DNA of 64,000 nucleotides. Origin: Parapedobacter lycopersici. GTDB taxonomy: Bacteria > Bacteroidota > Bacteroidia > Sphingobacteriales > Sphingobacteriaceae. This document shows positions 1 through 64,000 of the stretch, piece after piece; within the stretch, counting starts at the first letter, position 1, and every line of letters starts with the position of its first letter. The stretch lies in NCBI RefSeq assembly GCF_024643285.1, contig NZ_JAMSLW010000001.1, positions 803,239 to 867,238 of the forward strand, written 5' to 3'. A program made the translations under genes and the position numbers. The notes under the pieces are model-generated. The model saw only the letters and a program-made list of their open reading frames with translations. It was not told the DNA's origin and made no database searches.

Positions 1-162
1 GTTAATTATGCAAAATATTTTTTCAGTTTTTTATAAGCCTGTCCCGGGTAACCGATGGTCTCCCCGGTGCTGGCATGCTCTCCTTTTCACGGCACTCGTG
101 TTATTATATTGTAAATTATTCGTAATAAATATATATATTTTGAATATTATTCTTTAATAATG

Positions 163-170
163 TATTTTTG
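163..170 (+). promoter_or_regulatory. -7 promoter box for the Lrp-type regulator gene
   Basis: TATTTTTG is a perfect match to the Bacteroidota -7 consensus TAnnTTTG. It ends 7 bases before the ATG at 178, so transcription would begin almost at the start codon. The in-frame ATG at 160 lies upstream of this box and is therefore unlikely to be the start. Confidence 0.55.
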
Positions 171-177
171 CAGAATT

Positions 178-654
178 ATGGACGAAATCACTTATAATCT
201 GGATCAGGTGGACTATCATATCCTCCGCCTGATGCAGGAAAATGCACGGATTAACAACGCGGACATTGCCCGCGAGCTGGGCATGGCACCGTCGGCCATT
301 TTGGAGCGGGTCAAAAAACTGGAGCAAAAATCGGTTATCCTCCAGTACACGGCAAAGATCAACCCGGCTGCGCTGGACCAGAAACTGCTCTCATTTATCA
401 TTATCCGGGCGGCAGACGGGATCGGATGCGCTACCACAGGTGAGGCACTGGCAGCCATCCCGGAAGTACAGGAGGTACATGACATTGCGGGCGATGACGG
501 GTACCTGGTCAAAGTCCGCACGGCCGATTCAGCGGCATTGGTGGAACTGATGCGTAATTCATTTGCCAAGATTCCAAGCATCATCTCCACCCGGACCACC
601 ATTGTCCTGGAAACGGTAAAGGAACAGCAGCAGCTGGTTATTCCGGCACCCTGA
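178..654 (+). CDS. Lrp/AsnC-family transcriptional regulator
   Basis: A 158-residue protein, the usual Lrp/AsnC length. Residues about 8-55 form the N-terminal winged helix-turn-helix (IARELGMAPSAILERVKKLE), and residues about 65-145 form the RAM ligand-binding domain with the GDDGYLVKV stretch near residue 105. Such proteins bind amino acids or related small molecules as dimers or octamers and control amino acid metabolism or export. The start at 178 is preferred over an in-frame ATG at 160 because a good -7 box lies between them. An EamA exporter follows 91 bases downstream on the same strand, so control of metabolite or amino acid export is a reasonable inference. The ligand is not known. 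Confidence 0.9.
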   Translation: MDEITYNLDQVDYHILRLMQENARINNADIARELGMAPSAILERVKKLEQKSVILQYTAKINPAALDQKLLSFIIIRAADGIGCATTGEALAAIPEVQEVHDIAGDDGYLVKVRTADSAALVELMRNSFAKIPSIISTRTTIVLETVKEQQQLVIPAP

Positions 655-745
655 AGAAATGCGATTCCGGACCGGATCAGCGACAGCACAGTTGGTTTCG
701 CCCATCAGGATATTAATACATAGCACTTAATCAATGGAGGCAACA

Positions 746-1798
746 ATGACAGCAACCAAACACGCACAATGGAAAATTTTCCTCTCATTCGCGATGATTT
801 ACGTCGTGTGGGGATCCACATACTTTTTTATCCATAAAGCCCTGAGCGGTTTTGAACCGTTCTTATTGGGGGCTGTGCGTTTTACGACGGCGGGATTGCT
901 GCTGCTGGGCTGGTGCTACTACAAGGGCTATCGGGTGTTTGAACGGAGCCTGATCATTAAGGCAGGATTCACGGGGCTGCTGCTGCTGTTTGTAGACAAC
1001 GGCATTATAATATGGGTAGAGCAGTTCCTGCCAAGCGGACTGGTTGCCATTATGTCGGCCTCCGCCGCCATCTGGTTTATCGTCCTCGATAAACCCAACT
1101 GGAAAGCGAATTTCGGCAGCCTCCCGATCATCGCCGGATTGTTTATGGGCTTCTTCGGCGTGGTGATGCTTTTTGGCGACCAGGTGGCCAATGCCATGGA
1201 TACCGGCCAGCAACAGGTGAACCTGTGGGGTATGCTGCTGCTGATCATCGGCGCCATTGCGTGGACAGCCGGCTCACTCTATTCAAAATATTTCGGGAAA
1301 GCGGAAAAGGCGGCGGGCAATAGTCTGGTCAATACCGCATGGCAGATGACAGCAGCAGGCGCGGTATTTGCGCTGACGGCCTTCGCACGTGGCGAAATCG
1401 GCCGTTTCCGGTTCAGTGAGGTCCCTGCCCCGGCCTGGTGGTCTATCGGTTACCTCGTGCTCTTCGGCTCACTTATCGCCTACAGTTCCTACATCTGGCT
1501 GCTCCAGGTCCGGTCCGCAACGCAGGTAAGTACCCACACCTATATCAATCCCATCGTAGCGGTATTACTGGGTGTGTTTTTTGCCGGTGAAACCGTTACA
1601 TCCACCCAGCTCACCGGCCTGGTGGTCATTCTGCTCAGCGTGCTGCTGGTCAATTGGGAAGTCTATAACCTGTCTGCGCTGTTTTCCGGAAAGGGCATGC
1701 CTCGAAAGTTCCGGGGCAGTGCACGCATCCGGTCGAAAATCAGGACCGGCGCACCCGCCACTGCAGGTGAAACGATGGAAAACCAGCTTGGGGATTAA
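746..1798 (+). CDS. EamA-family (drug/metabolite transporter) exporter
   Basis: About 350 residues with roughly ten hydrophobic segments arranged as two EamA repeats, each about five helices; the first begins with the typical YVVWGSTYF segment and the second begins near GAIAWTAGSLYSKYF. DMT-superfamily members of this kind move amino acids, nucleosides or other small metabolites across the inner membrane, usually outward. The start at 746 is chosen because GGAGG lies five bases before it; an in-frame ATG at 734 contains that sequence. After the last helix there is a basic tail of about 45 residues, longer than usual and presumably cytoplasmic. The Lrp-type gene upstream may control it. Substrate unknown. 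Confidence 0.85.
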   Translation: MTATKHAQWKIFLSFAMIYVVWGSTYFFIHKALSGFEPFLLGAVRFTTAGLLLLGWCYYKGYRVFERSLIIKAGFTGLLLLFVDNGIIIWVEQFLPSGLVAIMSASAAIWFIVLDKPNWKANFGSLPIIAGLFMGFFGVVMLFGDQVANAMDTGQQQVNLWGMLLLIIGAIAWTAGSLYSKYFGKAEKAAGNSLVNTAWQMTAAGAVFALTAFARGEIGRFRFSEVPAPAWWSIGYLVLFGSLIAYSSYIWLLQVRSATQVSTHTYINPIVAVLLGVFFAGETVTSTQLTGLVVILLSVLLVNWEVYNLSALFSGKGMPRKFRGSARIRSKIRTGAPATAGETMENQLGD

Positions 1799-1853
1799 AG
1801 AAGACGTAACCGGCATTTAACAATTAATTTTTCCTGATTTCACAGTCATTGGC

Positions 1854-1861
1854 TACCTTTA
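1854..1861 (+). promoter_or_regulatory. Probable -7 box for the split 5'-nucleotidase operon
   Basis: TACCTTTA matches TAnnTTTG at five of the six fixed positions and lies 42 bases before the lipoprotein start at 1904. No clear -33 TTG at the expected spacing was confirmed. Confidence 0.35.
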
Positions 1862-1903
1862 CCATAGGCTGCAATTGCCGAATACGTAATGTAATGGCGC
1901 GCG

Positions 1904-2671
1904 ATGAAATGTACTTCTGCTAACCCCCTGTTCCTTTTCGGCGTAGCTTTGCTGAGCCTGTTAAGCACCGCCTGCAGCAGGTATTCCCTGCCGGCCGGAT
2001 CACCGGCTTATACCGAGCACCGGATCGATGGATCCATTGCACCGGACACCGCATTTATAGCGTATTACCTTCCCTACAAACAACAGCTGGACGCCGAAAT
2101 GAACCGCGTGATCGGGCACAGTGCCGTCCCGCTTACCAAGCCCGGATCGGTCCCCGAAACGCTGCTTGGTAATTTCTTTGCCGACGCGCTGCTTACCGAA
2201 GGCCGCAAATCCGATCCCGGGATTGATTTTTCATTTGGCACGAAGGGCGGTCTACGCACGGAGCTACCGAAGGGCGGGATCACCGTCGGGCACCTGTTTG
2301 AACTCATGCCCTTTGAAAACGAACTGGTAATCCTGGAGCTATCGGGTAAAAGCGTTCGCCAGCTTGCAGGGTTCATTGCCGCAACCGGCGGGCAACCGGT
2401 GGCTGGCCTGCGGATGGTCATCCATGCCAATACTGCCAACGACATCCGGATCGGGGGCACCCCCCTGGACGACTCAAAAACGTATCGGCTGCTCACGTAT
2501 GACTACCTCGCCAACGGCGGCGATAACATCCGCGGACTGGAAGCACCGGTCAAGCGGGTAAATCTCGGACAAAAAGTACGCGAGGCGCTGATCAACTATG
2601 TACAGGATTGCACCCGCGAAGGAAAACAGCTAAATACGCAACTCGATGGAAGGATCAAACTGGATGAATAG
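1904..2671 (+). CDS. Lipoprotein with 5'-nucleotidase C-terminal domain
   Basis: 255 residues. The N-terminus is a lipoprotein signal ending in LSTAC, with the lipidated Cys at residue 24. The rest matches the 5'-nucleotidase C-terminal (substrate-recognition) domain: GNFFADALL, the FGTKGGLRTELPKGGIT region, and the conserved YRLLTYDYLANGGDN segment near the end that stacks the nucleotide base in UshA-type enzymes. It has no metallophosphatase half of its own; that half is the next gene, which it overlaps by 8 bases (ATGAATAG). The two proteins together correspond to one UshA-like enzyme that hydrolyses nucleotides or UDP-sugars in the periplasm. The domain order of the genes is reversed relative to the fused enzyme. 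Confidence 0.85.
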   Translation: MKCTSANPLFLFGVALLSLLSTACSRYSLPAGSPAYTEHRIDGSIAPDTAFIAYYLPYKQQLDAEMNRVIGHSAVPLTKPGSVPETLLGNFFADALLTEGRKSDPGIDFSFGTKGGLRTELPKGGITVGHLFELMPFENELVILELSGKSVRQLAGFIAATGGQPVAGLRMVIHANTANDIRIGGTPLDDSKTYRLLTYDYLANGGDNIRGLEAPVKRVNLGQKVREALINYVQDCTREGKQLNTQLDGRIKLDE

Positions 2672-3629
2672 GCGGAATTTTCTGAAAGCGGCCGGTTCAT
2701 TAACGGCCGGATCGGCACTGGCCGCGCTACCTTATGCCGCACTGGCCGGCAGTGGGGAACACCTTCAGCTCACCATTCTGCACACCAACGACGTCCATAG
2801 CCGCGTCGAACCCTTTCCGATGGACGGATCGCGAAACCAGGGGCTTGGTGGCGTAGCCCGCCGGGCAGCGCTGGTCGACAGTATCCGCCGGGAGCAACGC
2901 CATGTACTGCTGCTGGATGCGGGCGACACTGTACAGGGCACCCCCTATTACAACCTCTTCGGTGGAAAAGTAGAGATGGAGCTGATGAGCAAAATGGGTT
3001 ATGATGCCAGCACCTTCGGCAATCACGAGTTTGACAACGGGGTGGATGCGCTTGCGGGCATGATCACCCATGCCAATTTCCCTTTCCTTTCCGCCAACTA
3101 CGATTTCAGCGACACGGCATTGGCGGGCAAAACCCAACCATATACCCTATTCCGGAAGCAGGGCCTGCGGATCGGCGTATTCGGCCTCGGCATCCAGCTT
3201 GACGGCATGGTTGACCCCAACAATTACCGTGGAACTGTTTACCTGGATCCCATTGCCGTGGCCAACGATATTGCGGCTAGACTGAAATACGATTATAACT
3301 GCAGCCTGGTTATCTGCCTCTCACACCTGGGATACCGGTACGCCGGCAGTCAGGTCTCTGACCAGCTTCTGGCGGCTGGCACCCGCCATATCGACCTGGT
3401 CATCGGTGGGCATACCCATACGTTTATGCCCCGACCGGAACACATACGTAATCTCGATGGCGCCATCACAACGGTGAATCAGGTTGGATTCGCCGGCATC
3501 AATCTCGGCAGGCTCGACTACCTATTCGAACGCCGGTCGGGCAAAAAGCAGCTACTGACTGCAGGTTCATATGAGATTTCAAACGATCTTGCCTTCCGGC
3601 CCACCGGCGCTTTAAACCCATATAGTTAA
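2664..3629 (+). CDS. Tat-exported metallophosphatase (5'-nucleotidase N-terminal half)
   Basis: 321 residues from the ATG at 2664, which overlaps the stop of the preceding gene; the in-frame ATG at 2646 would spoil the signal. The N-terminus MNRRNFLKAAG is a twin-arginine (Tat) signal. The dinuclear-metal phosphatase motifs are all present: LHTNDVHSR near residue 39, DAGDTVQGTP near 85, GNHEFDNG near 118 and GGHTHTF near 250. It stops where the catalytic half of UshA-like enzymes ends and lacks the substrate-recognition half, which the upstream lipoprotein supplies. The expected role is periplasmic nucleotide or UDP-sugar hydrolysis for phosphate and nucleoside salvage. Confidence 0.88.
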   Translation: MNRRNFLKAAGSLTAGSALAALPYAALAGSGEHLQLTILHTNDVHSRVEPFPMDGSRNQGLGGVARRAALVDSIRREQRHVLLLDAGDTVQGTPYYNLFGGKVEMELMSKMGYDASTFGNHEFDNGVDALAGMITHANFPFLSANYDFSDTALAGKTQPYTLFRKQGLRIGVFGLGIQLDGMVDPNNYRGTVYLDPIAVANDIAARLKYDYNCSLVICLSHLGYRYAGSQVSDQLLAAGTRHIDLVIGGHTHTFMPRPEHIRNLDGAITTVNQVGFAGINLGRLDYLFERRSGKKQLLTAGSYEISNDLAFRPTGALNPYS

Positions 3630-3643
3630 TCAGATTACAGCTT

Positions 3644-4846
3644 TTGAAGGCATTTTTACGTTTATATATCGATGCATACCGGGACCTGTCGCGCCCGGCC
3701 TGGATGCTGGCGCTGGTTATGCTGGTCAACCGGACGGGCGCCATGGTACTGCCGTTTCTGGGTATTTACATGACGCAGGCCCTCGGTTTCAGCATACCTG
3801 AGGTCGGTATCGTGCTGGCCTGCTTTGGCCTGGGCGCGGTTACCGGATCGTGGCTCGGCGGCTGGCTGACCGACCGGTTCGGTAATTTCTGGGTGCAGGC
3901 CCTCAGCCTGCTGCTGTCGGTACCCCTGTTCCTGGTAATGCCCCAGTTCACGTCGGTGGAAACGCTGGCTGCGGCTATCTATGTCCTGAGTGTCGTAACG
4001 GAATCCTTCCGCCCGGCCAATTCGGTTTCCGTGGCGCGTTATGCCCGCCCGGAAAACATTACCCGGGCCTTTTCACTCAACCGCATGGCCATTAACCTCG
4101 GCTTTTCAATCGGTCCGGCGCTGGGCGGCTTCCTGGCAGCCATTTCCTACAACTGGATTTTCTATGGCAACGCGCTGGGCGCCCTCCTTGCTACCGGGGT
4201 GTTTATTGCATTCTTCTACAAACGCAAAGGAACCGTACGTACGAAACCGGCTGGACAGGCAACGGAGCAAACCGCTCCTTCCCGGTCGCCCTACCGCGAC
4301 TGGCCATTTCTGCTGTTCAGCCTCCTGTGCTGCCTGTATGCCATCTGTTTCTTCCAGCTGCTGAGTACCTTGCCCCTGTTTTACCAGCAGGGCCACGGGC
4401 TGGATGAAAAACAGGTAGGTATCATCCTGGGATTCAGCGGCTTCGTGGTCGTCATTTTTGAAATGCTACTGGTGCATATGGCCGAACGGCGGCTTTCCTA
4501 CGCGGGCAGTATATTGCTGGGCACCGTGCTTTGCGCTGCTTCTTTTGCCATGCTTCCCATACCAACCGGTTACTGGATACTCTATGCTTCCATTTTTCTG
4601 CTCAGCATCTCGGAAATACTGGCGATGCCCTTCATGGCATCCGTTGCCGTAAAGCGCGCTTCCAGGCAGCATCAGGGAGCCTACATGGGCCTTAACGCAC
4701 TGGCTTTTTCCGCCGCACATGTGTTTTCGCCCTTTCTGGGCACACGGATTGCGGACACGTACGGGTTCAATACGCTCTGGTGGCTTACCGTAATCGTACT
4801 GGTTGTCATATCCGCCGGATTTTACACCGTAGTAAAGCGGATGTAA
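3644..4846 (+). CDS. MFS transporter, MdtH-like
   Basis: About 400 residues with 12 hydrophobic segments, beginning LVMLVNRTGAMVLPFLGIYM, and a motif-A loop GGWLTDRFG between helices 2 and 3. These are features of drug:H+ antiporter-1 type major facilitator proteins such as MdtH. No ATG precedes the conserved N-terminal segment; the reading frame is closed by TAG at 3623, so the best start is TTG at 3644, 14 bases after the 5'-nucleotidase gene. A start at the internal Met near residue 21 would cut into the first helix. Probably co-transcribed with the two genes before it; it might export nucleosides or drugs, but nothing in the sequence shows the substrate. Confidence 0.8.
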   Translation: MKAFLRLYIDAYRDLSRPAWMLALVMLVNRTGAMVLPFLGIYMTQALGFSIPEVGIVLACFGLGAVTGSWLGGWLTDRFGNFWVQALSLLLSVPLFLVMPQFTSVETLAAAIYVLSVVTESFRPANSVSVARYARPENITRAFSLNRMAINLGFSIGPALGGFLAAISYNWIFYGNALGALLATGVFIAFFYKRKGTVRTKPAGQATEQTAPSRSPYRDWPFLLFSLLCCLYAICFFQLLSTLPLFYQQGHGLDEKQVGIILGFSGFVVVIFEMLLVHMAERRLSYAGSILLGTVLCAASFAMLPIPTGYWILYASIFLLSISEILAMPFMASVAVKRASRQHQGAYMGLNALAFSAAHVFSPFLGTRIADTYGFNTLWWLTVIVLVVISAGFYTVVKRM

Positions 4847-4871
4847 AAACTTCAGAGTCCAGCCGGCCTTT

Positions 4872-5696
4872 TTATTTGATAAGGGGGTTCTTTTCTTTCG
4901 CAAACAGCTTGAAAACCTGCTGATCTACCCAGGCGGGCAGCAGCTTGTTCATCCATACGGCCAGTTTGCCCTGCCGGGTCATGACGAGGGTACGCCTGCG
5001 GCGGATAACACCCGTTACAATGCGTTCGGCAACTTCCCCGGCGGTCATCATGCTGGCTTCGTCCATACTGGTTTCGCCGTGGGCGGTACCGGCGGCGTCC
5101 AGTGCCGTCTCCCGGATGCTGGATGCGGTAAACCCAGGGCACGCAAGCATGACATGCAATCCGGTCCGGAGGTTTTCAACGCGCAGCGATTCCATAAAGC
5201 CATGGATGGCAAATTTGGATGCCGAGTAGCCTGTCCGGCCCGGCAATCCGCGGTATCCGGCGATGGACGACACAGCCACCACCGATCCGCGGCTGTGGAG
5301 CAGCGCGTCCAACGCATACTTGGTACAGCATACCGTGCCCCAGAAGTTCACATCCATCAACCGGTGTAATACGGCCAGGTCCAGGTCGGCAAACAGCGCC
5401 CGCATGCTGATACCGGCATTATTAACCAGTACGTCCACCCCGTTAAAGGTCGATATCGCCTGATCCACCAGCGCTTTGCAGTCCGCTTCCCGGGCTACAT
5501 CGCACTGCACGGCCACTGCACGTACCGCATATTGCGCTTCAAGCGACCGGGCAATTTCGCACAAGTCTACATACCGCCTTGCACCCAGCACCAGGTTAGC
5601 GCCGCGGCGGGCAAAAGCTTCTGCACACGCCAGGCCAATGCCCGAAGAGGCCCCGGTAATGATAACAGTTTTATTCCGAAGTGATGTGCTATCCAT
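4872..5696 (-). CDS. Short-chain dehydrogenase/reductase (SDR)
   Basis: 274 residues, classical SDR size. The NAD(P)-binding motif TGASSGIG is at residues 14-21, NNAG at 92-95, and the catalytic Ser143, Tyr157 and Lys161 (YSASK) are all present. The C-terminal part, with a basic RRRRTLVMTRQGK segment and a hydrophobic helix, resembles membrane-associated SDRs of the DHRS7/YqjQ kind acting on lipids or steroids, but the substrate cannot be told. It starts 8 bases after recR on the same strand and is almost certainly co-transcribed with it. Its 3' end faces the MFS gene with 25 bases between them. Confidence 0.85.
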   Translation of the reverse strand: MDSTSLRNKTVIITGASSGIGLACAEAFARRGANLVLGARRYVDLCEIARSLEAQYAVRAVAVQCDVAREADCKALVDQAISTFNGVDVLVNNAGISMRALFADLDLAVLHRLMDVNFWGTVCCTKYALDALLHSRGSVVAVSSIAGYRGLPGRTGYSASKFAIHGFMESLRVENLRTGLHVMLACPGFTASSIRETALDAAGTAHGETSMDEASMMTAGEVAERIVTGVIRRRRTLVMTRQGKLAVWMNKLLPAWVDQQVFKLFAKEKNPLIK

Positions 5697-5704
5697 AGGG
5701 TCTG

Positions 5705-6319
5705 TTATGCAATGCTCCGTTCGTAAGGCACCCGGGTGGCAATCGAACGGCCGAGTGTTACTTCATCGACGTATTCCAGTTCCCCGCCAAATGCAATTCC
5801 GCGGGCAATGGTGCTGATCTGCACACCGAAGGTTTTCAGTTTCTTATAGAGATAAAAAATGGTGGTATCCCCTTCCATGGTCGCGCTGAGGGCCAGGATA
5901 ACCTCCTGCACCCCTCCTGCTTCCAGGCGTTTCACCAGGCTGTCGATCTGCAGGTCAGACGGACCGATACCGTCCATCGGCGAAATCAACCCACCCAGCA
6001 CGTGGTACACACCATGGTACTGGTCGGTATTTTCAATGGCCATCACATCGCGCGTATCCTCTACAACGCAGATCAATCCTTTATTCCGCTTATGCGAGGC
6101 ACAGATTTCACAGGTTGCCTGGTCGGAAATATTATGGCATATACCGCAGTGCCTGATCTCACGTTTCAGCCGGTCGAGTGTTTCCGTAAAACGCGACACG
6201 TCGGTTTCCGGCTGCTTCAGCAGGTGCAGCACCAGGCGCAACGCGGTTTTCTGTCCTACGCCCGGCAGCCGGCCGAACTCCGCCACGGCCTGTTCCAGCA
6301 ACTTGGAGGAAAAATTCAT
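5705..6319 (-). CDS. recR: Recombination protein RecR
   Basis: 204 residues from the ATG at 6319, standard RecR length. It has the N-terminal helix-hairpin-helix ([15 protein letters not shown]), a four-cysteine zinc finger (Cys58, 61, 70, 73 in [17 protein letters not shown]), and a Toprim domain starting at ICVVEDTRD. RecR works with RecO and RecF to load RecA at single-stranded DNA gaps. The longer reading frame to 6385 is rejected because a perfect -7 promoter box lies only 4 bases before the ATG at 6319. The SDR gene follows directly. Confidence 0.96.
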
Positions 6320-6323
6320 GGAA

Positions 6324-6331
6324 CAAAGATA
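6324..6331 (-). promoter_or_regulatory. -7 promoter box for recR, leaderless geometry
   Basis: Read on the minus strand this is TATCTTTG, a perfect TAnnTTTG box. Only 4 bases separate it from the recR ATG. Since transcription in Bacteroidota begins a few bases after this box, the mRNA would start at or next to the start codon. Confidence 0.6.
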
Positions 6332-6451
6332 GGAAAACGTAAATTTGTATGGTATAGCCAATCCGGAATTATCCAAGAAGCCCAAATCGCTGTTTTAAAC
6401 GAAGACCATACCGCATTCCGGACCGGGATATGCAGCAGATTTCTTCGGAGT

Positions 6452-6506
6452 GAGTCCAGTATGAGTCCAGTGTAACTCCAGTGTGAGTCCAGTATGAGTC
6501 CAGTAT
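6452..6506. repeat. Five 11-bp direct tandem repeats, GAGTCCAGTRT
   Basis: Five adjacent 11-base units: GAGTCCAGTAT, GAGTCCAGTGT, AACTCCAGTGT, GAGTCCAGTAT, GAGTCCAGTAT. The third is the most divergent. The array is bounded by an imperfect 9-bp inverted repeat, TTCTTCGGA at 6441-6449 and TCCGAAAAA at 6509-6517 (8 of 9 pairs). The 11-base period is close to one DNA helical turn. It is noncoding and lies between recR and the LOG gene. Function unknown; unit length and lack of spacers exclude CRISPR. Confidence 0.9.
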
Positions 6507-6701
6507 TTTCCGAAAAACACCGGACGCACCCCGGATCCATGCTCAACATAGACTGCATCCATAGCGCAGCAGGCTCCTGCTAAATACGTACACGGCTTTA
6601 CGAGCTTCCGGAGCCGCAATCAAGATGGGGTAAGGCGTGCTGCATCAAATATCGCTACCTTAATGTGAAATTTATTATTTTAGCAAAAATCAGCAAGTTT
6701 T

Positions 6702-7412
6702 ATGGCAAGGACACGGGAAGATAAAATCATCAGGGCCTTTGAAAACAAAACCTGGCAGGAAATCAAGGTCAAGGATTCCTGGCAGATTTTTAAAATCATG
6801 GCCGAATTTGTGGATGGCTTCGAAAAACTTGCCAAAATAGGCCCCTGCGTATCCATGTTCGGTTCGGCCCGGACCCCGCAGGATCATCAGTATTACAAAC
6901 TGGCCGAGGATATTGCCCGCCTGCTTACCGAGCGGGGGTACGGTGTGGTATCGGGCGGCGGACCGGGTATTATGGAAGCAGCCAACAAAGGCGCCTATGA
7001 GGCCGGCGGAAAATCCGTGGGGATTAACATCGAACTGCCCTTCGAGCAATTCCATAACCCCTATATCGATTCCGACAAGCTCCTACAGTTTAACTACTTC
7101 TTTGTGCGCAAGGTAATGTTCATGAAATATTCCCAAGGTTTTATCGTGCTTCCAGGCGGTTTCGGGACGATGGATGAGCTATTCGAGGCACTGACCCTGA
7201 TACAGACGGGGAAAATCGCCCGGTTTCCTATTGTACTTGTGGGGGTAGATTATTACGGCGGGTTGTTTGAATGGGTAAAAAAGACCATGCTGGAAGCAGG
7301 CAATATCAGTCCGGAAGACCTCAACCTGTACCGACTGGTGGATACGGCCGAAGAAGCCGTGACACACATTTTCCGGTTCTACGACAAATACCTGCTGAAG
7401 CCGAATTTTTAG
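6702..7412 (+). CDS. LOG-family protein (TIGR00730), nucleoside 5'-monophosphate phosphoribohydrolase-like
   Basis: 236 residues. The family motifs GGGPGIM (residues 85-91) and PGGFGTMDE (151-159) are intact; they bind the phosphoribosyl group and carry the catalytic Glu of LOG enzymes, which release the base from (cytokinin) nucleoside monophosphates. Family members were long called lysine decarboxylases without evidence. The N-terminal extension of about 45 residues before the Rossmann core is typical of the longer bacterial form. It stands alone between the repeat array and clpB, with a 168-base gap after it. The physiological substrate in this organism is not known. Confidence 0.85.
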   Translation: MARTREDKIIRAFENKTWQEIKVKDSWQIFKIMAEFVDGFEKLAKIGPCVSMFGSARTPQDHQYYKLAEDIARLLTERGYGVVSGGGPGIMEAANKGAYEAGGKSVGINIELPFEQFHNPYIDSDKLLQFNYFFVRKVMFMKYSQGFIVLPGGFGTMDELFEALTLIQTGKIARFPIVLVGVDYYGGLFEWVKKTMLEAGNISPEDLNLYRLVDTAEEAVTHIFRFYDKYLLKPNF

Positions 7413-7580
7413 CGATTACAGGAATGTACGGAACAGGATCGACTGCATTTTTTTCAGCATAACCCGTTAGTCAGCAGTCAATTAGTCAGAAACAACAGAT
7501 TATACACGACAAAATTTCCGATTTACCAATCAAATCGGCACTGGTATTTGTTTTGATCATATCCCAGCAAAACTAAGCAT

Positions 7581-10184
7581 ATGAATTTTAACAATTATAC
7601 CATAAAAGCCCAGGAAGCGGTACAGAAAGCTTCTGAAATTGCACTGGGTAATCAGCAACAGGCGATTGAAACGGCCCACCTACTTAAGGCGTTGCTTCTC
7701 GTAGACGAAAATGTGGTGAGCCACCTGCTCAAAAAGCTCAACGTCAACGTAAGGCACGTGGAAGAGGAACTCGATAAACAAATAGCCGGGTTTCCCAAGG
7801 TAAGCGGCAGCAACATTTACCTGTCGTCCACGGCAAACACCGCCCTGCAGAAGGCGCAGTCGTACCTGAAAGAATTCAAAGATGAATTTGTATCCATCGA
7901 ACACATCCTGCTCGGCCTGCTGGGCACGGGTGATCAGACCGCCGCACTGCTGAAGGACCAGGGTGTGACCGAGAAGGACCTGAAAAAAGCCATTTCGGAA
8001 TTACGGGGCAGTGCGCGGGTGACCGATCAAAATGCAGAGGCGACTTACAATGCCCTGAACAAATATGCCCGCAACCTCAATGAATTTGCGGAATCGGGAA
8101 AACTCGATCCGGTGATCGGGCGCGACGAAGAGATCCGCCGGGTGATCCAGATCCTCTCCCGCCGTACGAAAAACAATCCCATCCTGGTGGGCGAGCCCGG
8201 TGTGGGCAAAACAGCCATCGCCGAAGGGATCGCACACCGCATCATCCAGGGTGACGTTCCGGAAAACCTCAAATCGAAGACCGTATACTCACTGGATATG
8301 GGCGCATTAATTGCCGGCGCCAAATACAAAGGGGAATTTGAAGAGCGACTCAAGGCCGTCGTCAAAGAGGTGACACAGAGCGACGGGGAGATCATCCTGT
8401 TTATTGATGAAATCCATACGCTTATTGGAGCGGGTGGCGGTGAAGGGGCCATGGATGCAGCCAATATCCTTAAGCCTGCACTCGCCAGGGGCGAGCTGCG
8501 GGCCATAGGTGCCACCACACTCAACGAATACCAGAAATACTTTGAGAGAGATAAGGCCCTGGAACGCCGTTTCCAGAAGGTGATGGTGGAAGAACCCGAT
8601 ACGCAGGATGCGATTTCCATCCTGCGCGGACTGAAAGAGCGTTACGAAACGCATCACAAAGTCCGGATTCTCGACGAAGCCATTATCTCCGCCGTGGAAC
8701 TGTCCCAGCGTTACATCAGCGACCGATTTTTACCTGACAAGGCCATCGACCTGATGGACGAAGCCGCCTCCAAGCTCCGGCTGGAGATGGATTCGGTACC
8801 GGAGGCTGTCGATGAAATCGAGCGCCGGATCATGCAGCTGGAAATCGAGCGGGAGGCAATCAAACGGGAAAAAGACACCAAAAAAGTGAGTGAATTGAGT
8901 GAGCAGATTGCTAACCTCACCGCCGAACGCGATTCCCTGCGTGCTGCATGGCAGAGTGAAAAGACGCTCGTGGACAACATCAACCACGAAATCGAGCAGA
9001 TCGAAAACTACAAGCTGGAAGCCGATCAGGCCGAGCGGGCGGGCGATTATGGCAAAGTAGCGGAAATCCGTTACGGCCGCATCAAGGAGTCCCAGGATAA
9101 AGTGGATGCCCTGAAGAGTGAACTAAGCGAAAAACAAAGCGGCAGCCGCATGCTTAAAGAAGAAGTGACCGCCGATGATATTGCCGACGTGGTAGCGCGG
9201 TGGACCGGCATTCCGGTTAGCCGGATGGTTCAGAGTGAACGGGAAAAGCTGTTGCACCTGGAAGCCGAATTGCACAAGCGGGTGGCCGGGCAGGACGAAG
9301 CGATTGAAGCCATCTCGGATGCAATCCGCCGTTCACGGGCCGGACTGAGCGACGTCAAACGCCCCATCGGTTCGTTTATTTTCCTGGGCACCACCGGCGT
9401 GGGCAAAACCGAGCTGGCACGGGCACTGGCCGAATTTCTCTTCAACGACGAACATTCCATGGTGCGGATTGACATGAGTGAATACCAGGAACGGCACTCG
9501 GTATCGCGCCTGATCGGGGCGCCTCCGGGATACGTGGGTTATGATGAAGGCGGGCAGCTCACGGAAGCCGTGCGACGCCACCCGTATTCGGTTGTACTGC
9601 TTGATGAGATCGAAAAGGCACACCCGGATGTATTCAACATCCTGCTGCAGGTGCTGGACGATGGCCACCTGACGGATAACAAGGGACGGACGGTGAATTT
9701 CAAGAACACCATCATCATCATGACCTCCAATATCGGCTCACACCTGATCCAGGAGAACTTCAGCCAGTTGACTGACACGAACCGGGAGGAAGTCGTTGCC
9801 AAAACACGCAGCGCGGTCTTCGAATTGCTGCAACAGACCATCCGGCCTGAGTTTCTCAACCGCATCGATGAGGTCATCATGTTTACGCCACTGAGCCGGA
9901 ATCAGATCGGGGAAATCGTGCACATGCAGTTTGCCCATGTACAGCAGCAGCTGGCCGAAATGGGTATCCGGCTTACAGCCAGCGAAGAAGCGCTCGACTG
10001 GCTCGCCCAGCTGGGATACGACCCGCAATACGGCGCACGGCCACTCAAAAGGGTGATACAGAAACACATCCTCAACGAGCTGTCGAAGGAAATCCTGGCA
10101 GGCAACATCGATAAGGAAAGTACGATTAAGCTGGATATGTTCGACAATAAGTTTGTGTTCCTTAACGAAAAACAGGAAGCATAA
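7581..10184 (+). CDS. clpB: ATP-dependent chaperone ClpB
   Basis: 867 residues, full length. The Clp_N substrate domain (about 1-145) is followed by the first AAA+ module with Walker A GEPGVGKT near 204, a coiled-coil middle domain (about 400-530, rich in E, K, R and Q) that separates ClpB from ClpA/ClpC, and the second AAA+ module with Walker A GTTGVGKT near 603. There is no ClpP-docking loop evident. ClpB works with DnaK to pull apart protein aggregates after heat stress. No heat-shock promoter motif was recognised; a strong terminator follows at 10228-10254. Confidence 0.98.
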   Translation: MNFNNYTIKAQEAVQKASEIALGNQQQAIETAHLLKALLLVDENVVSHLLKKLNVNVRHVEEELDKQIAGFPKVSGSNIYLSSTANTALQKAQSYLKEFKDEFVSIEHILLGLLGTGDQTAALLKDQGVTEKDLKKAISELRGSARVTDQNAEATYNALNKYARNLNEFAESGKLDPVIGRDEEIRRVIQILSRRTKNNPILVGEPGVGKTAIAEGIAHRIIQGDVPENLKSKTVYSLDMGALIAGAKYKGEFEERLKAVVKEVTQSDGEIILFIDEIHTLIGAGGGEGAMDAANILKPALARGELRAIGATTLNEYQKYFERDKALERRFQKVMVEEPDTQDAISILRGLKERYETHHKVRILDEAIISAVELSQRYISDRFLPDKAIDLMDEAASKLRLEMDSVPEAVDEIERRIMQLEIEREAIKREKDTKKVSELSEQIANLTAERDSLRAAWQSEKTLVDNINHEIEQIENYKLEADQAERAGDYGKVAEIRYGRIKESQDKVDALKSELSEKQSGSRMLKEEVTADDIADVVARWTGIPVSRMVQSEREKLLHLEAELHKRVAGQDEAIEAISDAIRRSRAGLSDVKRPIGSFIFLGTTGVGKTELARALAEFLFNDEHSMVRIDMSEYQERHSVSRLIGAPPGYVGYDEGGQLTEAVRRHPYSVVLLDEIEKAHPDVFNILLQVLDDGHLTDNKGRTVNFKNTIIIMTSNIGSHLIQENFSQLTDTNREEVVAKTRSAVFELLQQTIRPEFLNRIDEVIMFTPLSRNQIGEIVHMQFAHVQQQLAEMGIRLTASEEALDWLAQLGYDPQYGARPLKRVIQKHILNELSKEILAGNIDKESTIKLDMFDNKFVFLNEKQEA

Positions 10185-10227
10185 GAGCTGCGTATCCCGC
10201 AATCAACACCCGTCGTAATCAGATCAA

Positions 10228-10254
10228 CGGACTGTGGACAAAATCCACAGTCCG
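10228..10254 (+). terminator. Rho-independent terminator after clpB
   Basis: A perfect 11-bp stem (10228-10238 with 10244-10254, CGGACTGTGGA and its complement) with a CAAAA loop, followed by CTTTTATTTTG. It ends the clpB transcript. Confidence 0.85.
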
Positions 10255-10363
10255 CTTTTATTTTGAAGCGTTCAAAAGCTGCACAGCCCGTGATTTATCG
10301 GCCTTTGGCGTACGGGGAACGGGGTATGGCAGGCAGCGGCCGGCGATTTAGCACAATTTTTGG

Positions 10364-10371
10364 TATCTTTA
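10364..10371 (+). promoter_or_regulatory. Probable -7 box for the hybrid histidine kinase
   Basis: TATCTTTA fits TAnnTTTG with one mismatch and lies 24 bases before the ATG at 10396. It supports that start over the upstream in-frame start at 10360. Confidence 0.4.
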
Positions 10372-10395
10372 CGTTCAGTAACATTGGGGTATTCC

Positions 10396-12906
10396 ATGCC
10401 AACACCGCACATACAGTCAACAGGAAGCGTGCAGCGCAAGGTGATCTTCGTGTTTATAAGCTGCGCCGTGGCGCTGGTGCTCGCCTGGGTAATCAGCCGG
10501 GTGGCCTTTACCGAAATGATGGACACCGTGGACAGCATTACCGCGCCCGACCCCAAGCTGGAGATGGTAAGCCAGATATCGCGGGATATCATGCGACTCG
10601 ACCAGCTGCAGCGCGCCCAGGCTTTCCTCAATTCCGGCAAATACAGTAGCCTGACCAACGAATCGGCAGTCATCGTATCCGCGCTTGATTCACTGAAATC
10701 GCTCTATCAGTACAGTTCCATCCAGCAGCAGCGCATTGATTCCATCAAAACCCTGCTTACCCAGCGTGACGGGCTATTTGACGCTTACGTGAAAGTACGC
10801 GAAAAGGTGGTCGACAGCGATGCGTTTTCCAAGCAGCTGGACTCCCTCAGCAAAGTAATCTACGAACCGTCGGGCGACAGCACCATTGTAACCACCGAAA
10901 GGAAACGCCGTACGACTACCATTTCGGACGATACGGACAACATGGATACGGTAGTGCCGGTGAACCCGGATGATAAGGGATTTTTTGCCCGGCTGTTCGG
11001 CTCACGCAGGCGGACGGAAGCGCCGCCGCAGGCCGTTGAGGAAAGACGGATGGTAGAGGAAGAGCTGGAAACCATCGTAGACACGATCCGGGCCGCCCAG
11101 CACGACAGCACACTGGCCAAAATCGACAGCGCCGTGCAGCTCTTTCAGCTGCGCCAGCAGCAGCAGCGCGAACTGTTCGTCAGCCAGGAAATGGAATTGA
11201 CCATTGCAGGAAATGCGCTGATAAGCAATATGCTGAACATTTTACAGTCTGTGGAAAACGAGGCGATGCTGCAGCTGGAAGCCGACAATCAACAGGCCAA
11301 GACCGTGGTCAGTGACAGCGTATGGCGGATCAGTGCCATTTTTCTCGGGTTTTTTATCATTACCACCATCATGGTATACCTCATCCTGCAGGACATCAGC
11401 CGGAATAATGCATACCGTATCGCACTGGAGGCGGCAAAAGAGGAGGCCGAGTACCATGCAGCAGCCAAACAGCGGTTTCTCGCCAACATGAGCCACGAGC
11501 TGCGCACCCCACTGCAATCCATCATCGGATATGCCGAACAGCTGAAGCAGGACATTACGTTCGACTCTCCGAAAATCAACGCCATTTATCAGTCGTCCGA
11601 ACACCTGTTGCAGATCGTCAACGAGATACTGGACTACAGCCGGATCACTTCCGGCAAAATCGTACTGACGGAGAAACCCTTCATCCTGCTTGAACTGGTA
11701 AACAATGTGGTATCCGTGATGCGTATGCAGGCGTCCAGCAAAGCCCTTGACCTGGTGCTTAACACCCGCATCCTGGGTTCCGGACACCTGCTTGGCGATG
11801 CATTCCGGATCAAACAGATCCTGTTTAACCTGCTCAGCAATGCCATTAAGTTTACAGACCGGGGGAAAGTGACGCTGAATGTCAGCACCGTCGTGTACGA
11901 GAAAAAGACGGAATTGAATATTGTGGTTAAGGATACCGGAAAAGGGATACCCGCAGATGACCTGGAACGTATTTTCAATGATTTTGAGCAGTCGGAGAAT
12001 GCCAATTCCGGTGTATATTTCGGGAGCGGCCTGGGACTGAGCATCGTCAAGGCGATCTGCGAAAGTATGGGCGGAAAAATCCGTGTGGAAAGTAAAAAAG
12101 GATACGGTTCGGTCTTTAAGGTCAACCTTCCCCTGCAGGCCGCCACAAAACCGGAAGCAGCACCGGCGTCCGTTGTCCAGCCGGCCGCGTTCAACGGTAA
12201 AGTGTGGATTGTTGATGACGATCAGCTGATACTGGGTCTATGCCAGAGCATCCTCAATAAACACCACATTGCCTACCGGTGTTTTGCCTCCCCCAGCGAA
12301 TTGCTGTCGGCAGCATGGGACCCCGAAGTAACCGTCATCCTGATGGACATCCGTATGCCGGAAATGGACGGCACACAGCTTAACCGGGAGCTGGAGAAGA
12401 AAATACCTGCCGACGCGGAGGTAAGCCGGTTCGCTTTTACGGCACAGGCACTGCCGGAGGAACAGGAGGAGATTCTGGCCCAGGGATTCGATGGCCTGTT
12501 GCTGAAACCTTTTAAGGAAGCAGATTTACTGGAACTCCTGCACATCCATGGAAAGGATACACCGCCCATCAAGGACGATACCATGATGCAGCTGCTGGCC
12601 ACGGACGATGAAGAGCAGGCAAACCGCTTCCTCCAGTTATACATCGCCGACACGCTGTCGGATTTAAGTGCCCTGCAGGCACAGTATGAAAAAAAAGACC
12701 TGCCCGGAATGGAATTGCTGCTGCATCGCATAGCCGGGCGTACCGCCCAGGTGGGTGCCGACAAAATCGCCTTCCGGCTGCGCAAACTGGAAATCGATAC
12801 CCGCAACGGGGAGCTGCCGGATGCGGCCGAATATGCACGTTCCGTAACCGAACTCACCGGTTTTGTGCAGCAGCTGCAAATCCACACCGTATCGTCCATG
12901 GCCTAA
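10396..12906 (+). CDS. Hybrid sensor histidine kinase with receiver and Hpt domains
   Basis: 836 residues from the ATG at 10396. Two membrane helices (about 16-35 and 313-334) flank a periplasmic region of about 275 residues that is predicted mostly helical and contains a charged, low-complexity insert with RRKRR-type and Pro-rich stretches. Then follow HisKA with phospho-acceptor His367 (MSHELRTPL), the ATPase domain with N box NLLSNAIKFT and G1 DTGKGIP, a receiver domain (VDDD near 606, phospho-acceptor Asp651 in LMDIRMPEMDG), and a C-terminal Hpt domain with His777 (LLHRIAGRTAQVGA). A full His-Asp-His phosphorelay is thus in one chain, but no DNA-binding regulator is adjacent, so the final acceptor is elsewhere in the genome. 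Signal unknown. Confidence 0.9.
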   Translation: MPTPHIQSTGSVQRKVIFVFISCAVALVLAWVISRVAFTEMMDTVDSITAPDPKLEMVSQISRDIMRLDQLQRAQAFLNSGKYSSLTNESAVIVSALDSLKSLYQYSSIQQQRIDSIKTLLTQRDGLFDAYVKVREKVVDSDAFSKQLDSLSKVIYEPSGDSTIVTTERKRRTTTISDDTDNMDTVVPVNPDDKGFFARLFGSRRRTEAPPQAVEERRMVEEELETIVDTIRAAQHDSTLAKIDSAVQLFQLRQQQQRELFVSQEMELTIAGNALISNMLNILQSVENEAMLQLEADNQQAKTVVSDSVWRISAIFLGFFIITTIMVYLILQDISRNNAYRIALEAAKEEAEYHAAAKQRFLANMSHELRTPLQSIIGYAEQLKQDITFDSPKINAIYQSSEHLLQIVNEILDYSRITSGKIVLTEKPFILLELVNNVVSVMRMQASSKALDLVLNTRILGSGHLLGDAFRIKQILFNLLSNAIKFTDRGKVTLNVSTVVYEKKTELNIVVKDTGKGIPADDLERIFNDFEQSENANSGVYFGSGLGLSIVKAICESMGGKIRVESKKGYGSVFKVNLPLQAATKPEAAPASVVQPAAFNGKVWIVDDDQLILGLCQSILNKHHIAYRCFASPSELLSAAWDPEVTVILMDIRMPEMDGTQLNRELEKKIPADAEVSRFAFTAQALPEEQEEILAQGFDGLLLKPFKEADLLELLHIHGKDTPPIKDDTMMQLLATDDEEQANRFLQLYIADTLSDLSALQAQYEKKDLPGMELLLHRIAGRTAQVGADKIAFRLRKLEIDTRNGELPDAAEYARSVTELTGFVQQLQIHTVSSMA

Positions 12907-12956
12907 ACGAAATGGCAAGCGTCCGCAATTATATTGCGTATCAACGTGAATTTAGC

Positions 12957-12964
12957 TAAGTTTG
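12957..12964 (+). promoter_or_regulatory. -7 promoter box for mazG
   Basis: TAAGTTTG is a perfect TAnnTTTG box, with a TTG at 12934-12936, 20 bases upstream, in the -33 position. The mazG ATG at 12985 is 20 bases downstream, so the longer reading frame from 12934 starts before the promoter and is not used. Confidence 0.6.
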
Positions 12965-12984
12965 ACGGTAAAAAAATACACGCC

Positions 12985-13788
12985 ATGTCCCATACACCTC
13001 CCCCGGCCCGGCAAACGCCGGCCACGGCCTTTGAACGCCTACTCCTTGTGTTAAACACGCTTCGGGCAGAATGCCCGTGGGACCGGAAGCAGACCATGGA
13101 AACCCTCCGGCACCTCACCATAGAGGAAATGTATGAACTGGGGGATGCTATTCTGGACAACGACCTGGATGAGGTGAAAAAAGAGCTTGGCGACCTGATG
13201 ATGCACCTCGTTTTCTACGCCCGGATTGCAGCGGAGCAGGAAGCTTTTGACATTACCGATGTACTTAACGGTGTATGTGAGAAGCTGATTTCCAGGCATC
13301 CGCATATTTACGGCAACGTAAACGTAAACGACGAGGAAGATGTGAAACGGAACTGGGAACAGCTGAAACTAAAAGAAGGCAACAAATCCGTACTGGGGGG
13401 TGTACCACGCTCCCTGCCGGCCCTGGTAAAAGCCTACCGCATCCAGGACAAGGTGCGGGGTGTGGGATTCGACTGGGAGGAGAAAGCGCAGGTCTGGCAG
13501 AAAGTGGAAGAAGAGCTGGCCGAGTTCAAACGGGAATTTGACACGGAAGCCGGCCAGGCGATCGACGCCGAACGTGCGGAGGCCGAATTCGGGGATCTGC
13601 TGTTTTCACTGGTCAATTACGCCCGTTTCATTGGCATCAACCCCGAAAATGCACTGGAACGCACCAATAAGAAATTCATCAAGCGGTTTTCGCACCTGGA
13701 AAAGCGCGCCGGGGAAACCGGCAAAAACCTGAAAGAGATGACGCTGGCAGAAATGGATGTTTATTGGGAAGAAGCAAAGAAACTATAG
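12985..13788 (+). CDS. mazG: Nucleoside triphosphate pyrophosphohydrolase MazG
   Basis: 267 residues with two MazG repeats. The first carries ECPWDRKQT and the acidic metal-binding pattern EEMYELGDAI then KKELGDLMMH; the second has EEELAEFKRE and EAEFGDLLFSL. The enzyme hydrolyses (d)NTPs to monophosphates and pyrophosphate, clearing damaged nucleotides and, in some bacteria, lowering (p)ppGpp-inducing signals. The gene is convergent with the desaturase gene, and their stop codons overlap in the palindrome CTATAG at 13783-13788. Confidence 0.95.
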   Translation: MSHTPPPARQTPATAFERLLLVLNTLRAECPWDRKQTMETLRHLTIEEMYELGDAILDNDLDEVKKELGDLMMHLVFYARIAAEQEAFDITDVLNGVCEKLISRHPHIYGNVNVNDEEDVKRNWEQLKLKEGNKSVLGGVPRSLPALVKAYRIQDKVRGVGFDWEEKAQVWQKVEEELAEFKREFDTEAGQAIDAERAEAEFGDLLFSLVNYARFIGINPENALERTNKKFIKRFSHLEKRAGETGKNLKEMTLAEMDVYWEEAKKL

Positions 13789-14883
13789 CTCGCCGGTATT
13801 AAACAGGTTCTCTGCCATCCCCTGCTTTTTCAGCAGCACAAAGTGCGACCGCACGGCTTTTATTGCCGGGTAACAGGTATATGGCAGACTGTACTCCTTT
13901 GCATACCGTTTGATTATCGGCGTTATATAGGGATAATACGTGTGCGCGACATGCGGGAACAGGTGGTGGGCCACATGATGTGTAAAACCACCGAAGAGGA
14001 AGTTCGCAATGGGACTGTCGGCACTGAAATCCTTGGTAACCATCATCTGGTGTTCTGCCCAGGTGACATCCATTTTACCATCGACAGGCGGCAGCGGAAA
14101 GACCGCTGTTTCGTCGACGTGAGTGGAAATCAGCGCAATAACACCCAGCAGGCTACCGAAGATATGCATGCAAAGCCAGCCCAGTACCACAATATACCAG
14201 GGCTGGTTCAGCACGATCAGGGGGATGCCGATCAGGTAAAACAAGTTGAACAGCTTGGCCGCGAACAGCCTGTAATATTCGATCCGTGGTATCCGGATGA
14301 TGCGTTTGATGTAATTGTCCTTCGTGCCGTAGAAATCCTTGAAATCGCGTATGAACAGCCAGTTGAGCGTATACAGCGGATACAGTAAAAACATGTAGAT
14401 ATGCTGATAACGGTGTTGGCTGAGGTGCTCGCTGTCCGGGAAGATACGTACCAGGTCACTCTGTTTAATGTCGGTATCCCAATGCTGGATATTGGGATAA
14501 GGGTGATGCAGCAGGTTGTGCCGCTTGCCCCATAGCCAGCTGTTGCTGCCGAAGAGTTCCAGCACATACATGAACCGCTGATTGTCTTTCCGCTTCTTGA
14601 ATACCGCCCCGTGGGCCGCATCATGGAAAGCATTGATAAACAGCATGATCATGGAAAAACCAAGGAGGATATAAAACAAAAACAGGAGTGGCGTATAATT
14701 GCCGAACAACAGGATACCGGCATAAAAACCCAGGTAAAGGAACAGCAGGAAGTAGGTTTTAATTACATTACGCCGCTGAATACGCTTATCGCCGAGTACC
14801 TTTTCCTGTACTTCGCGCTGGAGCTTCTTAAAAAAATCATCGGGGCCAGCTTTCTTATATGTAGGTTTTACAAGTCCTTCCAT
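13783..14883 (-). CDS. Membrane fatty acid desaturase (acyl-CoA/lipid type)
   Basis: 366 residues from the ATG at 14883; the reading frame can be extended to a TTG at 14901, but ATG is preferred. The three histidine boxes of integral-membrane di-iron desaturases are present: HDAAH near residue 87, HNLLHH near 122 and HHVAHH near 310, set among four or more hydrophobic helices. The last box with the FGGFTHH lead resembles the COG3239 group of lipid and acyl-CoA desaturases. It would introduce a double bond into membrane fatty acids, commonly for cold adaptation. Its promoter carries an inverted repeat over the -7 box (14907-14926), suggesting dedicated control. Confidence 0.88.
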   Translation of the reverse strand: MEGLVKPTYKKAGPDDFFKKLQREVQEKVLGDKRIQRRNVIKTYFLLFLYLGFYAGILLFGNYTPLLFLFYILLGFSMIMLFINAFHDAAHGAVFKKRKDNQRFMYVLELFGSNSWLWGKRHNLLHHPYPNIQHWDTDIKQSDLVRIFPDSEHLSQHRYQHIYMFLLYPLYTLNWLFIRDFKDFYGTKDNYIKRIIRIPRIEYYRLFAAKLFNLFYLIGIPLIVLNQPWYIVVLGWLCMHIFGSLLGVIALISTHVDETAVFPLPPVDGKMDVTWAEHQMMVTKDFSADSPIANFLFGGFTHHVAHHLFPHVAHTYYPYITPIIKRYAKEYSLPYTCYPAIKAVRSHFVLLKKQGMAENLFNTGEL

Positions 14884-14906
14884 AATATACTTCCATTGCA
14901 AAGGTT

Positions 14907-14926
14907 ATCCCTGCAAAAATAGGGAT
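14907..14926 (-). promoter_or_regulatory. Promoter and candidate operator of the desaturase gene
   Basis: A 6-bp inverted repeat, ATCCCT at 14907-14912 and AGGGAT at 14921-14926, encloses the minus-strand -7 box TATTTTTG (14914-14921, perfect TAnnTTTG). A regulator bound to the repeat would cover the promoter. The desaturase ATG is 24 bases farther on. Confidence 0.5.
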
Positions 14927-15047
14927 TCTTTGTCACATGAATGCCAATAAGCAGGTAATCCTTACATTCACTTAACAATAAATATACCGAACCGCCCGCC
15001 GGTGTTAAATTCACCGGACAAACCACCGAACTTACCTAATATTTCCT

Positions 15048-15055
15048 TATTTTCG
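15048..15055 (+). promoter_or_regulatory. Probable -7 box for trpS
   Basis: TATTTTCG fits TAnnTTTG with one mismatch and ends 8 bases before the trpS ATG, another near-leaderless arrangement. Confidence 0.35.
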
Positions 15056-15063
15056 TCACCATT

Positions 15064-16059
15064 ATGGAAACAGTCGTGAGCGGTATCCGGAGTACCGGAA
15101 AATTGCATTTAGGAAATTATTACGGGGCGATCACCAATTTTGTGAAGATGCAGCGGGAGTACAACTGTTACTTCTTTATTGCGGATCTGCACGCACTGAC
15201 CACGCACCCGACACCGGAAGATCTCTATGCCAACGTACGCCAGGTGGTGGTGGAATACCTAGCGGCCGGAATTGATCCGGAGGCAGCCACGATATACATT
15301 CAGTCGGATGTACCCGAAGTGGCCGAATTATACCTGTACCTTAACATGAACGCGTACGTGGGTGAACTGGAACGTGCCGCGTCGTTCAAGGACAAGGTGC
15401 GTGCAAACCCCGATAACGTAAATGCGGGATTATTGACCTATCCCGTACTGATGGCCGCGGACATCCTGCTCCACCGCGCAACCAAAGTTCCTGTTGGCAA
15501 GGACCAGGAACAGCACCTGGAAATGTCGCGTACCTTCGCCAATCGCTTTAACCGGCTGTATAAAACGGAATACTTTGCGGAACCCTATGCTTTTTCTTTC
15601 GACAGCAAACTGGTTAAAATACCGGGACTGGACGGCAAGGGCAAAATGGGTAAATCCGAAGGTGAAGCCAATGCAGTATACCTTTCCGATTCCCCGGAGG
15701 TGATCCGGAAAAAGGTGATGCGTGCGGTTACCGACAGCGGCCCTACGGTGCCGAACCAGCCGAAAGCCGACGCCATCCAGAACCTGTTCGACCTGATGGC
15801 CGTGGTTTCCAGTCCAGATACGGTGCAGCATTTTAATGAACAGTATAATAACTGCGCCATCCGCTATGGCGACCTGAAGAAACAACTGGCGGAGGATATG
15901 ATTGCCGCCACCGAGCCGGTTCGTACACGCATCCATGAAATTTCAAACGATAACGACTATATTAGCAATGTAATCCGTATGGGAAATGAAAAGGCGCGGG
16001 AAAGCGCCCGGAAGACCCTGACAGAAGTACGCGAAATCATTGGATTCAGGAAATTTTAA
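15064..16059 (+). CDS. trpS: Tryptophanyl-tRNA synthetase
   Basis: 331 residues, typical bacterial TrpRS size. The class I HIGH-type signature appears as GKLHLGNYYGA near residue 12 and the KMSKS signature as GKMGKS near 195. DKVRANPDNV and HRATKVPVGKDQEQHLE are other conserved TrpRS segments. It charges tRNA-Trp with tryptophan. It is followed after one base by the deoxynucleoside kinase start, then by kdsB, so the three probably form one transcript. Confidence 0.97.
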   Translation: METVVSGIRSTGKLHLGNYYGAITNFVKMQREYNCYFFIADLHALTTHPTPEDLYANVRQVVVEYLAAGIDPEAATIYIQSDVPEVAELYLYLNMNAYVGELERAASFKDKVRANPDNVNAGLLTYPVLMAADILLHRATKVPVGKDQEQHLEMSRTFANRFNRLYKTEYFAEPYAFSFDSKLVKIPGLDGKGKMGKSEGEANAVYLSDSPEVIRKKVMRAVTDSGPTVPNQPKADAIQNLFDLMAVVSSPDTVQHFNEQYNNCAIRYGDLKKQLAEDMIAATEPVRTRIHEISNDNDYISNVIRMGNEKARESARKTLTEVREIIGFRKF

Positions 16060-16060
16060 C

Positions 16061-16675
16061 ATGCATATTGCCATTGTAGGAAATATCGGTGCGGGGAAAA
16101 CCACGCTTACCCAGCTGCTGGCCAACCACCTGAAATGGGAACCCCAGTTTGAGGCGGTGGACGACAACCCGTATCTGGAGGATTTTTACAGCGACATGAA
16201 GCGCTGGGCATTCAACCTGCAGATTTATTTCCTCAACAGCCGATTCCGCCATATTGTACAGCTGCAGCAGAAAGACATCAACATCATCCAGGACCGGACC
16301 ATCTATGAAGACGCGTATATTTTCGCGGAGAACCTATACGACATGGGGTTGATGAGCGCCCGCGATTTCGAGAATTACAGCGGTATCTTCGAAAGCATTG
16401 TTTCATATATTAAACCGCCGGATCTGCTGATTTATCTCCGGGCTTCGGTACCGACCCTAGTGGATAACATCCAGACGCGCGGAAGGGAATACGAAGCGAA
16501 TATCCGCCTGGACTACTTATCCAAGCTCAATGCAAAATATGAAAAATGGATCACGAACTATGCATCCGGCAAGCTGCTTATCCTAGATAAGGACAAGCTT
16601 GATTTTGCCAACAAGCCGGAGGACATGGGGTATGTGCTTCAAAAGGTAGAAGCCGAGCTGTTCGGCTTGTTCTGA
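16061..16675 (+). CDS. Deoxynucleoside kinase
   Basis: 204 residues starting at the ATG at 16061, one base after the trpS stop (TAACATG). The P-loop GNIGAGKTT is at residues 7-15, and DRTIYEDA corresponds to the DRS motif with the catalytic-site Glu and Arg of the family; an Arg-rich LID (RGREYEANIRLDYL) follows. This is the deoxyadenosine/deoxyguanosine kinase-like group common in Bacteroidota, which salvages deoxynucleosides by 5'-phosphorylation. The exact base preference cannot be read from the sequence. Confidence 0.9.
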   Translation: MHIAIVGNIGAGKTTLTQLLANHLKWEPQFEAVDDNPYLEDFYSDMKRWAFNLQIYFLNSRFRHIVQLQQKDINIIQDRTIYEDAYIFAENLYDMGLMSARDFENYSGIFESIVSYIKPPDLLIYLRASVPTLVDNIQTRGREYEANIRLDYLSKLNAKYEKWITNYASGKLLILDKDKLDFANKPEDMGYVLQKVEAELFGLF

Positions 16676-16694
16676 TCCCTTATCCCCCATCGCT

Positions 16695-17447
16695 ATGCCC
16701 CATAAGATCATTGCTATCATTCCCGCCCGTTATGCTTCCTCCCGTTTTCCCGGGAAGCCGCTGGTGGATATTGCCGGCAAGAGCATGATCCGGCGGGTCT
16801 ATGAGCAGGTACAGCAGTGCAAGCACCTCAATGAGGTTGTTGTGGCAACGGACGACAGCCGCATTTTTGACCACGTACGGGCATTCGGCGGCCGCGTGAT
16901 GATGACCGCGGCTACGCACCAGAGCGGGACCGACCGTTGTGCAGAGGTGGTAGCGGCCCACACGGGGTTCGACCTGGCGATCAATATCCAGGGTGACGAG
17001 CCATTTATCCACCCCGATCAGCTTGACCTGGTGGTCAGCTGCTTAACCAAACCCGGTGTGCAGATTGCCACACTGATTAAAAAAATCACGGCAAGTGAAG
17101 AACTATTCAACACCAATTCACCGAAGGTGGTGGTTGATGTGAACGGCCGGGCGCTTTATTTCAGCCGACAGGCTATCCCGTTCCAGCGCGGCGTGCCGCC
17201 GGAAGACTGGCTGCAATCCCACAGCTATTTCAAACACATCGGGATTTATGGGTTCCGGACCAACATACTCGCGCAGCTTACAGCGCTGCCTGTATCCCCG
17301 CTGGAGGGCACGGAAATGCTCGAGCAATTGCGCTGGCTGGAAAACGGATACCCGATCCAGACCGCGGAAACAACCCATGAAACCATTGGCATCGACAATC
17401 CGGAAGATGTGGAGCGGGTTTTAAAAATCCACTACGGAAAGCATTAG
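16695..17447 (+). CDS. kdsB: 3-deoxy-manno-octulosonate cytidylyltransferase (CMP-KDO synthetase)
   Basis: 250 residues, normal KdsB length. The N-terminal nucleotide-binding signature IPARYASSRFPGKPL, the TDDSRI segment and the metal-binding NIQGDEP (Asp near 98) are intact, as is the C-terminal GIDNPEDVERV. The enzyme activates KDO with CTP for attachment to lipid A, an essential step in lipopolysaccharide core synthesis. It is last in the trpS-kinase-kdsB run and faces the CHU_C protein gene with 18 bases between stops. Confidence 0.96.
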   Translation: MPHKIIAIIPARYASSRFPGKPLVDIAGKSMIRRVYEQVQQCKHLNEVVVATDDSRIFDHVRAFGGRVMMTAATHQSGTDRCAEVVAAHTGFDLAINIQGDEPFIHPDQLDLVVSCLTKPGVQIATLIKKITASEELFNTNSPKVVVDVNGRALYFSRQAIPFQRGVPPEDWLQSHSYFKHIGIYGFRTNILAQLTALPVSPLEGTEMLEQLRWLENGYPIQTAETTHETIGIDNPEDVERVLKIHYGKH

Positions 17448-17465
17448 TCTTCAGCAGTCAGCCGA

Positions 17466-20400
17466 TTACCGTAACAGGTTGAGACTGCCTTTCAGGGCAG
17501 GGTATTCATTCCCCAGATCAATTAAGAAGTAATAAGCACCCACCGGTAGGTTGGTGCCACGGTATTGTCCGTTAAACGGAGCATCCGTACTCCTTCCTTC
17601 ATACACCAGCTGTCCCTGCCGGTCGAATATCCGGACAAGGGCACGGGTATATCGTTCAAGCCCTGTGGGGAACCAGGTATCATTATAGCCATCACCGTTC
17701 GGACTGAAAGTATTTGGAATACCTAGGTCGTCACCATTGAATGTATTTACGGTAATCTGTCCCGTGGAGATCCGGCATCCCCGGGCATCCACAACCTCCA
17801 AGACATAAACCCCGGCGGGCACACCCGAAAGGTCTGCCTCTTGGCCCACAGACAAGCCCGCTTCGTCATACCAATTGTAGGTGTATGGTGCCGTTCCGCC
17901 GGCCACTGTTATTCCCCCGATGGCCCCCGTATTGGAGTCACGTGCAACGTCATGGACCTGCAGGGCATCCGTGTTGAGTGCCAGCGGAGCGGCTTCTTCC
18001 AGCAGGAATTCCCGTGGATCAAGCACCTCACAGCCTGCCTCATTGATCAACATCAGCCGGTAAATACCTGGAGACAGGCCCTCAGCCCGCATGTCACTGC
18101 CCACTTCCGTGCCGTTGCTGTCCAACCAGCGCCATGCGGTCGGTCGTATGGTATTGCTGCCCCAATCAATCTCCAGCACACCATCGTTGCTGATACAGGA
18201 AGGGTGTTCCGCTGAAACCGCATATTCGGGAAATACCACTTCTTCCTGAACTACCTCATACCAATCGGAAATGGCCTGGCATCCCTCTTCAGTAGCGGCA
18301 GAAAGGTGGTAGCGACCCACGGGCACATTTACCAATTCCAGGGTATTGCCTACCACCCGTCCGGCTTCGTCCCGCCATTCGAAACTAACGGTCCCTTCGA
18401 CCGTCAGGCCGGTGATGCGGCCCAGTGTAGTTCCGTCGCAGCTTCCCGGAATGATCTCCAGCGACTGCTCGTCGAACTGCGGTATGCCGATTTCCTGGAC
18501 ATCAACGATTGCCGCCCAAATCGTGTCGCAGTCGGTATCACCCACCAGGGCTAACCGATATGTCCCTCCGCTGGTAATGTCGTGCAGGTCCGGTCCCTTG
18601 CCCATCCTTGTTCCCCGCTCATCCAACCAGAAAACCTCCAGCCCTTCCATACCGGAAAGGCCGATGTCCGTGATCTGTCCCGGACCGTCGCAGGTAATGT
18701 GCTCCACCTGCATAGCCGACAGATCGGCCCGTGGGCCTTCGATGGCTATAGGATACTCCTCGTAACAATTTTCGGAGATATACGCCCGGAGAAAATACGT
18801 TCCCGGCGGCACGTCGCGCAAGGGTAATGTCCCGCCTGTCCCGGCCGGTCCTACCGGATTGTTCCATTCATCAAACCATTGCAGTCTGATAATCTCATGA
18901 TTTCCGGTTGCAGCCTGATAGTAAGTTGAAACCACCCGGAGGTTTTCTACGCGGCCAACCGGCGCTCCGCATTCGGCGGCAGTTACCCGCATATCTTCGG
19001 CATAGAACCGCCACTCCGGCAGGTGCAATTCATAATTTTCAAAAGTCATCGAACTGTTTCCATTACGCAATATACAGGTATATTTACCCGGGCCAAGGCC
19101 TTCGATTCTGGGTTCGGGGCCGCTTTGTAAAAGCCTTCCTTCTTCATCATACCACTCGATCTGCAACGTATTAATGTAATTGATTACTTCGATAGCCCCA
19201 TTGTCCCCTTCGCAGTCCGGGTGAGTCAGTATAAAGTTATCGCGGTGTTCTGCGTATTTATTCTCGAAACCCACCTGTGTATAAGCGGATGATTGATTGC
19301 CTATCACCGCATTGGCGGTAAGCTCCTTTTCAGAAAAATCGCCGCGGATCTCCCAATTGCCGTTGGCATCAGCCGTGGTTTTTCTGAAGAATGTAACCGG
19401 ACTTGTAATTTCGCAATCCGTATCGTCGTCGTAGATGTAAATCTCGGCGTTCGGGGAAGCGACACCCCCGAATACACTAGGGCTATTTTCCAGCACTTCG
19501 ATGGTCGGATATGTCGCCTGAGTCCAGAATGGATAGTAGACACAGTCGAAACTGTTTTTACGCACCGCTGCGACACCGGTAATCCCTGCGCCGTCGCGGG
19601 TAAAAGTATTAACGTCTGCGGCCTCATCCGTACCGATCTCCACGAATACCTGGTCCGGCGGCACATTGGTCTTGATTTCCAGCCAACCGATATTTTGATT
19701 GCCATATATGCCGATATCCTGGTAACTGTTATCCAGTTGAAGAAAATCATCATATAACTGGTTATCTCGGAACACACCCGATTCGCTATTGTTAAGCTGC
19801 GCGCCGGACAGGAATTCGTTATTTTCCACGGAGAAGTCGCTTAGCTGGAAACGTGCGCCGGCACCCACCCTGTTGCCCTGGTCCGGCGACGCTCCGCCAA
19901 ACAACACGTCCGACCCGGTGATGCGCAAGGCCATCGTTTCCGAATTCCCCCGGTTTTCATCGCCGTTGGTATTTATGCCGATCCAGTTGGACTGTACGGT
20001 AACGCCCGTCGGCGTACCAGTTTGCCCCCGTTGAATATTGATGTGGACAGAGTTGTCGTCGAATACGTTACCCATTCCCGGTTTTCCGATGATTATCGCA
20101 CTGCCTCTTGTCACCTGAATGGCATAATAAGAAGCGTTATTGGATTCCTGGCCGTACAACGTATGAAATCCCGTAATGTAGAGCCCGTAAATCTCAACGC
20201 GGTCGGCGTTTACGATACTTAGCGCTCCTGCATTATCATTGGTGTAGACACCTACGTTGGGTGCAATCCGTACTTTCGCGTCGCTGGCATCAAATGGATC
20301 ACCCGGCTGCGAAGTGCCGTCGATGATTACATTCGACGTGACATCCGGTAATTTACTATCCAGCAGGATCGTCCGGGCTTCCAACGATCCGCCAGGCAGG

Positions 20401-20594
20401 TTGAATAAAATCCGGTCCTGTCCGCTTGTTCCGTTAGCCGCCGCCTGCAACAATGCATCCCGAAGTGTGCCGGGCCCACTATCGGCACTATTGGTTACAG
20501 TAAAGTCTGTTGCATAGACAGGCAGCAGGCACCCCAGCAGCAAACTGGCCAGCAGGGCCAGCGTCCGGAAACAGGATATGGAGGTGTTTCTCAT
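17466..20594 (-). CDS. Large secreted beta-helix protein with six SprB-like repeats and gliding-motility C-terminal domain
   Basis: 1042 residues from the ATG at 20594. After a signal peptide ending near VYATDF there is a right-handed beta-helix region (about 25-370, starting with the TNSADSGPGTLRDAL pattern seen in Omp-like passenger proteins), a small Ig-like domain (about 375-445), and then six repeats of about 70-80 residues (about 455-940). Each repeat has a W/Y-x-D-E-x-G core followed by a VPxGxYxL...GC ending. The last 86 residues (NTFSPNGDGYNDTW onward) are the CHU_C/type B sorting domain recognised by the type IX secretion system. The protein should reach the cell surface or be released. 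It follows a porP/sprF-like gene by 5 bases, the usual pairing. An adhesin or motility role is inferred. Confidence 0.88.
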   Translation of the reverse strand: MRNTSISCFRTLALLASLLLGCLLPVYATDFTVTNSADSGPGTLRDALLQAAANGTSGQDRILFNLPGGSLEARTILLDSKLPDVTSNVIIDGTSQPGDPFDASDAKVRIAPNVGVYTNDNAGALSIVNADRVEIYGLYITGFHTLYGQESNNASYYAIQVTRGSAIIIGKPGMGNVFDDNSVHINIQRGQTGTPTGVTVQSNWIGINTNGDENRGNSETMALRITGSDVLFGGASPDQGNRVGAGARFQLSDFSVENNEFLSGAQLNNSESGVFRDNQLYDDFLQLDNSYQDIGIYGNQNIGWLEIKTNVPPDQVFVEIGTDEAADVNTFTRDGAGITGVAAVRKNSFDCVYYPFWTQATYPTIEVLENSPSVFGGVASPNAEIYIYDDDTDCEITSPVTFFRKTTADANGNWEIRGDFSEKELTANAVIGNQSSAYTQVGFENKYAEHRDNFILTHPDCEGDNGAIEVINYINTLQIEWYDEEGRLLQSGPEPRIEGLGPGKYTCILRNGNSSMTFENYELHLPEWRFYAEDMRVTAAECGAPVGRVENLRVVSTYYQAATGNHEIIRLQWFDEWNNPVGPAGTGGTLPLRDVPPGTYFLRAYISENCYEEYPIAIEGPRADLSAMQVEHITCDGPGQITDIGLSGMEGLEVFWLDERGTRMGKGPDLHDITSGGTYRLALVGDTDCDTIWAAIVDVQEIGIPQFDEQSLEIIPGSCDGTTLGRITGLTVEGTVSFEWRDEAGRVVGNTLELVNVPVGRYHLSAATEEGCQAISDWYEVVQEEVVFPEYAVSAEHPSCISNDGVLEIDWGSNTIRPTAWRWLDSNGTEVGSDMRAEGLSPGIYRLMLINEAGCEVLDPREFLLEEAAPLALNTDALQVHDVARDSNTGAIGGITVAGGTAPYTYNWYDEAGLSVGQEADLSGVPAGVYVLEVVDARGCRISTGQITVNTFNGDDLGIPNTFSPNGDGYNDTWFPTGLERYTRALVRIFDRQGQLVYEGRSTDAPFNGQYRGTNLPVGAYYFLIDLGNEYPALKGSLNLLR

Positions 20595-20599
20595 GATGC

Positions 20600-21613
20600 T
20601 CAAAACAAGATCTGCGGACAATACACCTTAAAGCGGTTGTTTAACAATAGTCCCAATACGATCTCGTGGCTGCCGTGCGCCAGCGTGCGTACCGGTCCCG
20701 TATTGAAATCATAGGAATAACTCAGGTTCAGCAGCGAGCTGATATTGAACCCCGCCATTGCCGAAAATGACTCATGGTTGCGGTAACCGCCACCCACCCA
20801 CAGCCGGTCACGGAATGCCAGCTTCACGTTATAGTCACCTACCATAGGCAACCCCGCAAGCGACTTGAACAGTACCGAGGGTACCACCGCCATGTCATCC
20901 CCCAGATGTACCTTGTAGCCCGCCATCAGGTAAAACTGCTGCGCCGGTGCATCCCGGCTGGCCACGCTCCCCGACAGTGCCAGCGGATTACCCACCAGCT
21001 GCTGCGCCGACACCCCCAGGAAAAACCGGGCGCCGTATAGCCAAAGCCCGATTCCGAGGTCGGGCGAAGTCCGGCTCTCCGCATACTGTCCGAGAATGGG
21101 ATCGCCGGGTGTTTCCGTTGTTGCGCCGCTAGCGTCGAACCGCACCTGGGAAATCCCCCCATTGATTCCGGCGGAGAGGTTAATCGTTTCTGCTATCCGC
21201 AAATGATAAGCATATCCCAACTGCGCATCGGTTCGCCGGAACTGTCCGGTACGGTCATACTGCAGAATTACCCCCAGCCCGTGGTGTGGCTCTGAAGCCC
21301 GGTAACGGTGGGAATACCCTCGGCTGTAGGGGTTGTACCCCCCTTCGGGAAACGAATTGGCCCCGTCCTGGATATGGTTGTTTCCAATCGGCATATTTCC
21401 CGACAGGTATAGCGTCTGTGGCGCTCCTTCCACCTCCTGCCATTGGCTTCGCACCCCTGCCTTTACATCGACATACCGCTCAATGCCCGCCACTGCCGGA
21501 TTGATCAAAAAGCTATTGAACAGGTACTGCGTATACTGTGGCTTCTGTTGGGAATAAACATGTACGGTAATGCATAATGCAAGTAATATCAGGCCAGTTG
21601 TTCGATGGCGCAT
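20600..21613 (-). CDS. PorP/SprF-family outer membrane protein
   Basis: 337 residues with a signal peptide (MRHRTTGLILLALC) and the family hallmark just after it, PQYTQYLFNSFLINPAVAGI. The rest has the alternating pattern of an outer-membrane beta-barrel of the PorP/SprF family. SprF is needed for secretion of the SprB adhesin through the type IX system, and porP/sprF-like genes typically sit just upstream of type B (CHU_C) cargo genes, as here. It is likely a dedicated partner for the 1042-residue cargo protein. Confidence 0.9.
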   Translation of the reverse strand: MRHRTTGLILLALCITVHVYSQQKPQYTQYLFNSFLINPAVAGIERYVDVKAGVRSQWQEVEGAPQTLYLSGNMPIGNNHIQDGANSFPEGGYNPYSRGYSHRYRASEPHHGLGVILQYDRTGQFRRTDAQLGYAYHLRIAETINLSAGINGGISQVRFDASGATTETPGDPILGQYAESRTSPDLGIGLWLYGARFFLGVSAQQLVGNPLALSGSVASRDAPAQQFYLMAGYKVHLGDDMAVVPSVLFKSLAGLPMVGDYNVKLAFRDRLWVGGGYRNHESFSAMAGFNISSLLNLSYSYDFNTGPVRTLAHGSHEIVLGLLLNNRFKVYCPQILF

Positions 21614-21687
21614 AAATAGGTTTACTTGTTAGTCAACAACAAGTATAGTCAAAATATCTCTGACAATCAAGTAGGTAAAGGCAAAAA

Positions 21688-21734
21688 CAGCCTCCCCGGC
21701 CTGCCGGTTCAAAACACGGCAGGTGGGGAGGCTG
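21688..21734 (-). terminator. Strong terminator of the FKBP-AKR-isomerase operon
   Basis: A long hairpin: 10 bp (CAGCCTCCCC at 21688-21697 with 21725-21734), an internal asymmetry, then 7 bp (CCTGCCG at 21700-21706 with 21717-21723). On the minus strand it is followed by TTTTTG. It lies just past the sugar isomerase gene. Confidence 0.85.
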
Positions 21735-21755
21735 GATCAATGAGATAATTTTCGG

Positions 21756-22622
21756 CTATAAACTTCCTGCGGTCAGAATCTGTCGGAAGTTTTTTACGCT
21801 CTGGGCGACGTCTTCGGTATTATTTTCCCAGTTATATTCATACTCAGCGGAGATATTACCTTTGAAACCCTGGCGTTTCAACTCGGCGATAACCCCGGCT
21901 ACATTGCTGACCCCGGTTCCCCAATGTACATCGTGGGTTTCCGGCGACTTTGCCTCCAGGTCCTTAAAATGTACGCTCTTTACATGGCCTTCCAGTTGTT
22001 TCAGGCATGCCACGGGATCCAGTCCGGACCGTACCCAGTGCCCGATGTCGGCACATGCGCCAACGTAATCACTATTCGCTTTCGCCACAGCCGCCAGCAC
22101 AATCGCTGGATTCCAGTACGGTGTCGGGTTGGGGTGATTGTGGATACCCACTTTTATCTTATACTGGCTGGCGAGCTGTCCTACCAGCGGCAGGAATTCC
22201 TCCTTGGGTTCGGAGTTGATGGTCTGGATACCCATGGCATCGGCAAAGGCAAACAGCTGTTTCCATTCCGCTTCGGTATTTCCGTTAACCACGCCAAAAG
22301 CAACCAGTTTCACGCCTTTCTTCCGCAATTCCTTTAAGATAGCCTTTTGCGTAGTCGCATCCATTTTATAATCAAATTTACCGGCCATTCCGCCGCCGAG
22401 TTCCTGACCGTTATAGGCCTCAACGGATTGCAGGCCGGCACTTTTGGCCTTATCCACCGCTTCAAAAAAAGTAAACTCCTTAAACGTATACGTCTGCGCC
22501 GAGAGACTCCAGCCTAATTTCTTCTCTGGATACGACTGACCGTTTACATGGGATACCGGCAATGCCGCCGCCAGTGCAAACAGCACGAGGGCGCCGATTT
22601 TTGTTGTTAGGTAATGTTTCAT
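21756..22622 (-). CDS. Secreted sugar phosphate isomerase/epimerase-like TIM-barrel protein
   Basis: 288 residues with a clear signal peptide (LVLFALAAALPVSHVNG), so it acts in the periplasm rather than on cytoplasmic phosphorylated sugars. The body is an AP-endonuclease-2/xylose isomerase-like TIM barrel with likely metal ligands in INSEPKEEF, GIHNHPNP, ADIGHW, HFKDLE and SAEYE. Exported members of this superfamily in Bacteroidota are linked to oxidised (3-keto) sugar or glycoside turnover; that link is inference here. It lies last in an operon with an FKBP isomerase and an aldo/keto reductase, 41 bases after the latter. Confidence 0.82.
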   Translation of the reverse strand: MKHYLTTKIGALVLFALAAALPVSHVNGQSYPEKKLGWSLSAQTYTFKEFTFFEAVDKAKSAGLQSVEAYNGQELGGGMAGKFDYKMDATTQKAILKELRKKGVKLVAFGVVNGNTEAEWKQLFAFADAMGIQTINSEPKEEFLPLVGQLASQYKIKVGIHNHPNPTPYWNPAIVLAAVAKANSDYVGACADIGHWVRSGLDPVACLKQLEGHVKSVHFKDLEAKSPETHDVHWGTGVSNVAGVIAELKRQGFKGNISAEYEYNWENNTEDVAQSVKNFRQILTAGSL

Positions 22623-22663
22623 GGTTTATACTGATTTAATTACAACATTGATTCATTGGAAGA

Positions 22664-23560
22664 TTACCGGTGTAGCTCATAATGAAAGTCCCGTACCGAT
22701 CCGCGCAGCCGTTGCCGCTGTATTTCCGTCAGCCCCCAGGCCGTTTTCCCTGCCTCAATGGCTTCGTCGAGTTGAGCAGGTGTCCGGATGCCAAGCGCGG
22801 CGGTTGCCACTGCCGGATGGCTCAACACATAGCGCAGTGCAATATCCACGCTTGAAACGCCAATTTCGCCTGCTATGCCCGCTACCGCTTTTGCTGCCCG
22901 GGCGACCTCGCTTTCTGTATATTGCAAGTAACTGGCTGCTGCTTTTCCCGTCAGTAACCCCTGGGCAATAGCCCCGCGGGAAATCACGCTGATCTGATGT
23001 TCTCCGAGCAGATCCAGCACCGCTTCTTCAGGCCGGTGATCCAGCAGGCTGTACTGCATCATCACACTGACGATATTGGAACGCCGGATATACTCCCGGA
23101 TTACATTCGGCCGGATGGAGGAAATGCCATACCAGCGGATTTTCCCCTGTTGCTTAAGCTGCTCAAAGGCTTCAATGGTTTCATCAATCGGATCGTCAAT
23201 CGTGCCACCGTGCAGCTGGTAAAGATCAATATAGTCCGTTTTAAGTCGCTTAAGACTTTGTTCTGCACATTTCAGGATATAATCTTTACTTGGGTTCCAG
23301 TCCCAGCCGCTGCCGTCTGCCCGCCATTGGTTACCTGCCTTGGTTGCGATGACCACCTGCTTGCGGATCGGTTTCAGTGCTTCCCCGACGTAGGCCTCGT
23401 TAAGGCCCTTCTGATAAAGGTCGGCCGTATCAAAAAAGTTAATACCATGATCGGCCGCTTTCAGCAGCATATCGGTATTTGCCTTTTGGTTTTCTCCCAA
23501 AGACATGCATCCGAATGCTACCGGACTGATGTATAAATCCGATTTACCGAGCTGGTTCAT
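22664..23560 (-). CDS. Aldo/keto reductase
   Basis: 298 residues, a (beta/alpha)8 NADPH-dependent oxidoreductase. The catalytic tetrad is intact: Asp44 (FFDTADLY), Tyr49, Lys74 (IATKAG) and His117 (YQLHGG). The C-terminal TAALGIRTPAQLDEAIEA segment binds the cofactor. It resembles the YhdN/AKR11 general-stress group. No signal peptide, so it is cytoplasmic. Its start overlaps the end of the FKBP gene by 17 bases, indicating co-translation. Substrate not known; the neighbouring sugar isomerase hints at a carbohydrate. Confidence 0.88.
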   Translation of the reverse strand: MNQLGKSDLYISPVAFGCMSLGENQKANTDMLLKAADHGINFFDTADLYQKGLNEAYVGEALKPIRKQVVIATKAGNQWRADGSGWDWNPSKDYILKCAEQSLKRLKTDYIDLYQLHGGTIDDPIDETIEAFEQLKQQGKIRWYGISSIRPNVIREYIRRSNIVSVMMQYSLLDHRPEEAVLDLLGEHQISVISRGAIAQGLLTGKAAASYLQYTESEVARAAKAVAGIAGEIGVSSVDIALRYVLSHPAVATAALGIRTPAQLDEAIEAGKTAWGLTEIQRQRLRGSVRDFHYELHR

Positions 23561-24278
23561 CTATGGGTTCCACAACAGCAGGCGCCTCCGCGGCACCCTT
23601 TTTTACTGTGATCAATTCAATATCAAAGATCAGCGGGCTGAATGGCGGAATATCCGGTCCGGCCCCCTGTTCGCCGTATGCCAATTCATAAGGTACGTAA
23701 ATGCGATAATGCGCTCCTGCCGTCATCAGCTGCAGGCCTTCCTGCCAGCCCGCGATAACCCGCCCCAGTTCAAACGTTACCGGCTCGCCCCGGTCATATG
23801 AGCTATCAAAGACCTTACCATCACTCAGCTCACCGCGGTAATGTACAGTCACGGTATCCGCGGGCGTTGGCTTCTCCCCCGTTCCTTCCCGGATCACTTC
23901 ATATTGCAGGCCGGATGCCGTGGTCTTTACGCCTTCCCGCGTCCGGTTGCTTTCCATGAATGCGTCCGCTTGTCCTTTAAGCCGGCCATCCAGCTGCCCC
24001 TTTGCTTCCGTAACCGTATGCACAATCAGCTCGCGTATTAAATCGGCATCAAAACCGGTTTCTTCGCCGGCAAGTGCCGCAGCGACTGCCTTGGCCATTA
24101 CTTCGGTATTGACCTGCTCGATACCGGTACGTTTCAGGTCCTGACCAATCGACAATCCAAAGGCATAGGCCACTGAATCCGCGTGGTTTGTCAACGGGGT
24201 TTTGGCGGCTTGCTGCGCAACGGCCACGCCAACATTCAAAAGTGCCGCGAAGGCAATTACGATACTGCTAAATCTCAT
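23544..24278 (-). CDS. Periplasmic FKBP-type peptidyl-prolyl cis-trans isomerase
   Basis: 244 residues: signal peptide (IVIAFAALLNVGVAVAQ), an N-terminal helical dimerisation domain as in Mip/FkpA (residues about 30-120, with SYAFGLSIGQDLKRTGIE-like spacing), and a C-terminal FKBP domain (about 125-225) with HYRGEL, FDSSYDRG, VIAGWQEGLQLM and YGEQGAG. It speeds proline isomerisation during folding of exported proteins. A short acidic tail follows the FKBP core. It leads an operon with the aldo/keto reductase and the exported sugar isomerase. Confidence 0.92.
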   Translation of the reverse strand: MRFSSIVIAFAALLNVGVAVAQQAAKTPLTNHADSVAYAFGLSIGQDLKRTGIEQVNTEVMAKAVAAALAGEETGFDADLIRELIVHTVTEAKGQLDGRLKGQADAFMESNRTREGVKTTASGLQYEVIREGTGEKPTPADTVTVHYRGELSDGKVFDSSYDRGEPVTFELGRVIAGWQEGLQLMTAGAHYRIYVPYELAYGEQGAGPDIPPFSPLIFDIELITVKKGAAEAPAVVEPIDEPAR

Positions 24279-24336
24279 GTTAATTTCTGTTTATCCGGCT
24301 TATTTACCGTGTCAAATATACACACTGCCTTTATTT

Positions 24337-25551
24337 TTAGGCGTGTCTTTTATTTAAATCCGGCAAAAATGCAGCCGTTATCCCAATAAGCGGCAAAAAA
24401 GCACAGATATGGTAGACGTAATCAATTCCTTTTGTATCGGCGATCTGACCAAGCACCGCGGAACCGACGCCGCCCATGCCGAACGCAAACCCGAAAAACA
24501 AACCCGAGACCATCCCGACATTGCCCGGCAGCAATTCCTGCGCATATACCAGAATGGCCGAAAATGCCGAGGCAATGATCACGCCGATGACGAACGAGAG
24601 CACCACCGTCCACAGCAGGCTGGCGTAAGGCAGTGCCAGGGTAAACGGGGAAGCGCCCAGGATGGAAAGCCAGATCACGTATTTGCGTCCAATGCGGTCG
24701 CCCAACGGGCCGCCAATCATTGTACCCGCCGCCACCGCGAAAAGGAAGATAAACAGATATACCTGAGACTCCTGCACGGATACCCCGAATTTATCGATCA
24801 GGTAAAATGTATAGTAGCTGGTGAGGCTGGCGAAGTAAAAATACTTGGAAAAAATCAAGATCAGCAGCACGGCGATGGACAGGACTACTGTCCGGCGGGG
24901 CAGCGTCTGCTGCACCACCACTTCGACCTTGTTTTTGCGCAAGATGTAGTTACGGATGGATTTGGGTTTATACCATTTTCCGATACGGTAAAGAATAATG
25001 ATTGCCGCCAATGCGGCAATGGAAAACCAGGCCACGTTAAACTGTCCGAACGGGGCGATCAATGCAGCGGCCAGCAGCGGGCCGATGGCACTGCCGGCGT
25101 TTCCCCCTACCTGAAAAAGCGACTGGGCGAAACCACGGCGGCCGCCAGAGGCAACATACGCCATACGGGATGCTTCCGGGTGAAACACGGAGGACCCCAC
25201 GCCCACCATCGCGACAGACACCAATAGCCACGCATAGTTCGGCGCGAATGCCAGCAGGATCAACCCGATGAGGCTGAACCCCATTCCGAGAGGCAGCGCA
25301 TAAGGATACGGCCTCCGGTCGGTCAGCACGCCAACGACCGGCTGCAGGAGTGATGACGACAACTGGAATACCAACGTGATCAACCCGATCTGGGAAAAGC
25401 TTAACCGGAATGAATCCTTGACAAGCGGGTAAATTGACGGGATCAGGGACTGGATGGTATCGTTGAGCAAATGGGAAAAACTCAACGCGAACAGTACCGC
25501 GTATATGGTTGGGGAAACTTCCTTCGATATAACTGATTCTTCTGATTTCAT
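24337..25551 (-). CDS. MFS transporter of the fosmidomycin-resistance (FSR) type
   Basis: 404 residues from the ATG at 25551, with 12 hydrophobic segments. The opening FSHLLNDTIQSLIPSIYP and DRRPYPYAL loop are characteristic of Fsr-type proteins, which export fosmidomycin and other compounds. Helix 5 has GNAGSAIGP. The in-frame ATG at 25593 is upstream of the promoter box at 25573-25580 and is therefore rejected. It lies 83 bases after the GH1 gene on the same strand but has its own promoter. Natural substrate unknown. Confidence 0.88.
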   Translation of the reverse strand: MKSEESVISKEVSPTIYAVLFALSFSHLLNDTIQSLIPSIYPLVKDSFRLSFSQIGLITLVFQLSSSLLQPVVGVLTDRRPYPYALPLGMGFSLIGLILLAFAPNYAWLLVSVAMVGVGSSVFHPEASRMAYVASGGRRGFAQSLFQVGGNAGSAIGPLLAAALIAPFGQFNVAWFSIAALAAIIILYRIGKWYKPKSIRNYILRKNKVEVVVQQTLPRRTVVLSIAVLLILIFSKYFYFASLTSYYTFYLIDKFGVSVQESQVYLFIFLFAVAAGTMIGGPLGDRIGRKYVIWLSILGASPFTLALPYASLLWTVVLSFVIGVIIASAFSAILVYAQELLPGNVGMVSGLFFGFAFGMGGVGSAVLGQIADTKGIDYVYHICAFLPLIGITAAFLPDLNKRHA

Positions 25552-25572
25552 GTGTACGGATTCAACGGAACG

Positions 25573-25580
25573 CAAAGCTA
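25573..25580 (-). promoter_or_regulatory. -7 promoter box for the FSR-type transporter
   Basis: TAGCTTTG on the minus strand, a perfect TAnnTTTG box, 21 bases before the ATG at 25551. Confidence 0.5.
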
Positions 25581-25634
25581 CAAAATCTTTCATTCAAAGC
25601 CTTTTTTTCCGGAAATTGGCGAGGAAGCGCCGTC

Positions 25635-26969
25635 TTACGAACGAAGGAATCCGGCATACCACCGGCCTGAATCCTTGATGATCCGCTGCTGTGTTTCCGC
25701 ATTCACGTGTACCAGGCCGAACCGCGGGGAATAGCCCTCGGCCCATTCAAAATTATCGGTAAGCGTCCATGCGAAATAGCCGTGTACATTCAGGCCCTCC
25801 TGTCTGGCGCGGAGCACCTGCGCCAGGTTGGCTTCCAGGTACTGCTGACGCAATGGATCCTGGACACGTCCGTTCACCACCTCGTCCGGGAATGCCGCAC
25901 CGTTCTCCGTGATGTAAATACGCGGCACATTCGTATAGGCGCTGAATTTGCTGATCATTTCGTAAATAGCCTGCGGGTACACTTCCCATCCCATTTGGGT
26001 AGTCAGTGCAATACCGCGGTTCCGGGGCGGTACCAGCCGTGCACGCAGGTAGGGTACGATCCACGCATGCCGCACGACCTCCCGGGTGTAATTCTGAAGA
26101 CCGATAAAATCAAAGGCAAATGGCAGCTCTTTTTCATCGTTGGGCTGCATATACGCCTCGATCCCCTGCAGGGCTTTAAGATCGGCCACCGGATACCCCA
26201 GTCCGAGGATCGGTTCGATAAACATCCGGTTAATCAGCGCATCGGCCCTTATGGCCGCCTGCACATCCCGTTCCCGGTTGCGCAGGGGATGCACGCTGGA
26301 GCAGGAAAAAGTTGTACCGACCATTGCCTGTGGCAGTGCCGAACGGAGCACCCGGCCTACCCTGCCCATGGCCATCGTGGCGTGGTGGGCTGCGGGAAAG
26401 AAATTCCGCAGTCCTGTAAGCCCGGGCGCATGCACACCGAAAAAGTAACCGGCCCCGGTAAATACCGCCGGTTCATTGAGTACCATCCAATGCCCTACCC
26501 GGTCGCCGAAGTGTGTTACCGCACAGGCCGCATAGTCTTCCAGCCAGCCGACGACATCGCGGTTAGTCCATCCGCCACGGTCCTGTAACACCTGCGGGAG
26601 ATCCCAGTGGTAAAGCGTAATCCAGGGTGTTATGCCGCGTGCTAGGCAGGCATCGATCACTTGGTTATAGAAGTCAACGCCCTGCTGATTCACTTTTCCC
26701 GTACCCTGGGGCATTATACGGGGCCATGATAATGAAAACCGGAAATTCGGGATGTTCATTTCCTGGATCAGGTCAATATCGCCGGCATACCGCTGGTAAA
26801 AGTCGCAGGCCGTACGGGCATGGTCACCGTTCTTTATTTTTCCCTTCCGGGCCGTGAACGTATCCCAGATGGATGGGCTCCGGCCGTCTGCAGTACTGGC
26901 ACCTTCAGTCTGAAACGCTGCGGAAGACACACCCCATTGGAAATTGGCACCGAAATCACTGCTAACCAT
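25635..26969 (-). CDS. GH1 beta-glucosidase
   Basis: 444 residues, the standard GH1 length. The acid/base Glu166 is in LNEP and the nucleophile Glu355 in YITENG; the N-terminal FQWGVSSAAFQTEGA and the late FAWTLTDNFEWAEGY are also conserved. It should cleave beta-glucosides or related beta-glycosides. There is no signal peptide, so it acts in the cytoplasm. It starts 8 bases inside the end of a glycosyltransferase gene, an unusual direct pairing of a glycoside-making and a glycoside-breaking enzyme. Confidence 0.94.
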   Translation of the reverse strand: MVSSDFGANFQWGVSSAAFQTEGASTADGRSPSIWDTFTARKGKIKNGDHARTACDFYQRYAGDIDLIQEMNIPNFRFSLSWPRIMPQGTGKVNQQGVDFYNQVIDACLARGITPWITLYHWDLPQVLQDRGGWTNRDVVGWLEDYAACAVTHFGDRVGHWMVLNEPAVFTGAGYFFGVHAPGLTGLRNFFPAAHHATMAMGRVGRVLRSALPQAMVGTTFSCSSVHPLRNRERDVQAAIRADALINRMFIEPILGLGYPVADLKALQGIEAYMQPNDEKELPFAFDFIGLQNYTREVVRHAWIVPYLRARLVPPRNRGIALTTQMGWEVYPQAIYEMISKFSAYTNVPRIYITENGAAFPDEVVNGRVQDPLRQQYLEANLAQVLRARQEGLNVHGYFAWTLTDNFEWAEGYSPRFGLVHVNAETQQRIIKDSGRWYAGFLRS

Positions 26970-27972
26970 TCGATAACAGGGGGGTTATTGCGTGCGTATC
27001 CAGCAATTTATCAACAATCGCCTGCGTACAATCGGGATAGTCTACCCGAGCAGTTGCCTTGCTGTTTAGCCAGGTTTCAATAGCGACGTCATTTTTTGGC
27101 TTGAGGTTCTTGATAACCGGCACACCCAGCTGTTCCAGTGCTGCGGCATTGAGGTGCTGTTCATATTGGTTTTTCATCGGCACAACCAATAATTTCTTCT
27201 GTAAAAACAGTGATTCCGCAGGTGTTTCAAATCCAGCGCCGCACAGCACCCCCGCAGCAGCGGCCATGCTTTTGATGAATGCCTCATTGGCAATGGGTTG
27301 GACATGTACGTTACGCAGCGTAAACGGTTTCCGGTTATGCTTGGAAAATACCTGCCAGTGGATATCGGGGAACCGCATCAGGTGCTTAATTAGTCGCGCA
27401 TCATCATAGGCAGGAAGATAAACCGTGTAATGCTCGCGGTCGTGCACATCGAGCTGGCGCACCTGCTGACGGATTACAGGCGTGAATATCCGTTGATTAT
27501 AGGCCTTGAAATGGAACCCGTAGCTGATGGAAGTAGGTGCATAATTGCGCATGATCAGCTTGCCCATTACATCCGCATCCTTGGGTTTCGGCGACTGCGG
27601 ATCGAGTGCGGCTGCCTGATGGCTTAAGCCAACACACGTTTTGTCTTTGATGTGGCAGGCCCAGGCGGATATCGGCTCGAAATCGTTGATAACAAGATCA
27701 TAATCCGCAATTGGCAGGGAGTTTACTTCCTGCACCAGCCGGCGGACCGTGGAACTCATGAACGTTTTCCAGAGGTCGACCCCCCCGGATTTTCCAAAAA
27801 TAAAACTTAGGCCATGCATCCGGTACTTTACCGGAAACGGAAGCTGCAAGTCTGCCTGTATGCCACTTACCAGCACATCCACCGTAGCCCGTCGTTGCAG
27901 GCAGGGCACGACATCCATTGCTCTGCTTAAGTGGCCATTACCGGTACCCTGTACCGCGTATAGAATTTTCAT
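26962..27972 (-). CDS. MurG-like glycosyltransferase family protein
   Basis: 336 residues. The opening KILYAVQGTGNGHLSRAMDV resembles the donor-side glycine-rich loop of MurG/GT28-like two-Rossmann-fold transferases, and the C-terminal half has the nucleotide-sugar-side pattern CGAGFETPAESLFLQKKLLVVP. It resembles the MJ1255/VC2487 group, whose acceptors are unknown. No membrane segment or signal is visible. It overlaps the GH1 gene by 8 bases and is likely translated with it. Two tandem -7 boxes lie upstream. Confidence 0.75.
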   Translation of the reverse strand: MKILYAVQGTGNGHLSRAMDVVPCLQRRATVDVLVSGIQADLQLPFPVKYRMHGLSFIFGKSGGVDLWKTFMSSTVRRLVQEVNSLPIADYDLVINDFEPISAWACHIKDKTCVGLSHQAAALDPQSPKPKDADVMGKLIMRNYAPTSISYGFHFKAYNQRIFTPVIRQQVRQLDVHDREHYTVYLPAYDDARLIKHLMRFPDIHWQVFSKHNRKPFTLRNVHVQPIANEAFIKSMAAAAGVLCGAGFETPAESLFLQKKLLVVPMKNQYEQHLNAAALEQLGVPVIKNLKPKNDVAIETWLNSKATARVDYPDCTQAIVDKLLDTHAITPLLSNG

Positions 27973-27998
27973 CGATCAGATAGTAACAAGAGCCGACA

Positions 27999-28021
27999 CA
28001 AACTTATGCACTTCAAACTTA
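27999..28021 (-). promoter_or_regulatory. Two tandem -7 boxes for the glycosyltransferase-GH1 operon
   Basis: TAAGTTTG occurs twice on the minus strand, at 28014-28021 and 27999-28006, 15 bases apart and both perfect matches to TAnnTTTG. The start codon is 26 bases beyond the nearer box. This suggests two start sites or a duplicated box. Confidence 0.5.
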
Positions 28022-28241
28022 GCAATCTAAAGTTAAAAAAACAGCTGTAATTTGAAATCCTTTCAGTGCCTGAAGGCCGACCGCAGAAAACGGAGCATAA
28101 AACGGCTGCCCAACCGATGAAGCAACGTGACTAAATATCCCATTGTGTCCTGTTTTATTTTGTTACAGATCAAACTATAAAACCGCAAGAACGGTATTGG
28201 TGATTACTTAACCGTTAAAAACACGTGAATAATTTGTTATC

Positions 28242-29210
28242 ATGGACGCAAACCCCTATTTTCATGGAATGAACCGCCTATTCCTGCATGTTTTTTTATT
28301 GATGTCCGTACTGTTGCTTTCCGCCTGGGGTTTTCATGCACATAAGCTGATCAACCGGATGGCCGTCTTCACCTTACCGGCCGATGTTTCCGGCTTCTAT
28401 AAGAATCACCTGGCCTATATCACCGAACACGCAGTGGATGCGGACAAACGCCGTTACATAGATACCCTGGAAGCGGCGCGGCATTTTATTGATGTGGATC
28501 GGTACGGAGACCTGCCGTTTGACAGCATACCCGTCCGCTGGACAGCTGCAGTAAACCGGTTTACGGAACAGCGCCTCTTTGCATCAGGCATACTGCCCTG
28601 GCAGATTAGCCGTACTTATTACCGCCTGGTCCGTGCGTACAGCGAAAAGGATCATTCGCGGATTTTACGTTATTCGGCCGACATTGGACACTATATTGCC
28701 GATGCGCATGTACCGTTGCATACGACAAGCAATTACAACGGACAGCAGACCAATCAGGTTGGAATTCATGCATTCTGGGAGAGCCGACTGCCTGAGCTTT
28801 TTGCGGAAGAGTATGATTTTCTTGTCGGCCGTGCGCATTACGTGGCATCACCGGCAGCGGAGGCCTGGCAGATTGTTGAGGAAAGCTTTCTGCTGGTTGA
28901 TTCGGTATTGGCCATCGAAGCACGGCTTCATCAACAATTCCAGTCGGATTGGAAATACGGTTATGTTACCCGTAACGATGCATTGATACGGACCTACTCC
29001 GAAGCCTATTCACGGCATTACCACGAGGCGCTGTTGGGCATGGTCGAAGACCGCATGCGGGATGCCATTATCCGTACAGGAAGCTTCTGGTATTCCGCCT
29101 GGGTTGATGCCGGGCAACCCGATATCCATGATTTACCAGTGCAGCCAACGAAAACGGATACTACAGCTACCCGTCAGCCGAAAATGCTGGGCCGTGAAGA
29201 ATGGCATTAA
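28242..29210 (+). CDS. Zinc-dependent phospholipase C family protein (S1/P1 nuclease fold)
   Basis: 322 residues. A signal peptide precedes SAWGFHAHK; cleavage before the Trp would leave it as the mature N-terminus, and that Trp is the known first zinc ligand in this fold. Other ligand candidates follow in order: AHK, EHAVD, HFIDVD, and ADIGHYIADAHVPLH. The protein is all helical. Family members are secreted trinuclear-zinc phosphoesterases acting on phospholipids or nucleic acids; which one applies here is not clear. It stands alone, with 269 bases of promoter-bearing intergenic DNA before it and 10 bases to the convergent collagen-like gene. Confidence 0.82.
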   Translation: MDANPYFHGMNRLFLHVFLLMSVLLLSAWGFHAHKLINRMAVFTLPADVSGFYKNHLAYITEHAVDADKRRYIDTLEAARHFIDVDRYGDLPFDSIPVRWTAAVNRFTEQRLFASGILPWQISRTYYRLVRAYSEKDHSRILRYSADIGHYIADAHVPLHTTSNYNGQQTNQVGIHAFWESRLPELFAEEYDFLVGRAHYVASPAAEAWQIVEESFLLVDSVLAIEARLHQQFQSDWKYGYVTRNDALIRTYSEAYSRHYHEALLGMVEDRMRDAIIRTGSFWYSAWVDAGQPDIHDLPVQPTKTDTTATRQPKMLGREEWH

Positions 29211-29220
29211 TGTGCAATAA

Positions 29221-29853
29221 TCAGTCGGCCATGTACAATGCCCTTTTGACCATATCGTAATTACGTAAATCGACATTATCGCTAAGCAGGCTGGCACTTA
29301 CACCTCCCGGTATCAATATATAGCGGAGCTGGACAGCACCAAATCCAAGTGATGCGGAGTTGTCATGTGTGTATCGCGTAACGTAAATCACACCCGGTTT
29401 TGGGATAAAACTTACTGTATTGGCCTTATTACCGGCGTTATTGGTATAAGGCAATGGCAATACGGTGGTACCGAACCGCATATAAACCTGCACCGATCCA
29501 TTGTCGATAAGGGATTGGGTTAACCGGGGCGCCTGGAGGTGATTAATTTTCAGCTTTGAACCGTCGATAACCGTATCCCGTCCAGCTTGCTGGAATGACA
29601 TCCAGGCACTATAGATAACATTAGCCGTACCGACAGGACCTTGTGGTCCAGTAGCACCGCGGGGTCCCTGGGATCCTGCAGCACCGGTGGCACCGCGGTC
29701 ACCCTTATCTCCTTTGTCGCCGTTATCCCCTTTTTCTCCCTGGACTCCCTGTTCGCCTTGTGGGCCTAATGGTCCTACGTCCCCTTTTTTACATGATGAA
29801 GATACAATTATCATCATACCCGCTATCATAAGCATTGTACCAATTGTTCTCAT
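29221..29853 (-). CDS. Collagen-like triple-helix lipoprotein
   Basis: 210 residues. A lipoprotein signal ends at VSSSC with Cys21. Residues about 24-74 are 17 uninterrupted Gly-X-Y triplets, rich in charged GDK, GEK and GDR triplets early and GPQ/GPR later, as in collagen. The remaining 135 residues are a beta-rich domain without Cys, perhaps the trimerising head. The arrangement (lipid anchor, collagen stalk, C-terminal head) suits a trimeric surface or periplasmic fibre. Function is unknown; similar short collagen-like lipoproteins occur across Bacteroidota. Confidence 0.85.
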
Positions 29854-29988
29854 TTTTTAATATTGAAAGTCAAAAATCAACCATACCACAATTGTTATCC
29901 CTGGCTATGACACAAATTAAGCAATAATGGATGCGTGAATTCATTAGGAATGAGCGAATTGGTTATTCCAATGAGTCAGTAGGACGTT

Positions 29989-31467
29989 CTATTGAGCGAC
30001 CGCAGCCAAAATAGCTATCGCCTTTTCCAATTCTGTGGGAGACAGGCTTCCGAAGCCCAACCGGATACCACAATGTACCTTTGACTGGTATAACAGGTAT
30101 CGGGGCAGGTAAAGGTCATTTTTCAAACATTGTTGCTGCAATTGCATAAGGTTGGTGCTCCGCGGCCATTTTGTCCAAATGGCCAAACCGCCGTCAGGTA
30201 CCGTAAAATCCACACGGTCTCCCAGCTTCATGGCCAGCATTTGCGCCGTCCGATTGCGCCGTTCCCGATACAACTGAACGGATTTCCTCAGATAGCGGTG
30301 AATTTCGCCATCGGCTATTAATTCCCCTAATGCCAGTTCGGTGAGTACATCGCCATAACGATCCAATATGCCCAGCAGTTTATCCATCTCCCGGATCAAC
30401 CCCGCCGGCGCCACAATAAAACCCGACCGGAATCCCGAAGCCAGTGATTTACCAAAGGCGCCCACATACACCACCATGCCACCGGTATCTGCACTCACCA
30501 TTGGCAGCAATGGACTTCCGTCATAGTGGAAATCATAATCGTAATCGTCTTCCAAAATGATGAATCCATATTTCATCGAAAGATCGAGCAGCGCTTCTCT
30601 CCGTTCAGCACTCAGCGGTACTGTAGTGGGATAATGATGGTGAGGTGTGAGGTAAAGCATACGGAACCGATTGCGTTTGAACAGGGTTTCTACCGCGGCC
30701 ACATCCACACCTTCTTCATCGATCGGAACAGTCAGAATAGTTGCACCCGCACGCTGAAAAATCATATTTGTCGCAAAATAGCTGAGCTCAGCCACCACCA
30801 CTGTATCGCCGGGGGCAAGCAGTGTTTCAGCCACGATATAAACCCCCAATTCCAGGCTCCGGGTTACCAGCAAGTTATCGGTGGAAATACGAAGTCCGCG
30901 GGTGAGGTTTAGAAAATTTGCCAGGTTCTCCTGGTAGTAATGACTTGTTCCGCGCTGGTTGTAGCCCAGTTTGGCACGATTTCCCCGACGCTTCATATTC
31001 GTGTGCAACAGCCTGGATAGGTAGTCTGTATGGGAAAGCCGGGAGTCGGGCAGGCCATCATCAAAACTATAGGTTGCATTTCCCTGGTCAAATGGGTTAT
31101 CCAATAACGTCCATTTCCGGTAGGAAAATCCCGCCTGTGCCGGGTAAGCCGAACCTTCCCGGACCCCCGGTGGGCAGAGTTTTCTTGGTTTGTCGGATTT
31201 CTTATTCCGTATAAACGCCCCGCTGTTTGGACGCACCGTAATCCATCCCTGCGTTTCCAGCTCTGCATAGCTGGCAACTACCGTATTACGGTGCATATCC
31301 AATAACTTAGCCATCCGCCGTGTACCGGGTAGCTTAAGGCCGTCGACAAGGTAACCCTGTTGAATCGCATCGATTAACTGATGCGCTACCTGTAGGTAAA
31401 CAGGTGTGGACGAGGTACGATCGACAGATACAAAACGCTGGTATGGCACTAAAACCGGACTATCCAT
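29989..31467 (-). CDS. MocR-type regulator: GntR DNA-binding domain fused to a PLP aminotransferase-like domain
   Basis: 492 residues. The winged helix of the GntR family is at about 20-85 (LKLPGTRRMAKLLDMHRNTV), followed by a fold-type I aminotransferase domain with the PLP-binding Lys340 (GAFGKSLASG) and the ring-stacking Asp in LEDDYDYDF near 307. MocR proteins such as PdxR and GabR sense PLP or amino compounds and act as activators or repressors rather than enzymes. It is divergent from a TonB-dependent receptor with 62 bases between start codons, so that receptor is its most likely target. Confidence 0.9.
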   Translation of the reverse strand: MDSPVLVPYQRFVSVDRTSSTPVYLQVAHQLIDAIQQGYLVDGLKLPGTRRMAKLLDMHRNTVVASYAELETQGWITVRPNSGAFIRNKKSDKPRKLCPPGVREGSAYPAQAGFSYRKWTLLDNPFDQGNATYSFDDGLPDSRLSHTDYLSRLLHTNMKRRGNRAKLGYNQRGTSHYYQENLANFLNLTRGLRISTDNLLVTRSLELGVYIVAETLLAPGDTVVVAELSYFATNMIFQRAGATILTVPIDEEGVDVAAVETLFKRNRFRMLYLTPHHHYPTTVPLSAERREALLDLSMKYGFIILEDDYDYDFHYDGSPLLPMVSADTGGMVVYVGAFGKSLASGFRSGFIVAPAGLIREMDKLLGILDRYGDVLTELALGELIADGEIHRYLRKSVQLYRERRNRTAQMLAMKLGDRVDFTVPDGGLAIWTKWPRSTNLMQLQQQCLKNDLYLPRYLLYQSKVHCGIRLGFGSLSPTELEKAIAILAAVAQ

Positions 31468-31529
31468 AAAATGAAAACTGGCCTATCATGAAGTGTCGGC
31501 AAGATACGACTTTTGTGAAAATTTGAAAC

Positions 31530-33461
31530 ATGAAGTTATTTTTAGAAAAAAGAAGTGTTGTTATTGCGATTTCGTGGGCTTTCGTTCACATCTATCTGTT
31601 ATATGCACAGCCTGCACATGCGCAGCGTGATTCGTCCGAAAGGTTTGTTATGCCATCGAAAAATGTCGATTCCATATCCCTGCAGGAAGTTGTCATTTCC
31701 GAAAACCGGCTACAGATACCATTTACCCAGCAAAACCGCAACATCCAGGTGATTGACCGAAAGCAGATCGATGCCCTGCCTGCCCGGTCTATCAATGAAT
31801 TACTCAGCCATATCGGCGGGGTTGACCTCCGGCAGCGCGGTCCTTTCGGCACACAGGCAGACGTAAGCATTGACGGAGGAACATTTGAGCAGACGCTCAT
31901 TCTGGTCAACGGTATCAAAGTGCTGGATGCCCAAACAGCACACAACGGACTTAACCTTCCGATACCCACTGATGCCATTGAACGTATTGAAATTATCCGC
32001 GGGCCGGCTGCACGCATTTATGGCATCAATAGTCTCACCGGGGCGATCAACATTGTCACCCGCAAACCGCAACAGCCGGAATTATCCGCGCATGCCTACG
32101 CTGGCACCGGATTCCAGCGGGACACAGCCGGTAACGGCGCGCTCTTCAACGGCAGAGGCTTGCAGCTTGGTGGGACCTATGCTACCAGCCAACAGCAGCA
32201 TTCCCTTTATGGCGGCCATGAGTCGGGTAACGGATACCGTTACAATACGGCATTCCGGAATCATAAAGCCTATTATCAAGGCAATATTCAAACCAATGCC
32301 ACCGACGCACTGACCCTTATGGGCGGATACGTATACAATAATTTTGGCGCCAATGGGTTCTATGCAGCACCGGGTGACAGAGAATCACAGGAGATCGTCC
32401 AGACAGTGTTAGCCGCGATTGCCTACCACGCCCAACTAACCGAGCGGTTTTCGCTGTCGCCCCGCGTCAGCTACCGCTACGCTTACGATGACTATCGTTA
32501 TTTCCGCAACGATCTGAGCCGTGCAAGAAGCCAGCACCATGGCCATGCCTTCAATACCGAAATTAACGGCACCTGGCACACGGCCGCAGGTACTATCGGT
32601 GTGGGCGCGGAAATGCGACGGGAAATAATCCGGAGTTCCAATATCGGCAACCATGATCGGAACAATTACGGTTTATATGCCGAGTTCAAAACCGAACGGA
32701 TCCGCAACCTGCTACTCAACGCTGGTGTCTATGCCAACTATAACTCCGACTATGGATGGCAGGTGTTTCCCGGTATTGACCTGGGCTACCAGCTCAGCCG
32801 GGAGTGGAAAATCGTGGCCCACACCGGTACCGGCCAGCGCATCCCATCCTTTACCGACCTCTATCTCGATCAGCGGCCGGGCAATATCGGCAACCCCCTG
32901 TTGCAGTCCGAACGCTCGTGGTATGTTGAGGGGGGCATTAAATACAGCCGTGAGCGGCTCGCCGCACAGGCGACCTACTTTTATCGGAACGTAAACGATT
33001 TCATTGATTGGGTACGTGAATCATCCGACGAGCCCTGGCAGCCCTATAATTTTCAGCATAACCGCACACGCGGTGTTACGTTTTCCGGCAATTACCGGGT
33101 GCTCCATGACACGAGGGTGAACTTAATGACCGGGGTTTCCTACACGTGGTTATCACCGACATTCGACGGCAGCAACAACACCGGAGTGCTGTCCAAGTAT
33201 GCCATTGAAAGCCTGCGGCATCAGGCAACCGCCAATCTGACTATCGGGGTAGATCATTTTTCGGCCACATTAGCGGGCCGTTTCAATCAACGGATCAGCT
33301 ACCGGAGTTACTTCCTGGGCGATGTACGGCTTGCATACCAATTTAAGCCACTGGGTGTTTACCTGGATGCGCAGAACGTGTTTGATGTTACTTATATTGA
33401 AGCCGGAGCTGTGCCGATGCCTGGAAGATGGATTAGTTTAGGTGTGAAATGGGCAATGTAA
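31530..33461 (+). CDS. TonB-dependent outer membrane receptor, BtuB-like size
   Basis: 643 residues: signal peptide, TonB box region (SLQEVVISENR), plug domain (about 55-170, with IDGGTFEQTLILVNGIKVLD and IEIIRGPAARIYG) and a 22-strand-type barrel ending in the C-terminal aromatic strand WISLGVKWAM. It lacks the N-terminal carboxypeptidase-like domain of SusC-type receptors and no SusD partner is present, so it resembles receptors for vitamins, siderophores or metals. The divergent MocR-type regulator suggests a ligand tied to PLP or amino acid metabolism, but that is inference. Confidence 0.9.
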   Translation: MKLFLEKRSVVIAISWAFVHIYLLYAQPAHAQRDSSERFVMPSKNVDSISLQEVVISENRLQIPFTQQNRNIQVIDRKQIDALPARSINELLSHIGGVDLRQRGPFGTQADVSIDGGTFEQTLILVNGIKVLDAQTAHNGLNLPIPTDAIERIEIIRGPAARIYGINSLTGAINIVTRKPQQPELSAHAYAGTGFQRDTAGNGALFNGRGLQLGGTYATSQQQHSLYGGHESGNGYRYNTAFRNHKAYYQGNIQTNATDALTLMGGYVYNNFGANGFYAAPGDRESQEIVQTVLAAIAYHAQLTERFSLSPRVSYRYAYDDYRYFRNDLSRARSQHHGHAFNTEINGTWHTAAGTIGVGAEMRREIIRSSNIGNHDRNNYGLYAEFKTERIRNLLLNAGVYANYNSDYGWQVFPGIDLGYQLSREWKIVAHTGTGQRIPSFTDLYLDQRPGNIGNPLLQSERSWYVEGGIKYSRERLAAQATYFYRNVNDFIDWVRESSDEPWQPYNFQHNRTRGVTFSGNYRVLHDTRVNLMTGVSYTWLSPTFDGSNNTGVLSKYAIESLRHQATANLTIGVDHFSATLAGRFNQRISYRSYFLGDVRLAYQFKPLGVYLDAQNVFDVTYIEAGAVPMPGRWISLGVKWAM

Positions 33462-33478
33462 CGTGCGTAATTCCTGTT

Positions 33479-33520
33479 AAGCCAGCGGTACAACAGTATA
33501 GCTGTCTATACCGCTGGCTT
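33479..33520. terminator. Bidirectional terminator hairpin between the receptor and aquaporin genes
   Basis: A 12-bp perfect outer stem, AAGCCAGCGGTA at 33479-33490 and its complement at 33509-33520, with a further small inner stem. It sits between two convergent genes. The T tracts are weak, so efficiency is uncertain. Confidence 0.6.
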
Positions 33521-33526
33521 TGCTCG

Positions 33527-34243
33527 TTAGTCTTTCTTTTCCAGCAGTCTCCATACAACAGCGGCCACGACCCCGCCGACAATGGGAGCTACAATAAACA
33601 GCCATAATTGGCTCAGCGCCTTTCCCCCGGCGAGTATGGCCGGACCGAAGCTACGGGCCGGATTAACGGATGTTCCGGTGATTGGAATAGCCACCAGGTG
33701 GATCAGTACCAGCGTAAGGCCGATGGCCAATCCCGCCATGGTGCTGTTACCCCATTTTGAAGTGGTCCCGAAAATGACAAACAGGAATAAAAAGGTAAGC
33801 ACGGCTTCCGTAAGAAAAGCAGCGCCGGTACCGTATTCATTCTGATAACCTGCTCCCCAGCCGTTTGCACCGAATGCCCACTCCCCGGGAGTAAACCCGG
33901 CCAGCTGCCCACTGAGGATCTGTTGCAGCACAAATGCGCCAAGCAACGCGCCGATAAACTGGGCGACGATGTAAACCACTGCATCGCCAATCGAAATTTT
34001 GCCGTTCACCAGCATGGCAATCGTGATCGCCGGATTGATGTGGCATCCGGTTATGCCGCCAATGGCGTAGGCAAATACCACCACCGAAACGCCAAAAGCA
34101 AGCGCAATGCCCAGCAACCCCAATCCGGAAAGTCCCGCGAGGGTGTCTACCCCCGCTACTGCGGCGGCACCGCAGCCGAAGAGCACCAGACCAAAGGTGC
34201 CAACCAATTCGGCAACGAACTTAGTTGATGTTTTGATTTCCAT
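33527..34243 (-). CDS. aqpZ: Aquaporin of the AqpZ type
   Basis: 238 residues, six membrane helices and two half-helices bearing the two NPA motifs (HINPAIT and SVNPARS). The His in LIHLVAIPITG and the Arg after the second NPA correspond to the aromatic/Arg filter of water-selective AqpZ rather than the wider filter of glycerol channels. It should carry water across the inner membrane. It is a single-gene unit with a good promoter at 34266-34273. Confidence 0.93.
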   Translation of the reverse strand: MEIKTSTKFVAELVGTFGLVLFGCGAAAVAGVDTLAGLSGLGLLGIALAFGVSVVVFAYAIGGITGCHINPAITIAMLVNGKISIGDAVVYIVAQFIGALLGAFVLQQILSGQLAGFTPGEWAFGANGWGAGYQNEYGTGAAFLTEAVLTFLFLFVIFGTTSKWGNSTMAGLAIGLTLVLIHLVAIPITGTSVNPARSFGPAILAGGKALSQLWLFIVAPIVGGVVAAVVWRLLEKKD

Positions 34244-34265
34244 AATTTTAGAAAAATTGGTTACC

Positions 34266-34273
34266 CAAACATA
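34266..34273 (-). promoter_or_regulatory. -7 promoter box for the aquaporin gene
   Basis: TATGTTTG on the minus strand, a perfect TAnnTTTG box, with a TTG 20 bases upstream in the -33 position. The start codon is 22 bases downstream. Confidence 0.6.
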
Positions 34274-34302
34274 AAGGTTTTCCCATTAATAACCAATAAA
34301 AA

Positions 34303-34328
34303 AAAGCCGTGCTTCACAGCAGGGCTTT
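34303..34328 (-). terminator. Terminator after the carboxypeptidase-domain TonB receptor
   Basis: AAAGCC at 34303-34308 pairs with GGCTTT at 34323-34328, and TGC with GCA inside, with one mismatch. On the minus strand it is followed by a run of T. It ends the receptor/lipoprotein transcript. Confidence 0.75.
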
Positions 34329-34466
34329 TACATTTAACCAAACCTAACAAATGATAAACTATTATCAAAAATCTTTGTTTCTTAATACCCTGCAATAGTA
34401 GGACATTATTATTATCATGATGTTAAGGAGGTTTTACGATATTATCTTTATGCTTTCGGCGTTCCG

Positions 34467-37283
34467 TTAAAAATTAAAGCTATAACCGATGCTGAAATTC
34501 CGTCCGGGGCGTCTCAGTTGATAGATTTGGTCGCTGGCGTTAAATGCTTCGTATAGACTTTGCCGTTCAGCATTTAGGATATTTTCGACTTTCAGATTGA
34601 TGGCACTCTTTTTTGCCGGCCCGAGTTTTTTGGTGAAATTAAAATTCAGGCTATTAAAGGGCTGTGCATATACATCTGCATTTCTGGAGAAACCGATAAC
34701 TTCTAATGTCCTACCCTGTACATTGTAGAACAGTCCAGCTTCCACGCCGTTCTCGGCGTTGTTATAATTCAAACCGGCATTGATCAGGTAAGGCGACTGC
34801 CCCTGCAACTGTCGGGTATTCTTGATCTCCTCTCCCTCACGGGCAAAGAACAACCGCGACTCATATTCGTCCTTACCCATCTCTATAATCGAATTGACCA
34901 CAGAAACATTCACGTTCAGGCTCAGGTCGCTGAGTGACTCCGCGATAAACCCGAAGTTTTTACGGGCTTCTACCTCAACTCCGTAGACATTCGCATAGGG
35001 TGCATTTCTTGAAATAAAATTATTGGGGGCGGCATCTGAAGACACCTGAAATTCAATTGGATTCCGGAAGTATTTGTAAAAGCCACTAACGGCAAACAGT
35101 TGGGACTCGTCACCAAAAAGTTCATATCGAAGATCCACATTATCAATATATGTGGGCACCAGATCCAGGTTTCCCAAGAACCGGGTGTCGGTAAGGGGGT
35201 CATAAATCTGTACAACGGAGAGTTCCTTGAAAGATGGCCGGGCTGTCGTACGCGAATATGATAACCGCAGGTTACTGCCTGATGTCAGGCTATAAATCAG
35301 GTTGGCCGAAGGAAATAGATCAAGTCTATTGAGTGTCTGCTCGTTATCGTACCGGTCGCCGCTGACATTTTCACCCGTAAAGAATGTCGTATACTGTTCC
35401 GCACGGATTCCGACGATAGCACGGAGTCTTTCCCAGGGTCTGAATTCACTGGAAACATAAAGCGCTCCGGTATGTTGCGTTGCGTCATAGGTGTTGGTGG
35501 GTTGGAAGGTACTCCGGACATAAAAACCGGAATTAGTTTCAGGTGTCCAGATATTTTCCGGAAGCAGGATAGCATTCGGATCGCCATTTAAGCCCGAGCT
35601 ATTAAACGCCCTCGAATAAATGGAATAAAAATTAATGGAATAATCCCGTTGTTTGTAGCTGTATAAACCACCGAATTTCAACGAGGCATCCCGATTAAAC
35701 AGTGACAGTTTTTTAGTAAAATCCACTTTTCCCACGGCATTTACTTCCTGTAAGTTCCGCCAGATACGGGTCGGCACACCGGCATCCGTGGAAATCCGGT
35801 AATTAGCCCCCTCCCGGACAAAGGTGGTAGACCGCACGTCCTTATCGTGAACCCTGGCCAGGGAAGGTGACACCTTCCATTCGGTCAAGAATGTAGCGTC
35901 CTCATTGCTGTGCTTCCCACTAAGCAGGATGTTGGATACGGACCGTTCGCTGTAATCCAGGTTGTGCTTGAATACCTGGTTGACATTGGATATGCGATTT
36001 ACCTGATCGTAGATTGCAGCCCGGGTTTCACCATTCTGAATATGCAATAGGTTCAGGGCATATTTGGACAGTGTAGTTTTGTAATTGAGACCAAGTAGGC
36101 CCGACAGTAGCACATTTTGTCCTCCAAGGTCACCCGACATGGTGCGGTCCGGCCGGAGTTCCGCATCGGAATCTGTCTGAAGTGCCCGCCAGTAGAGCCC
36201 ATTTTCGAACCCCTGATAAAAGGTGGTTGTATTTTTATAGTTTAATGCCGCAATCACCCCCAGCTTATTGGCCCCTATAGCATACTGGTTGCTGAAATCC
36301 ACACCCAGACTCAAGTCGGGCATGCTGCTGCGGCGTGATGCGCCCATTAATGGATTAAAAGAGCGGGTAATATCGGGTAACGATGCATTGTTGGAACCAG
36401 TCGGACTGGGAATATTTAATGAAGGGCTAATGGGGATTGCCCGATCGCCGTTATCAAATCCCAAAAAATCGGTAGCACCGCCCTGATATCCAACATAGTT
36501 ATTCTTAAAATGCATATCCGGATTATAGCCGGCAGACAACGAAATGCCTAATTGTTTTTGTGCCGGAATATCCTTGGTAACAATATCCACAACACCGCCT
36601 GTAAAGTCGGCCGGGAGCTCCGCGGAACCCGACTTGACCACTACGATATTTTCGAGGATATTGGTCGGGAAGATATCCATTTGTACCGTATTCTTATCCG
36701 GGTCCAGGCCGGGTATATCCATACCATTCAGGATGGATTTACTATAGCGGTCGCCCAAACCACGCACATATACGTATTTCCCTTCCTGTACTGATACGCC
36801 GGGCACAGAACGCACCGCTGAAGCAATTGTACTAGCCCCTGTGCGTTGAATGCTCTGGGACGACAAGCCATCCATTACTACACTTGCATTGCGCTGCATG
36901 TTTAACAACGATATTTCCGTATTGCGGCGGGCGGAAACGCTCACCACGACTTCCGCGAGTTCGCCGGCCGATGGAGACAGAGCAATATCGATCTCGACAG
37001 CCCGGCCCGATTCAACCGTTACCTCGCTGATTTCCTTTACATCATAGCCTACGGACGAAAACCGCAGCGTGTAGGTACCGGGACCAAGTCCCAAGGTGTA
37101 ATCCCCCTCAAAATCCGTACTTGTAGCGCCGTTGCCACCGACAACCTGTACACTTACACCCGCCAACGGCGAGCTGGAACTTTCCTCCAGCACTGTTCCA
37201 GTTACACGGCCACCTTCCTGGGCAAACAGGAAAAACGGCATAGAAAACAGCGCACCGAGTAAAATATAAAAACCCCTATTCAT
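34467..37283 (-). CDS. TonB-dependent receptor with N-terminal carboxypeptidase-like regulatory domain
   Basis: 938 residues from the ATG at 37283 (signal GFYILLGALFSMPFFLFAQ). Residues about 22-105 are a CarboxypepD_reg-like domain (GRVTGTVLEESSSSPLAGV), then a plug (about 110-230, DGLSSQSIQRTGASTIASAV and LGDRYSKSILNGMD) and a large barrel ending in FSIGYSFNF. It moves a ligand over the outer membrane using TonB. The upstream gene on the same strand, 98 bases away, is a beta-helix lipoprotein, not a SusD protein. The divergent ABC genes beyond suggest the ligand is handed to that transporter, possibly a metal. Confidence 0.9.
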   Translation of the reverse strand: MNRGFYILLGALFSMPFFLFAQEGGRVTGTVLEESSSSPLAGVSVQVVGGNGATSTDFEGDYTLGLGPGTYTLRFSSVGYDVKEISEVTVESGRAVEIDIALSPSAGELAEVVVSVSARRNTEISLLNMQRNASVVMDGLSSQSIQRTGASTIASAVRSVPGVSVQEGKYVYVRGLGDRYSKSILNGMDIPGLDPDKNTVQMDIFPTNILENIVVVKSGSAELPADFTGGVVDIVTKDIPAQKQLGISLSAGYNPDMHFKNNYVGYQGGATDFLGFDNGDRAIPISPSLNIPSPTGSNNASLPDITRSFNPLMGASRRSSMPDLSLGVDFSNQYAIGANKLGVIAALNYKNTTTFYQGFENGLYWRALQTDSDAELRPDRTMSGDLGGQNVLLSGLLGLNYKTTLSKYALNLLHIQNGETRAAIYDQVNRISNVNQVFKHNLDYSERSVSNILLSGKHSNEDATFLTEWKVSPSLARVHDKDVRSTTFVREGANYRISTDAGVPTRIWRNLQEVNAVGKVDFTKKLSLFNRDASLKFGGLYSYKQRDYSINFYSIYSRAFNSSGLNGDPNAILLPENIWTPETNSGFYVRSTFQPTNTYDATQHTGALYVSSEFRPWERLRAIVGIRAEQYTTFFTGENVSGDRYDNEQTLNRLDLFPSANLIYSLTSGSNLRLSYSRTTARPSFKELSVVQIYDPLTDTRFLGNLDLVPTYIDNVDLRYELFGDESQLFAVSGFYKYFRNPIEFQVSSDAAPNNFISRNAPYANVYGVEVEARKNFGFIAESLSDLSLNVNVSVVNSIIEMGKDEYESRLFFAREGEEIKNTRQLQGQSPYLINAGLNYNNAENGVEAGLFYNVQGRTLEVIGFSRNADVYAQPFNSLNFNFTKKLGPAKKSAINLKVENILNAERQSLYEAFNASDQIYQLRRPGRNFSIGYSFNF

Positions 37284-37381
37284 CACAGTTTTACCTATTA
37301 AGTTTGTTAGATTTGGTATAAAAATGTCCATCTCCCGTTTGGTTTATGGAAGATGGACATGTGTAAGTTTAGCTTATTAAA

Positions 37382-38659
37382 TTAAAACGCACCCTGCGAT
37401 TTCGTGTACGTCCAGCCAAATACTGAAAGGTCTGCACCAACCATTCCTTCTTCTACGGCAGTTACGTTATCAACGAATGCCTCGTTGGATACTGGTGTTG
37501 TTATCGGATTACCGCCACTGTCCAGTGTTGTGAACAGGTCAGCAACTGTTTTTCCTGCAGGTACCGCAATTTCCCATGAATCGAAAATGATTTTGCCGCT
37601 GTTATAATTTGCTGCTGTTGCGTTATCCGCAATATTCACGCTCGATCCGGCCGCATTGATGTTGAACATGTAGATGTTTTCCAACGTACCCATTGCCCGG
37701 CTACGGAAATCAGCCAGTAACTTTCCATCAAAATTGCCGGCATCTACCGTAATGTTGCGCAACGTGAACGAATTTTCCATACTGCCTTCAGGACCATCGA
37801 TTTCGAAGGCGCTTCCCGATTCCTCGCTCTGTATTACAAACGCATTGGAAATGGTTCCTGAGTAAGCCTGGTCTATATCAATACCGTCGTCCTGCTGACC
37901 GTAGATCAACAGGTTTTCCACGTTAACAGTACCGCCGAACAATTCAACACCATCATCCAGGTTTGAATAGATTTCAATGTTCTTGATGCTGGTAGCTGAG
38001 CCCACACCGCCCAAAGTCAACCCCTGAATTTCAGAGTCAGCTGCAAGGGCAACACCACTGAAACGGATGGAAATATAGTCTAACTTGCTTCCACCTTCAC
38101 CAGGAGCAAATTCGTCTATAGGGTCGGTACCGCCGTATGTTCCGTATGGAAGATTATCGGGAATACCTTCGATTAATGCCGTTCCGCTGGCCGCACTCAC
38201 CGAGATTGGCGCATTACCTAAAATAATAACACCACCCCATTTTCCGGCATCAGCAAGTTCCAGTGAGCTTTCTGTTTCGCCCGGCTTAATATCGTCATCA
38301 ACAGAAGTGAAGATAATTGGTGCATCAGCGGTTCCTTCTGCAAGTAGGCGCCCTCCTGGATCCACGATCAGCGCAGATGCCTGATCCAAATCTCCGGTTT
38401 CAGCTTTGATAAGAGTACCCGGTTCAATCGTCAACGTAATACCGTCATCAACTACCACTTTTCCGTCTAATACATAAATTTTATCCGCAGTCCAGGTTTC
38501 GTCGCCTTCAAGAATACCACTTTTGGTAACTACTTCCGCTTCGGGATCGGGATCAGGTCCGGGTCCGGGATTAATCGGATCGTCATCACTACAACCCGCA
38601 GCAAATCCCAACGCAGCTACTGCCAGGAACGGTAAAAAAAATTTCTTCATGACTTTCAT
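37382..38659 (-). CDS. Beta-helix lipoprotein paired with a TonB-dependent receptor
   Basis: About 425 residues from the ATG at 38659 (another ATG at 38650 also fits). The signal ends in GFAAGC, then an acidic run and a Pro/Asp/Gly linker (PGPGPDPDPE) lead to a domain of repeated beta-strands typical of a right-handed parallel beta-helix, with GTLIKAETG, GGVIILGNAP and DGVELFGGT among the turns. Proteins of this kind are encoded beside TonB-dependent receptors in many Bacteroidota and are likely surface-exposed or periplasmic ligand-binding partners. The ligand is unknown. It is highly acidic, which would suit cation binding. It heads the receptor operon and is divergent from the ABC genes. 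Confidence 0.75.
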   Translation of the reverse strand: MKVMKKFFLPFLAVAALGFAAGCSDDDPINPGPGPDPDPEAEVVTKSGILEGDETWTADKIYVLDGKVVVDDGITLTIEPGTLIKAETGDLDQASALIVDPGGRLLAEGTADAPIIFTSVDDDIKPGETESSLELADAGKWGGVIILGNAPISVSAASGTALIEGIPDNLPYGTYGGTDPIDEFAPGEGGSKLDYISIRFSGVALAADSEIQGLTLGGVGSATSIKNIEIYSNLDDGVELFGGTVNVENLLIYGQQDDGIDIDQAYSGTISNAFVIQSEESGSAFEIDGPEGSMENSFTLRNITVDAGNFDGKLLADFRSRAMGTLENIYMFNINAAGSSVNIADNATAANYNSGKIIFDSWEIAVPAGKTVADLFTTLDSGGNPITTPVSNEAFVDNVTAVEEGMVGADLSVFGWTYTKSQGAF

Positions 38660-38902
38660 TTTTAATGGTTTGAATTCCTTTATTTTTCTTCTGCAAAGAA
38701 ATTTATTTAGTATAAAGCCAACGTTCACATAAAATCAAGTTTTAATGAATTTAATGTTAGGTTAATGTAAATACCCTGAAAGGTGTAATAATCGTGGGCC
38801 TACTCTAATCGTACTCCCTCGCCCTCTTAATATCAATAAAGTTGCATTTGGCCAATGCTAATGTCATCAGAATGGTTTAACTTGCGAACCTATTAAGACC
38901 AA
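38660..38902. promoter_or_regulatory. Divergent control region between the lipoprotein-receptor and ABC-DUF3299 operons
   Basis: 243 bases, AT-rich, noncoding. It must hold both promoters. No perfect TAnnTTTG box was found on either strand. A near-palindrome around TTGGCCAA (38848-38855) within GCATTTGGCCAATGC (38845-38859) is the best candidate for a shared regulator site, such as a metal-responsive repressor; this is a weak call. Confidence 0.35.
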
Positions 38903-39589
38903 ATGCATACGATTATGCTTGAATCATCTACGGACACGGTGGTGCGGCTCCAGGGTCTGATTTATCGATATCCTCTGGGGGTATCTTTGCAGTTTGCCGA
39001 CCTGGAAATCCCGCGTGGACGGCATACATTGATATTGGGTGATTCCGGCAGTGGAAAAACAACACTTCTGCACATATTAAGCGGCTTACTCAAACCAACC
39101 AGCGGGCAGGTTACCATTGCCAACCAGGACATCTATCAATTTACCACCAAACAGCTTGATCATTTCAGGGGACAGCGTATCGGCTTGATTTTCCAGGATG
39201 CCCACCTGGTCAAAAGCCTTACCGTAAAGGAAAACCTGCAGATTGCTCAGGGGTTCGCCGGTGCCCGTATAGACATCGGCCGGATCCGCGAAGTGCTGGA
39301 TATACTTGACTTGTCCGATAAGGAAAACGATTATCCGGATACACTGAGCCGCGGGCAGATGCAGCGCGTAGCCATTGCCCGGGCCGTCATTAACCGGCCG
39401 GCCATTTTAGTCGCCGATGAACCGACAGCTTCTTTGGACGACCGGAACACAGCCAGTGTGGTTGAACTGCTGCTTCGACAGGCAGAGGATCAGGGTGCCA
39501 CCCTGATTATTGCAACGCACGATAAACGGGTAAAAAACCGGATTCCCCATGCTTACCAGGTGGATACAGGGACTTCGTCCAACACCTAA
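38903..39589 (+). CDS. ABC transporter ATP-binding protein (LolD/MacB-like)
   Basis: 228 residues (an internal ATG at 38915 is an alternative start). Walker A GDSGSGKTT, Q loop IFQDAH, Walker B ILVADEP, D loop SLDD and H loop ATHDK are intact. The signature reads LSRGQ rather than LSGGQ, a tolerated variant seen in some relatives. It should energise the FtsX-type permease encoded 27 bases downstream. In gammaproteobacteria, an ATPase and FtsX-like permease of this kind are encoded with a DUF3299 protein in the zinc-regulated zrg locus, and the third gene here matches that DUF. Confidence 0.88.
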   Translation: MHTIMLESSTDTVVRLQGLIYRYPLGVSLQFADLEIPRGRHTLILGDSGSGKTTLLHILSGLLKPTSGQVTIANQDIYQFTTKQLDHFRGQRIGLIFQDAHLVKSLTVKENLQIAQGFAGARIDIGRIREVLDILDLSDKENDYPDTLSRGQMQRVAIARAVINRPAILVADEPTASLDDRNTASVVELLLRQAEDQGATLIIATHDKRVKNRIPHAYQVDTGTSSNT

Positions 39590-39616
39590 ATAGCTAACTA
39601 ACCACGATCCCGCCAA

Positions 39617-40903
39617 ATGAATATACTGCAAATAGCCTGGAAAAATATACGGAAAAATCCCGCTGCCTCCATTTTAGGGATCTTGCTAACCGCGTTTGGA
39701 ACGGGGATACTATGTGTATTGCTCGTAGCATCCAAACAGATTGAGCAACAGCTAACCAGCAATAGCCAGGGAATAGACCTGGTAGTTGGCGCTAAGGGAA
39801 GTCCAATCCAGCTTATGCTGAGCAGCATTTATCACATCGATAATCCGACTGGAAACATCAGCTATCGGGAAGCCCGGGCCCTAGCCGCAAACAGACTGGT
39901 GAAATTGGCTGTTCCCTTATCCTTGGGTGATAATTATCAAGGCCACCGGATTATCGGAACCGACAGCTCCTTTTTGCAATTGTATGACCTGGAATTGGAA
40001 AAGGGCCGTCTCTGGCAATCCGATTTCGAAACCGTTGTCGGGGCAGCGGTCGCACGCAATTACCACCTCCAGTTGGGCGACCAACTGTATGGTGCGCACG
40101 GTTTGAGCAAAGAAGGAAGCACGCACGGCCATCCCTATACTATTGTCGGTATCCTTCAGTCCGCAAAGAATGTCGCCGACCAATTGGTATTGACAAACCT
40201 TGCCAGCGTATGGCATACGCATGAAGACGCACATGGAGATTCCGGCGATGAAGATCCGGAAAATGAACCTGAACACGCACCTGCGGCCGGCCAGGGGCTT
40301 CCGGATAACCAGCCACCTCATCTGGTAAAAAACATGTTGGAAGGTTTTGGCAGCGGGGGCCGCGAAATCACCAGCCTGCTCATTCAGTACAGCAATCCAT
40401 CAGCTATCGCGATACTTCCCCGACTTGTCAACCAAAGCACCTCCATGCAAGCCGCATCACCTGCCCTGGAGAGCGCAAGGCTATTCTCCTTACTTGGTAT
40501 CGGCATCGATTCGATTGAGGTGCTCGCATATGTGATTATGGTAATGGCCGCCCTCAGTGTATTTATCAGCCTGTACAGTGCCCTCAAGCGGCGTAAATAC
40601 GATTTGGCCATTATGCGGACATTAGGTGCATCGCAGGGAAAATTATTCGGCATTGTCATCGCAGAGGGGATTTTGCTTACCTTTACAGGGGCACTGGTAG
40701 GCCTTGTTATCGGCCATCTCGCTTTTTTCCTAATCAGCATCCGAACGGACGACGCAGCGACGTTATTACAGGCATCCACGTTATACCCCCAGGAAATCTG
40801 GTTATTGGCAACAGGCGTATTAATCGGCTTGCTGGCCGCCGCATTACCGGCCATCAAAGCATATAACACATCAATATCAAAGACATTATCAGGAACACAA
40901 TAA
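39617..40903 (+). CDS. FtsX/MacB-like ABC permease with a His- and acid-rich loop
   Basis: 428 residues. One membrane helix near 17-38, a large periplasmic domain, and three more helices in the last 150 residues give the four-helix FtsX-like plan. Residues 200-235 form an insert with five His and about nine Asp/Glu (from WHTHEDAHGDSGDEDPE onward), which looks like a metal-binding loop facing the periplasm. FtsX-type permeases are often not true importers (LolCE, MacB), so the direction is uncertain. The DUF3299-like gene follows after one base, so the three genes form one unit. Confidence 0.85.
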   Translation: MNILQIAWKNIRKNPAASILGILLTAFGTGILCVLLVASKQIEQQLTSNSQGIDLVVGAKGSPIQLMLSSIYHIDNPTGNISYREARALAANRLVKLAVPLSLGDNYQGHRIIGTDSSFLQLYDLELEKGRLWQSDFETVVGAAVARNYHLQLGDQLYGAHGLSKEGSTHGHPYTIVGILQSAKNVADQLVLTNLASVWHTHEDAHGDSGDEDPENEPEHAPAAGQGLPDNQPPHLVKNMLEGFGSGGREITSLLIQYSNPSAIAILPRLVNQSTSMQAASPALESARLFSLLGIGIDSIEVLAYVIMVMAALSVFISLYSALKRRKYDLAIMRTLGASQGKLFGIVIAEGILLTFTGALVGLVIGHLAFFLISIRTDDAATLLQASTLYPQEIWLLATGVLIGLLAAALPAIKAYNTSISKTLSGTQ

Positions 40904-40904
40904 C

Positions 40905-41378
40905 ATGAAGAAGTTAATTATTATACTGACTGTTGTATTGGGTATACAAACAGCAAAGGGACAGCAGCCATTCCAGGGCGTGCCTGACCATACGCCTATG
41001 ATGAATGAATCGTGGGAAGCAATCAATAAGCTGCGGTATAAGGTAACCCAAAGTAATAATGAAACCATATATACTCCATTTTTCCCAAATGAATTAAAGG
41101 CGATAGACAACAAACTCATCACACTGCCCGGTTACCTCATCCCACTGAATGGAGGCCGGGATCATGAAACGTTTATGCTGTCCGTGCTGCCAATCATGCA
41201 ATGCATGTTCTGTGGCCAGAATGACGTTCCGCCCATGGTGGAAATATTTATGAAAAAGGGCGATCGGGTACGGTTTACAGAAGCCCCAATTAAAGTGAAG
41301 GGAAGGGTAAAACTCAATGTTGATACGTCGAGGGGAAATTCAGAAATACAGATTCTGGACGCTGAACTGGTCGACTAA
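40905..41378 (+). CDS. Exported DUF3299-like protein
   Basis: 157 residues with a signal peptide (KKLIIILTVVLGIQTAKG). The core pattern fits DUF3299: LPGYLIPL followed by a strand, then FMLSVLPIMQCMFCGQNDVPP, with Cys100 and Cys103 in place of the usual conserved Cys and Pro cluster. The two cysteines could bind metal or form a redox pair. It is the last gene of the ABC cluster. DUF3299 proteins travel with this ABC pair in the gammaproteobacterial zinc-responsive zrg operon, which supports a metal-handling role here. Confidence 0.7.
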   Translation: MKKLIIILTVVLGIQTAKGQQPFQGVPDHTPMMNESWEAINKLRYKVTQSNNETIYTPFFPNELKAIDNKLITLPGYLIPLNGGRDHETFMLSVLPIMQCMFCGQNDVPPMVEIFMKKGDRVRFTEAPIKVKGRVKLNVDTSRGNSEIQILDAELVD

Positions 41379-41380
41379 GA

Positions 41381-42088
41381 TCAGCGGTTCACCAATGCCG
41401 TTTCCAGGCATGCTGCAAGGGCGGCGGTTTCCGTACGTAACCGCGCATTGCCAAGGGTGATGGGCAGAAATCCAACAGTTGTTGCCGAAGTGATTTCAGC
41501 GGCGTCAAAATCTCCCTCGGGACCAATCAGCACCAGCGCAGCTTCCTGTGGCCGGAGCAATTCGCCCATGTACTTTTTATCGCCTTCTGCACAATGTGCA
41601 ATAAAGCGTTTACCCGGAAAGGGCACAGCCATGAAGGCATCAAATGTCTTTGGCTCATTCAATGTCGGCAGCGCGGCTTTCAATGACTGTTTCATGGCCG
41701 CTACCATCACTTTTTTTAGGCGATCCGTCTTTACCTCTTTCCGTTCGGAGTGGGCACAGATTAGCGGCGTGATCTCATCAACCCCTATTTCGGTGGCTTT
41801 TTCAAGGAACCATTCCATACGGTCTATGTGCTTGGTAGGTGCTACGGCCATATGCAGGTAGTAGGGCCGTTTCCCATGGTCCGGGTGCATATCCAGGATG
41901 GTCAGCACCGCCCGTTTTGGATGAGCATCTGTGATCTCAGCGGTATATAACCCTCCCCGGCCGTCCACCAGGTGAAGCCGCTGCCTCTCCACCATGCGAA
42001 GTACCCGCACCGCGTGTTTACTTTCTTCTTCGTTCAGTATGAACGTTCGGTGGCCGGGCTGTATTTCGGGAGTATAAAACAGTTGCAC
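41381..42088 (-). CDS. rsmE: 16S rRNA (uracil(1498)-N(3))-methyltransferase RsmE
   Basis: 235 residues beginning at a GTG codon. An N-terminal PUA-like domain (about 1-70) with HAVRVLRM is followed by a SPOUT knot domain with IGPEGDFDAAEI and the C-terminal LGNARLRTETAALAAC, which binds S-adenosylmethionine. It methylates U1498 in helix 44 of 16S rRNA. It begins 11 bases after the CorC-like gene and ends 2 bases from the DUF3299-like gene on the opposite strand. Confidence 0.95.
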   Translation of the reverse strand: MQLFYTPEIQPGHRTFILNEEESKHAVRVLRMVERQRLHLVDGRGGLYTAEITDAHPKRAVLTILDMHPDHGKRPYYLHMAVAPTKHIDRMEWFLEKATEIGVDEITPLICAHSERKEVKTDRLKKVMVAAMKQSLKAALPTLNEPKTFDAFMAVPFPGKRFIAHCAEGDKKYMGELLRPQEAALVLIGPEGDFDAAEITSATTVGFLPITLGNARLRTETAALAACLETALVNR

Positions 42089-42099
42089 TTCAAAACCGG

Positions 42100-43386
42100 T
42101 TATTCAATGTCTTGGTCTTCGGATGTGTCTATCAGTTCCAGCTTAACGAATTCGATATTCTGCTGGGTCTTTTTCATAATAATAAAATTATAGCCGTGGA
42201 ATTCCATATGTTCCCCCACGTCCGGAATCCTGTCGAACAGGTCGCTTACCAGACCGGATACCGTATCATAGTCACTGCTTTCCGGCAGTTCAAGTGGAAG
42301 CAGTTCATTGACATCATGTACATTGGCACTGGCATCTACCATGTATTCCGTTTCCGATATTTTCTCCACAACGGGAATCTCTTCGTCATATTCATCCTGG
42401 ATTTCCCCAACAAGCTCTTCCACGATATCTTCGAGGGTCACCATCCCCGCCGTACCGCCAAATTCATCAAGCACAATGGCCAGCTGTATACGCTTCTGCT
42501 GAAACTCGGCCATTAGGTCATTGATTTTCTTCGTTTCCGGGATAAAGTAAGGTTTTCGGATAATGTTCTTCAGTACCAGCTCTCTTCCATTGGAAATAAT
42601 GGGCAGCAGGTCTTTGGTGTGCACGATACCGATAATCTGGTCGATGCTATCATCGTATATCGGTATGCGGGAATACCCCTCCGCAGTGATCTTCTCCAGA
42701 AACTGGTCGACCGGACAGTCCATTTCGACAGCAGAAATTTTGTTCCGGGGCACCATAATGTTTTTAACGATCCGTTCATTAAAATCGAATACGTTCTTTA
42801 TCAGCTCGTGTTCGGACGTGTCCAGTGCGCCGCTTTCCTTACCCTGGTCGAGCAGGTGCTGCAGTTCCTCCGCCGAGTGGTAAACCTCACTGATATCCGC
42901 CCGGAAGCCGACCAGCCGGAGCAGAAAATGGACAACGCCATTAAGCAGCCAGGTTACCGGCCTGAGCACTAGGTATAGCACGCGCAACGGCAATGCGGCA
43001 CTCATTGCCGTGCCTATTGGTCGCCGCATGGCAATTGCCTTAGGTATCCATTCACAGAAAATAACATGGATGAGAACGATCGCCAGAAAGGCCAGTCCGT
43101 AACCCAGGTTTCCGGACCAGCCAAATGCGTTTATAAAAAGGCCCCCAATGAGCATTACTCCCATCCAGCCAAGTGCCAATGATGCAACCGTAATGCCGAT
43201 CTGGACGGCCAATAAATAGCCACGCACATTACTGATAATGTGCTTGACTATTTGAGCGATTTTACTGCCCGTTTTGACTTTGATTTCGATCTGTGATGCC
43301 CGTACTTTTACAATCGCATACTCCGCTGCCACAAAAAAACCATTGACAACGATCAAAACCAATGTCCAGAAAATTTCCCAGCCCAT
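42100..43386 (-). CDS. CNNM/CorC-family (hemolysin-like) membrane protein
   Basis: 428 residues: a DUF21 (CNNM transmembrane) domain with about four helices (1-190), two CBS domains (about 200-330, MVPRNKISAV and GIVHTKDLL) and a C-terminal CorC_HlyC domain (340-425). The family includes Mg2+ and Co2+ transporters and regulators; CBS domains usually bind Mg-ATP or AMP. Its start codon overlaps the inorganic pyrophosphatase stop (TAATG), so the two are translationally coupled. Pyrophosphatase needs Mg2+, which makes the pairing sensible. Confidence 0.9.
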   Translation of the reverse strand: MGWEIFWTLVLIVVNGFFVAAEYAIVKVRASQIEIKVKTGSKIAQIVKHIISNVRGYLLAVQIGITVASLALGWMGVMLIGGLFINAFGWSGNLGYGLAFLAIVLIHVIFCEWIPKAIAMRRPIGTAMSAALPLRVLYLVLRPVTWLLNGVVHFLLRLVGFRADISEVYHSAEELQHLLDQGKESGALDTSEHELIKNVFDFNERIVKNIMVPRNKISAVEMDCPVDQFLEKITAEGYSRIPIYDDSIDQIIGIVHTKDLLPIISNGRELVLKNIIRKPYFIPETKKINDLMAEFQQKRIQLAIVLDEFGGTAGMVTLEDIVEELVGEIQDEYDEEIPVVEKISETEYMVDASANVHDVNELLPLELPESSDYDTVSGLVSDLFDRIPDVGEHMEFHGYNFIIMKKTQQNIEFVKLELIDTSEDQDIE

Positions 43387-43937
43387 TAGGTGAATGTGAG
43401 GTTAGCAAATTCTTTTTGGTACAAATCAATACTTTCCTGTATCACTTTGTACGCGTACGAACGGCCGAACAGCTGCTCTATTGTTACGTTTTTATGTTCC
43501 AATGCTTTGTAATCCTGAAAAAAGCGCACAATCTCTTTCATCGTGTGCGGGGGCAGTTCCGAAAGGTCATTAATGTAGTTTACCGACATATCGTGCTTGG
43601 CGACAGCGATAATTTTATCGTCCTGCTCTCCGTTATCGATCATGTGCATCACGCCAATTACTTTCGCTTCAATAACACTCATTGGATAAACATCAACCGA
43701 ACAAAGAACCAGGATGTCCAGTGGATCTTTATCATCGCAATAGGTCCTTGGAATAAAGCCGTAATTCGCCGGATACATGACAGAAGAAAACAACACGCGG
43801 TCCAATTTAATCAGGCCGCTTTCTTTATCGATTTCGTACTTTGCCTTGGATCCCTTCGGAATTTCAATAATTGCGTTTACCGATGCCGGGATATCTTCAC
43901 CGGGGGATACTTCATGCCAGGGGTGTGCTATGCTCAT
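43386..43937 (-). CDS. ppa: Inorganic pyrophosphatase, family I
   Basis: 183 residues, soluble family I type. The metal-binding signature DKDPLD is at residues 69-74 (Asp69, Asp71, Asp74), and [24 protein letters not shown] are conserved. It hydrolyses pyrophosphate made by biosynthetic reactions and requires Mg2+. It lies 31 bases after dedA and is coupled to the CNNM/CorC-like gene by TAATG. No sign of a membrane-bound form. Confidence 0.95.
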
Positions 43938-43968
43938 TATGGAAAGAAATTAGGTATTTTATAGTAAA

Positions 43969-44622
43969 TTATTCATTTTCAATTGTCTTTTTCGTCCGAT
44001 GAGCGGCTTTCCTTCTGATCAATGCGATCAGAATGGGTGTAAAGGTCAACATAATGAATCCGACAATAATATATTCGATGTAATTAATGATTTGTGGAAA
44101 CTCGCGGCCAAGGAAATAACCTGAAAGTGTCAGGATCGTTACCCATATCACGCAGCCTCCCAGGTTATACAGTACAAATTTCCGGAAGTTCAACTGTACA
44201 ATTCCTGCAAATATTGGCGCAAAAGTCCGTATAATGGGAACGAAACGGCCAATAATCAGTGCAGCTCCCCCATATTTATGATAAAACTCTTCCGCCATTA
44301 CAACATATTTCCGCTTAAACAGCCAGGAATCCTTCCGTTTGAATAACATCGGGCCCGTTCGCCAACCGAACCAATATCCGGTGAAATTCCCCAATACACC
44401 AGCCAAAAACAGTCCCACGCAAAGCGTCGTGATATCCACATCAAGCATTCCGGAGGCACAGAACAAACCCGCTAAAAACAGCAAATAATCTCCCGGGAGA
44501 AAAAAGCCAAAAAAGAGTCCGGTTTCCGCATATACAACAAACAATACCAGATAGAAACCGCCTGACTTTATTAACGCTTCGGCATCCAGCAATTGTAAGA
44601 ATGATCCCCAGAACTCTTGCAT
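43969..44622 (-). CDS. DedA/VTT-family membrane protein
   Basis: 217 residues with about five hydrophobic segments and the family motifs GLFFGFFLPGDYLLF near the N-terminus and IIGRFVPIIRTFAPIFAG near the middle, whose Glu/Asp and Arg are important in DedA proteins. Members are needed for envelope integrity and include flippases of undecaprenyl phosphate and other lipids. It is the first gene of a dedA-ppa-corC-like-rsmE transcript, with its own promoter at 44634-44641. Confidence 0.92.
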   Translation of the reverse strand: MQEFWGSFLQLLDAEALIKSGGFYLVLFVVYAETGLFFGFFLPGDYLLFLAGLFCASGMLDVDITTLCVGLFLAGVLGNFTGYWFGWRTGPMLFKRKDSWLFKRKYVVMAEEFYHKYGGAALIIGRFVPIIRTFAPIFAGIVQLNFRKFVLYNLGGCVIWVTILTLSGYFLGREFPQIINYIEYIIVGFIMLTFTPILIALIRRKAAHRTKKTIENE

Positions 44623-44633
44623 AAATATGGTTA

Positions 44634-44641
44634 CAAAATTA
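44634..44641 (-). promoter_or_regulatory. -7 promoter box for the dedA-ppa operon
   Basis: TAATTTTG on the minus strand, a perfect TAnnTTTG box, 11 bases before the DedA start codon. Confidence 0.5.
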
Positions 44642-44751
44642 CGAATATAAAATTGAAATGATGCGGATATTTTAACCAGGAGCTACCTCGGTATGCTGAC
44701 AGGGAAATCAAGTAACTGAGATCCGGAGAATAACAATAAACGTATCTGCGG

Positions 44752-45165
44752 TTATCCGTTCTGTGTAATTGACAAAACCGCGTTTTTTATGGCTTCGGCA
44801 CTTTCCGTAAGTTCATCGGGACTGAGTTGTAATTTGGGCTTATTAAAATTCATGTCGCCCACCTCATCAATTGGAATCAGGTGAATGTGTGCGTGCGCCA
44901 CTTCCAGACCAACCACCGCAACTCCCACCTTTTCACAAGGATAGACTTTCTTTATGCCCTGCGCAACAATTTTGGCAAATATCCATAAACCGGTATATTC
45001 ACTATCGTCCATATCAAACACGTAGTCTGTTTCTTTTTTGGGAATGACCAGCACATGCCCTTTAGTCAGTGGATTAATGTCCAAAAAGGCCAGATAATCG
45101 TTACTTTCAGCAACTTTATATGCTGGGATTTCTCCATTGACGATTTTAGAAAAGACGGTGGGCAT
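44752..45165 (-). CDS. HIT-family nucleotide hydrolase/transferase
   Basis: 137 residues with the histidine triad HAHIHL at 91-96 and the preceding KGHVLVIPK strand. It is of the HINT type, which cleaves nucleoside phosphoramidates and AMP-lysine. The family member's cellular role in bacteria is poorly defined. It lies downstream of greA on the same strand, a common arrangement in Bacteroidota, but a terminator and its own promoter separate them. Confidence 0.92.
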   Translation of the reverse strand: MPTVFSKIVNGEIPAYKVAESNDYLAFLDINPLTKGHVLVIPKKETDYVFDMDDSEYTGLWIFAKIVAQGIKKVYPCEKVGVAVVGLEVAHAHIHLIPIDEVGDMNFNKPKLQLSPDELTESAEAIKNAVLSITQNG

Positions 45166-45187
45166 GTTTTTACTGTTTGATCAGTTA

Positions 45188-45195
45188 CAAATATA
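45188..45195 (-). promoter_or_regulatory. -7 promoter box for the HIT protein gene
   Basis: TATATTTG on the minus strand, a perfect TAnnTTTG box, 22 bases before the start codon and just after the greA terminator. Confidence 0.5.
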
Positions 45196-45199
45196 ATAA

Positions 45200-45227
45200 A
45201 AACGGCCACTTTGATAAGCGGCCGTTT
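45200..45227 (-). terminator. Terminator between greA and the HIT gene
   Basis: An 8-bp perfect stem, AAACGGCC at 45200-45207 and GGCCGTTT at 45220-45227, followed on the minus strand by TTATTATATTT. It ends the greA transcript. Confidence 0.75.
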
Positions 45228-45260
45228 GAATAAATAACGAATAAGGTTTGACCAGGTTAC

Positions 45261-45292
45261 TATGTGCGGTTATGGCAACCCGCACATAACCG
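45261..45292 (-). other. Overlapping alternative hairpins in the greA 3' untranslated region
   Basis: Two mutually exclusive stems share bases: TATGTGCGG (45261-45269) with its complement at 45280-45288, and CGGTTATG (45267-45274) with its complement at 45285-45292. Both are perfect. They lie between the greA stop and its terminator. Confidence 0.55.
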
Positions 45293-45301
45293 TTACTGAT
45301 C

Positions 45302-45775
45302 CTACCTTGAAATATCCAGGATTTCCAGTTCTACCTCGCCAGCCGGCACCTGGATCTGGGCTTTATCACCTACTGATTTACCAAGCAGCCCCTGGGCAAT
45401 AGGCGACTTAACCGATATTTTACCGGCCTTAAGGTCAGCCTCTGTCTCAGAAACCAGCTGATAGGTCATTACCGCCCCATTTTTTATGTTTTTTAGCTTT
45501 ACAATGGACAGGGCCAGCACTTTGGTCGTATCCAATGTGGACTCATCAATCAGGCGGGCACTGGCCAGGGTATCCTCCAGTTTGGCAATTTTAGCCTCAT
45601 GCAGTCCCTGAGCCTCCTTTGCGGCATCATACTCTGCATTTTCGGACAAATCCCCCTTATCCCGCGCCTCGGCAATGGCCTTGGCAATCTTGGCTCTCCC
45701 CTCTGTTTTAAGATACTGCAACTCTTCCTTGAGTTTTTCCAATCCCTCTTTGCTGTAATACGTTACTTCTGCCAT
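45302..45775 (-). CDS. greA: Transcription elongation factor GreA
   Basis: 157 residues. The N-terminal coiled coil (about 1-75) carries the acidic tip GDLSENAEYDAAKE, whose Asp and Glu enter the RNA polymerase secondary channel to stimulate cleavage of backtracked RNA; the C-terminal FKBP-like domain ends with SPIAQGLLGKSVGD. Monocistronic, bounded by the terminator of the response-regulator operon upstream and its own terminator downstream. Confidence 0.96.
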   Translation of the reverse strand: MAEVTYYSKEGLEKLKEELQYLKTEGRAKIAKAIAEARDKGDLSENAEYDAAKEAQGLHEAKIAKLEDTLASARLIDESTLDTTKVLALSIVKLKNIKNGAVMTYQLVSETEADLKAGKISVKSPIAQGLLGKSVGDKAQIQVPAGEVELEILDISR

Positions 45776-45814
45776 AATTTGTTATGAATTAAAAAAATAA
45801 AGTCAAAAAAAGAA

Positions 45815-45849
45815 GCAAGACCACGTCACCGTTTGGGACGTGGCCTTGC
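45815..45849 (-). terminator. Terminator of the S9-kinase-regulator operon
   Basis: A 13-bp stem (45815-45827 with 45837-45849), complete in the minus-strand RNA if one G-U pair is allowed, then a long T-rich run. It follows the response regulator gene and precedes greA. Confidence 0.8.
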
Positions 45850-45928
45850 TCGTTTACACGAAGATAGAGAATCTTTTTGAATAAAACAAAAAAAGCCAAC
45901 GAAATACGTCAACCCGTAGTTATCGTAT

Positions 45929-46624
45929 TCAATTGGGATTATTCACAAACTTATATCCCATGCCCCGTACCGTCTGCAGGTAAGCAGGTTTGTCCGGGTT
46001 AAGCTCAATCTTCTTACGCAAACGAACAATATGCATATCCAGTGTGCGGGTGTTTACATTGGAACTATATCCCCAAACTACCTGCATCAGTTCATCCCTG
46101 CTGATCACCCGGCCTACATGCTGCAAAAAATACAGCAGGATCCGGTTTTCAAGGATTGTTAATTCAATTTTTTTGCCATCCCGGACCAGGGAATGAATGT
46201 TGGGGTGGTGCTCGGTGTCGCCGAAGGCGTATAAATCCGCCCCCTGGCTGTTAATAAAATACTTGATTTTATTTTCGATCATCGCCACCAGCACGTCCAT
46301 ACTGAATGGTTTGGTAATGTAGTCAGACACACCGAAACTATATGCATCAATCTTGTCGATGTCCTGCGACTTCGCAGTCATCATGATGACCAGGTTAGCG
46401 AAGCCGCTTTTCCGGAGGTTATCACAGATATCGGACCCCTGTTTTCCCGGCAGCATCCAGTCCAGCAGCACGATATCCGGCTTATGCTCCAGTATCATCG
46501 CCTCTGCCTCATCGCCATTACCTGTCTGCAAAATTGAATAGCCTTCCGATTCCAACCGATGCGAAACGAGAAACCGCAAGTTTTCATCGTCTTCCACAAC
46601 CGCTATTTTGATGTTATTATGCAT
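45929..46624 (-). CDS. OmpR-family response regulator
   Basis: 231 residues. The receiver domain has acidic EDD at 11-13, phospho-acceptor Asp55 (LLDWMLPG) and the switch Lys near 106 (TKPF); a winged-helix DNA-binding domain occupies about 130-228 (HVGRVISRDELMQVVWG, VRLRKKIE). It is phosphorylated by the sensor kinase encoded just upstream (42-base gap) and should control transcription. The first gene of the same unit is an S9 peptidase-like lipoprotein. A terminator follows at 45815-45849. Confidence 0.94.
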   Translation of the reverse strand: MHNNIKIAVVEDDENLRFLVSHRLESEGYSILQTGNGDEAEAMILEHKPDIVLLDWMLPGKQGSDICDNLRKSGFANLVIMMTAKSQDIDKIDAYSFGVSDYITKPFSMDVLVAMIENKIKYFINSQGADLYAFGDTEHHPNIHSLVRDGKKIELTILENRILLYFLQHVGRVISRDELMQVVWGYSSNVNTRTLDMHIVRLRKKIELNPDKPAYLQTVRGMGYKFVNNPN

Positions 46625-46666
46625 AATTAATTGCTATTTTATTGTTGGGTATCTGTTGTTTTAATT

Positions 46667-48337
46667 TTAGTCTGTCGGAAATATAATCTTAAACGTCGTT
46701 CCCTTTCCCAACTCACTTTCAACTGAGATGGCACCGCCTAAAAAATTGACCAGTTCTTTACAAAATGCTAATCCCAGCCCCACACTGCCCTGTTGATTGT
46801 ATTGATTCTGTACCCGATAGAATTTCTTAAAAATATGCGCCAGCTCATTTTTCGCTATCCCGATTCCCTGATCCTTAAATTGTATTTCAATATTCTTCTT
46901 CGAATCACTCACAATAATACGCAACGTTTTATTGTTTGGTTTGGAGTATTTATATGCATTATCGATGAGGTTCTGGAATATGCTGTTCAGCAGCACCGGA
47001 TCAGTATATAATACCCGTTCCGTTTTAACCGTACACTGAATGGCAAGATCAGCATATTTTATACCGGATGCAACCAGTATTTTATCGCAAAATTCGTGCA
47101 AATCAATATCTTCCCGCTTTATTTTAATCGATTTATTTTCAATCTGCGTAAAAGAAAGCAGCGTATTCATCAAATTATTGAGCTTGTCCGCTTCTTCATC
47201 CAATATTTTCCCGTAATGCATCCGTTCCCCATCAGATAGCTGCTTGGCGTGATGGATATTATTACCTGCAATTTTGATTACGCTAACCGGGGTTTTGAAT
47301 TCATGGCTCAGGTTATTTATAAAGTCATATTGCAACTTGAACATGCGCTTGTTCACATACAGATTACGGTATATTAAGTAAGCAATAATAGCTAATAATA
47401 GGTATATCGCCAAAACACTTGCCATTACCGGCAAAAACCGGCGGTTGACCTCGGTACCCAGAAATGAGCGGCTGGAACTGAAATAGATTTTATAGTCGGC
47501 CAACGCGCCCGGCAACGGTGTTTCCGTTGAAAGGAGGTCGGGATTGGTATCAATCGACTCATACACCAACGGCAGGATCTGTACACGCTGGTACAGTTCG
47601 GGAACGGTATTCTCCAACGATAATTTATTGGGGTCAATAAAAAAAGTAAAAATATCCTGTTCGTAACTTGTCTCATGTGGATGTTTACCGTACATCAACT
47701 CCTTATACACCTTCAGGTCATTCCTTCTGGGGATATTCATGTAGGAAATTTTCCCGGGGTTTACGGAATAAAAGACCTTAAATATATCGTCGTTATAAAC
47801 ACTTTTTGCCGTATCAACCCGTTCAATAAACGCAGCAAATTTAACCGCCATATTATTAAAGTCGTCCGAGAGGGAAAGCGGAAACTGTCCATGTCGATTA
47901 GGCTCTACCGTTGTTTCGGAAGTGGTATCGGGGGCACGGAACACATACACACCCTTCGGATTAATCACTAGGTTATTGGCCGAAAAACCGCGGTTTACCA
48001 GGGGGTCATTGCTTAACGACACATCGTAAAAAACAATCCGCTCAATAAATGGATAACTCTTCAGCACGCTATCGACATACGTATATACACTGGACGAATC
48101 CAGGTAACCCTGGTAGAATGATATTTCGGGAATCCGATTATGAAAGAAATCATTGAATGGCGCTATATTATGTTCAAGCACCTCGGTTTTTCTGGATGTA
48201 AACTCATTTTCGACGTACTTAACCGTCAGGTCACGGGCCAGGAAGACAGCCAGCACAAAGGAAGTAATGACGACCAGGATAAAGGCAATAACTAACGCAT
48301 AGTTTTTGCGATACGTATGGCGTTGCTGCTGCTTCAT
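46667..48337 (-). CDS. Membrane sensor histidine kinase
   Basis: 556 residues. Two membrane helices (about 14-36 and 304-324) flank a periplasmic domain of about 265 residues with no recognised family. There is no HAMP domain: the kinase core begins at once, with His345 in NLSHEFKTP, N box NLIDNAYKYS, and G boxes DQGIGIA and GSVGLGLAF. It starts 6 bases after the S9-like lipoprotein gene, so both are surely co-transcribed. The large periplasmic domain could contact that lipoprotein. Partner of the OmpR-type regulator downstream. Confidence 0.93.
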   Translation of the reverse strand: MKQQQRHTYRKNYALVIAFILVVITSFVLAVFLARDLTVKYVENEFTSRKTEVLEHNIAPFNDFFHNRIPEISFYQGYLDSSSVYTYVDSVLKSYPFIERIVFYDVSLSNDPLVNRGFSANNLVINPKGVYVFRAPDTTSETTVEPNRHGQFPLSLSDDFNNMAVKFAAFIERVDTAKSVYNDDIFKVFYSVNPGKISYMNIPRRNDLKVYKELMYGKHPHETSYEQDIFTFFIDPNKLSLENTVPELYQRVQILPLVYESIDTNPDLLSTETPLPGALADYKIYFSSSRSFLGTEVNRRFLPVMASVLAIYLLLAIIAYLIYRNLYVNKRMFKLQYDFINNLSHEFKTPVSVIKIAGNNIHHAKQLSDGERMHYGKILDEEADKLNNLMNTLLSFTQIENKSIKIKREDIDLHEFCDKILVASGIKYADLAIQCTVKTERVLYTDPVLLNSIFQNLIDNAYKYSKPNNKTLRIIVSDSKKNIEIQFKDQGIGIAKNELAHIFKKFYRVQNQYNQQGSVGLGLAFCKELVNFLGGAISVESELGKGTTFKIIFPTD

Positions 48338-48343
48338 GCCGCC

Positions 48344-50233
48344 CTACTTTAGGTACTTGTCAAAAAATTGACCAAGCTTCCGGTAAAACATGATCCGGGT
48401 TTCCTCATTATGGAAATACCGGCCCTCTTCCTCACGCAGCATATAGGTAACGGGGATTTGCCGCTTTTTTAGTTTTTGCACAAACTGGTTGGTTTCGTTT
48501 ACGGTACTCCAGCTGTCCTTGCCGCCCTGAGCGATAAAAACAGGAATCCGGATGCTGTCAGAATAAAAAACCGGCGACATTTCCTTGATCAGGTCAGGTT
48601 CCCGCTCCGGGTTCCCAACGATCTCGTAATACATCTGCAGGTAAGGTTTCAGGTGTGGCGGAAATTCCTTCAGGTAAGTAAACAGGTTCGTAAATCCGGC
48701 ATACGATGCCGCACAGGTATATAAATCCGAATTAAAACACGCGCCATGGAGGGCCGAATATCCGCCAAAGCCTGAACCGTATATCCCAATACGCGCCGAG
48801 TCCACAATCCCCTCGCCGATCAGCCATCGCACGCCGTCGGTAATGTCGTCCTGTACCTTGCCCCCCCATTCCTTAAAGCCGGCAGTCCAGAAGGCCTTGC
48901 CATAGCCGCCTGACCCCCTGTAATTCAGCTGGAAGACAGCATATCCGCGACTGGCAAAGAATTGAACTTCCGGATTAAACTCCCACTTAACACGGTCGCC
49001 CGGACCATTATGCGGATACACAATAAGGGGTACTTTTTTGCCTTTGTGCCAGGTCGGCATGGTCAGGTAGCCCTGGATTTCCCGGCCATCGCGCGAATGG
49101 AACTTAACCGGTTCCATAGCGGCCATCGTCCGCCCGTTCAGGGCCGGGTTGTCATCCGCCAGCTTAACCAGGCTGTCTTTGACAATGTCATAGTAATAAA
49201 CAGCGCCCGGGTCCTTGTCGGTATAAGAATGCACGATAAAACGGTTATGCGCCGTATCCCGGTCGATTATGTCAATTTCATACCCTTTGAGCTGCTGTTC
49301 AATTGCCCGGTAAACGCGCTCTGACCGGGCGGTCAGGTAATGCCTGCGCTGCTTCCATGTCGAATAAAGCGCGTAAGACATCTCACCCCGATCACTGGAA
49401 TACCCACCGTAATCAATATCCACGTCGGGGTGACTGTAAATCTCCCGCACCTCTTCACCCGTTTTCATATCAATCTCCACCAGCGCGAGTTTGTCTCGGT
49501 TTACGTTGGAAAGCGCAAAAACATGGCTCTTATGCTCGCGCGAAAAGCCCAGCGGGTTAATCGATGTTTTAAAGCTATTACTCAATACTGGCCTGAACTT
49601 TTCCCGTTCACTGTCGCGGTACAGCATGGTTTCCTGCACGCTGTCGCTGGCCAGCGCCAGTCGCAATTCGCCGTTCTGGTCGGCATACCATTTAATAATA
49701 TTGCCCGGATTTTCGGCCACCAGCTCTTTCTTGCAGGCATCGGTATAAAGCCGATAAACATCAAATACCGAGGAGTCGCGTTCATTAAGGGATACCAGGA
49801 GGCCATTATTCTGCACCTTGGCAGGTGAAATCCAGCGCAATTTCACTTTTGACGGCTGCATGAGGAGCCGCACGGCCGACGAAGTACGGTTTACACCGAA
49901 TACGCGAAGGCTGTCATCAAAGTACTTATCCTTGGTGAATATCAGTTCATCGTTATCCGCCCAGAAATAGGAATGAATTCCCATATCCGTTTCGGATGTA
50001 ATGCGCGTCTCCTTGTTGTTTTCGTCGAGGCTGATGACGTAAATATTCTGTTGGCCATTATACAGGCCCAAATAAGACACGTATTTTCCGTTCGGCGATA
50101 ACTGGAACCCGACTTTCTCCGAAGAAGAAAAAAAATCCTCTACCGGGATCTGACGGCCTTTCCTGTTATCGCATGCCCCCAAAAGGGCAGCGACAGCCAA
50201 AACGATCAATAATTGTACATAATTACGCACCAT
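48344..50233 (-). CDS. S9 (prolyl oligopeptidase)-family lipoprotein with altered catalytic residues
   Basis: 629 residues. A lipoprotein signal with Cys21 (LLGACD) precedes a beta-propeller region (about 25-360) and a C-terminal alpha/beta hydrolase domain. In active relatives the nucleophile elbow is GxSxGG; here it reads GSGFGG, so the nucleophile position (488) is Gly, with a Ser one residue earlier. The acid Asp573 (GGKDSW) remains, but the EGHGF-type His position (605) is Arg in EGRYFH. Two of three catalytic residues are thus missing, which suggests a dead peptidase that binds rather than cuts peptides. It heads an operon with a sensor kinase and response regulator, so a role in signal detection is a reasonable guess. 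Confidence 0.85.
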   Translation of the reverse strand: MVRNYVQLLIVLAVAALLGACDNRKGRQIPVEDFFSSSEKVGFQLSPNGKYVSYLGLYNGQQNIYVISLDENNKETRITSETDMGIHSYFWADNDELIFTKDKYFDDSLRVFGVNRTSSAVRLLMQPSKVKLRWISPAKVQNNGLLVSLNERDSSVFDVYRLYTDACKKELVAENPGNIIKWYADQNGELRLALASDSVQETMLYRDSEREKFRPVLSNSFKTSINPLGFSREHKSHVFALSNVNRDKLALVEIDMKTGEEVREIYSHPDVDIDYGGYSSDRGEMSYALYSTWKQRRHYLTARSERVYRAIEQQLKGYEIDIIDRDTAHNRFIVHSYTDKDPGAVYYYDIVKDSLVKLADDNPALNGRTMAAMEPVKFHSRDGREIQGYLTMPTWHKGKKVPLIVYPHNGPGDRVKWEFNPEVQFFASRGYAVFQLNYRGSGGYGKAFWTAGFKEWGGKVQDDITDGVRWLIGEGIVDSARIGIYGSGFGGYSALHGACFNSDLYTCAASYAGFTNLFTYLKEFPPHLKPYLQMYYEIVGNPEREPDLIKEMSPVFYSDSIRIPVFIAQGGKDSWSTVNETNQFVQKLKKRQIPVTYMLREEEGRYFHNEETRIMFYRKLGQFFDKYLK

Positions 50234-50379
50234 TAACCATACTCCTTACTACTTATCCAAAGGTGTAAAATTTTATATTAAAAGCCCTTTATGCAACCTT
50301 AATTTTACAACTTCACCCGATTCCCTCACAGGGTACAGCCAGGCCCGGTTTATGGATCTTCCGATCCGGTTAGATTGTG

Positions 50380-50387
50380 TATCTTCG
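50380..50387 (+). promoter_or_regulatory. Probable -7 box for DUF4286-rfbC, leaderless geometry
   Basis: TATCTTCG fits TAnnTTTG with one mismatch and ends 4 bases before the ATG at 50392. The in-frame start at 50377 lies before it and is rejected. Confidence 0.4.
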
Positions 50388-50391
50388 CAGC

Positions 50392-50691
50392 ATGTTTTTA
50401 TACAATGTCACGGTTATAGCCGATTCCGATATTCACGGGGCAATGCGGGAAGCGATCGAACAACAGCTACGTCCCTACCCCAAAACAATTGTCCGGCTAC
50501 TGGAACTGGTAGATTCTCCGCATGAAGGCATCACCTATTGTATTCACCTCTATGCCGAAGATGAAGCGGCTATCGAACAGTTCCAGCAAACCCATTTGCA
50601 CCGTTTGCAACAGCTGGCCAATAGCGAATATGCAGGCAAGGTATTGTTTTTCGACAGCAAAATGAAGTATTTAATCGATTTTTCCGAATGA
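50392..50691 (+). CDS. DUF4286 family protein
   Basis: 99 residues, no signal peptide or membrane segment, with a compact alternating pattern that suggests a small alpha/beta fold (ferredoxin-like). It matches the DUF4286 family found throughout Bacteroidota; no function is known. Its stop overlaps the rfbC start (ATGA), so the two are translated together. Nothing ties it to sugar metabolism apart from this position. Confidence 0.8.
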   Translation: MFLYNVTVIADSDIHGAMREAIEQQLRPYPKTIVRLLELVDSPHEGITYCIHLYAEDEAAIEQFQQTHLHRLQQLANSEYAGKVLFFDSKMKYLIDFSE

Positions 50692-51236
50692 ATTTTATAT
50701 CAACTCCCATCGACGGCCTCCTGGTTATCGAACATCAGGTATGGGAAGACAGCCGCGGCTTTTTTATCGAAACCTACAACGAAAAACCGTTCCGCCTGAA
50801 CGGGGTCAATGAAACATTTGTCCAGGACAACCTTTCCAACTCCCGCAGGGGTGTGTTACGGGGCATGCACGCCCAAAGCGGACCGAATGCGCAGGGTAAA
50901 CTGGTACGGGTGCTTCGCGGCAGCGTACTGGATGTTGCGGTCGATATCCGAAAAGATTCCGCCACCTACGGACAGCATTTTTCCATTGAATTAACGGAAC
51001 GCAACGCCCGGTCGTTATGGATCCCCAAAGGGTTCCTGCACGGATTCCTCGCACTTGAAGAAAACACGTTGTTTGCCTATAAGGTAACCGGGTTTTACGA
51101 TAAAGATGGTGAGATAGGCGTACGGTGGGACGACCCTGAGCTAGGGATCACCTGGCCGATTCCGGAAGACCAGCTCATCGTTTCCGACAAGGATCGGCTG
51201 CTGCCTCTCCTGCACGAAATCAATAACCCATTTTAA
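50688..51236 (+). CDS. rfbC: dTDP-4-dehydrorhamnose 3,5-epimerase
   Basis: 182 residues of the RmlC cupin family. The RGFFIETYNEK, FVQDNLSNSRRGVLRGMH and GFLHGFL segments are conserved, with the active-site His in LRGMH and a Tyr in FAYKVTGFYD. It makes dTDP-4-dehydro-L-rhamnose for surface polysaccharides. It stands apart from rfbA, rfbB and rfbD, which must be elsewhere. Its stop codon overlaps that of the convergent DUF983 gene in TTAA. Confidence 0.95.
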   Translation: MNFISTPIDGLLVIEHQVWEDSRGFFIETYNEKPFRLNGVNETFVQDNLSNSRRGVLRGMHAQSGPNAQGKLVRVLRGSVLDVAVDIRKDSATYGQHFSIELTERNARSLWIPKGFLHGFLALEENTLFAYKVTGFYDKDGEIGVRWDDPELGITWPIPEDQLIVSDKDRLLPLLHEINNPF

Positions 51237-51664
51237 CTCACCCGGTCGTCCTCATTTAGTCCCTGCTCCTGCAGCAGGTCTTCATATTTCGGGTCATACT
51301 TAATCTTGGGGGTCAGGTAATGGAGCAGGACAAGCCTCGAATACCTGTAATTAAATGGGGAGAACAGCAAAATGGTACTCAGCAATACGCCAAGGTACAG
51401 CCACGGTGATTCGCTGTGTGTGAGCTGGTAGGCAATCATGGCCGCTGCTATCGTCTCAACCACGGAAAATGCATAACTCACGTACATGGCCGCGTAAAAA
51501 TAGCCCGGCTCAATTTCGAAGCGAAACCCGCAGTGCGGGCATACGTCATTCATCCGTTGTTTTCTAAGGCTGTAAGTTCTTCCGACAAACATTTTCCCCA
51601 CCCGGCATTTCGGGCATTTGGAAGCGGCGACCGCCTTGATCCTCGAGGTATGGACGCGGTGCAT
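51233..51664 (-). CDS. DUF983 zinc-ribbon membrane protein
   Basis: 143 residues. An N-terminal zinc ribbon has Cys17 and Cys20 (CPKC) and Cys42 and Cys45 (CPHCG), followed by two hydrophobic helices, the first starting at PGYFYAAMYVSYAFS. This is the DUF983 plan; the function is unknown. It is encoded 15 bases after a small exported CAMC-motif protein on the same strand, a pairing seen in Bacteroidota. Confidence 0.85.
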   Translation of the reverse strand: MHRVHTSRIKAVAASKCPKCRVGKMFVGRTYSLRKQRMNDVCPHCGFRFEIEPGYFYAAMYVSYAFSVVETIAAAMIAYQLTHSESPWLYLGVLLSTILLFSPFNYRYSRLVLLHYLTPKIKYDPKYEDLLQEQGLNEDDRVS

Positions 51665-51679
51665 GGCGTACGTTCCGGA

Positions 51680-51961
51680 TTAATTCAGGACAATGGGTTT
51701 GTCGTCCACCTTCACGGTTTTCTTGGCCCGGTATTTCTTATACCAGAGCACGCCGACGGCCGCGGCAGCCAGGTACGGCATCGCCAGCAGGAACAAAATC
51801 CCGTTATTTAATCCTTTCCCATCCGTATTACCATTCTGCGTGGCGTTCTCCGCGGTGAGTGTACACATCGCACATTGCGCCCGGGCCGTTGTATAGGATA
51901 CCGCTGTGGATAACACCACAGCAACAGCCAATATTCCCAAAAAACGCTTAATTGATTTCAT
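51680..51961 (-). CDS. Small exported membrane protein with a CAMC motif
   Basis: 93 residues. A signal peptide ends near TTARAQ, then CAMC within six residues, a Gly/Asn-rich segment, one membrane helix (ILFLLAMPYLAAAAVGVLWY) and a basic tail. The CxxC could bind metal or haem or act in thiol exchange. No family name is known to me; similar short proteins sit beside DUF983 genes in this phylum. Confidence 0.7.
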   Translation of the reverse strand: MKSIKRFLGILAVAVVLSTAVSYTTARAQCAMCTLTAENATQNGNTDGKGLNNGILFLLAMPYLAAAAVGVLWYKKYRAKKTVKVDDKPIVLN

Positions 51962-52022
51962 GTTACAAACTTAGCTAAACACGTTTGCAAAAGCAAGCAT
52001 TTTCTACTTGTTCCGCGGCACC

Positions 52023-52715
52023 CTATTTATCAAATAATTCAAAGCGCTCCCAGAATCCGTCCGTGGGTAATCCGGCCCTTAGTTCCATGGGTTCCCTTTT
52101 TATCGGGTGGACAAAAACCAGTTTTTTAGCATGCAGGCAGATTGTTCTCCGGAGGCTCCCCCGGGGATAACCATATTTATGGTCACCCACAATCGGGCAT
52201 CCCATTGCAGCCAGCTGTACCCGGATCTGATGGGTACGCCCCGTAACCGGATATACTTCAATTAAGTAATACCCACCCAGTTCCCCGATCAGCCGGTAAT
52301 CCAGCTCGGCCCGCACCCGGTTCGGTGCTTCCTGCAGGTGTGCCTTGGTGATGTTCTGTTTACGGTCGCGCGACAGCCAATGGACCAGTTTTCCTTCGGG
52401 CGCTTCCGGAGGGGTGCGTACTACCGCCCAGTATGTTTTTTGGATCTGCCGGTCCCTAAAGAGCCCTTGCATCCGTTCCAGGCCCTTGCTGGTTTTCGCA
52501 AAAAGAATAAGGCCGCTTACGGGCCGGTCCAGCCGATGGACCACCCCGACAAATGCACCATTTGGTTTTTGGTATTTGTGGGTCAGGTATCGATTGACCA
52601 TGTCTTCCAGCGGCTCATCGCCCCCCGGATCGGCCTGCACCAGGTATCCCGCACGCTTATTTACAGCCAGCAGGTGATTATCTTCGTAGATGATGTCTTT
52701 ATCGGTAATAGGCAT
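52023..52715 (-). CDS. RluA-family pseudouridine synthase
   Basis: 230 residues, the short form without an N-terminal S4 domain. The catalytic Asp63 is in HRLDRPVSG, and the C-terminal GRTHQIRVQLAAMGCPIVGD motif is intact. Which RNA uridine it modifies cannot be told from the sequence. It follows prpD by 43 bases on the same strand and might be the last gene of that transcript. Confidence 0.92.
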   Translation of the reverse strand: MPITDKDIIYEDNHLLAVNKRAGYLVQADPGGDEPLEDMVNRYLTHKYQKPNGAFVGVVHRLDRPVSGLILFAKTSKGLERMQGLFRDRQIQKTYWAVVRTPPEAPEGKLVHWLSRDRKQNITKAHLQEAPNRVRAELDYRLIGELGGYYLIEVYPVTGRTHQIRVQLAAMGCPIVGDHKYGYPRGSLRRTICLHAKKLVFVHPIKREPMELRAGLPTDGFWERFELFDK

Positions 52716-52758
52716 AATCCCCTCTTCGCAATATACGTGGCAAAGATAAAGATTTTGG

Positions 52759-54207
52759 CTATAACACCATCATATCCACGAATTCATTAACGGGTTTTGC
52801 CATCAGTCGCTCTAGATCCAGCGAGGCTTCCAGTATCGTGGCCCGCTGTTTTTCGGAAAATACGCGGGCCAGGTTGGTTTTGTACTTTTCCATCAGCAAC
52901 GGTATCCCCTCCGCTCGCCGCCGTTTATGGCCGATCGGATAAGCTACCGCCACTTCATCCAGTACCGTTCCGTCCGTCAGGGTAACGGTAAGTGCATTGG
53001 CAATCGACCGCTTTTCCGGGTCGTGGTAATCCAGTGTAAACTGGCTGTCCTCTGCCGTTTCCATCTTGGCCCTTAGCACATCAATCCGCGGATCGGTCGC
53101 TACCCCATCTTCATAGTCCGCCGCCGTAAGCCTGCCGAAAATCAACGGCACGGCAATCATGTACTGAATGCAGTGGTCGCGGTCAGCCGGGTTATGCAAC
53201 GGCCCTTTTTTATCGATGATCCGGATCGCCGCCTCGTGTGTACGGATGCGGATATGGGCAATGTCCTCCACGGTTTTCCCACGAGCACGGAGTTCGTCGT
53301 GCAGGATCATGGCTGCCTCTGCGGCCGTCTGCGCATGGAACTCTGCCGGAAAGGAAATCTTAAACAGTATATTTTCCATCACATACGAGCCGTAGCCGCG
53401 TTGGAAGGTAAATTCCCGGCCCCCGAACAGCACATCATAAAACCCCCATGTCTTGGCGGTCAATATCGAAGGGTAACCCATCTCTCCCGTCTGCGCAATC
53501 AACGCCAGCCGGACTGCCCGCGATGTTGCATCTCCGGCCGCCCACGACTTGCGGCTTCCTGTATTTGGCGCATGGCGGTATGTACGCAGCGCCTGGCCAT
53601 CCACAAAAGCGAGCGAAATAGCATTTTGCAGCTCTTCGCGTGACAGGCCAAGCAGTTTCCCGACAACGGCCGTGGAAGCAACCTTGACCAGCAGTACATG
53701 GTCCAGTCCCACCCGGTTAAATGAATTTTCCAGGGCAAGTACGCCCTGGATCTCATGTGCGCGCACCATGGCATCCAGCACCTCCCGCATGGTCATCGGT
53801 GGTTTTCCTGCGGCCACCAACGTACGTGACAACCAGTCGGCAACGGCCAGGATTCCACCCAGGTTGTCAGATGGGTGGCCCCACTCCGCGGCAAGCCAGG
53901 TGTCATTAAAGTCAAGCCAGCGGATCAGCGTACCAATATTGAATGCCGCCTGTACTGGGTCGAGCTGAAAAGCCGTACCTGGCACCTTTGCGCCATTAGG
54001 CACTATCGTACCCGGCACAATCGGGCCCAGTAATTTCGTGCATGCCGGGTAGGTCAGTGCCTCAAACCCGCAGCCCAGGGTATCTAGCAGGCAGTAATAT
54101 GCAGTCTGCATGGCTAAGTCGCTGTTTATTTCATAGTCCAGCACATAGTTGGCAATATCGTTTATCACACGGTCCGTTTCAGGACGTACATTAGTAGTAG
54201 AAGACAT
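52759..54207 (-). CDS. prpD: 2-methylcitrate dehydratase (MmgE/PrpD family)
   Basis: 482 residues, normal PrpD length. Conserved parts include [40 protein letters not shown] and KAWAAGDAT-like [12 protein letters not shown]. It dehydrates 2-methylcitrate to 2-methyl-cis-aconitate. It is the third enzyme of a prpB-prpC-prpD cluster, so propionyl-CoA is metabolised by the 2-methylcitrate cycle. An aconitase for the rehydration step is not in the window. Confidence 0.95.
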
Positions 54208-54274
54208 GATGTTAATTGATGATCGTCAGTAATTAAAGTAAACGGCTGATGTTTGCCCGGGCGGATTGCCCGGC

Positions 54275-55432
54275 TTATTTCCGCAAGTCAATGGGTACGA
54301 AATCTCGGTTATCCGGCCCTATGTAATTGGCGCTCGGACGGATAATCTTACCATCCTGCCGCTGTTCCAGGACATGTGCACTCCAGCCTGTTACGCGTGA
54401 AATAACAAAGAGCGGTGTAAAAAAAGCCGTGGGAATGCCCATCAGGTGATACGAAACGGCCGAAAACCAGTCCAGGTTCGGGAACATGTTTTTTTCCTCC
54501 CACATCAGTTTTTCCAGTCGCTCCGCCACATTAAACAGTGTCATGTCGCCCGCCGCTTCCGAAAGTTGCTTCGCTACTTTCTTGATCACCTGATTCCGCG
54601 GATCAGCCACCGTATAAACCGGATGGCCGAAGCCGATGATAATCTCCTTCCGTTCCAGCCGCAGCCTGACGTCGGCTTCCGCCTCCTCCGCATTCGCATA
54701 CCGGCTCTGGATTTCATAAGCTACTTCGTTGGCTCCGCCATGTTTAGGGCCCCGCAGCGCGCCTATGCTTCCCGTGATGCACGAATAAATATCCGCACCC
54801 GTACCGGCAATAACACGGCCGGTAAACGTGGAGGCATTAAATTCATGTTCGGCATATAAATTCAGTGATATCTCCATGGCCCTGCTCCATGCTGCATCCG
54901 GCGACCTGCCGTGAAGCAGGTGCAGGAAATGGCCACCGATGGTTTCATCGGCTGTTTCCACGTCAATCCGTTTGCCGTTATGTGCATAATGATACCAATA
55001 CAGCAGCGCGGAAGCATACGAAGCCAGCAGCTTGTCCGCGATATCTCGGGCTGCCACCGGATTATGGTCGTCCTTTTCAGGATAAATGGTACCCAGTACT
55101 GAGGTGTATGTGCGCAGCACGTCCATTGGATGGGCAGCGGCACGGATTTGCTCCAGTACATTTTTCGCAATCTGGGGCAATCCCCGCAGCGAACGGAGTT
55201 TCTCCCGATACGCCTGGAGCTGCGCTTTGTTCGGTAATTTCTCGTGGATCAACAGGTAAGCGACCTCTTCAAAGGACGCCGACTCCGCCAGATCGAGGAT
55301 GTCATATCCCCGGTAATGCAGGTCATTACCGCTTTTTCCAACGGTGCACAACGCGGTGTTACCGGCAGGAACGCCCGAAAGTGCCACCGATTTTTTAGGT
55401 TTAAACCCGGTATCCTGATGCTTCTTATCCAT
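54275..55432 (-). CDS. prpC: 2-methylcitrate synthase
   Basis: 385 residues of the citrate synthase fold. Active-site regions [14 protein letters not shown] (His), [22 protein letters not shown] (Asp/Arg region) and [11 protein letters not shown] are intact. Its place between prpB and prpD makes it methylcitrate rather than citrate synthase: it condenses propionyl-CoA with oxaloacetate. Confidence 0.95.
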
Positions 55433-55462
55433 AAATTTCTATTTTAAATATCACCGACCCCA

Positions 55463-56389
55463 TCAGTCGTTATTACCATACAGCTCATCCAGCTTTCTTT
55501 CAAAGCGATGGTAGCCGATACTTTCGTAAAGCGCCGAGCGGGTTTGCATGCTATCCAGCACCTGTTGCTGTGTACCGTCTTTGCGGATATGGGTGTATAC
55601 CGTCGATGCGGCCTGGTTAGCTGCGCGGAATGCCGATAACGGGTACAGTACCAACGCTACCCCCGCTGCGGCCAATTCCGTAACAGTCCATAAGGGTGTC
55701 ATCCCGAATTCAGTAATATTGGCCAGCACCGGGAGCCCGGTGGCATCCGCAAAAGCGCGGTATTGCGTGAGGTCACTTACTGCTTCCGCAAAAATAAAAT
55801 CGGCACCGGCTGCTGCATAAGCAGCGGCGCGTTCCAGTGTACGGTCCAGTCCCTCGTTAGCCAATGCATCGGTGCGGGCGCCAATGGCGAACTGCGCATC
55901 GGTGCGGGCATCCACCGCGGCTTTCAGCCGGTCGGCCATTTCCTGTTTGCTCACCAGTTCCTTGTTTGGGCGGTGCCCGCAGCGTTTGGCACCTACCTGG
56001 TCTTCGATATGCATCGCCGCGGCACCGGCCTTGATTAAGGCCTTTACGGTACGGGCAACATTGAATGCCGAAGGGCCAAAACCGGTATCGGCATCCACCA
56101 ACAGCGGGGTATCGCACACGTTAGTGATGCGTTCCACGTCAATAAGCACGTCCTGCAACGTCGTTATTCCCAGGTCCGGCACCCCCAGTGATCCAGCCGC
56201 TACCCCACCCCCGGACAGGTAAATCGCCTGGAATCCGGCCTGCGTTGCCAGTAACGCGTGGTTGGCATTGACAGCGCCCACGATCTGCAGCGGGTTTTCA
56301 TCCGCGACAGCCAACCGCCAGCGGGCTCCGGCCGACTGTTGATGATCCGTTGTATCGTTATTTTTTCCAGTATGCATAGTTGACGTCAT
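55463..56389 (-). CDS. prpB: Methylisocitrate lyase
   Basis: 308 residues of the isocitrate lyase superfamily. The signature KRCGH is at 135-139 with catalytic Cys137, and Mg2+ ligands lie in DADTGFG near 99-105. It splits 2-methylisocitrate into pyruvate and succinate. The start codon overlaps the stop of a universal stress gene (TAATG), coupling their translation; prpC follows at 30 bases. Confidence 0.96.
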
Positions 56390-57222
56390 TAAGCACGGAT
56401 AAACAGTGACGGGATTGCCGTGGAGTATCCCGCTACGGCTTTGGTAAGACTTGGCGCAAATATCGTATGAAAAAATGTCCTGTGGGGGCGCGTAAAGATC
56501 AGCAGATCCAGCTGCTCGTCCGTCGCTGCCGCACTTACGGCATTTATATCCACCTTATCGACCTGGACCGCCTTAAAGGTGAAGTTTCCGTCCGGAAAAG
56601 CGGCACGCACTTTCCGTTCCCATTTGGACAGCGACTTTTCCGTGGCGTCCTGGTGCTCGCCATCCGTATAAAAATGCAATACAGACAACTTCGGATTCAG
56701 CGGGATGCTCCGGCTGAACGTAAGCAGCGCATCCAGTTCGCTATCGTTATAATCGGTAAAAAACCCGGCATTTTCAAACGCAAAGTCGGGGGTATCCGTA
56801 GGCACTACCAGCACCGGAATCGGCGATTTCTTGATGACTTCATAAGTGGTGCTGCCCAGTATACTCTCCGCAACATTGGACACCCCTTTAGTTCCCATAA
56901 CCACCAAGGAAAACGGACCGTCTTTCAGCTTTTGGGTCACCACATCAATCATAAAGCCCTTCACGTATTCGCCTTCAATCGTTACATCCGGAAATTGTTT
57001 CTTCAGGGTTTTTACAATATTTTCCATTTCCTTCGCTGATTCACTCTCCGCCCATTTGATCTGCTTTACGCTGCTGCCCTCTTCCTTATATCCGGAATAC
57101 AGGGCAATATACACATGCAGGAGCAATACCCGCTGTCCTGATGCAGCGGCCAGCGCACAGCCATATTCAGCGGCAACAAAGGCGTTTTTGGAAAAATCCG
57201 TAGGGATCAGTATTGTTTTCAT
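56389..57222 (-). CDS. Universal stress protein with two UspA domains
   Basis: 277 residues from the ATG at 57222 (an in-frame ATG at 57234 is also possible). The first UspA domain ([15 protein letters not shown]) has the MGTKG...[11 protein letters not shown]-binding pattern near 110-130; the second is more divergent. It is the first gene of the prp transcript and is coupled to prpB by TAATG. A link between propionate stress and this protein is plausible, but the role is unknown. Confidence 0.88.
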
Positions 57223-57356
57223 AGGTGTTCTCAATAGTTCGTGTAAGATACGTATTTCAGGATGAATTACACAATCCCGGCATCCGGTAGATCCCGGACG
57301 CAGGAAAAAGATGCATCCGGTTAATCACGCCCCACGGCAAATAGCGGATTTTTTTA

Positions 57357-57364
57357 TAGGTTTG
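57357..57364 (+). promoter_or_regulatory. -7 promoter box for panB
   Basis: TAGGTTTG, a perfect TAnnTTTG box, 26 bases before the panB ATG. Confidence 0.5.
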
Positions 57365-57390
57365 CATCATATCCGTAAATAAGAAATCAC

Positions 57391-58206
57391 ATGTCCGTAA
57401 ATAAAGAAATCAAACGCATCACCACCCACAGCATCCGTGAAATGAAAGTGCGGGGTGAAAAAATCGCCGTACTCACGGGGTACGACTACTCCATGGCAAG
57501 GATCTTGGACCAGGCCGGCATCGACATCATCCTTGTTGGCGACTCCGCAGCCAATGTCATGGCCGGATACGAAACCACGGTTCCCATCACGCTGGATGAA
57601 ATGCTTTACCATGCTTCCGCCGTGGTGCGGGCAGCAAAGCGATCGTTAGTTGTGGTAGACCTGCCCTTCGGCACCTACCAGGGCGACAGCAGCGACGCGC
57701 TGAAAGCGGCCGTCCGGGTGATGAAAGAAAGTGGTGCACACGCGTTAAAGGTGGAAGGCGGTATTGAAATCAGTGATACAGTTAAACGGATTGTGGATGC
57801 CGGCATCCCGGTTATGGGACACCTCGGACTTACCCCGCAGTCCATTTATAAATTCGGCACCTACACGGTACGCGCCAAAGAGGAAGCGGAGGCGGAGAAA
57901 TTAAAATCGGACGCCCGGCTACTTGAAGACGCAGGCTGTTTCGGCGTTGTGCTTGAAAAAATACCCGCGAAGCTGGCTGCCGAGGTTACACGTGACCTGA
58001 AGATTCCCACCATTGGTATCGGCGCCGGCGCCGCCTGCGATGGCCAGGTGCTGGTTGTACACGATATGCTGGGCATCAACCAGGACTTTAAGCCGAAATT
58101 CCTCCGGCAGTACCTCAACTTATTTGATGAAATCAGCGGTGCGGTAACACGGTATATTGCCGACGTGAAGAACGCGGAGTTTCCCAACGAAAAGGAGCAG
58201 TACTAA
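57391..58206 (+). CDS. panB: 3-methyl-2-oxobutanoate hydroxymethyltransferase
   Basis: 271 residues, usual PanB length. The Mg2+ and ketoisovalerate site [16 protein letters not shown], the general-base segment VKVEGG-like KVEGGIE and GHLGLTPQS are intact. It transfers a methylene group to alpha-ketoisovalerate, the first committed step of pantothenate (coenzyme A) synthesis. The convergent obg gene ends 3 bases away. panC and panD are not in the window. Confidence 0.96.
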
Positions 58207-58209
58207 CCG

Positions 58210-59208
58210 TTAGCCATTAATCGCCTGCCAGATCAGGTCTTTCAGCTGGGCAATATTTTTGTTGGAAACCGCTGAAATGAAAATGCTGGGCATGCCTTTC
58301 GGGATTTCCTGTTTCAGGGCTTCCTGCAATTCGTCATCCAGCAGGTCGGCCTTCGTAATGGCCAGAATACGGGGTTTGTCTTTCAGTTCCGGATTAAAGG
58401 CGATCAGTTCTTTCAGCAGCACCTGGTATTCTTCCGCAATGGTCCGGTTGGTATCGGCAGGCACCATAAAAAGCAGTACAGCGTTCCGTTCAATATGGCG
58501 TAAAAAACGGTGCCCCAATCCCTTGCCCTGGGAAGCCCCTTCAATAATCCCCGGGATATCGGCCATAACAAAGGACTTATTGTCGCGGTACGACACGATC
58601 CCCAGGTTAGGCACCAGCGTGGTAAAAGGATAATCGGCAATTTCGGGCTTTGCAGCGGAAACCACCGAGAGCAGGGTCGATTTTCCCGCATTGGGAAAGC
58701 CTACCAGGCCTACATCGGCCAGCACTTTCAACTCCAGGATAATCCATTCTTCCCTGCCGGGTTCACCAGGCTGGGCAAAACGGGGGGTCTGCTGGGTCGG
58801 GCTTTTAAAGTGCCAGTTTCCCTGTCCACCGCGCCCACCGGCAGTCAATACCTTCGTTTCGCCGTCGACGGTAATCTCAAACAGTATTTCATTGGTTTCC
58901 GCATCGCGCGCCACGGTACCCAGCGGTACTTCCAGCACCTCGTCCTTGCCGTTGGCGCCGTGTCTGAGCGCACTGCCGCCGGGCTGACCGCCTTCGGCAA
59001 TGATATGCTTACGATACTTCAGGTGAAGCAGGGTCCAGAGCTGGCTGCTTCCCTTCAGGATGATGTGGCCCCCTCTCCCGCCGTCGCCGCCGTCGGGGCC
59101 ACCCTTTGCCGTAAACTTGTCGCGGTGCAAATGGGCAGAGCCGCCGCCACCACGACCCGAGCGGCAGCATACCTTTACGTAATCTACAAAATTCGAGCCC
59201 TGGGCCAT
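58210..59208 (-). CDS. obgE: GTPase Obg
   Basis: 332 residues. A glycine-rich OBG fold (about 1-158, GRGGGGSAH and GGDGGRGGH) precedes a G domain with GFPNAGKST, the DIPG motif and TKAD. The optional C-terminal OCT domain is absent. It associates with the 50S ribosome and links GTP level to ribosome assembly. It is 26 bases after adk on the same strand. Confidence 0.96.
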
Positions 59209-59234
59209 TTGCTATGCTATTTCAGGCGTTTTAT

Positions 59235-59810
59235 TTACGGCTTCCAGGTATCCACTACGCTTTTTATCGCGTCAAAAATCACCTCGATATCGCCAATGCC
59301 ATTAACCTTGGTCAGTTTACCCTGCTGCTCGTAATACGGAAGCACATGAACGGTTTTACCAAAATACTCTTCAATCCGTTTTTTCAGTTTTTCCGCATCA
59401 TCATCCGCCCGGTTACTGATGGCTTTGCGTTTGGCAATGCGGGTTGTCAGCTCTTCCTCGGTCACGTCAAGCGCAACAACACCGGTAATGCCAGTCTGCT
59501 TACTTTCCAGGAATTTATCCAGCGCCTCGGCCTGTGCCACCGTGCGGGGAAATCCGTCAAAAATAAAGCCCTTTGCCTGCGGATGCTTGCCGATTTCCTC
59601 TTCCAGCATCGCAATGGTCACGGAATCAGGCACCAACTCTCCATCGGCAATTAACTTGCTGACCCGTTGGCCCAATTCGGTTTGATTACCAATGTGCGCC
59701 CTGAAGAGGTCGCCCGTTGAAATATGAACCAGTTGATAGTGATCAATCAGCTTCTGTGACTGGGTACCTTTCCCTGCTCCCGGAGGGCCAAATAAAACAA
59801 GGTTTAGCAT
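59235..59810 (-). CDS. adk: Adenylate kinase, short-LID form
   Basis: 191 residues. The P-loop GPPGAGKGTQ, NMP-binding DLFRAH and FDGFPRT are intact. The LID is short, without the zinc-binding cysteines of long-form bacterial enzymes, as usual in Bacteroidota. It interconverts ATP+AMP and two ADP. Probably co-transcribed with obgE; a tRNA gene and its terminator lie upstream on the same strand. Confidence 0.96.
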   Translation of the reverse strand: MLNLVLFGPPGAGKGTQSQKLIDHYQLVHISTGDLFRAHIGNQTELGQRVSKLIADGELVPDSVTIAMLEEEIGKHPQAKGFIFDGFPRTVAQAEALDKFLESKQTGITGVVALDVTEEELTTRIAKRKAISNRADDDAEKLKKRIEEYFGKTVHVLPYYEQQGKLTKVNGIGDIEVIFDAIKSVVDTWKP

Positions 59811-59832
59811 AGTAAATACAAGTGTAAAAAAT

Positions 59833-59863
59833 AATAGCCTAATCGGATTCAGATTAGGCTATT
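59833..59863 (-). terminator. Terminator of the tRNA-Arg gene
   Basis: A 12-bp perfect stem (AATAGCCTAATC at 59833-59844 with 59852-59863) and a 7-base loop, followed on the minus strand by a T-rich run. It separates the tRNA from adk. Confidence 0.8.
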
Positions 59864-59876
59864 GGGGTGAAACATG

Positions 59877-59950
59877 TGCGCTTGAAGGGAGTCGAACCCC
59901 TAACCTCCTGATCCGTAGTCAGGTGCTCTATCCAGTTAAGCTACAAGCGC
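59877..59950 (-). tRNA. tRNA-Arg, anticodon ACG
   Basis: A 74-base cloverleaf: acceptor stem GCGCTTG/CAAGCGC, D arm GCTT...GAGC, anticodon stem CCTGA/TCAGG with loop CTACGGA (anticodon ACG), and a T arm around GGTTCGACT. The discriminator base is A and CCA is not encoded. A34 would be deaminated to inosine to read CGU, CGC and CGA codons. Confidence 0.95.
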
Positions 59951-60106
59951 ATTCCCGAATCGGTTTGCAAAGATAGAAATCAGATTGGTATATCTGAAAT
60001 ATTTTCAAAAAAAATACCCAATTCGCCTGTATATGCCCACAAATACCGTTGTTTTATTATCTTTAAAAGCCCAAAACTTATTGACTACTATATTGTTGCT
60101 TCCCAT

Positions 60107-60955
60107 ATGGCAAATTACGAAAAACTGATCAAAAGAAAACGAATCCGCATTGGCGACATCAGCATAAGCTACCTGATCCGGGAAGGTACCCATCCGGAAA
60201 ACACCGTGCTTTTCATCCACGGTTTTCCCTTCAATAAAAACATATGGCTTTCCCAGCTATCGGCACTGCCCCAGCACCTGACCGGGATCGCGATAGACGT
60301 ACGGGGCCACGGCAACAGCACCATTGGCCATGGTTTCTTCAGTATAGATGTGTTTGCCAAGGACCTGCTGGTTTTTATGCGGAAAATGGGCATCGAGAAA
60401 GCCGTGTTATGCGGCGTTTCCATGGGCGGCTATATTGCATTGCGGGCCTATGAAATCCAGCCGGAAGCCATTTCAGGCCTCATCCTGTCCGATACCAACT
60501 CCCTTGCCGACAATAACGCGGCTAAGCAAAAACGGTTCGATACGATCCAGTCGGTGCTGAAAAACGGGAAACGCGCGTTCTCCATCGGTTTTGTCAACAA
60601 TGTATTTTCGCAGAAAAGCCTGGCCGAAAACCCCGAAGCGGTAGACCTGATCAAAAGCACCATCCGCAGGAACGTGGAAAGCAGCATATGCGCCACGTTA
60701 TTGGCGCTGGCCTCGCGCACGGACACCACAGAAAGCTTAAAAACGATACCAGTTCCAGCCCTGGTTATCCGCGGTGCGGCAGACACCCTGACGACACGCG
60801 AACAGGCCGACATACTCGTACAGCACATTCCCGATGTCACGTTTGTCGAAATACCGGAATGCGGCCACTTACCCAACCTGGAAGATGAGGCGCAGTTTAA
60901 CCGGGCAATGAACGATTACCTGACGCGGCTGGCGCTGCCGGGTAGCGGACTATAG
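60107..60955 (+). CDS. Alpha/beta hydrolase
   Basis: 282 residues. Oxyanion motif HGFPFNKNIW, nucleophile Ser105 in GVSMGGY, an acid in VIRGAADTLT and the catalytic His in PECGHLPNLE: all three catalytic residues are present. It resembles 3-oxoadipate enol-lactonase-like and esterase-like hydrolases but lacks any neighbour that would define a substrate. No signal peptide. Its stop overlaps that of the next, convergent gene in CTATAG. Confidence 0.88.
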   Translation: MANYEKLIKRKRIRIGDISISYLIREGTHPENTVLFIHGFPFNKNIWLSQLSALPQHLTGIAIDVRGHGNSTIGHGFFSIDVFAKDLLVFMRKMGIEKAVLCGVSMGGYIALRAYEIQPEAISGLILSDTNSLADNNAAKQKRFDTIQSVLKNGKRAFSIGFVNNVFSQKSLAENPEAVDLIKSTIRRNVESSICATLLALASRTDTTESLKTIPVPALVIRGAADTLTTREQADILVQHIPDVTFVEIPECGHLPNLEDEAQFNRAMNDYLTRLALPGSGL

Positions 60956-61198
60956 AATTTCGCACAGCAATCCTTCATCCTTAAAAAAACCGACTACTGC
61001 CCCGACGATGTCATCCGCGGCTTCCATACGGAAGACCCGGTCGCAGTCCCACAGGTCAAAAGAAAACCGCGCACCGGGGAACCGTTGCTGCAGTTCGTTA
61101 ATAATAAATTGCGCCTGCTGCCGCTCGACCACATTCGTGCGGAATATGGTAATCATCGTCTTTCCGTCGGGAGAAGGTCTCATATATACACTATTCAT
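60950..61198 (-). CDS. Small hypothetical protein, ferredoxin-like fold predicted
   Basis: 82 residues (or 68 if the ATG at 61156 is used). The pattern strand-helix-strand-strand-helix-strand (FRTNV, AQFIINELQQRFP, RFSFDLWDCDRVFRMEA, DIVGAVVGFFKDEG, LCEIL) suggests an HMA-like ferredoxin fold without the metal-binding CxxC. Similar short proteins occur in Bacteroidota, which supports a real gene, but no function is known. Its stop codon shares the CTATAG palindrome with the hydrolase gene. Confidence 0.6.
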   Translation of the reverse strand: MNSVYMRPSPDGKTMITIFRTNVVERQQAQFIINELQQRFPGARFSFDLWDCDRVFRMEAADDIVGAVVGFFKDEGLLCEIL

Positions 61199-61387
61199 GC
61201 GATGCAGTTTTGATAGTCAGGTGACCGGCCGGACCGAAGTCAGCGGTGCAGGCCAAAGATGAAAAAGTAAACTGTACCATCGCCCGTTCAAGACGGATTA
61301 AAAACCCGCCAAAAATTATAATCGATTGGTTATTTGTGGGATAGCAAAAATTTACACTCCTTTTTATACCGATGTCCGATTAAAATT

Positions 61388-61395
61388 TAATTTTG
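61388..61395 (+). promoter_or_regulatory. -7 promoter box for the AraC-type regulator
   Basis: TAATTTTG, a perfect TAnnTTTG box, 32 bases before the ATG at 61428. Confidence 0.5.
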
Positions 61396-61427
61396 TGTTG
61401 CAGATTATGTCACATTAATGGTACGAT

Positions 61428-62351
61428 ATGGAAGCCTACCTTGATTTCCTGCAGGCCAATCTTACAAATCTCTTCATTGAGAATCCGAATGATTTAAACG
61501 CTGATGTTCATCTTTCACTCGGTGGCCTGGAGATTTTTTCAGTCAGCAGCCAACGGCACCAATGGCTTTCCGTAAGCGACTGCTACGAAGAGCCCACATT
61601 GACCATGTACTTTTCCTTTGAAGGCATCTGCACGGGGGAAGACAAGCGGAACGCAAGCTTAACAACCCTCCAGACCAATCAGCACATCCTCAGTTTTTCC
61701 CCTTATTTTGAAGGCAATTACTCCATACGGGGCCAGCGGATCAACAGTTTTGGGGTGAGCATGACCGCTCCATTTTTCAGGCGGTTTATGCTGGATGACC
61801 TGAATTGCCTGGAGCGGTTCTGGAATAAGGTAAGCCGGAATGAGGAAGCCGATATTGCACCCCAGCCGCTTCCGATCACGCCCCAGCAGGCAGCCATCGT
61901 CAGCGAATTAAAGCACTGTGTTTACCGCGGCCAGATGAGACAGCTGTTTTATGAATCGAAGATTGCGGAGTTGTTTCTCTCGCAGGCACAGCAGGCGGAG
62001 TCCATGACTTCCCTGAAAAAAAGCACGTTGTCCACGCGTGAAAAGGAACAGCTGTACATGGCCCGCGAATATGTGGAATCCAACATGCTCCACCCCATCA
62101 GCCTGCGGAATATCTGCCAGGCAACAGGGCTGAATGACTTTAAACTCAAAAAGGGGTTCAAAACGCTTTTCGGCGTTACGGTTTTCGAGTACCTGTCCGA
62201 CCTGCGGATGCGGCATGCGCACAAACTGCTCACCGATACCTCTTCCCCTGTGTTTGAGGTTGCCTATTCCCTGGGATACAGCGAGCCCTATAATTTCACC
62301 AAAGCATTTAAACGGCATTTCGGTTACCTGCCCAGCAAGCTCAAGGCCTAA
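61428..62351 (+). CDS. AraC-family transcriptional regulator, PchR-like
   Basis: 307 residues. The C-terminal 100 residues hold two helix-turn-helix units (SLRNICQATGLNDFKLKKGF and VFEVAYSLGYSEPYNFTKAF), with the GLNDFKLKKGFKTLFG pattern of PchR/YbtA regulators that respond to siderophores. The N-terminal domain (about 1-200) would bind the effector. No siderophore genes are nearby, so its target is not visible here. The next gene, on the same strand, encodes an alpha-2-macroglobulin. Confidence 0.87.
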   Translation: MEAYLDFLQANLTNLFIENPNDLNADVHLSLGGLEIFSVSSQRHQWLSVSDCYEEPTLTMYFSFEGICTGEDKRNASLTTLQTNQHILSFSPYFEGNYSIRGQRINSFGVSMTAPFFRRFMLDDLNCLERFWNKVSRNEEADIAPQPLPITPQQAAIVSELKHCVYRGQMRQLFYESKIAELFLSQAQQAESMTSLKKSTLSTREKEQLYMAREYVESNMLHPISLRNICQATGLNDFKLKKGFKTLFGVTVFEYLSDLRMRHAHKLLTDTSSPVFEVAYSLGYSEPYNFTKAFKRHFGYLPSKLKA

Positions 62352-62449
62352 AGGGTATCCCTGAAATCCGTGATTTTCATTTTCCTGCCACCGGCATTTA
62401 CCATTTCCCCCTAAATTACAGTACATTCGCTTAGCTATAATCCAATACC

Positions 62450-64000
62450 ATGAGTAATACCCCGCTACCCATCCCGCGCAAAAATATCCTGATCACGGCT
62501 GCCGTTGCGGCGGTGGTCATCGCGGCGGCCATCTTTGCGATATGGAAATACGGCCAGGCCGATACGGTAAACGCCGGCAATACGGCCTTTGCCCAATACA
62601 TTGAAGGGTACACTACCGGGGTGATCTCCCGCGAAGGTACGGTGCGGGTACGGCTGGCCACACAGGTCAGCACACTGCACCAGCCCAACCAGGAGGAAAG
62701 CCGTAAACTTTTCAACCTGAGCCCTTCGGTCAAGGGCAAAACGTACTGGATAGATGCACGCACCGTTGAATTCCGGCCGGACAAGCCGTTCGAACCCGGA
62801 GAGACGTACGTCGCGACCTTCCAGTTGGACCAGGTGGCCGATGTCAGCGATGCGCTTAAGCAGTTTACGTTTGATTTTAAGATCATTGCACCATCCTACC
62901 GCGTCGAATTCGACGGCCTGAAAGCACAGACCGGCAACTCGACCGACCGGATGAAATTTACGGGAACAGTACTGCTTGCGGATGTGGAGGAACCGGCAGC
63001 GGTCGAGAAAATCGTAAACGCAACCTATGGAGGCAAAGCAACGGCCATCAGCTGGCAGCACCAGCCCGGGTCGCGTACCGCGACATTCACGATTGATTCC
63101 CTTGCCCGCGGCAAACAGGCCACCAAGCTGACGCTGGCAATCGACGGCCGGCCGATAAGGTCAGAAAAGCAAAGCAAAAAGGAAATTGAAGTACCCCGGC
63201 TGGGCGATTTCAAGGTACTGGATGTCCGTGCCGTGCACGAGCCTGAACAGTATGTATTGGTCCAATTTTCCGATCCCCTGCTGGTTGCCCAGAACCTCGA
63301 CGGCCTCATCCAGATCAGTGAAACGAATGACACCCGCTATACCATTGACGGCAGTGAGGTAAAAGTATATGCGCCTGATTTACTGGAAGGCAGTTATTCC
63401 ATTGCCATCAACGAAGGGGTGGAAAACATCAATTCCCAGAAAATCAGCACGGCTTATGCGGCCAACGTAAATTTCGAGAACAGGCTGCCCGCGGTAAGCA
63501 TACCGGGTATGGGTACCATACTGCCGGGCTCCGACCGCCTGACCATGCCCTTTGAAGCAGTCAACCTGCGGGCGGTGGACGTAACCATTGTCAAAATCTT
63601 TGAAAACAACGTGCCGCAGTATTTCCAAAACACCTACGACAGCAAATACGAATTACGCAGGGTCGCCAAACCCGTGGTACAGACAACCATCGCACTTGAC
63701 ACCGACAAGAGTGTCAACCTGCGGCGCAAAAACCGGTTTTCTCTGGATATCGATCACCTCCTTAAAACGGAACCGGGAGCTATCTACCGGGTGCTTATCG
63801 GTTTCAGGCAAAGCTATTCCGTCTATCCCTGCAGCGATCAGGATATGGAGGCTATCCGGGAGGCAGAGGAAGCGTATCAGGGCAGCTATTATGCCGATAA
63901 TATTGATGAAGACGACGAATTCTGGGCACGCTATAACAGCTATTATCCATACGATTACGATTGGGATGAACGCGACAACCCCTGCCACAGCTCCTATTAT
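62450..64000 (+). CDS. Alpha-2-macroglobulin family protein (5' part, cut by window end)
   Basis: 517 codons are present and the frame stays open to the window edge. Residues 1-12 are cytoplasmic, then one membrane helix (ILITAAVAAVVIAAAIFA) anchors it; no lipobox is present, unlike many bacterial homologues, which are lipoproteins. Beta-sandwich MG-type domains follow, and near 490 there is a Tyr/Asp-rich stretch ending in RDNPC, a feature of Bacteroidota homologues. Full-length proteins exceed 1500 residues and trap proteases in the periplasm; a thioester motif would lie beyond the window. Start ATG at 62450. Confidence 0.85.
   Translation, partial: MSNTPLPIPRKNILITAAVAAVVIAAAIFAIWKYGQADTVNAGNTAFAQYIEGYTTGVISREGTVRVRLATQVSTLHQPNQEESRKLFNLSPSVKGKTYWIDARTVEFRPDKPFEPGETYVATFQLDQVADVSDALKQFTFDFKIIAPSYRVEFDGLKAQTGNSTDRMKFTGTVLLADVEEPAAVEKIVNATYGGKATAISWQHQPGSRTATFTIDSLARGKQATKLTLAIDGRPIRSEKQSKKEIEVPRLGDFKVLDVRAVHEPEQYVLVQFSDPLLVAQNLDGLIQISETNDTRYTIDGSEVKVYAPDLLEGSYSIAINEGVENINSQKISTAYAANVNFENRLPAVSIPGMGTILPGSDRLTMPFEAVNLRAVDVTIVKIFENNVPQYFQNTYDSKYELRRVAKPVVQTTIALDTDKSVNLRRKNRFSLDIDHLLKTEPGAIYRVLIGFRQSYSVYPCSDQDMEAIREAEEAYQGSYYADNIDEDDEFWARYNSYYPYDYDWDERDNPCHSSYY

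Follow-up and report, generated by a model that had tools for sequence, protein, structure and literature searches.

Why should a lipoprotein with the fold of a prolyl oligopeptidase, but with two of its three catalytic residues replaced, be encoded immediately ahead of a sensor kinase? This question arises from a three-gene cluster on the minus strand of the window, by which we mean the whole stretch of 64,000 nucleotides analyzed here. We have examined the residues of the lipoprotein, the distribution of the gene cluster, and the history of the active site to evaluate whether this protein is more reasonably viewed as an enzyme, a passenger, or a component of the adjoining signaling system.

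Organization of the gene cluster

The first gene (48344..50233, minus strand) codes for a predicted S9-family (prolyl oligopeptidase type) lipoprotein of 629 amino acids, to which PF00326, AlphaFold, and Foldseek assign a beta-propeller and an alpha/beta-hydrolase domain. Its signal peptide (50171..50233, minus strand) ends in the lipobox LGA-C (Cys21). Among 154 operon orthologues, 151 have this Cys and three (L129, L244, and L245) have no residue at the column, such that the Cys is present in all 151 that fill it. The sensor histidine kinase (46667..48337, minus strand; 556 amino acids) begins 6 bases past the S9 stop codon and carries Pfam HisKA and HATPase_c domains. It is followed by an OmpR/PhoB-type response regulator (45929..46624, minus strand; 231 amino acids) with Response_reg and Trans_reg_C domains. 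The open reading frames, coordinates, residues, and 6-base gap of this unit are as the preliminary description had given them. Matches to the kinase and the S9 tree point to Parapedobacter species as the nearest named relatives.

That description also placed a terminator at the end of the unit, and folding agrees. The stretch between the regulator and greA (45796-45862) includes a strong hairpin with a T run after it (-30.9 kcal/mol, z -6.5), which is a probable terminator before greA (45803..45851, minus strand). A consensus terminator scan missed this hairpin and listed only a weak stem there (45915-45893); its total was three terminator-like sites, compared to a shuffle mean of 6.2. Because the corresponding promoter scan lists no site from the S9 start to position 50700, and its total of 10 promoter-like sites equals the shuffle mean, it is from gene spacing that we infer a single transcript for the S9, kinase, and regulator genes.

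The kinase is predicted to expose a large periplasmic sensor domain (residues 34-318; 47384..48238, minus strand), with the topology inferred from sequence. The 285 residues of the window's copy match no Pfam family at E up to 1. When 20 members of the sensor domain were scanned, seven unrelated Pfam families were each matched by one member. The AlphaFold model (pLDDT 85.0) gives weak Foldseek hits with TM values of about 0.3-0.4, none with E up to 0.001. Ligand-binding domains from chemoreceptors and from kinases stand out in the first ten, and we take these to be dCache domains. A dCache-like fold is thus treated as a lead from the model and not as a result. Sequence comparison of this domain with solved structures produced one chance-level hit (E 0.26), and no NCBIfam name was found at the cut-off among the matches listed for the kinase (25 of 79) or the regulator (25 of 95). 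The system shares a standard kinase core and regulator with PhoB/OmpR-type two-component systems, but differs from them in its sensor domain, which has no Pfam match in the window and was encountered only in its own family in a sample of 295 genomes.

The window S9 protein lacks two residues of the catalytic triad

Codon reads and alignment place Gly488 (GGC, 48770-48772, minus strand) where the nucleophile Ser is expected and Arg605 (CGG, 48419-48421, minus strand) where the catalytic His is expected, while the triad residue Asp573 (GAC, 48515-48517, minus strand) is kept. The closest solved relative by both sequence (phmmer, E 7.5e-40) and fold (Foldseek match to 5l8s_A, E 1.6e-38, TM 0.79) is the acylaminoacyl peptidase 5l8s, which is presumably active and is not known to be linked to a kinase. 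In the phmmer alignment, the Ser of its GxSxGG motif pairs with Gly488, its His with Arg605, and its Asp with Asp573; on the basis of established S9 knowledge we take these to be its catalytic residues. Thus, 5l8s keeps a Ser-Asp-His triad that the window protein does not. The overall architecture is otherwise well supported, with a PF00326 score of 130.9 bits (cut-off 22.6) and a complete propeller/hydrolase fold predicted by AlphaFold (pLDDT 92.4). Judged by the triad, the protein is homologous to S9 peptidases but is not predicted to be one, which upholds the original proposal of a pseudo-peptidase.

An alignment with active S9 proteins and homologues had been suggested as the way to examine this proposal. 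Gly and Arg at positions 488 and 605 are common to all eight relatives in the genus, and the alignment reveals no substitute Ser or His. Specifically, Ser487 and His608 were considered as replacement catalytic residues and rejected, given that neither is kept within the genus (0/8): the Ser487 column is Ala and the His608 column is Arg in all eight other members.

The S9 gene is linked to the kinase across Sphingobacteriaceae

The order S9-kinase-regulator is present in 21 of 21 relatives chosen by their S9 protein, whereas no kinase or regulator was found near the eight non-orthologous S9 loci of this sample. When loci were instead chosen by the kinase sensor domain alone (the best 80 of 327 confirmed relatives), the S9 gene lies directly upstream of the kinase in the same gene order in 80 of 80, with the S9 gene truncated at a contig end in L078 and L129 and the regulator side cut in L099. 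Both approaches show the three-gene order to be conserved beyond what chance would give.

Among all fetched loci with both genes, there are 155 non-redundant pairs, where L078 is counted with a partial S9 gene and L231 and L233 with a single S9 fragment apiece. S9 and kinase genes share a strand in all 155, with a median gap of 6 bases and a gap of -10 to 30 bases in 149. Values outside -20 to 40 (L031, 43; L044, -155; L078, -56; L175, 189; L231, 500) arise mostly from start-codon choice or from cut or broken genes.

Genome-wide counts give the same picture. The kinase sensor domain occurs in 196 of 201 family genomes, with one copy in each, and in 10 of the 295 genomes of a class-wide sample, all ten of which belong to this family. 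S9 matches at E up to 1e-120 are found in 189 of the 201 genomes, every one of which also has the kinase (189/189); at this threshold, no family genome was found with the S9 gene and without the kinase. The other 12 genomes comprise five with the kinase and no S9 gene, one with a shortened S9 gene (L155), one whose S9 gene is truncated at a contig end (L078, genome G168), and five with neither gene. One genome of this last group is rated 100% complete and four are rated 71-83% complete. The three-gene unit is conserved across the family.

The kinase can nevertheless persist without the S9 gene, as it does in one genus. In the five genomes of this genus (L150-L154, about 1.7-2.0 Mb), the kinase and regulator are present, and the S9 gene is missing from its place, which is flanked by the kinase gene and by a divergent gene for an exported TPR-like protein, as in a natural deletion. 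These five loci are not counted among the pairs above. A kinase FastTree with a midpoint root clusters this genus with relatives that hold an S9 gene with an intact triad, and thus its S9 gene was probably lost. In addition, two loci of the Sphingobacterium genus group (L231 and L233, contig count 1) have an S9 gene split over two reading frames, next to a kinase of full length, and this split reflects either decay or sequencing error.

Repeated loss of the triad within the operon

The 154 non-redundant operon S9 proteins include 34 with Ser-Asp-His, 106 with neither Ser nor His, and 14 mixed cases (12 with His and no Ser, two with Ser and no His). This set combines the best 80 of 327 kinase matches with genomes hand-chosen across genera, the most diverged S9 proteins included, and because the sample is not random, the 34 of 154 should not be read as a frequency in the population. 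Proteins sharing their last 350 residues with an earlier one were counted once (38 were so merged at one step). The broken L231 and L233 are left out, and the contig-cut L129 and L244 and the shorter frames L155 and L245 are retained. A set of homologues mostly intact and unlinked to the kinase, which had been named as the outcome that would count against the pseudo-peptidase proposal, is not what was found: the triad is present in 34 of 154 copies and the link is kept.

Gly takes the place of Ser in 110 of the 154 proteins (the window protein counted), followed by Arg (4), Asn (2), and Glu (2). Where Ser is present it is encoded by AGT or AGC in 36 of 36 cases, one step away from the Gly codons GGT and GGC, and Gly suits the strained nucleophile elbow. 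Asp573 is retained in 151 of the 154. Most loci named Sphingobacterium fall with the window into a 42-row clade, in which position 605 is Arg in 38 rows and Lys in four, with nothing else, and from these sequences Arg or Lys at 605 is read as a new local constraint. Perhaps these side chains form a new salt bridge to Asp573.

The minimum number of changes between intact and not-intact states is 14 on both S9 trees and 13 on the kinase tree. If only losses are allowed, the three trees require 15, 15, and 16 triad losses, or 13, 10, and 11 after collapsing weak branches. We therefore estimate about 13-16 losses, and conservatively 10-13. Counts for Ser alone (26-28 by loss only, 14-20 after collapse) run too high, owing to two copies with Ser that sit within groups of Gly copies, and were not used. 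The 94-row tree omits L129, L155, L244, L245, and L246 as well as rows less than 25% different with equal state, the kinase trees omit L099, whose kinase is cut, and FastTree warned of long branches meeting in the S9 tree.

S9 homologues outside the operon keep the triad in 48 of 48 examined (8 plus 40 loci), and therefore triad loss goes with the kinase-linked gene. The 40 loci were hand-picked from the S9 match list in favor of matches covering the triad, and one further end-cut frame has no Ser column. Because orthologues with an intact triad occupy the same operon position, catalysis was lost repeatedly inside an operon that was already linked, which amends the original proposal.

A candidate accessory subunit of the kinase

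From genomic evidence we propose, as somewhat more likely than not, that the S9 lipoprotein is a non-enzymatic, membrane-anchored accessory subunit of the kinase. The protein would be made beside the kinase and held at the membrane by its lipid, and its propeller/hydrolase body would regulate the kinase, with either sign, through a presumed contact with the large periplasmic domain. Its input might be a carried ligand, such as the peptide of the original proposal or an envelope fragment, or the protein might report its own localization or abundance; the regulator would then alter transcription of target genes. Catalysis would be an ancestral extra that is unneeded for the regulatory role, and therefore could be lost again and again. 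This proposal draws support from the linkage, the lipobox Cys, purifying selection, the repeated losses, and the complete predicted fold. Moreover, an S9 gene that occurs only with the kinase, while the kinase sometimes occurs without it, is the one-sided pattern that one would expect of an accessory part. Against the proposal stand the kinases without S9 in L150-L154, the broken S9 genes of L231 and L233, and covariation between S9 and sensor domain that is unspecific.

More broadly, we give about even odds to a history in which the cluster is a family-wide three-component sensor whose full-size peptidase became an extracytoplasmic subunit that senses for the kinase before catalysis was dispensable. 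The triad would then have been independently dropped ten or more times, leaving living lineages at every stage: triad intact, Ser lost and His kept, both lost, and gene lost.

One possibility that is compatible with an accessory subunit, although we hold it only tentatively, is that two modes coexist, wherein the signal is processed by intact enzymes but only bound in dead lineages. The 34 intact copies among 154, and the constraint seen in five pairs of intact copies at dS up to 1.0, fit this idea. However, the kinase and gene order are common to intact and dead copies, and no substrate or activity is known.

The main rival is that the S9 protein is an output rather than an input: a binding protein or chaperone of the periplasm, the amount of which is set by the two-component system through control of its own operon, and which makes no contact with the kinase. 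Operon linkage accounts for the co-occurrence of the genes equally well under this explanation, and the persistence of the kinase without S9 in one genus is also in its favor. Covariation analysis did not single out the kinase sensor domain. Rates of S9 and sensor domain covary with a partial r of 0.49 given the kinase domain and regulator (69 rows), and S9 gives 0.04 with the kinase domain and 0.43 with the regulator. With the other part given, covariation with the sensor domain is 0.27 for the S9 propeller and 0.09 for the hydrolase part. Among 38 rows, the exported TPR-like neighbor covaries with the sensor domain at 0.41, compared to 0.31 for S9, and given the TPR-like protein the S9 signal drops to 0.17 (p 0.054). 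We therefore rejected this covariation as evidence of contact, since the TPR-like neighbor exhibits the same pattern and the regulator also covaries. However, a target gene might be expected to sit elsewhere sometimes, whereas the best S9 matches occur only in kinase genomes (189/189) and adjoin the kinase in the pairs read. On balance, we consider the output explanation possible but improbable.

We also sought an interface among the residues changed in S9-less kinases. Conserved columns are changed at 7 of 27 positions in the sensor domain and 6 of 93 in the kinase domain (p 0.009), but 4 of 18 other clades used as controls also reach p 0.011 or less (for example, 4/27 versus 0/92 and 6/27 versus 2/91). 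This candidate interface was rejected because the changes are not clearly beyond those in other lineages.

Selection acts against a third explanation, in which the gene is a relaxed relic, or decaying passenger, of the operon. Consistent with decay, S9 is absent in one genus, its frame is broken in L231 and L233 and shortened in L155, and several S9 branches are long. However, Nei-Gojobori omega is 0.016-0.066 for eight pairs of dead copies and 0.046-0.076 for five pairs of intact copies, all with dS up to 1.0. Some of these pairs share a sequence, seven of the eight dead pairs come from the Sphingobacterium clade and none from Parapedobacter (in which dS between copies is close to saturation), and the remaining pairs have dS above 1.3 or are beyond computing. 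Low omega in the dead pairs indicates that dead genes are under constraint, about as strong as that on intact ones. Given also that 189 of 201 genomes keep the gene, with the lipobox Cys in 151/151 and Asp573 in 151/154, a relic is quite unlikely. In the dead copies, the largest drops in conservation are at positions 511, 527, 548, 575, 581, 605, and 620, together with the C-terminal 70 residues.

Finally, continued enzymatic activity through another residue is the least probable reading, despite the retained hydrolase fold and Asp573, since the window's Ser487 and His608 are lost even within the genus and the pooled dead copies gained no conserved Ser, Cys, or His (only Tyr278 and Tyr536), a comparison by which a clade-confined substitute would be missed.

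Parallels in other systems

QseG is a small lipoprotein unrelated to the S9 family. In the enterobacterial QseG-QseE-QseF system, this lipoprotein binds and activates the kinase QseE, as established by experiment, and it is encoded with the kinase and regulator as in the window gene cluster (PMC12691602). In contrast, the candidate accessory protein of the window is a full-size pseudo-peptidase.

A second parallel concerns the fold. According to two reports (PMC4873792, PMC4350108), DPP6 and DPP10 are inactive S9B proteins that serve as Kv4 channel subunits, in which the nucleophile Ser is changed to Asp (DPP6) or Gly (DPP10). These sources further describe fly DPP10 as both a channel subunit and an active peptidase, whereas mammalian DPP10 has Gly for Ser. 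Like the window protein, DPP6 and DPP10 are S9 propeller/hydrolases with the nucleophile replaced, a resemblance of kind and not a shown descent from S9B. They differ in being animal transmembrane proteins with a channel partner, whereas the window protein is a bacterial lipoprotein encoded next to a kinase, its candidate partner from genomics, and in most copies of this family the His is lost too. By analogy, the system may be comparable to both QseG-QseE and the DPP6/DPP10 channel subunits.

In the open-licence literature searched, we found neither this operon described nor any S9 pseudo-peptidase reported as the partner of a bacterial kinase. What appears to be new is an S9 pseudo-peptidase as a candidate part of a two-component system with an accessory lipoprotein, in which repeated inactivation can be traced with unusual clarity: one orthologous gene, kept next to the same kinase, has lost its active site many times under continued selection. 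The S9 protein is thereby a candidate part for a two-component system found in 196 of the 201 Sphingobacteriaceae genomes searched, for which a named function was not found among the NCBIfam matches listed or in the literature searched. The natural variants allow one to ask what a non-cutting peptidase fold does for a sensor kinase, and whether enzymatic and signaling roles are separable, as described for fly versus mammalian DPP10.

Variation around the operon

The divergent exported TPR-like protein, about 600 amino acids in length, is encoded upstream of S9, between it and a DUF4286-like gene, in 44 fetched loci (within L031-L051 and L060-L139, where a genome may contribute more than one locus); the window is without it. 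Two more S9 paralogues (L055 and L056), near which no kinase or regulator match was found, are present in a member of the window's genus (genome G007). They are 33-35% identical and have intact triads. The shortened S9 protein noted above (L155:4389-5900) is 503 amino acids long, apparently because of a shortening within the propeller as read by eye, and it keeps the His and has Gly for Ser.
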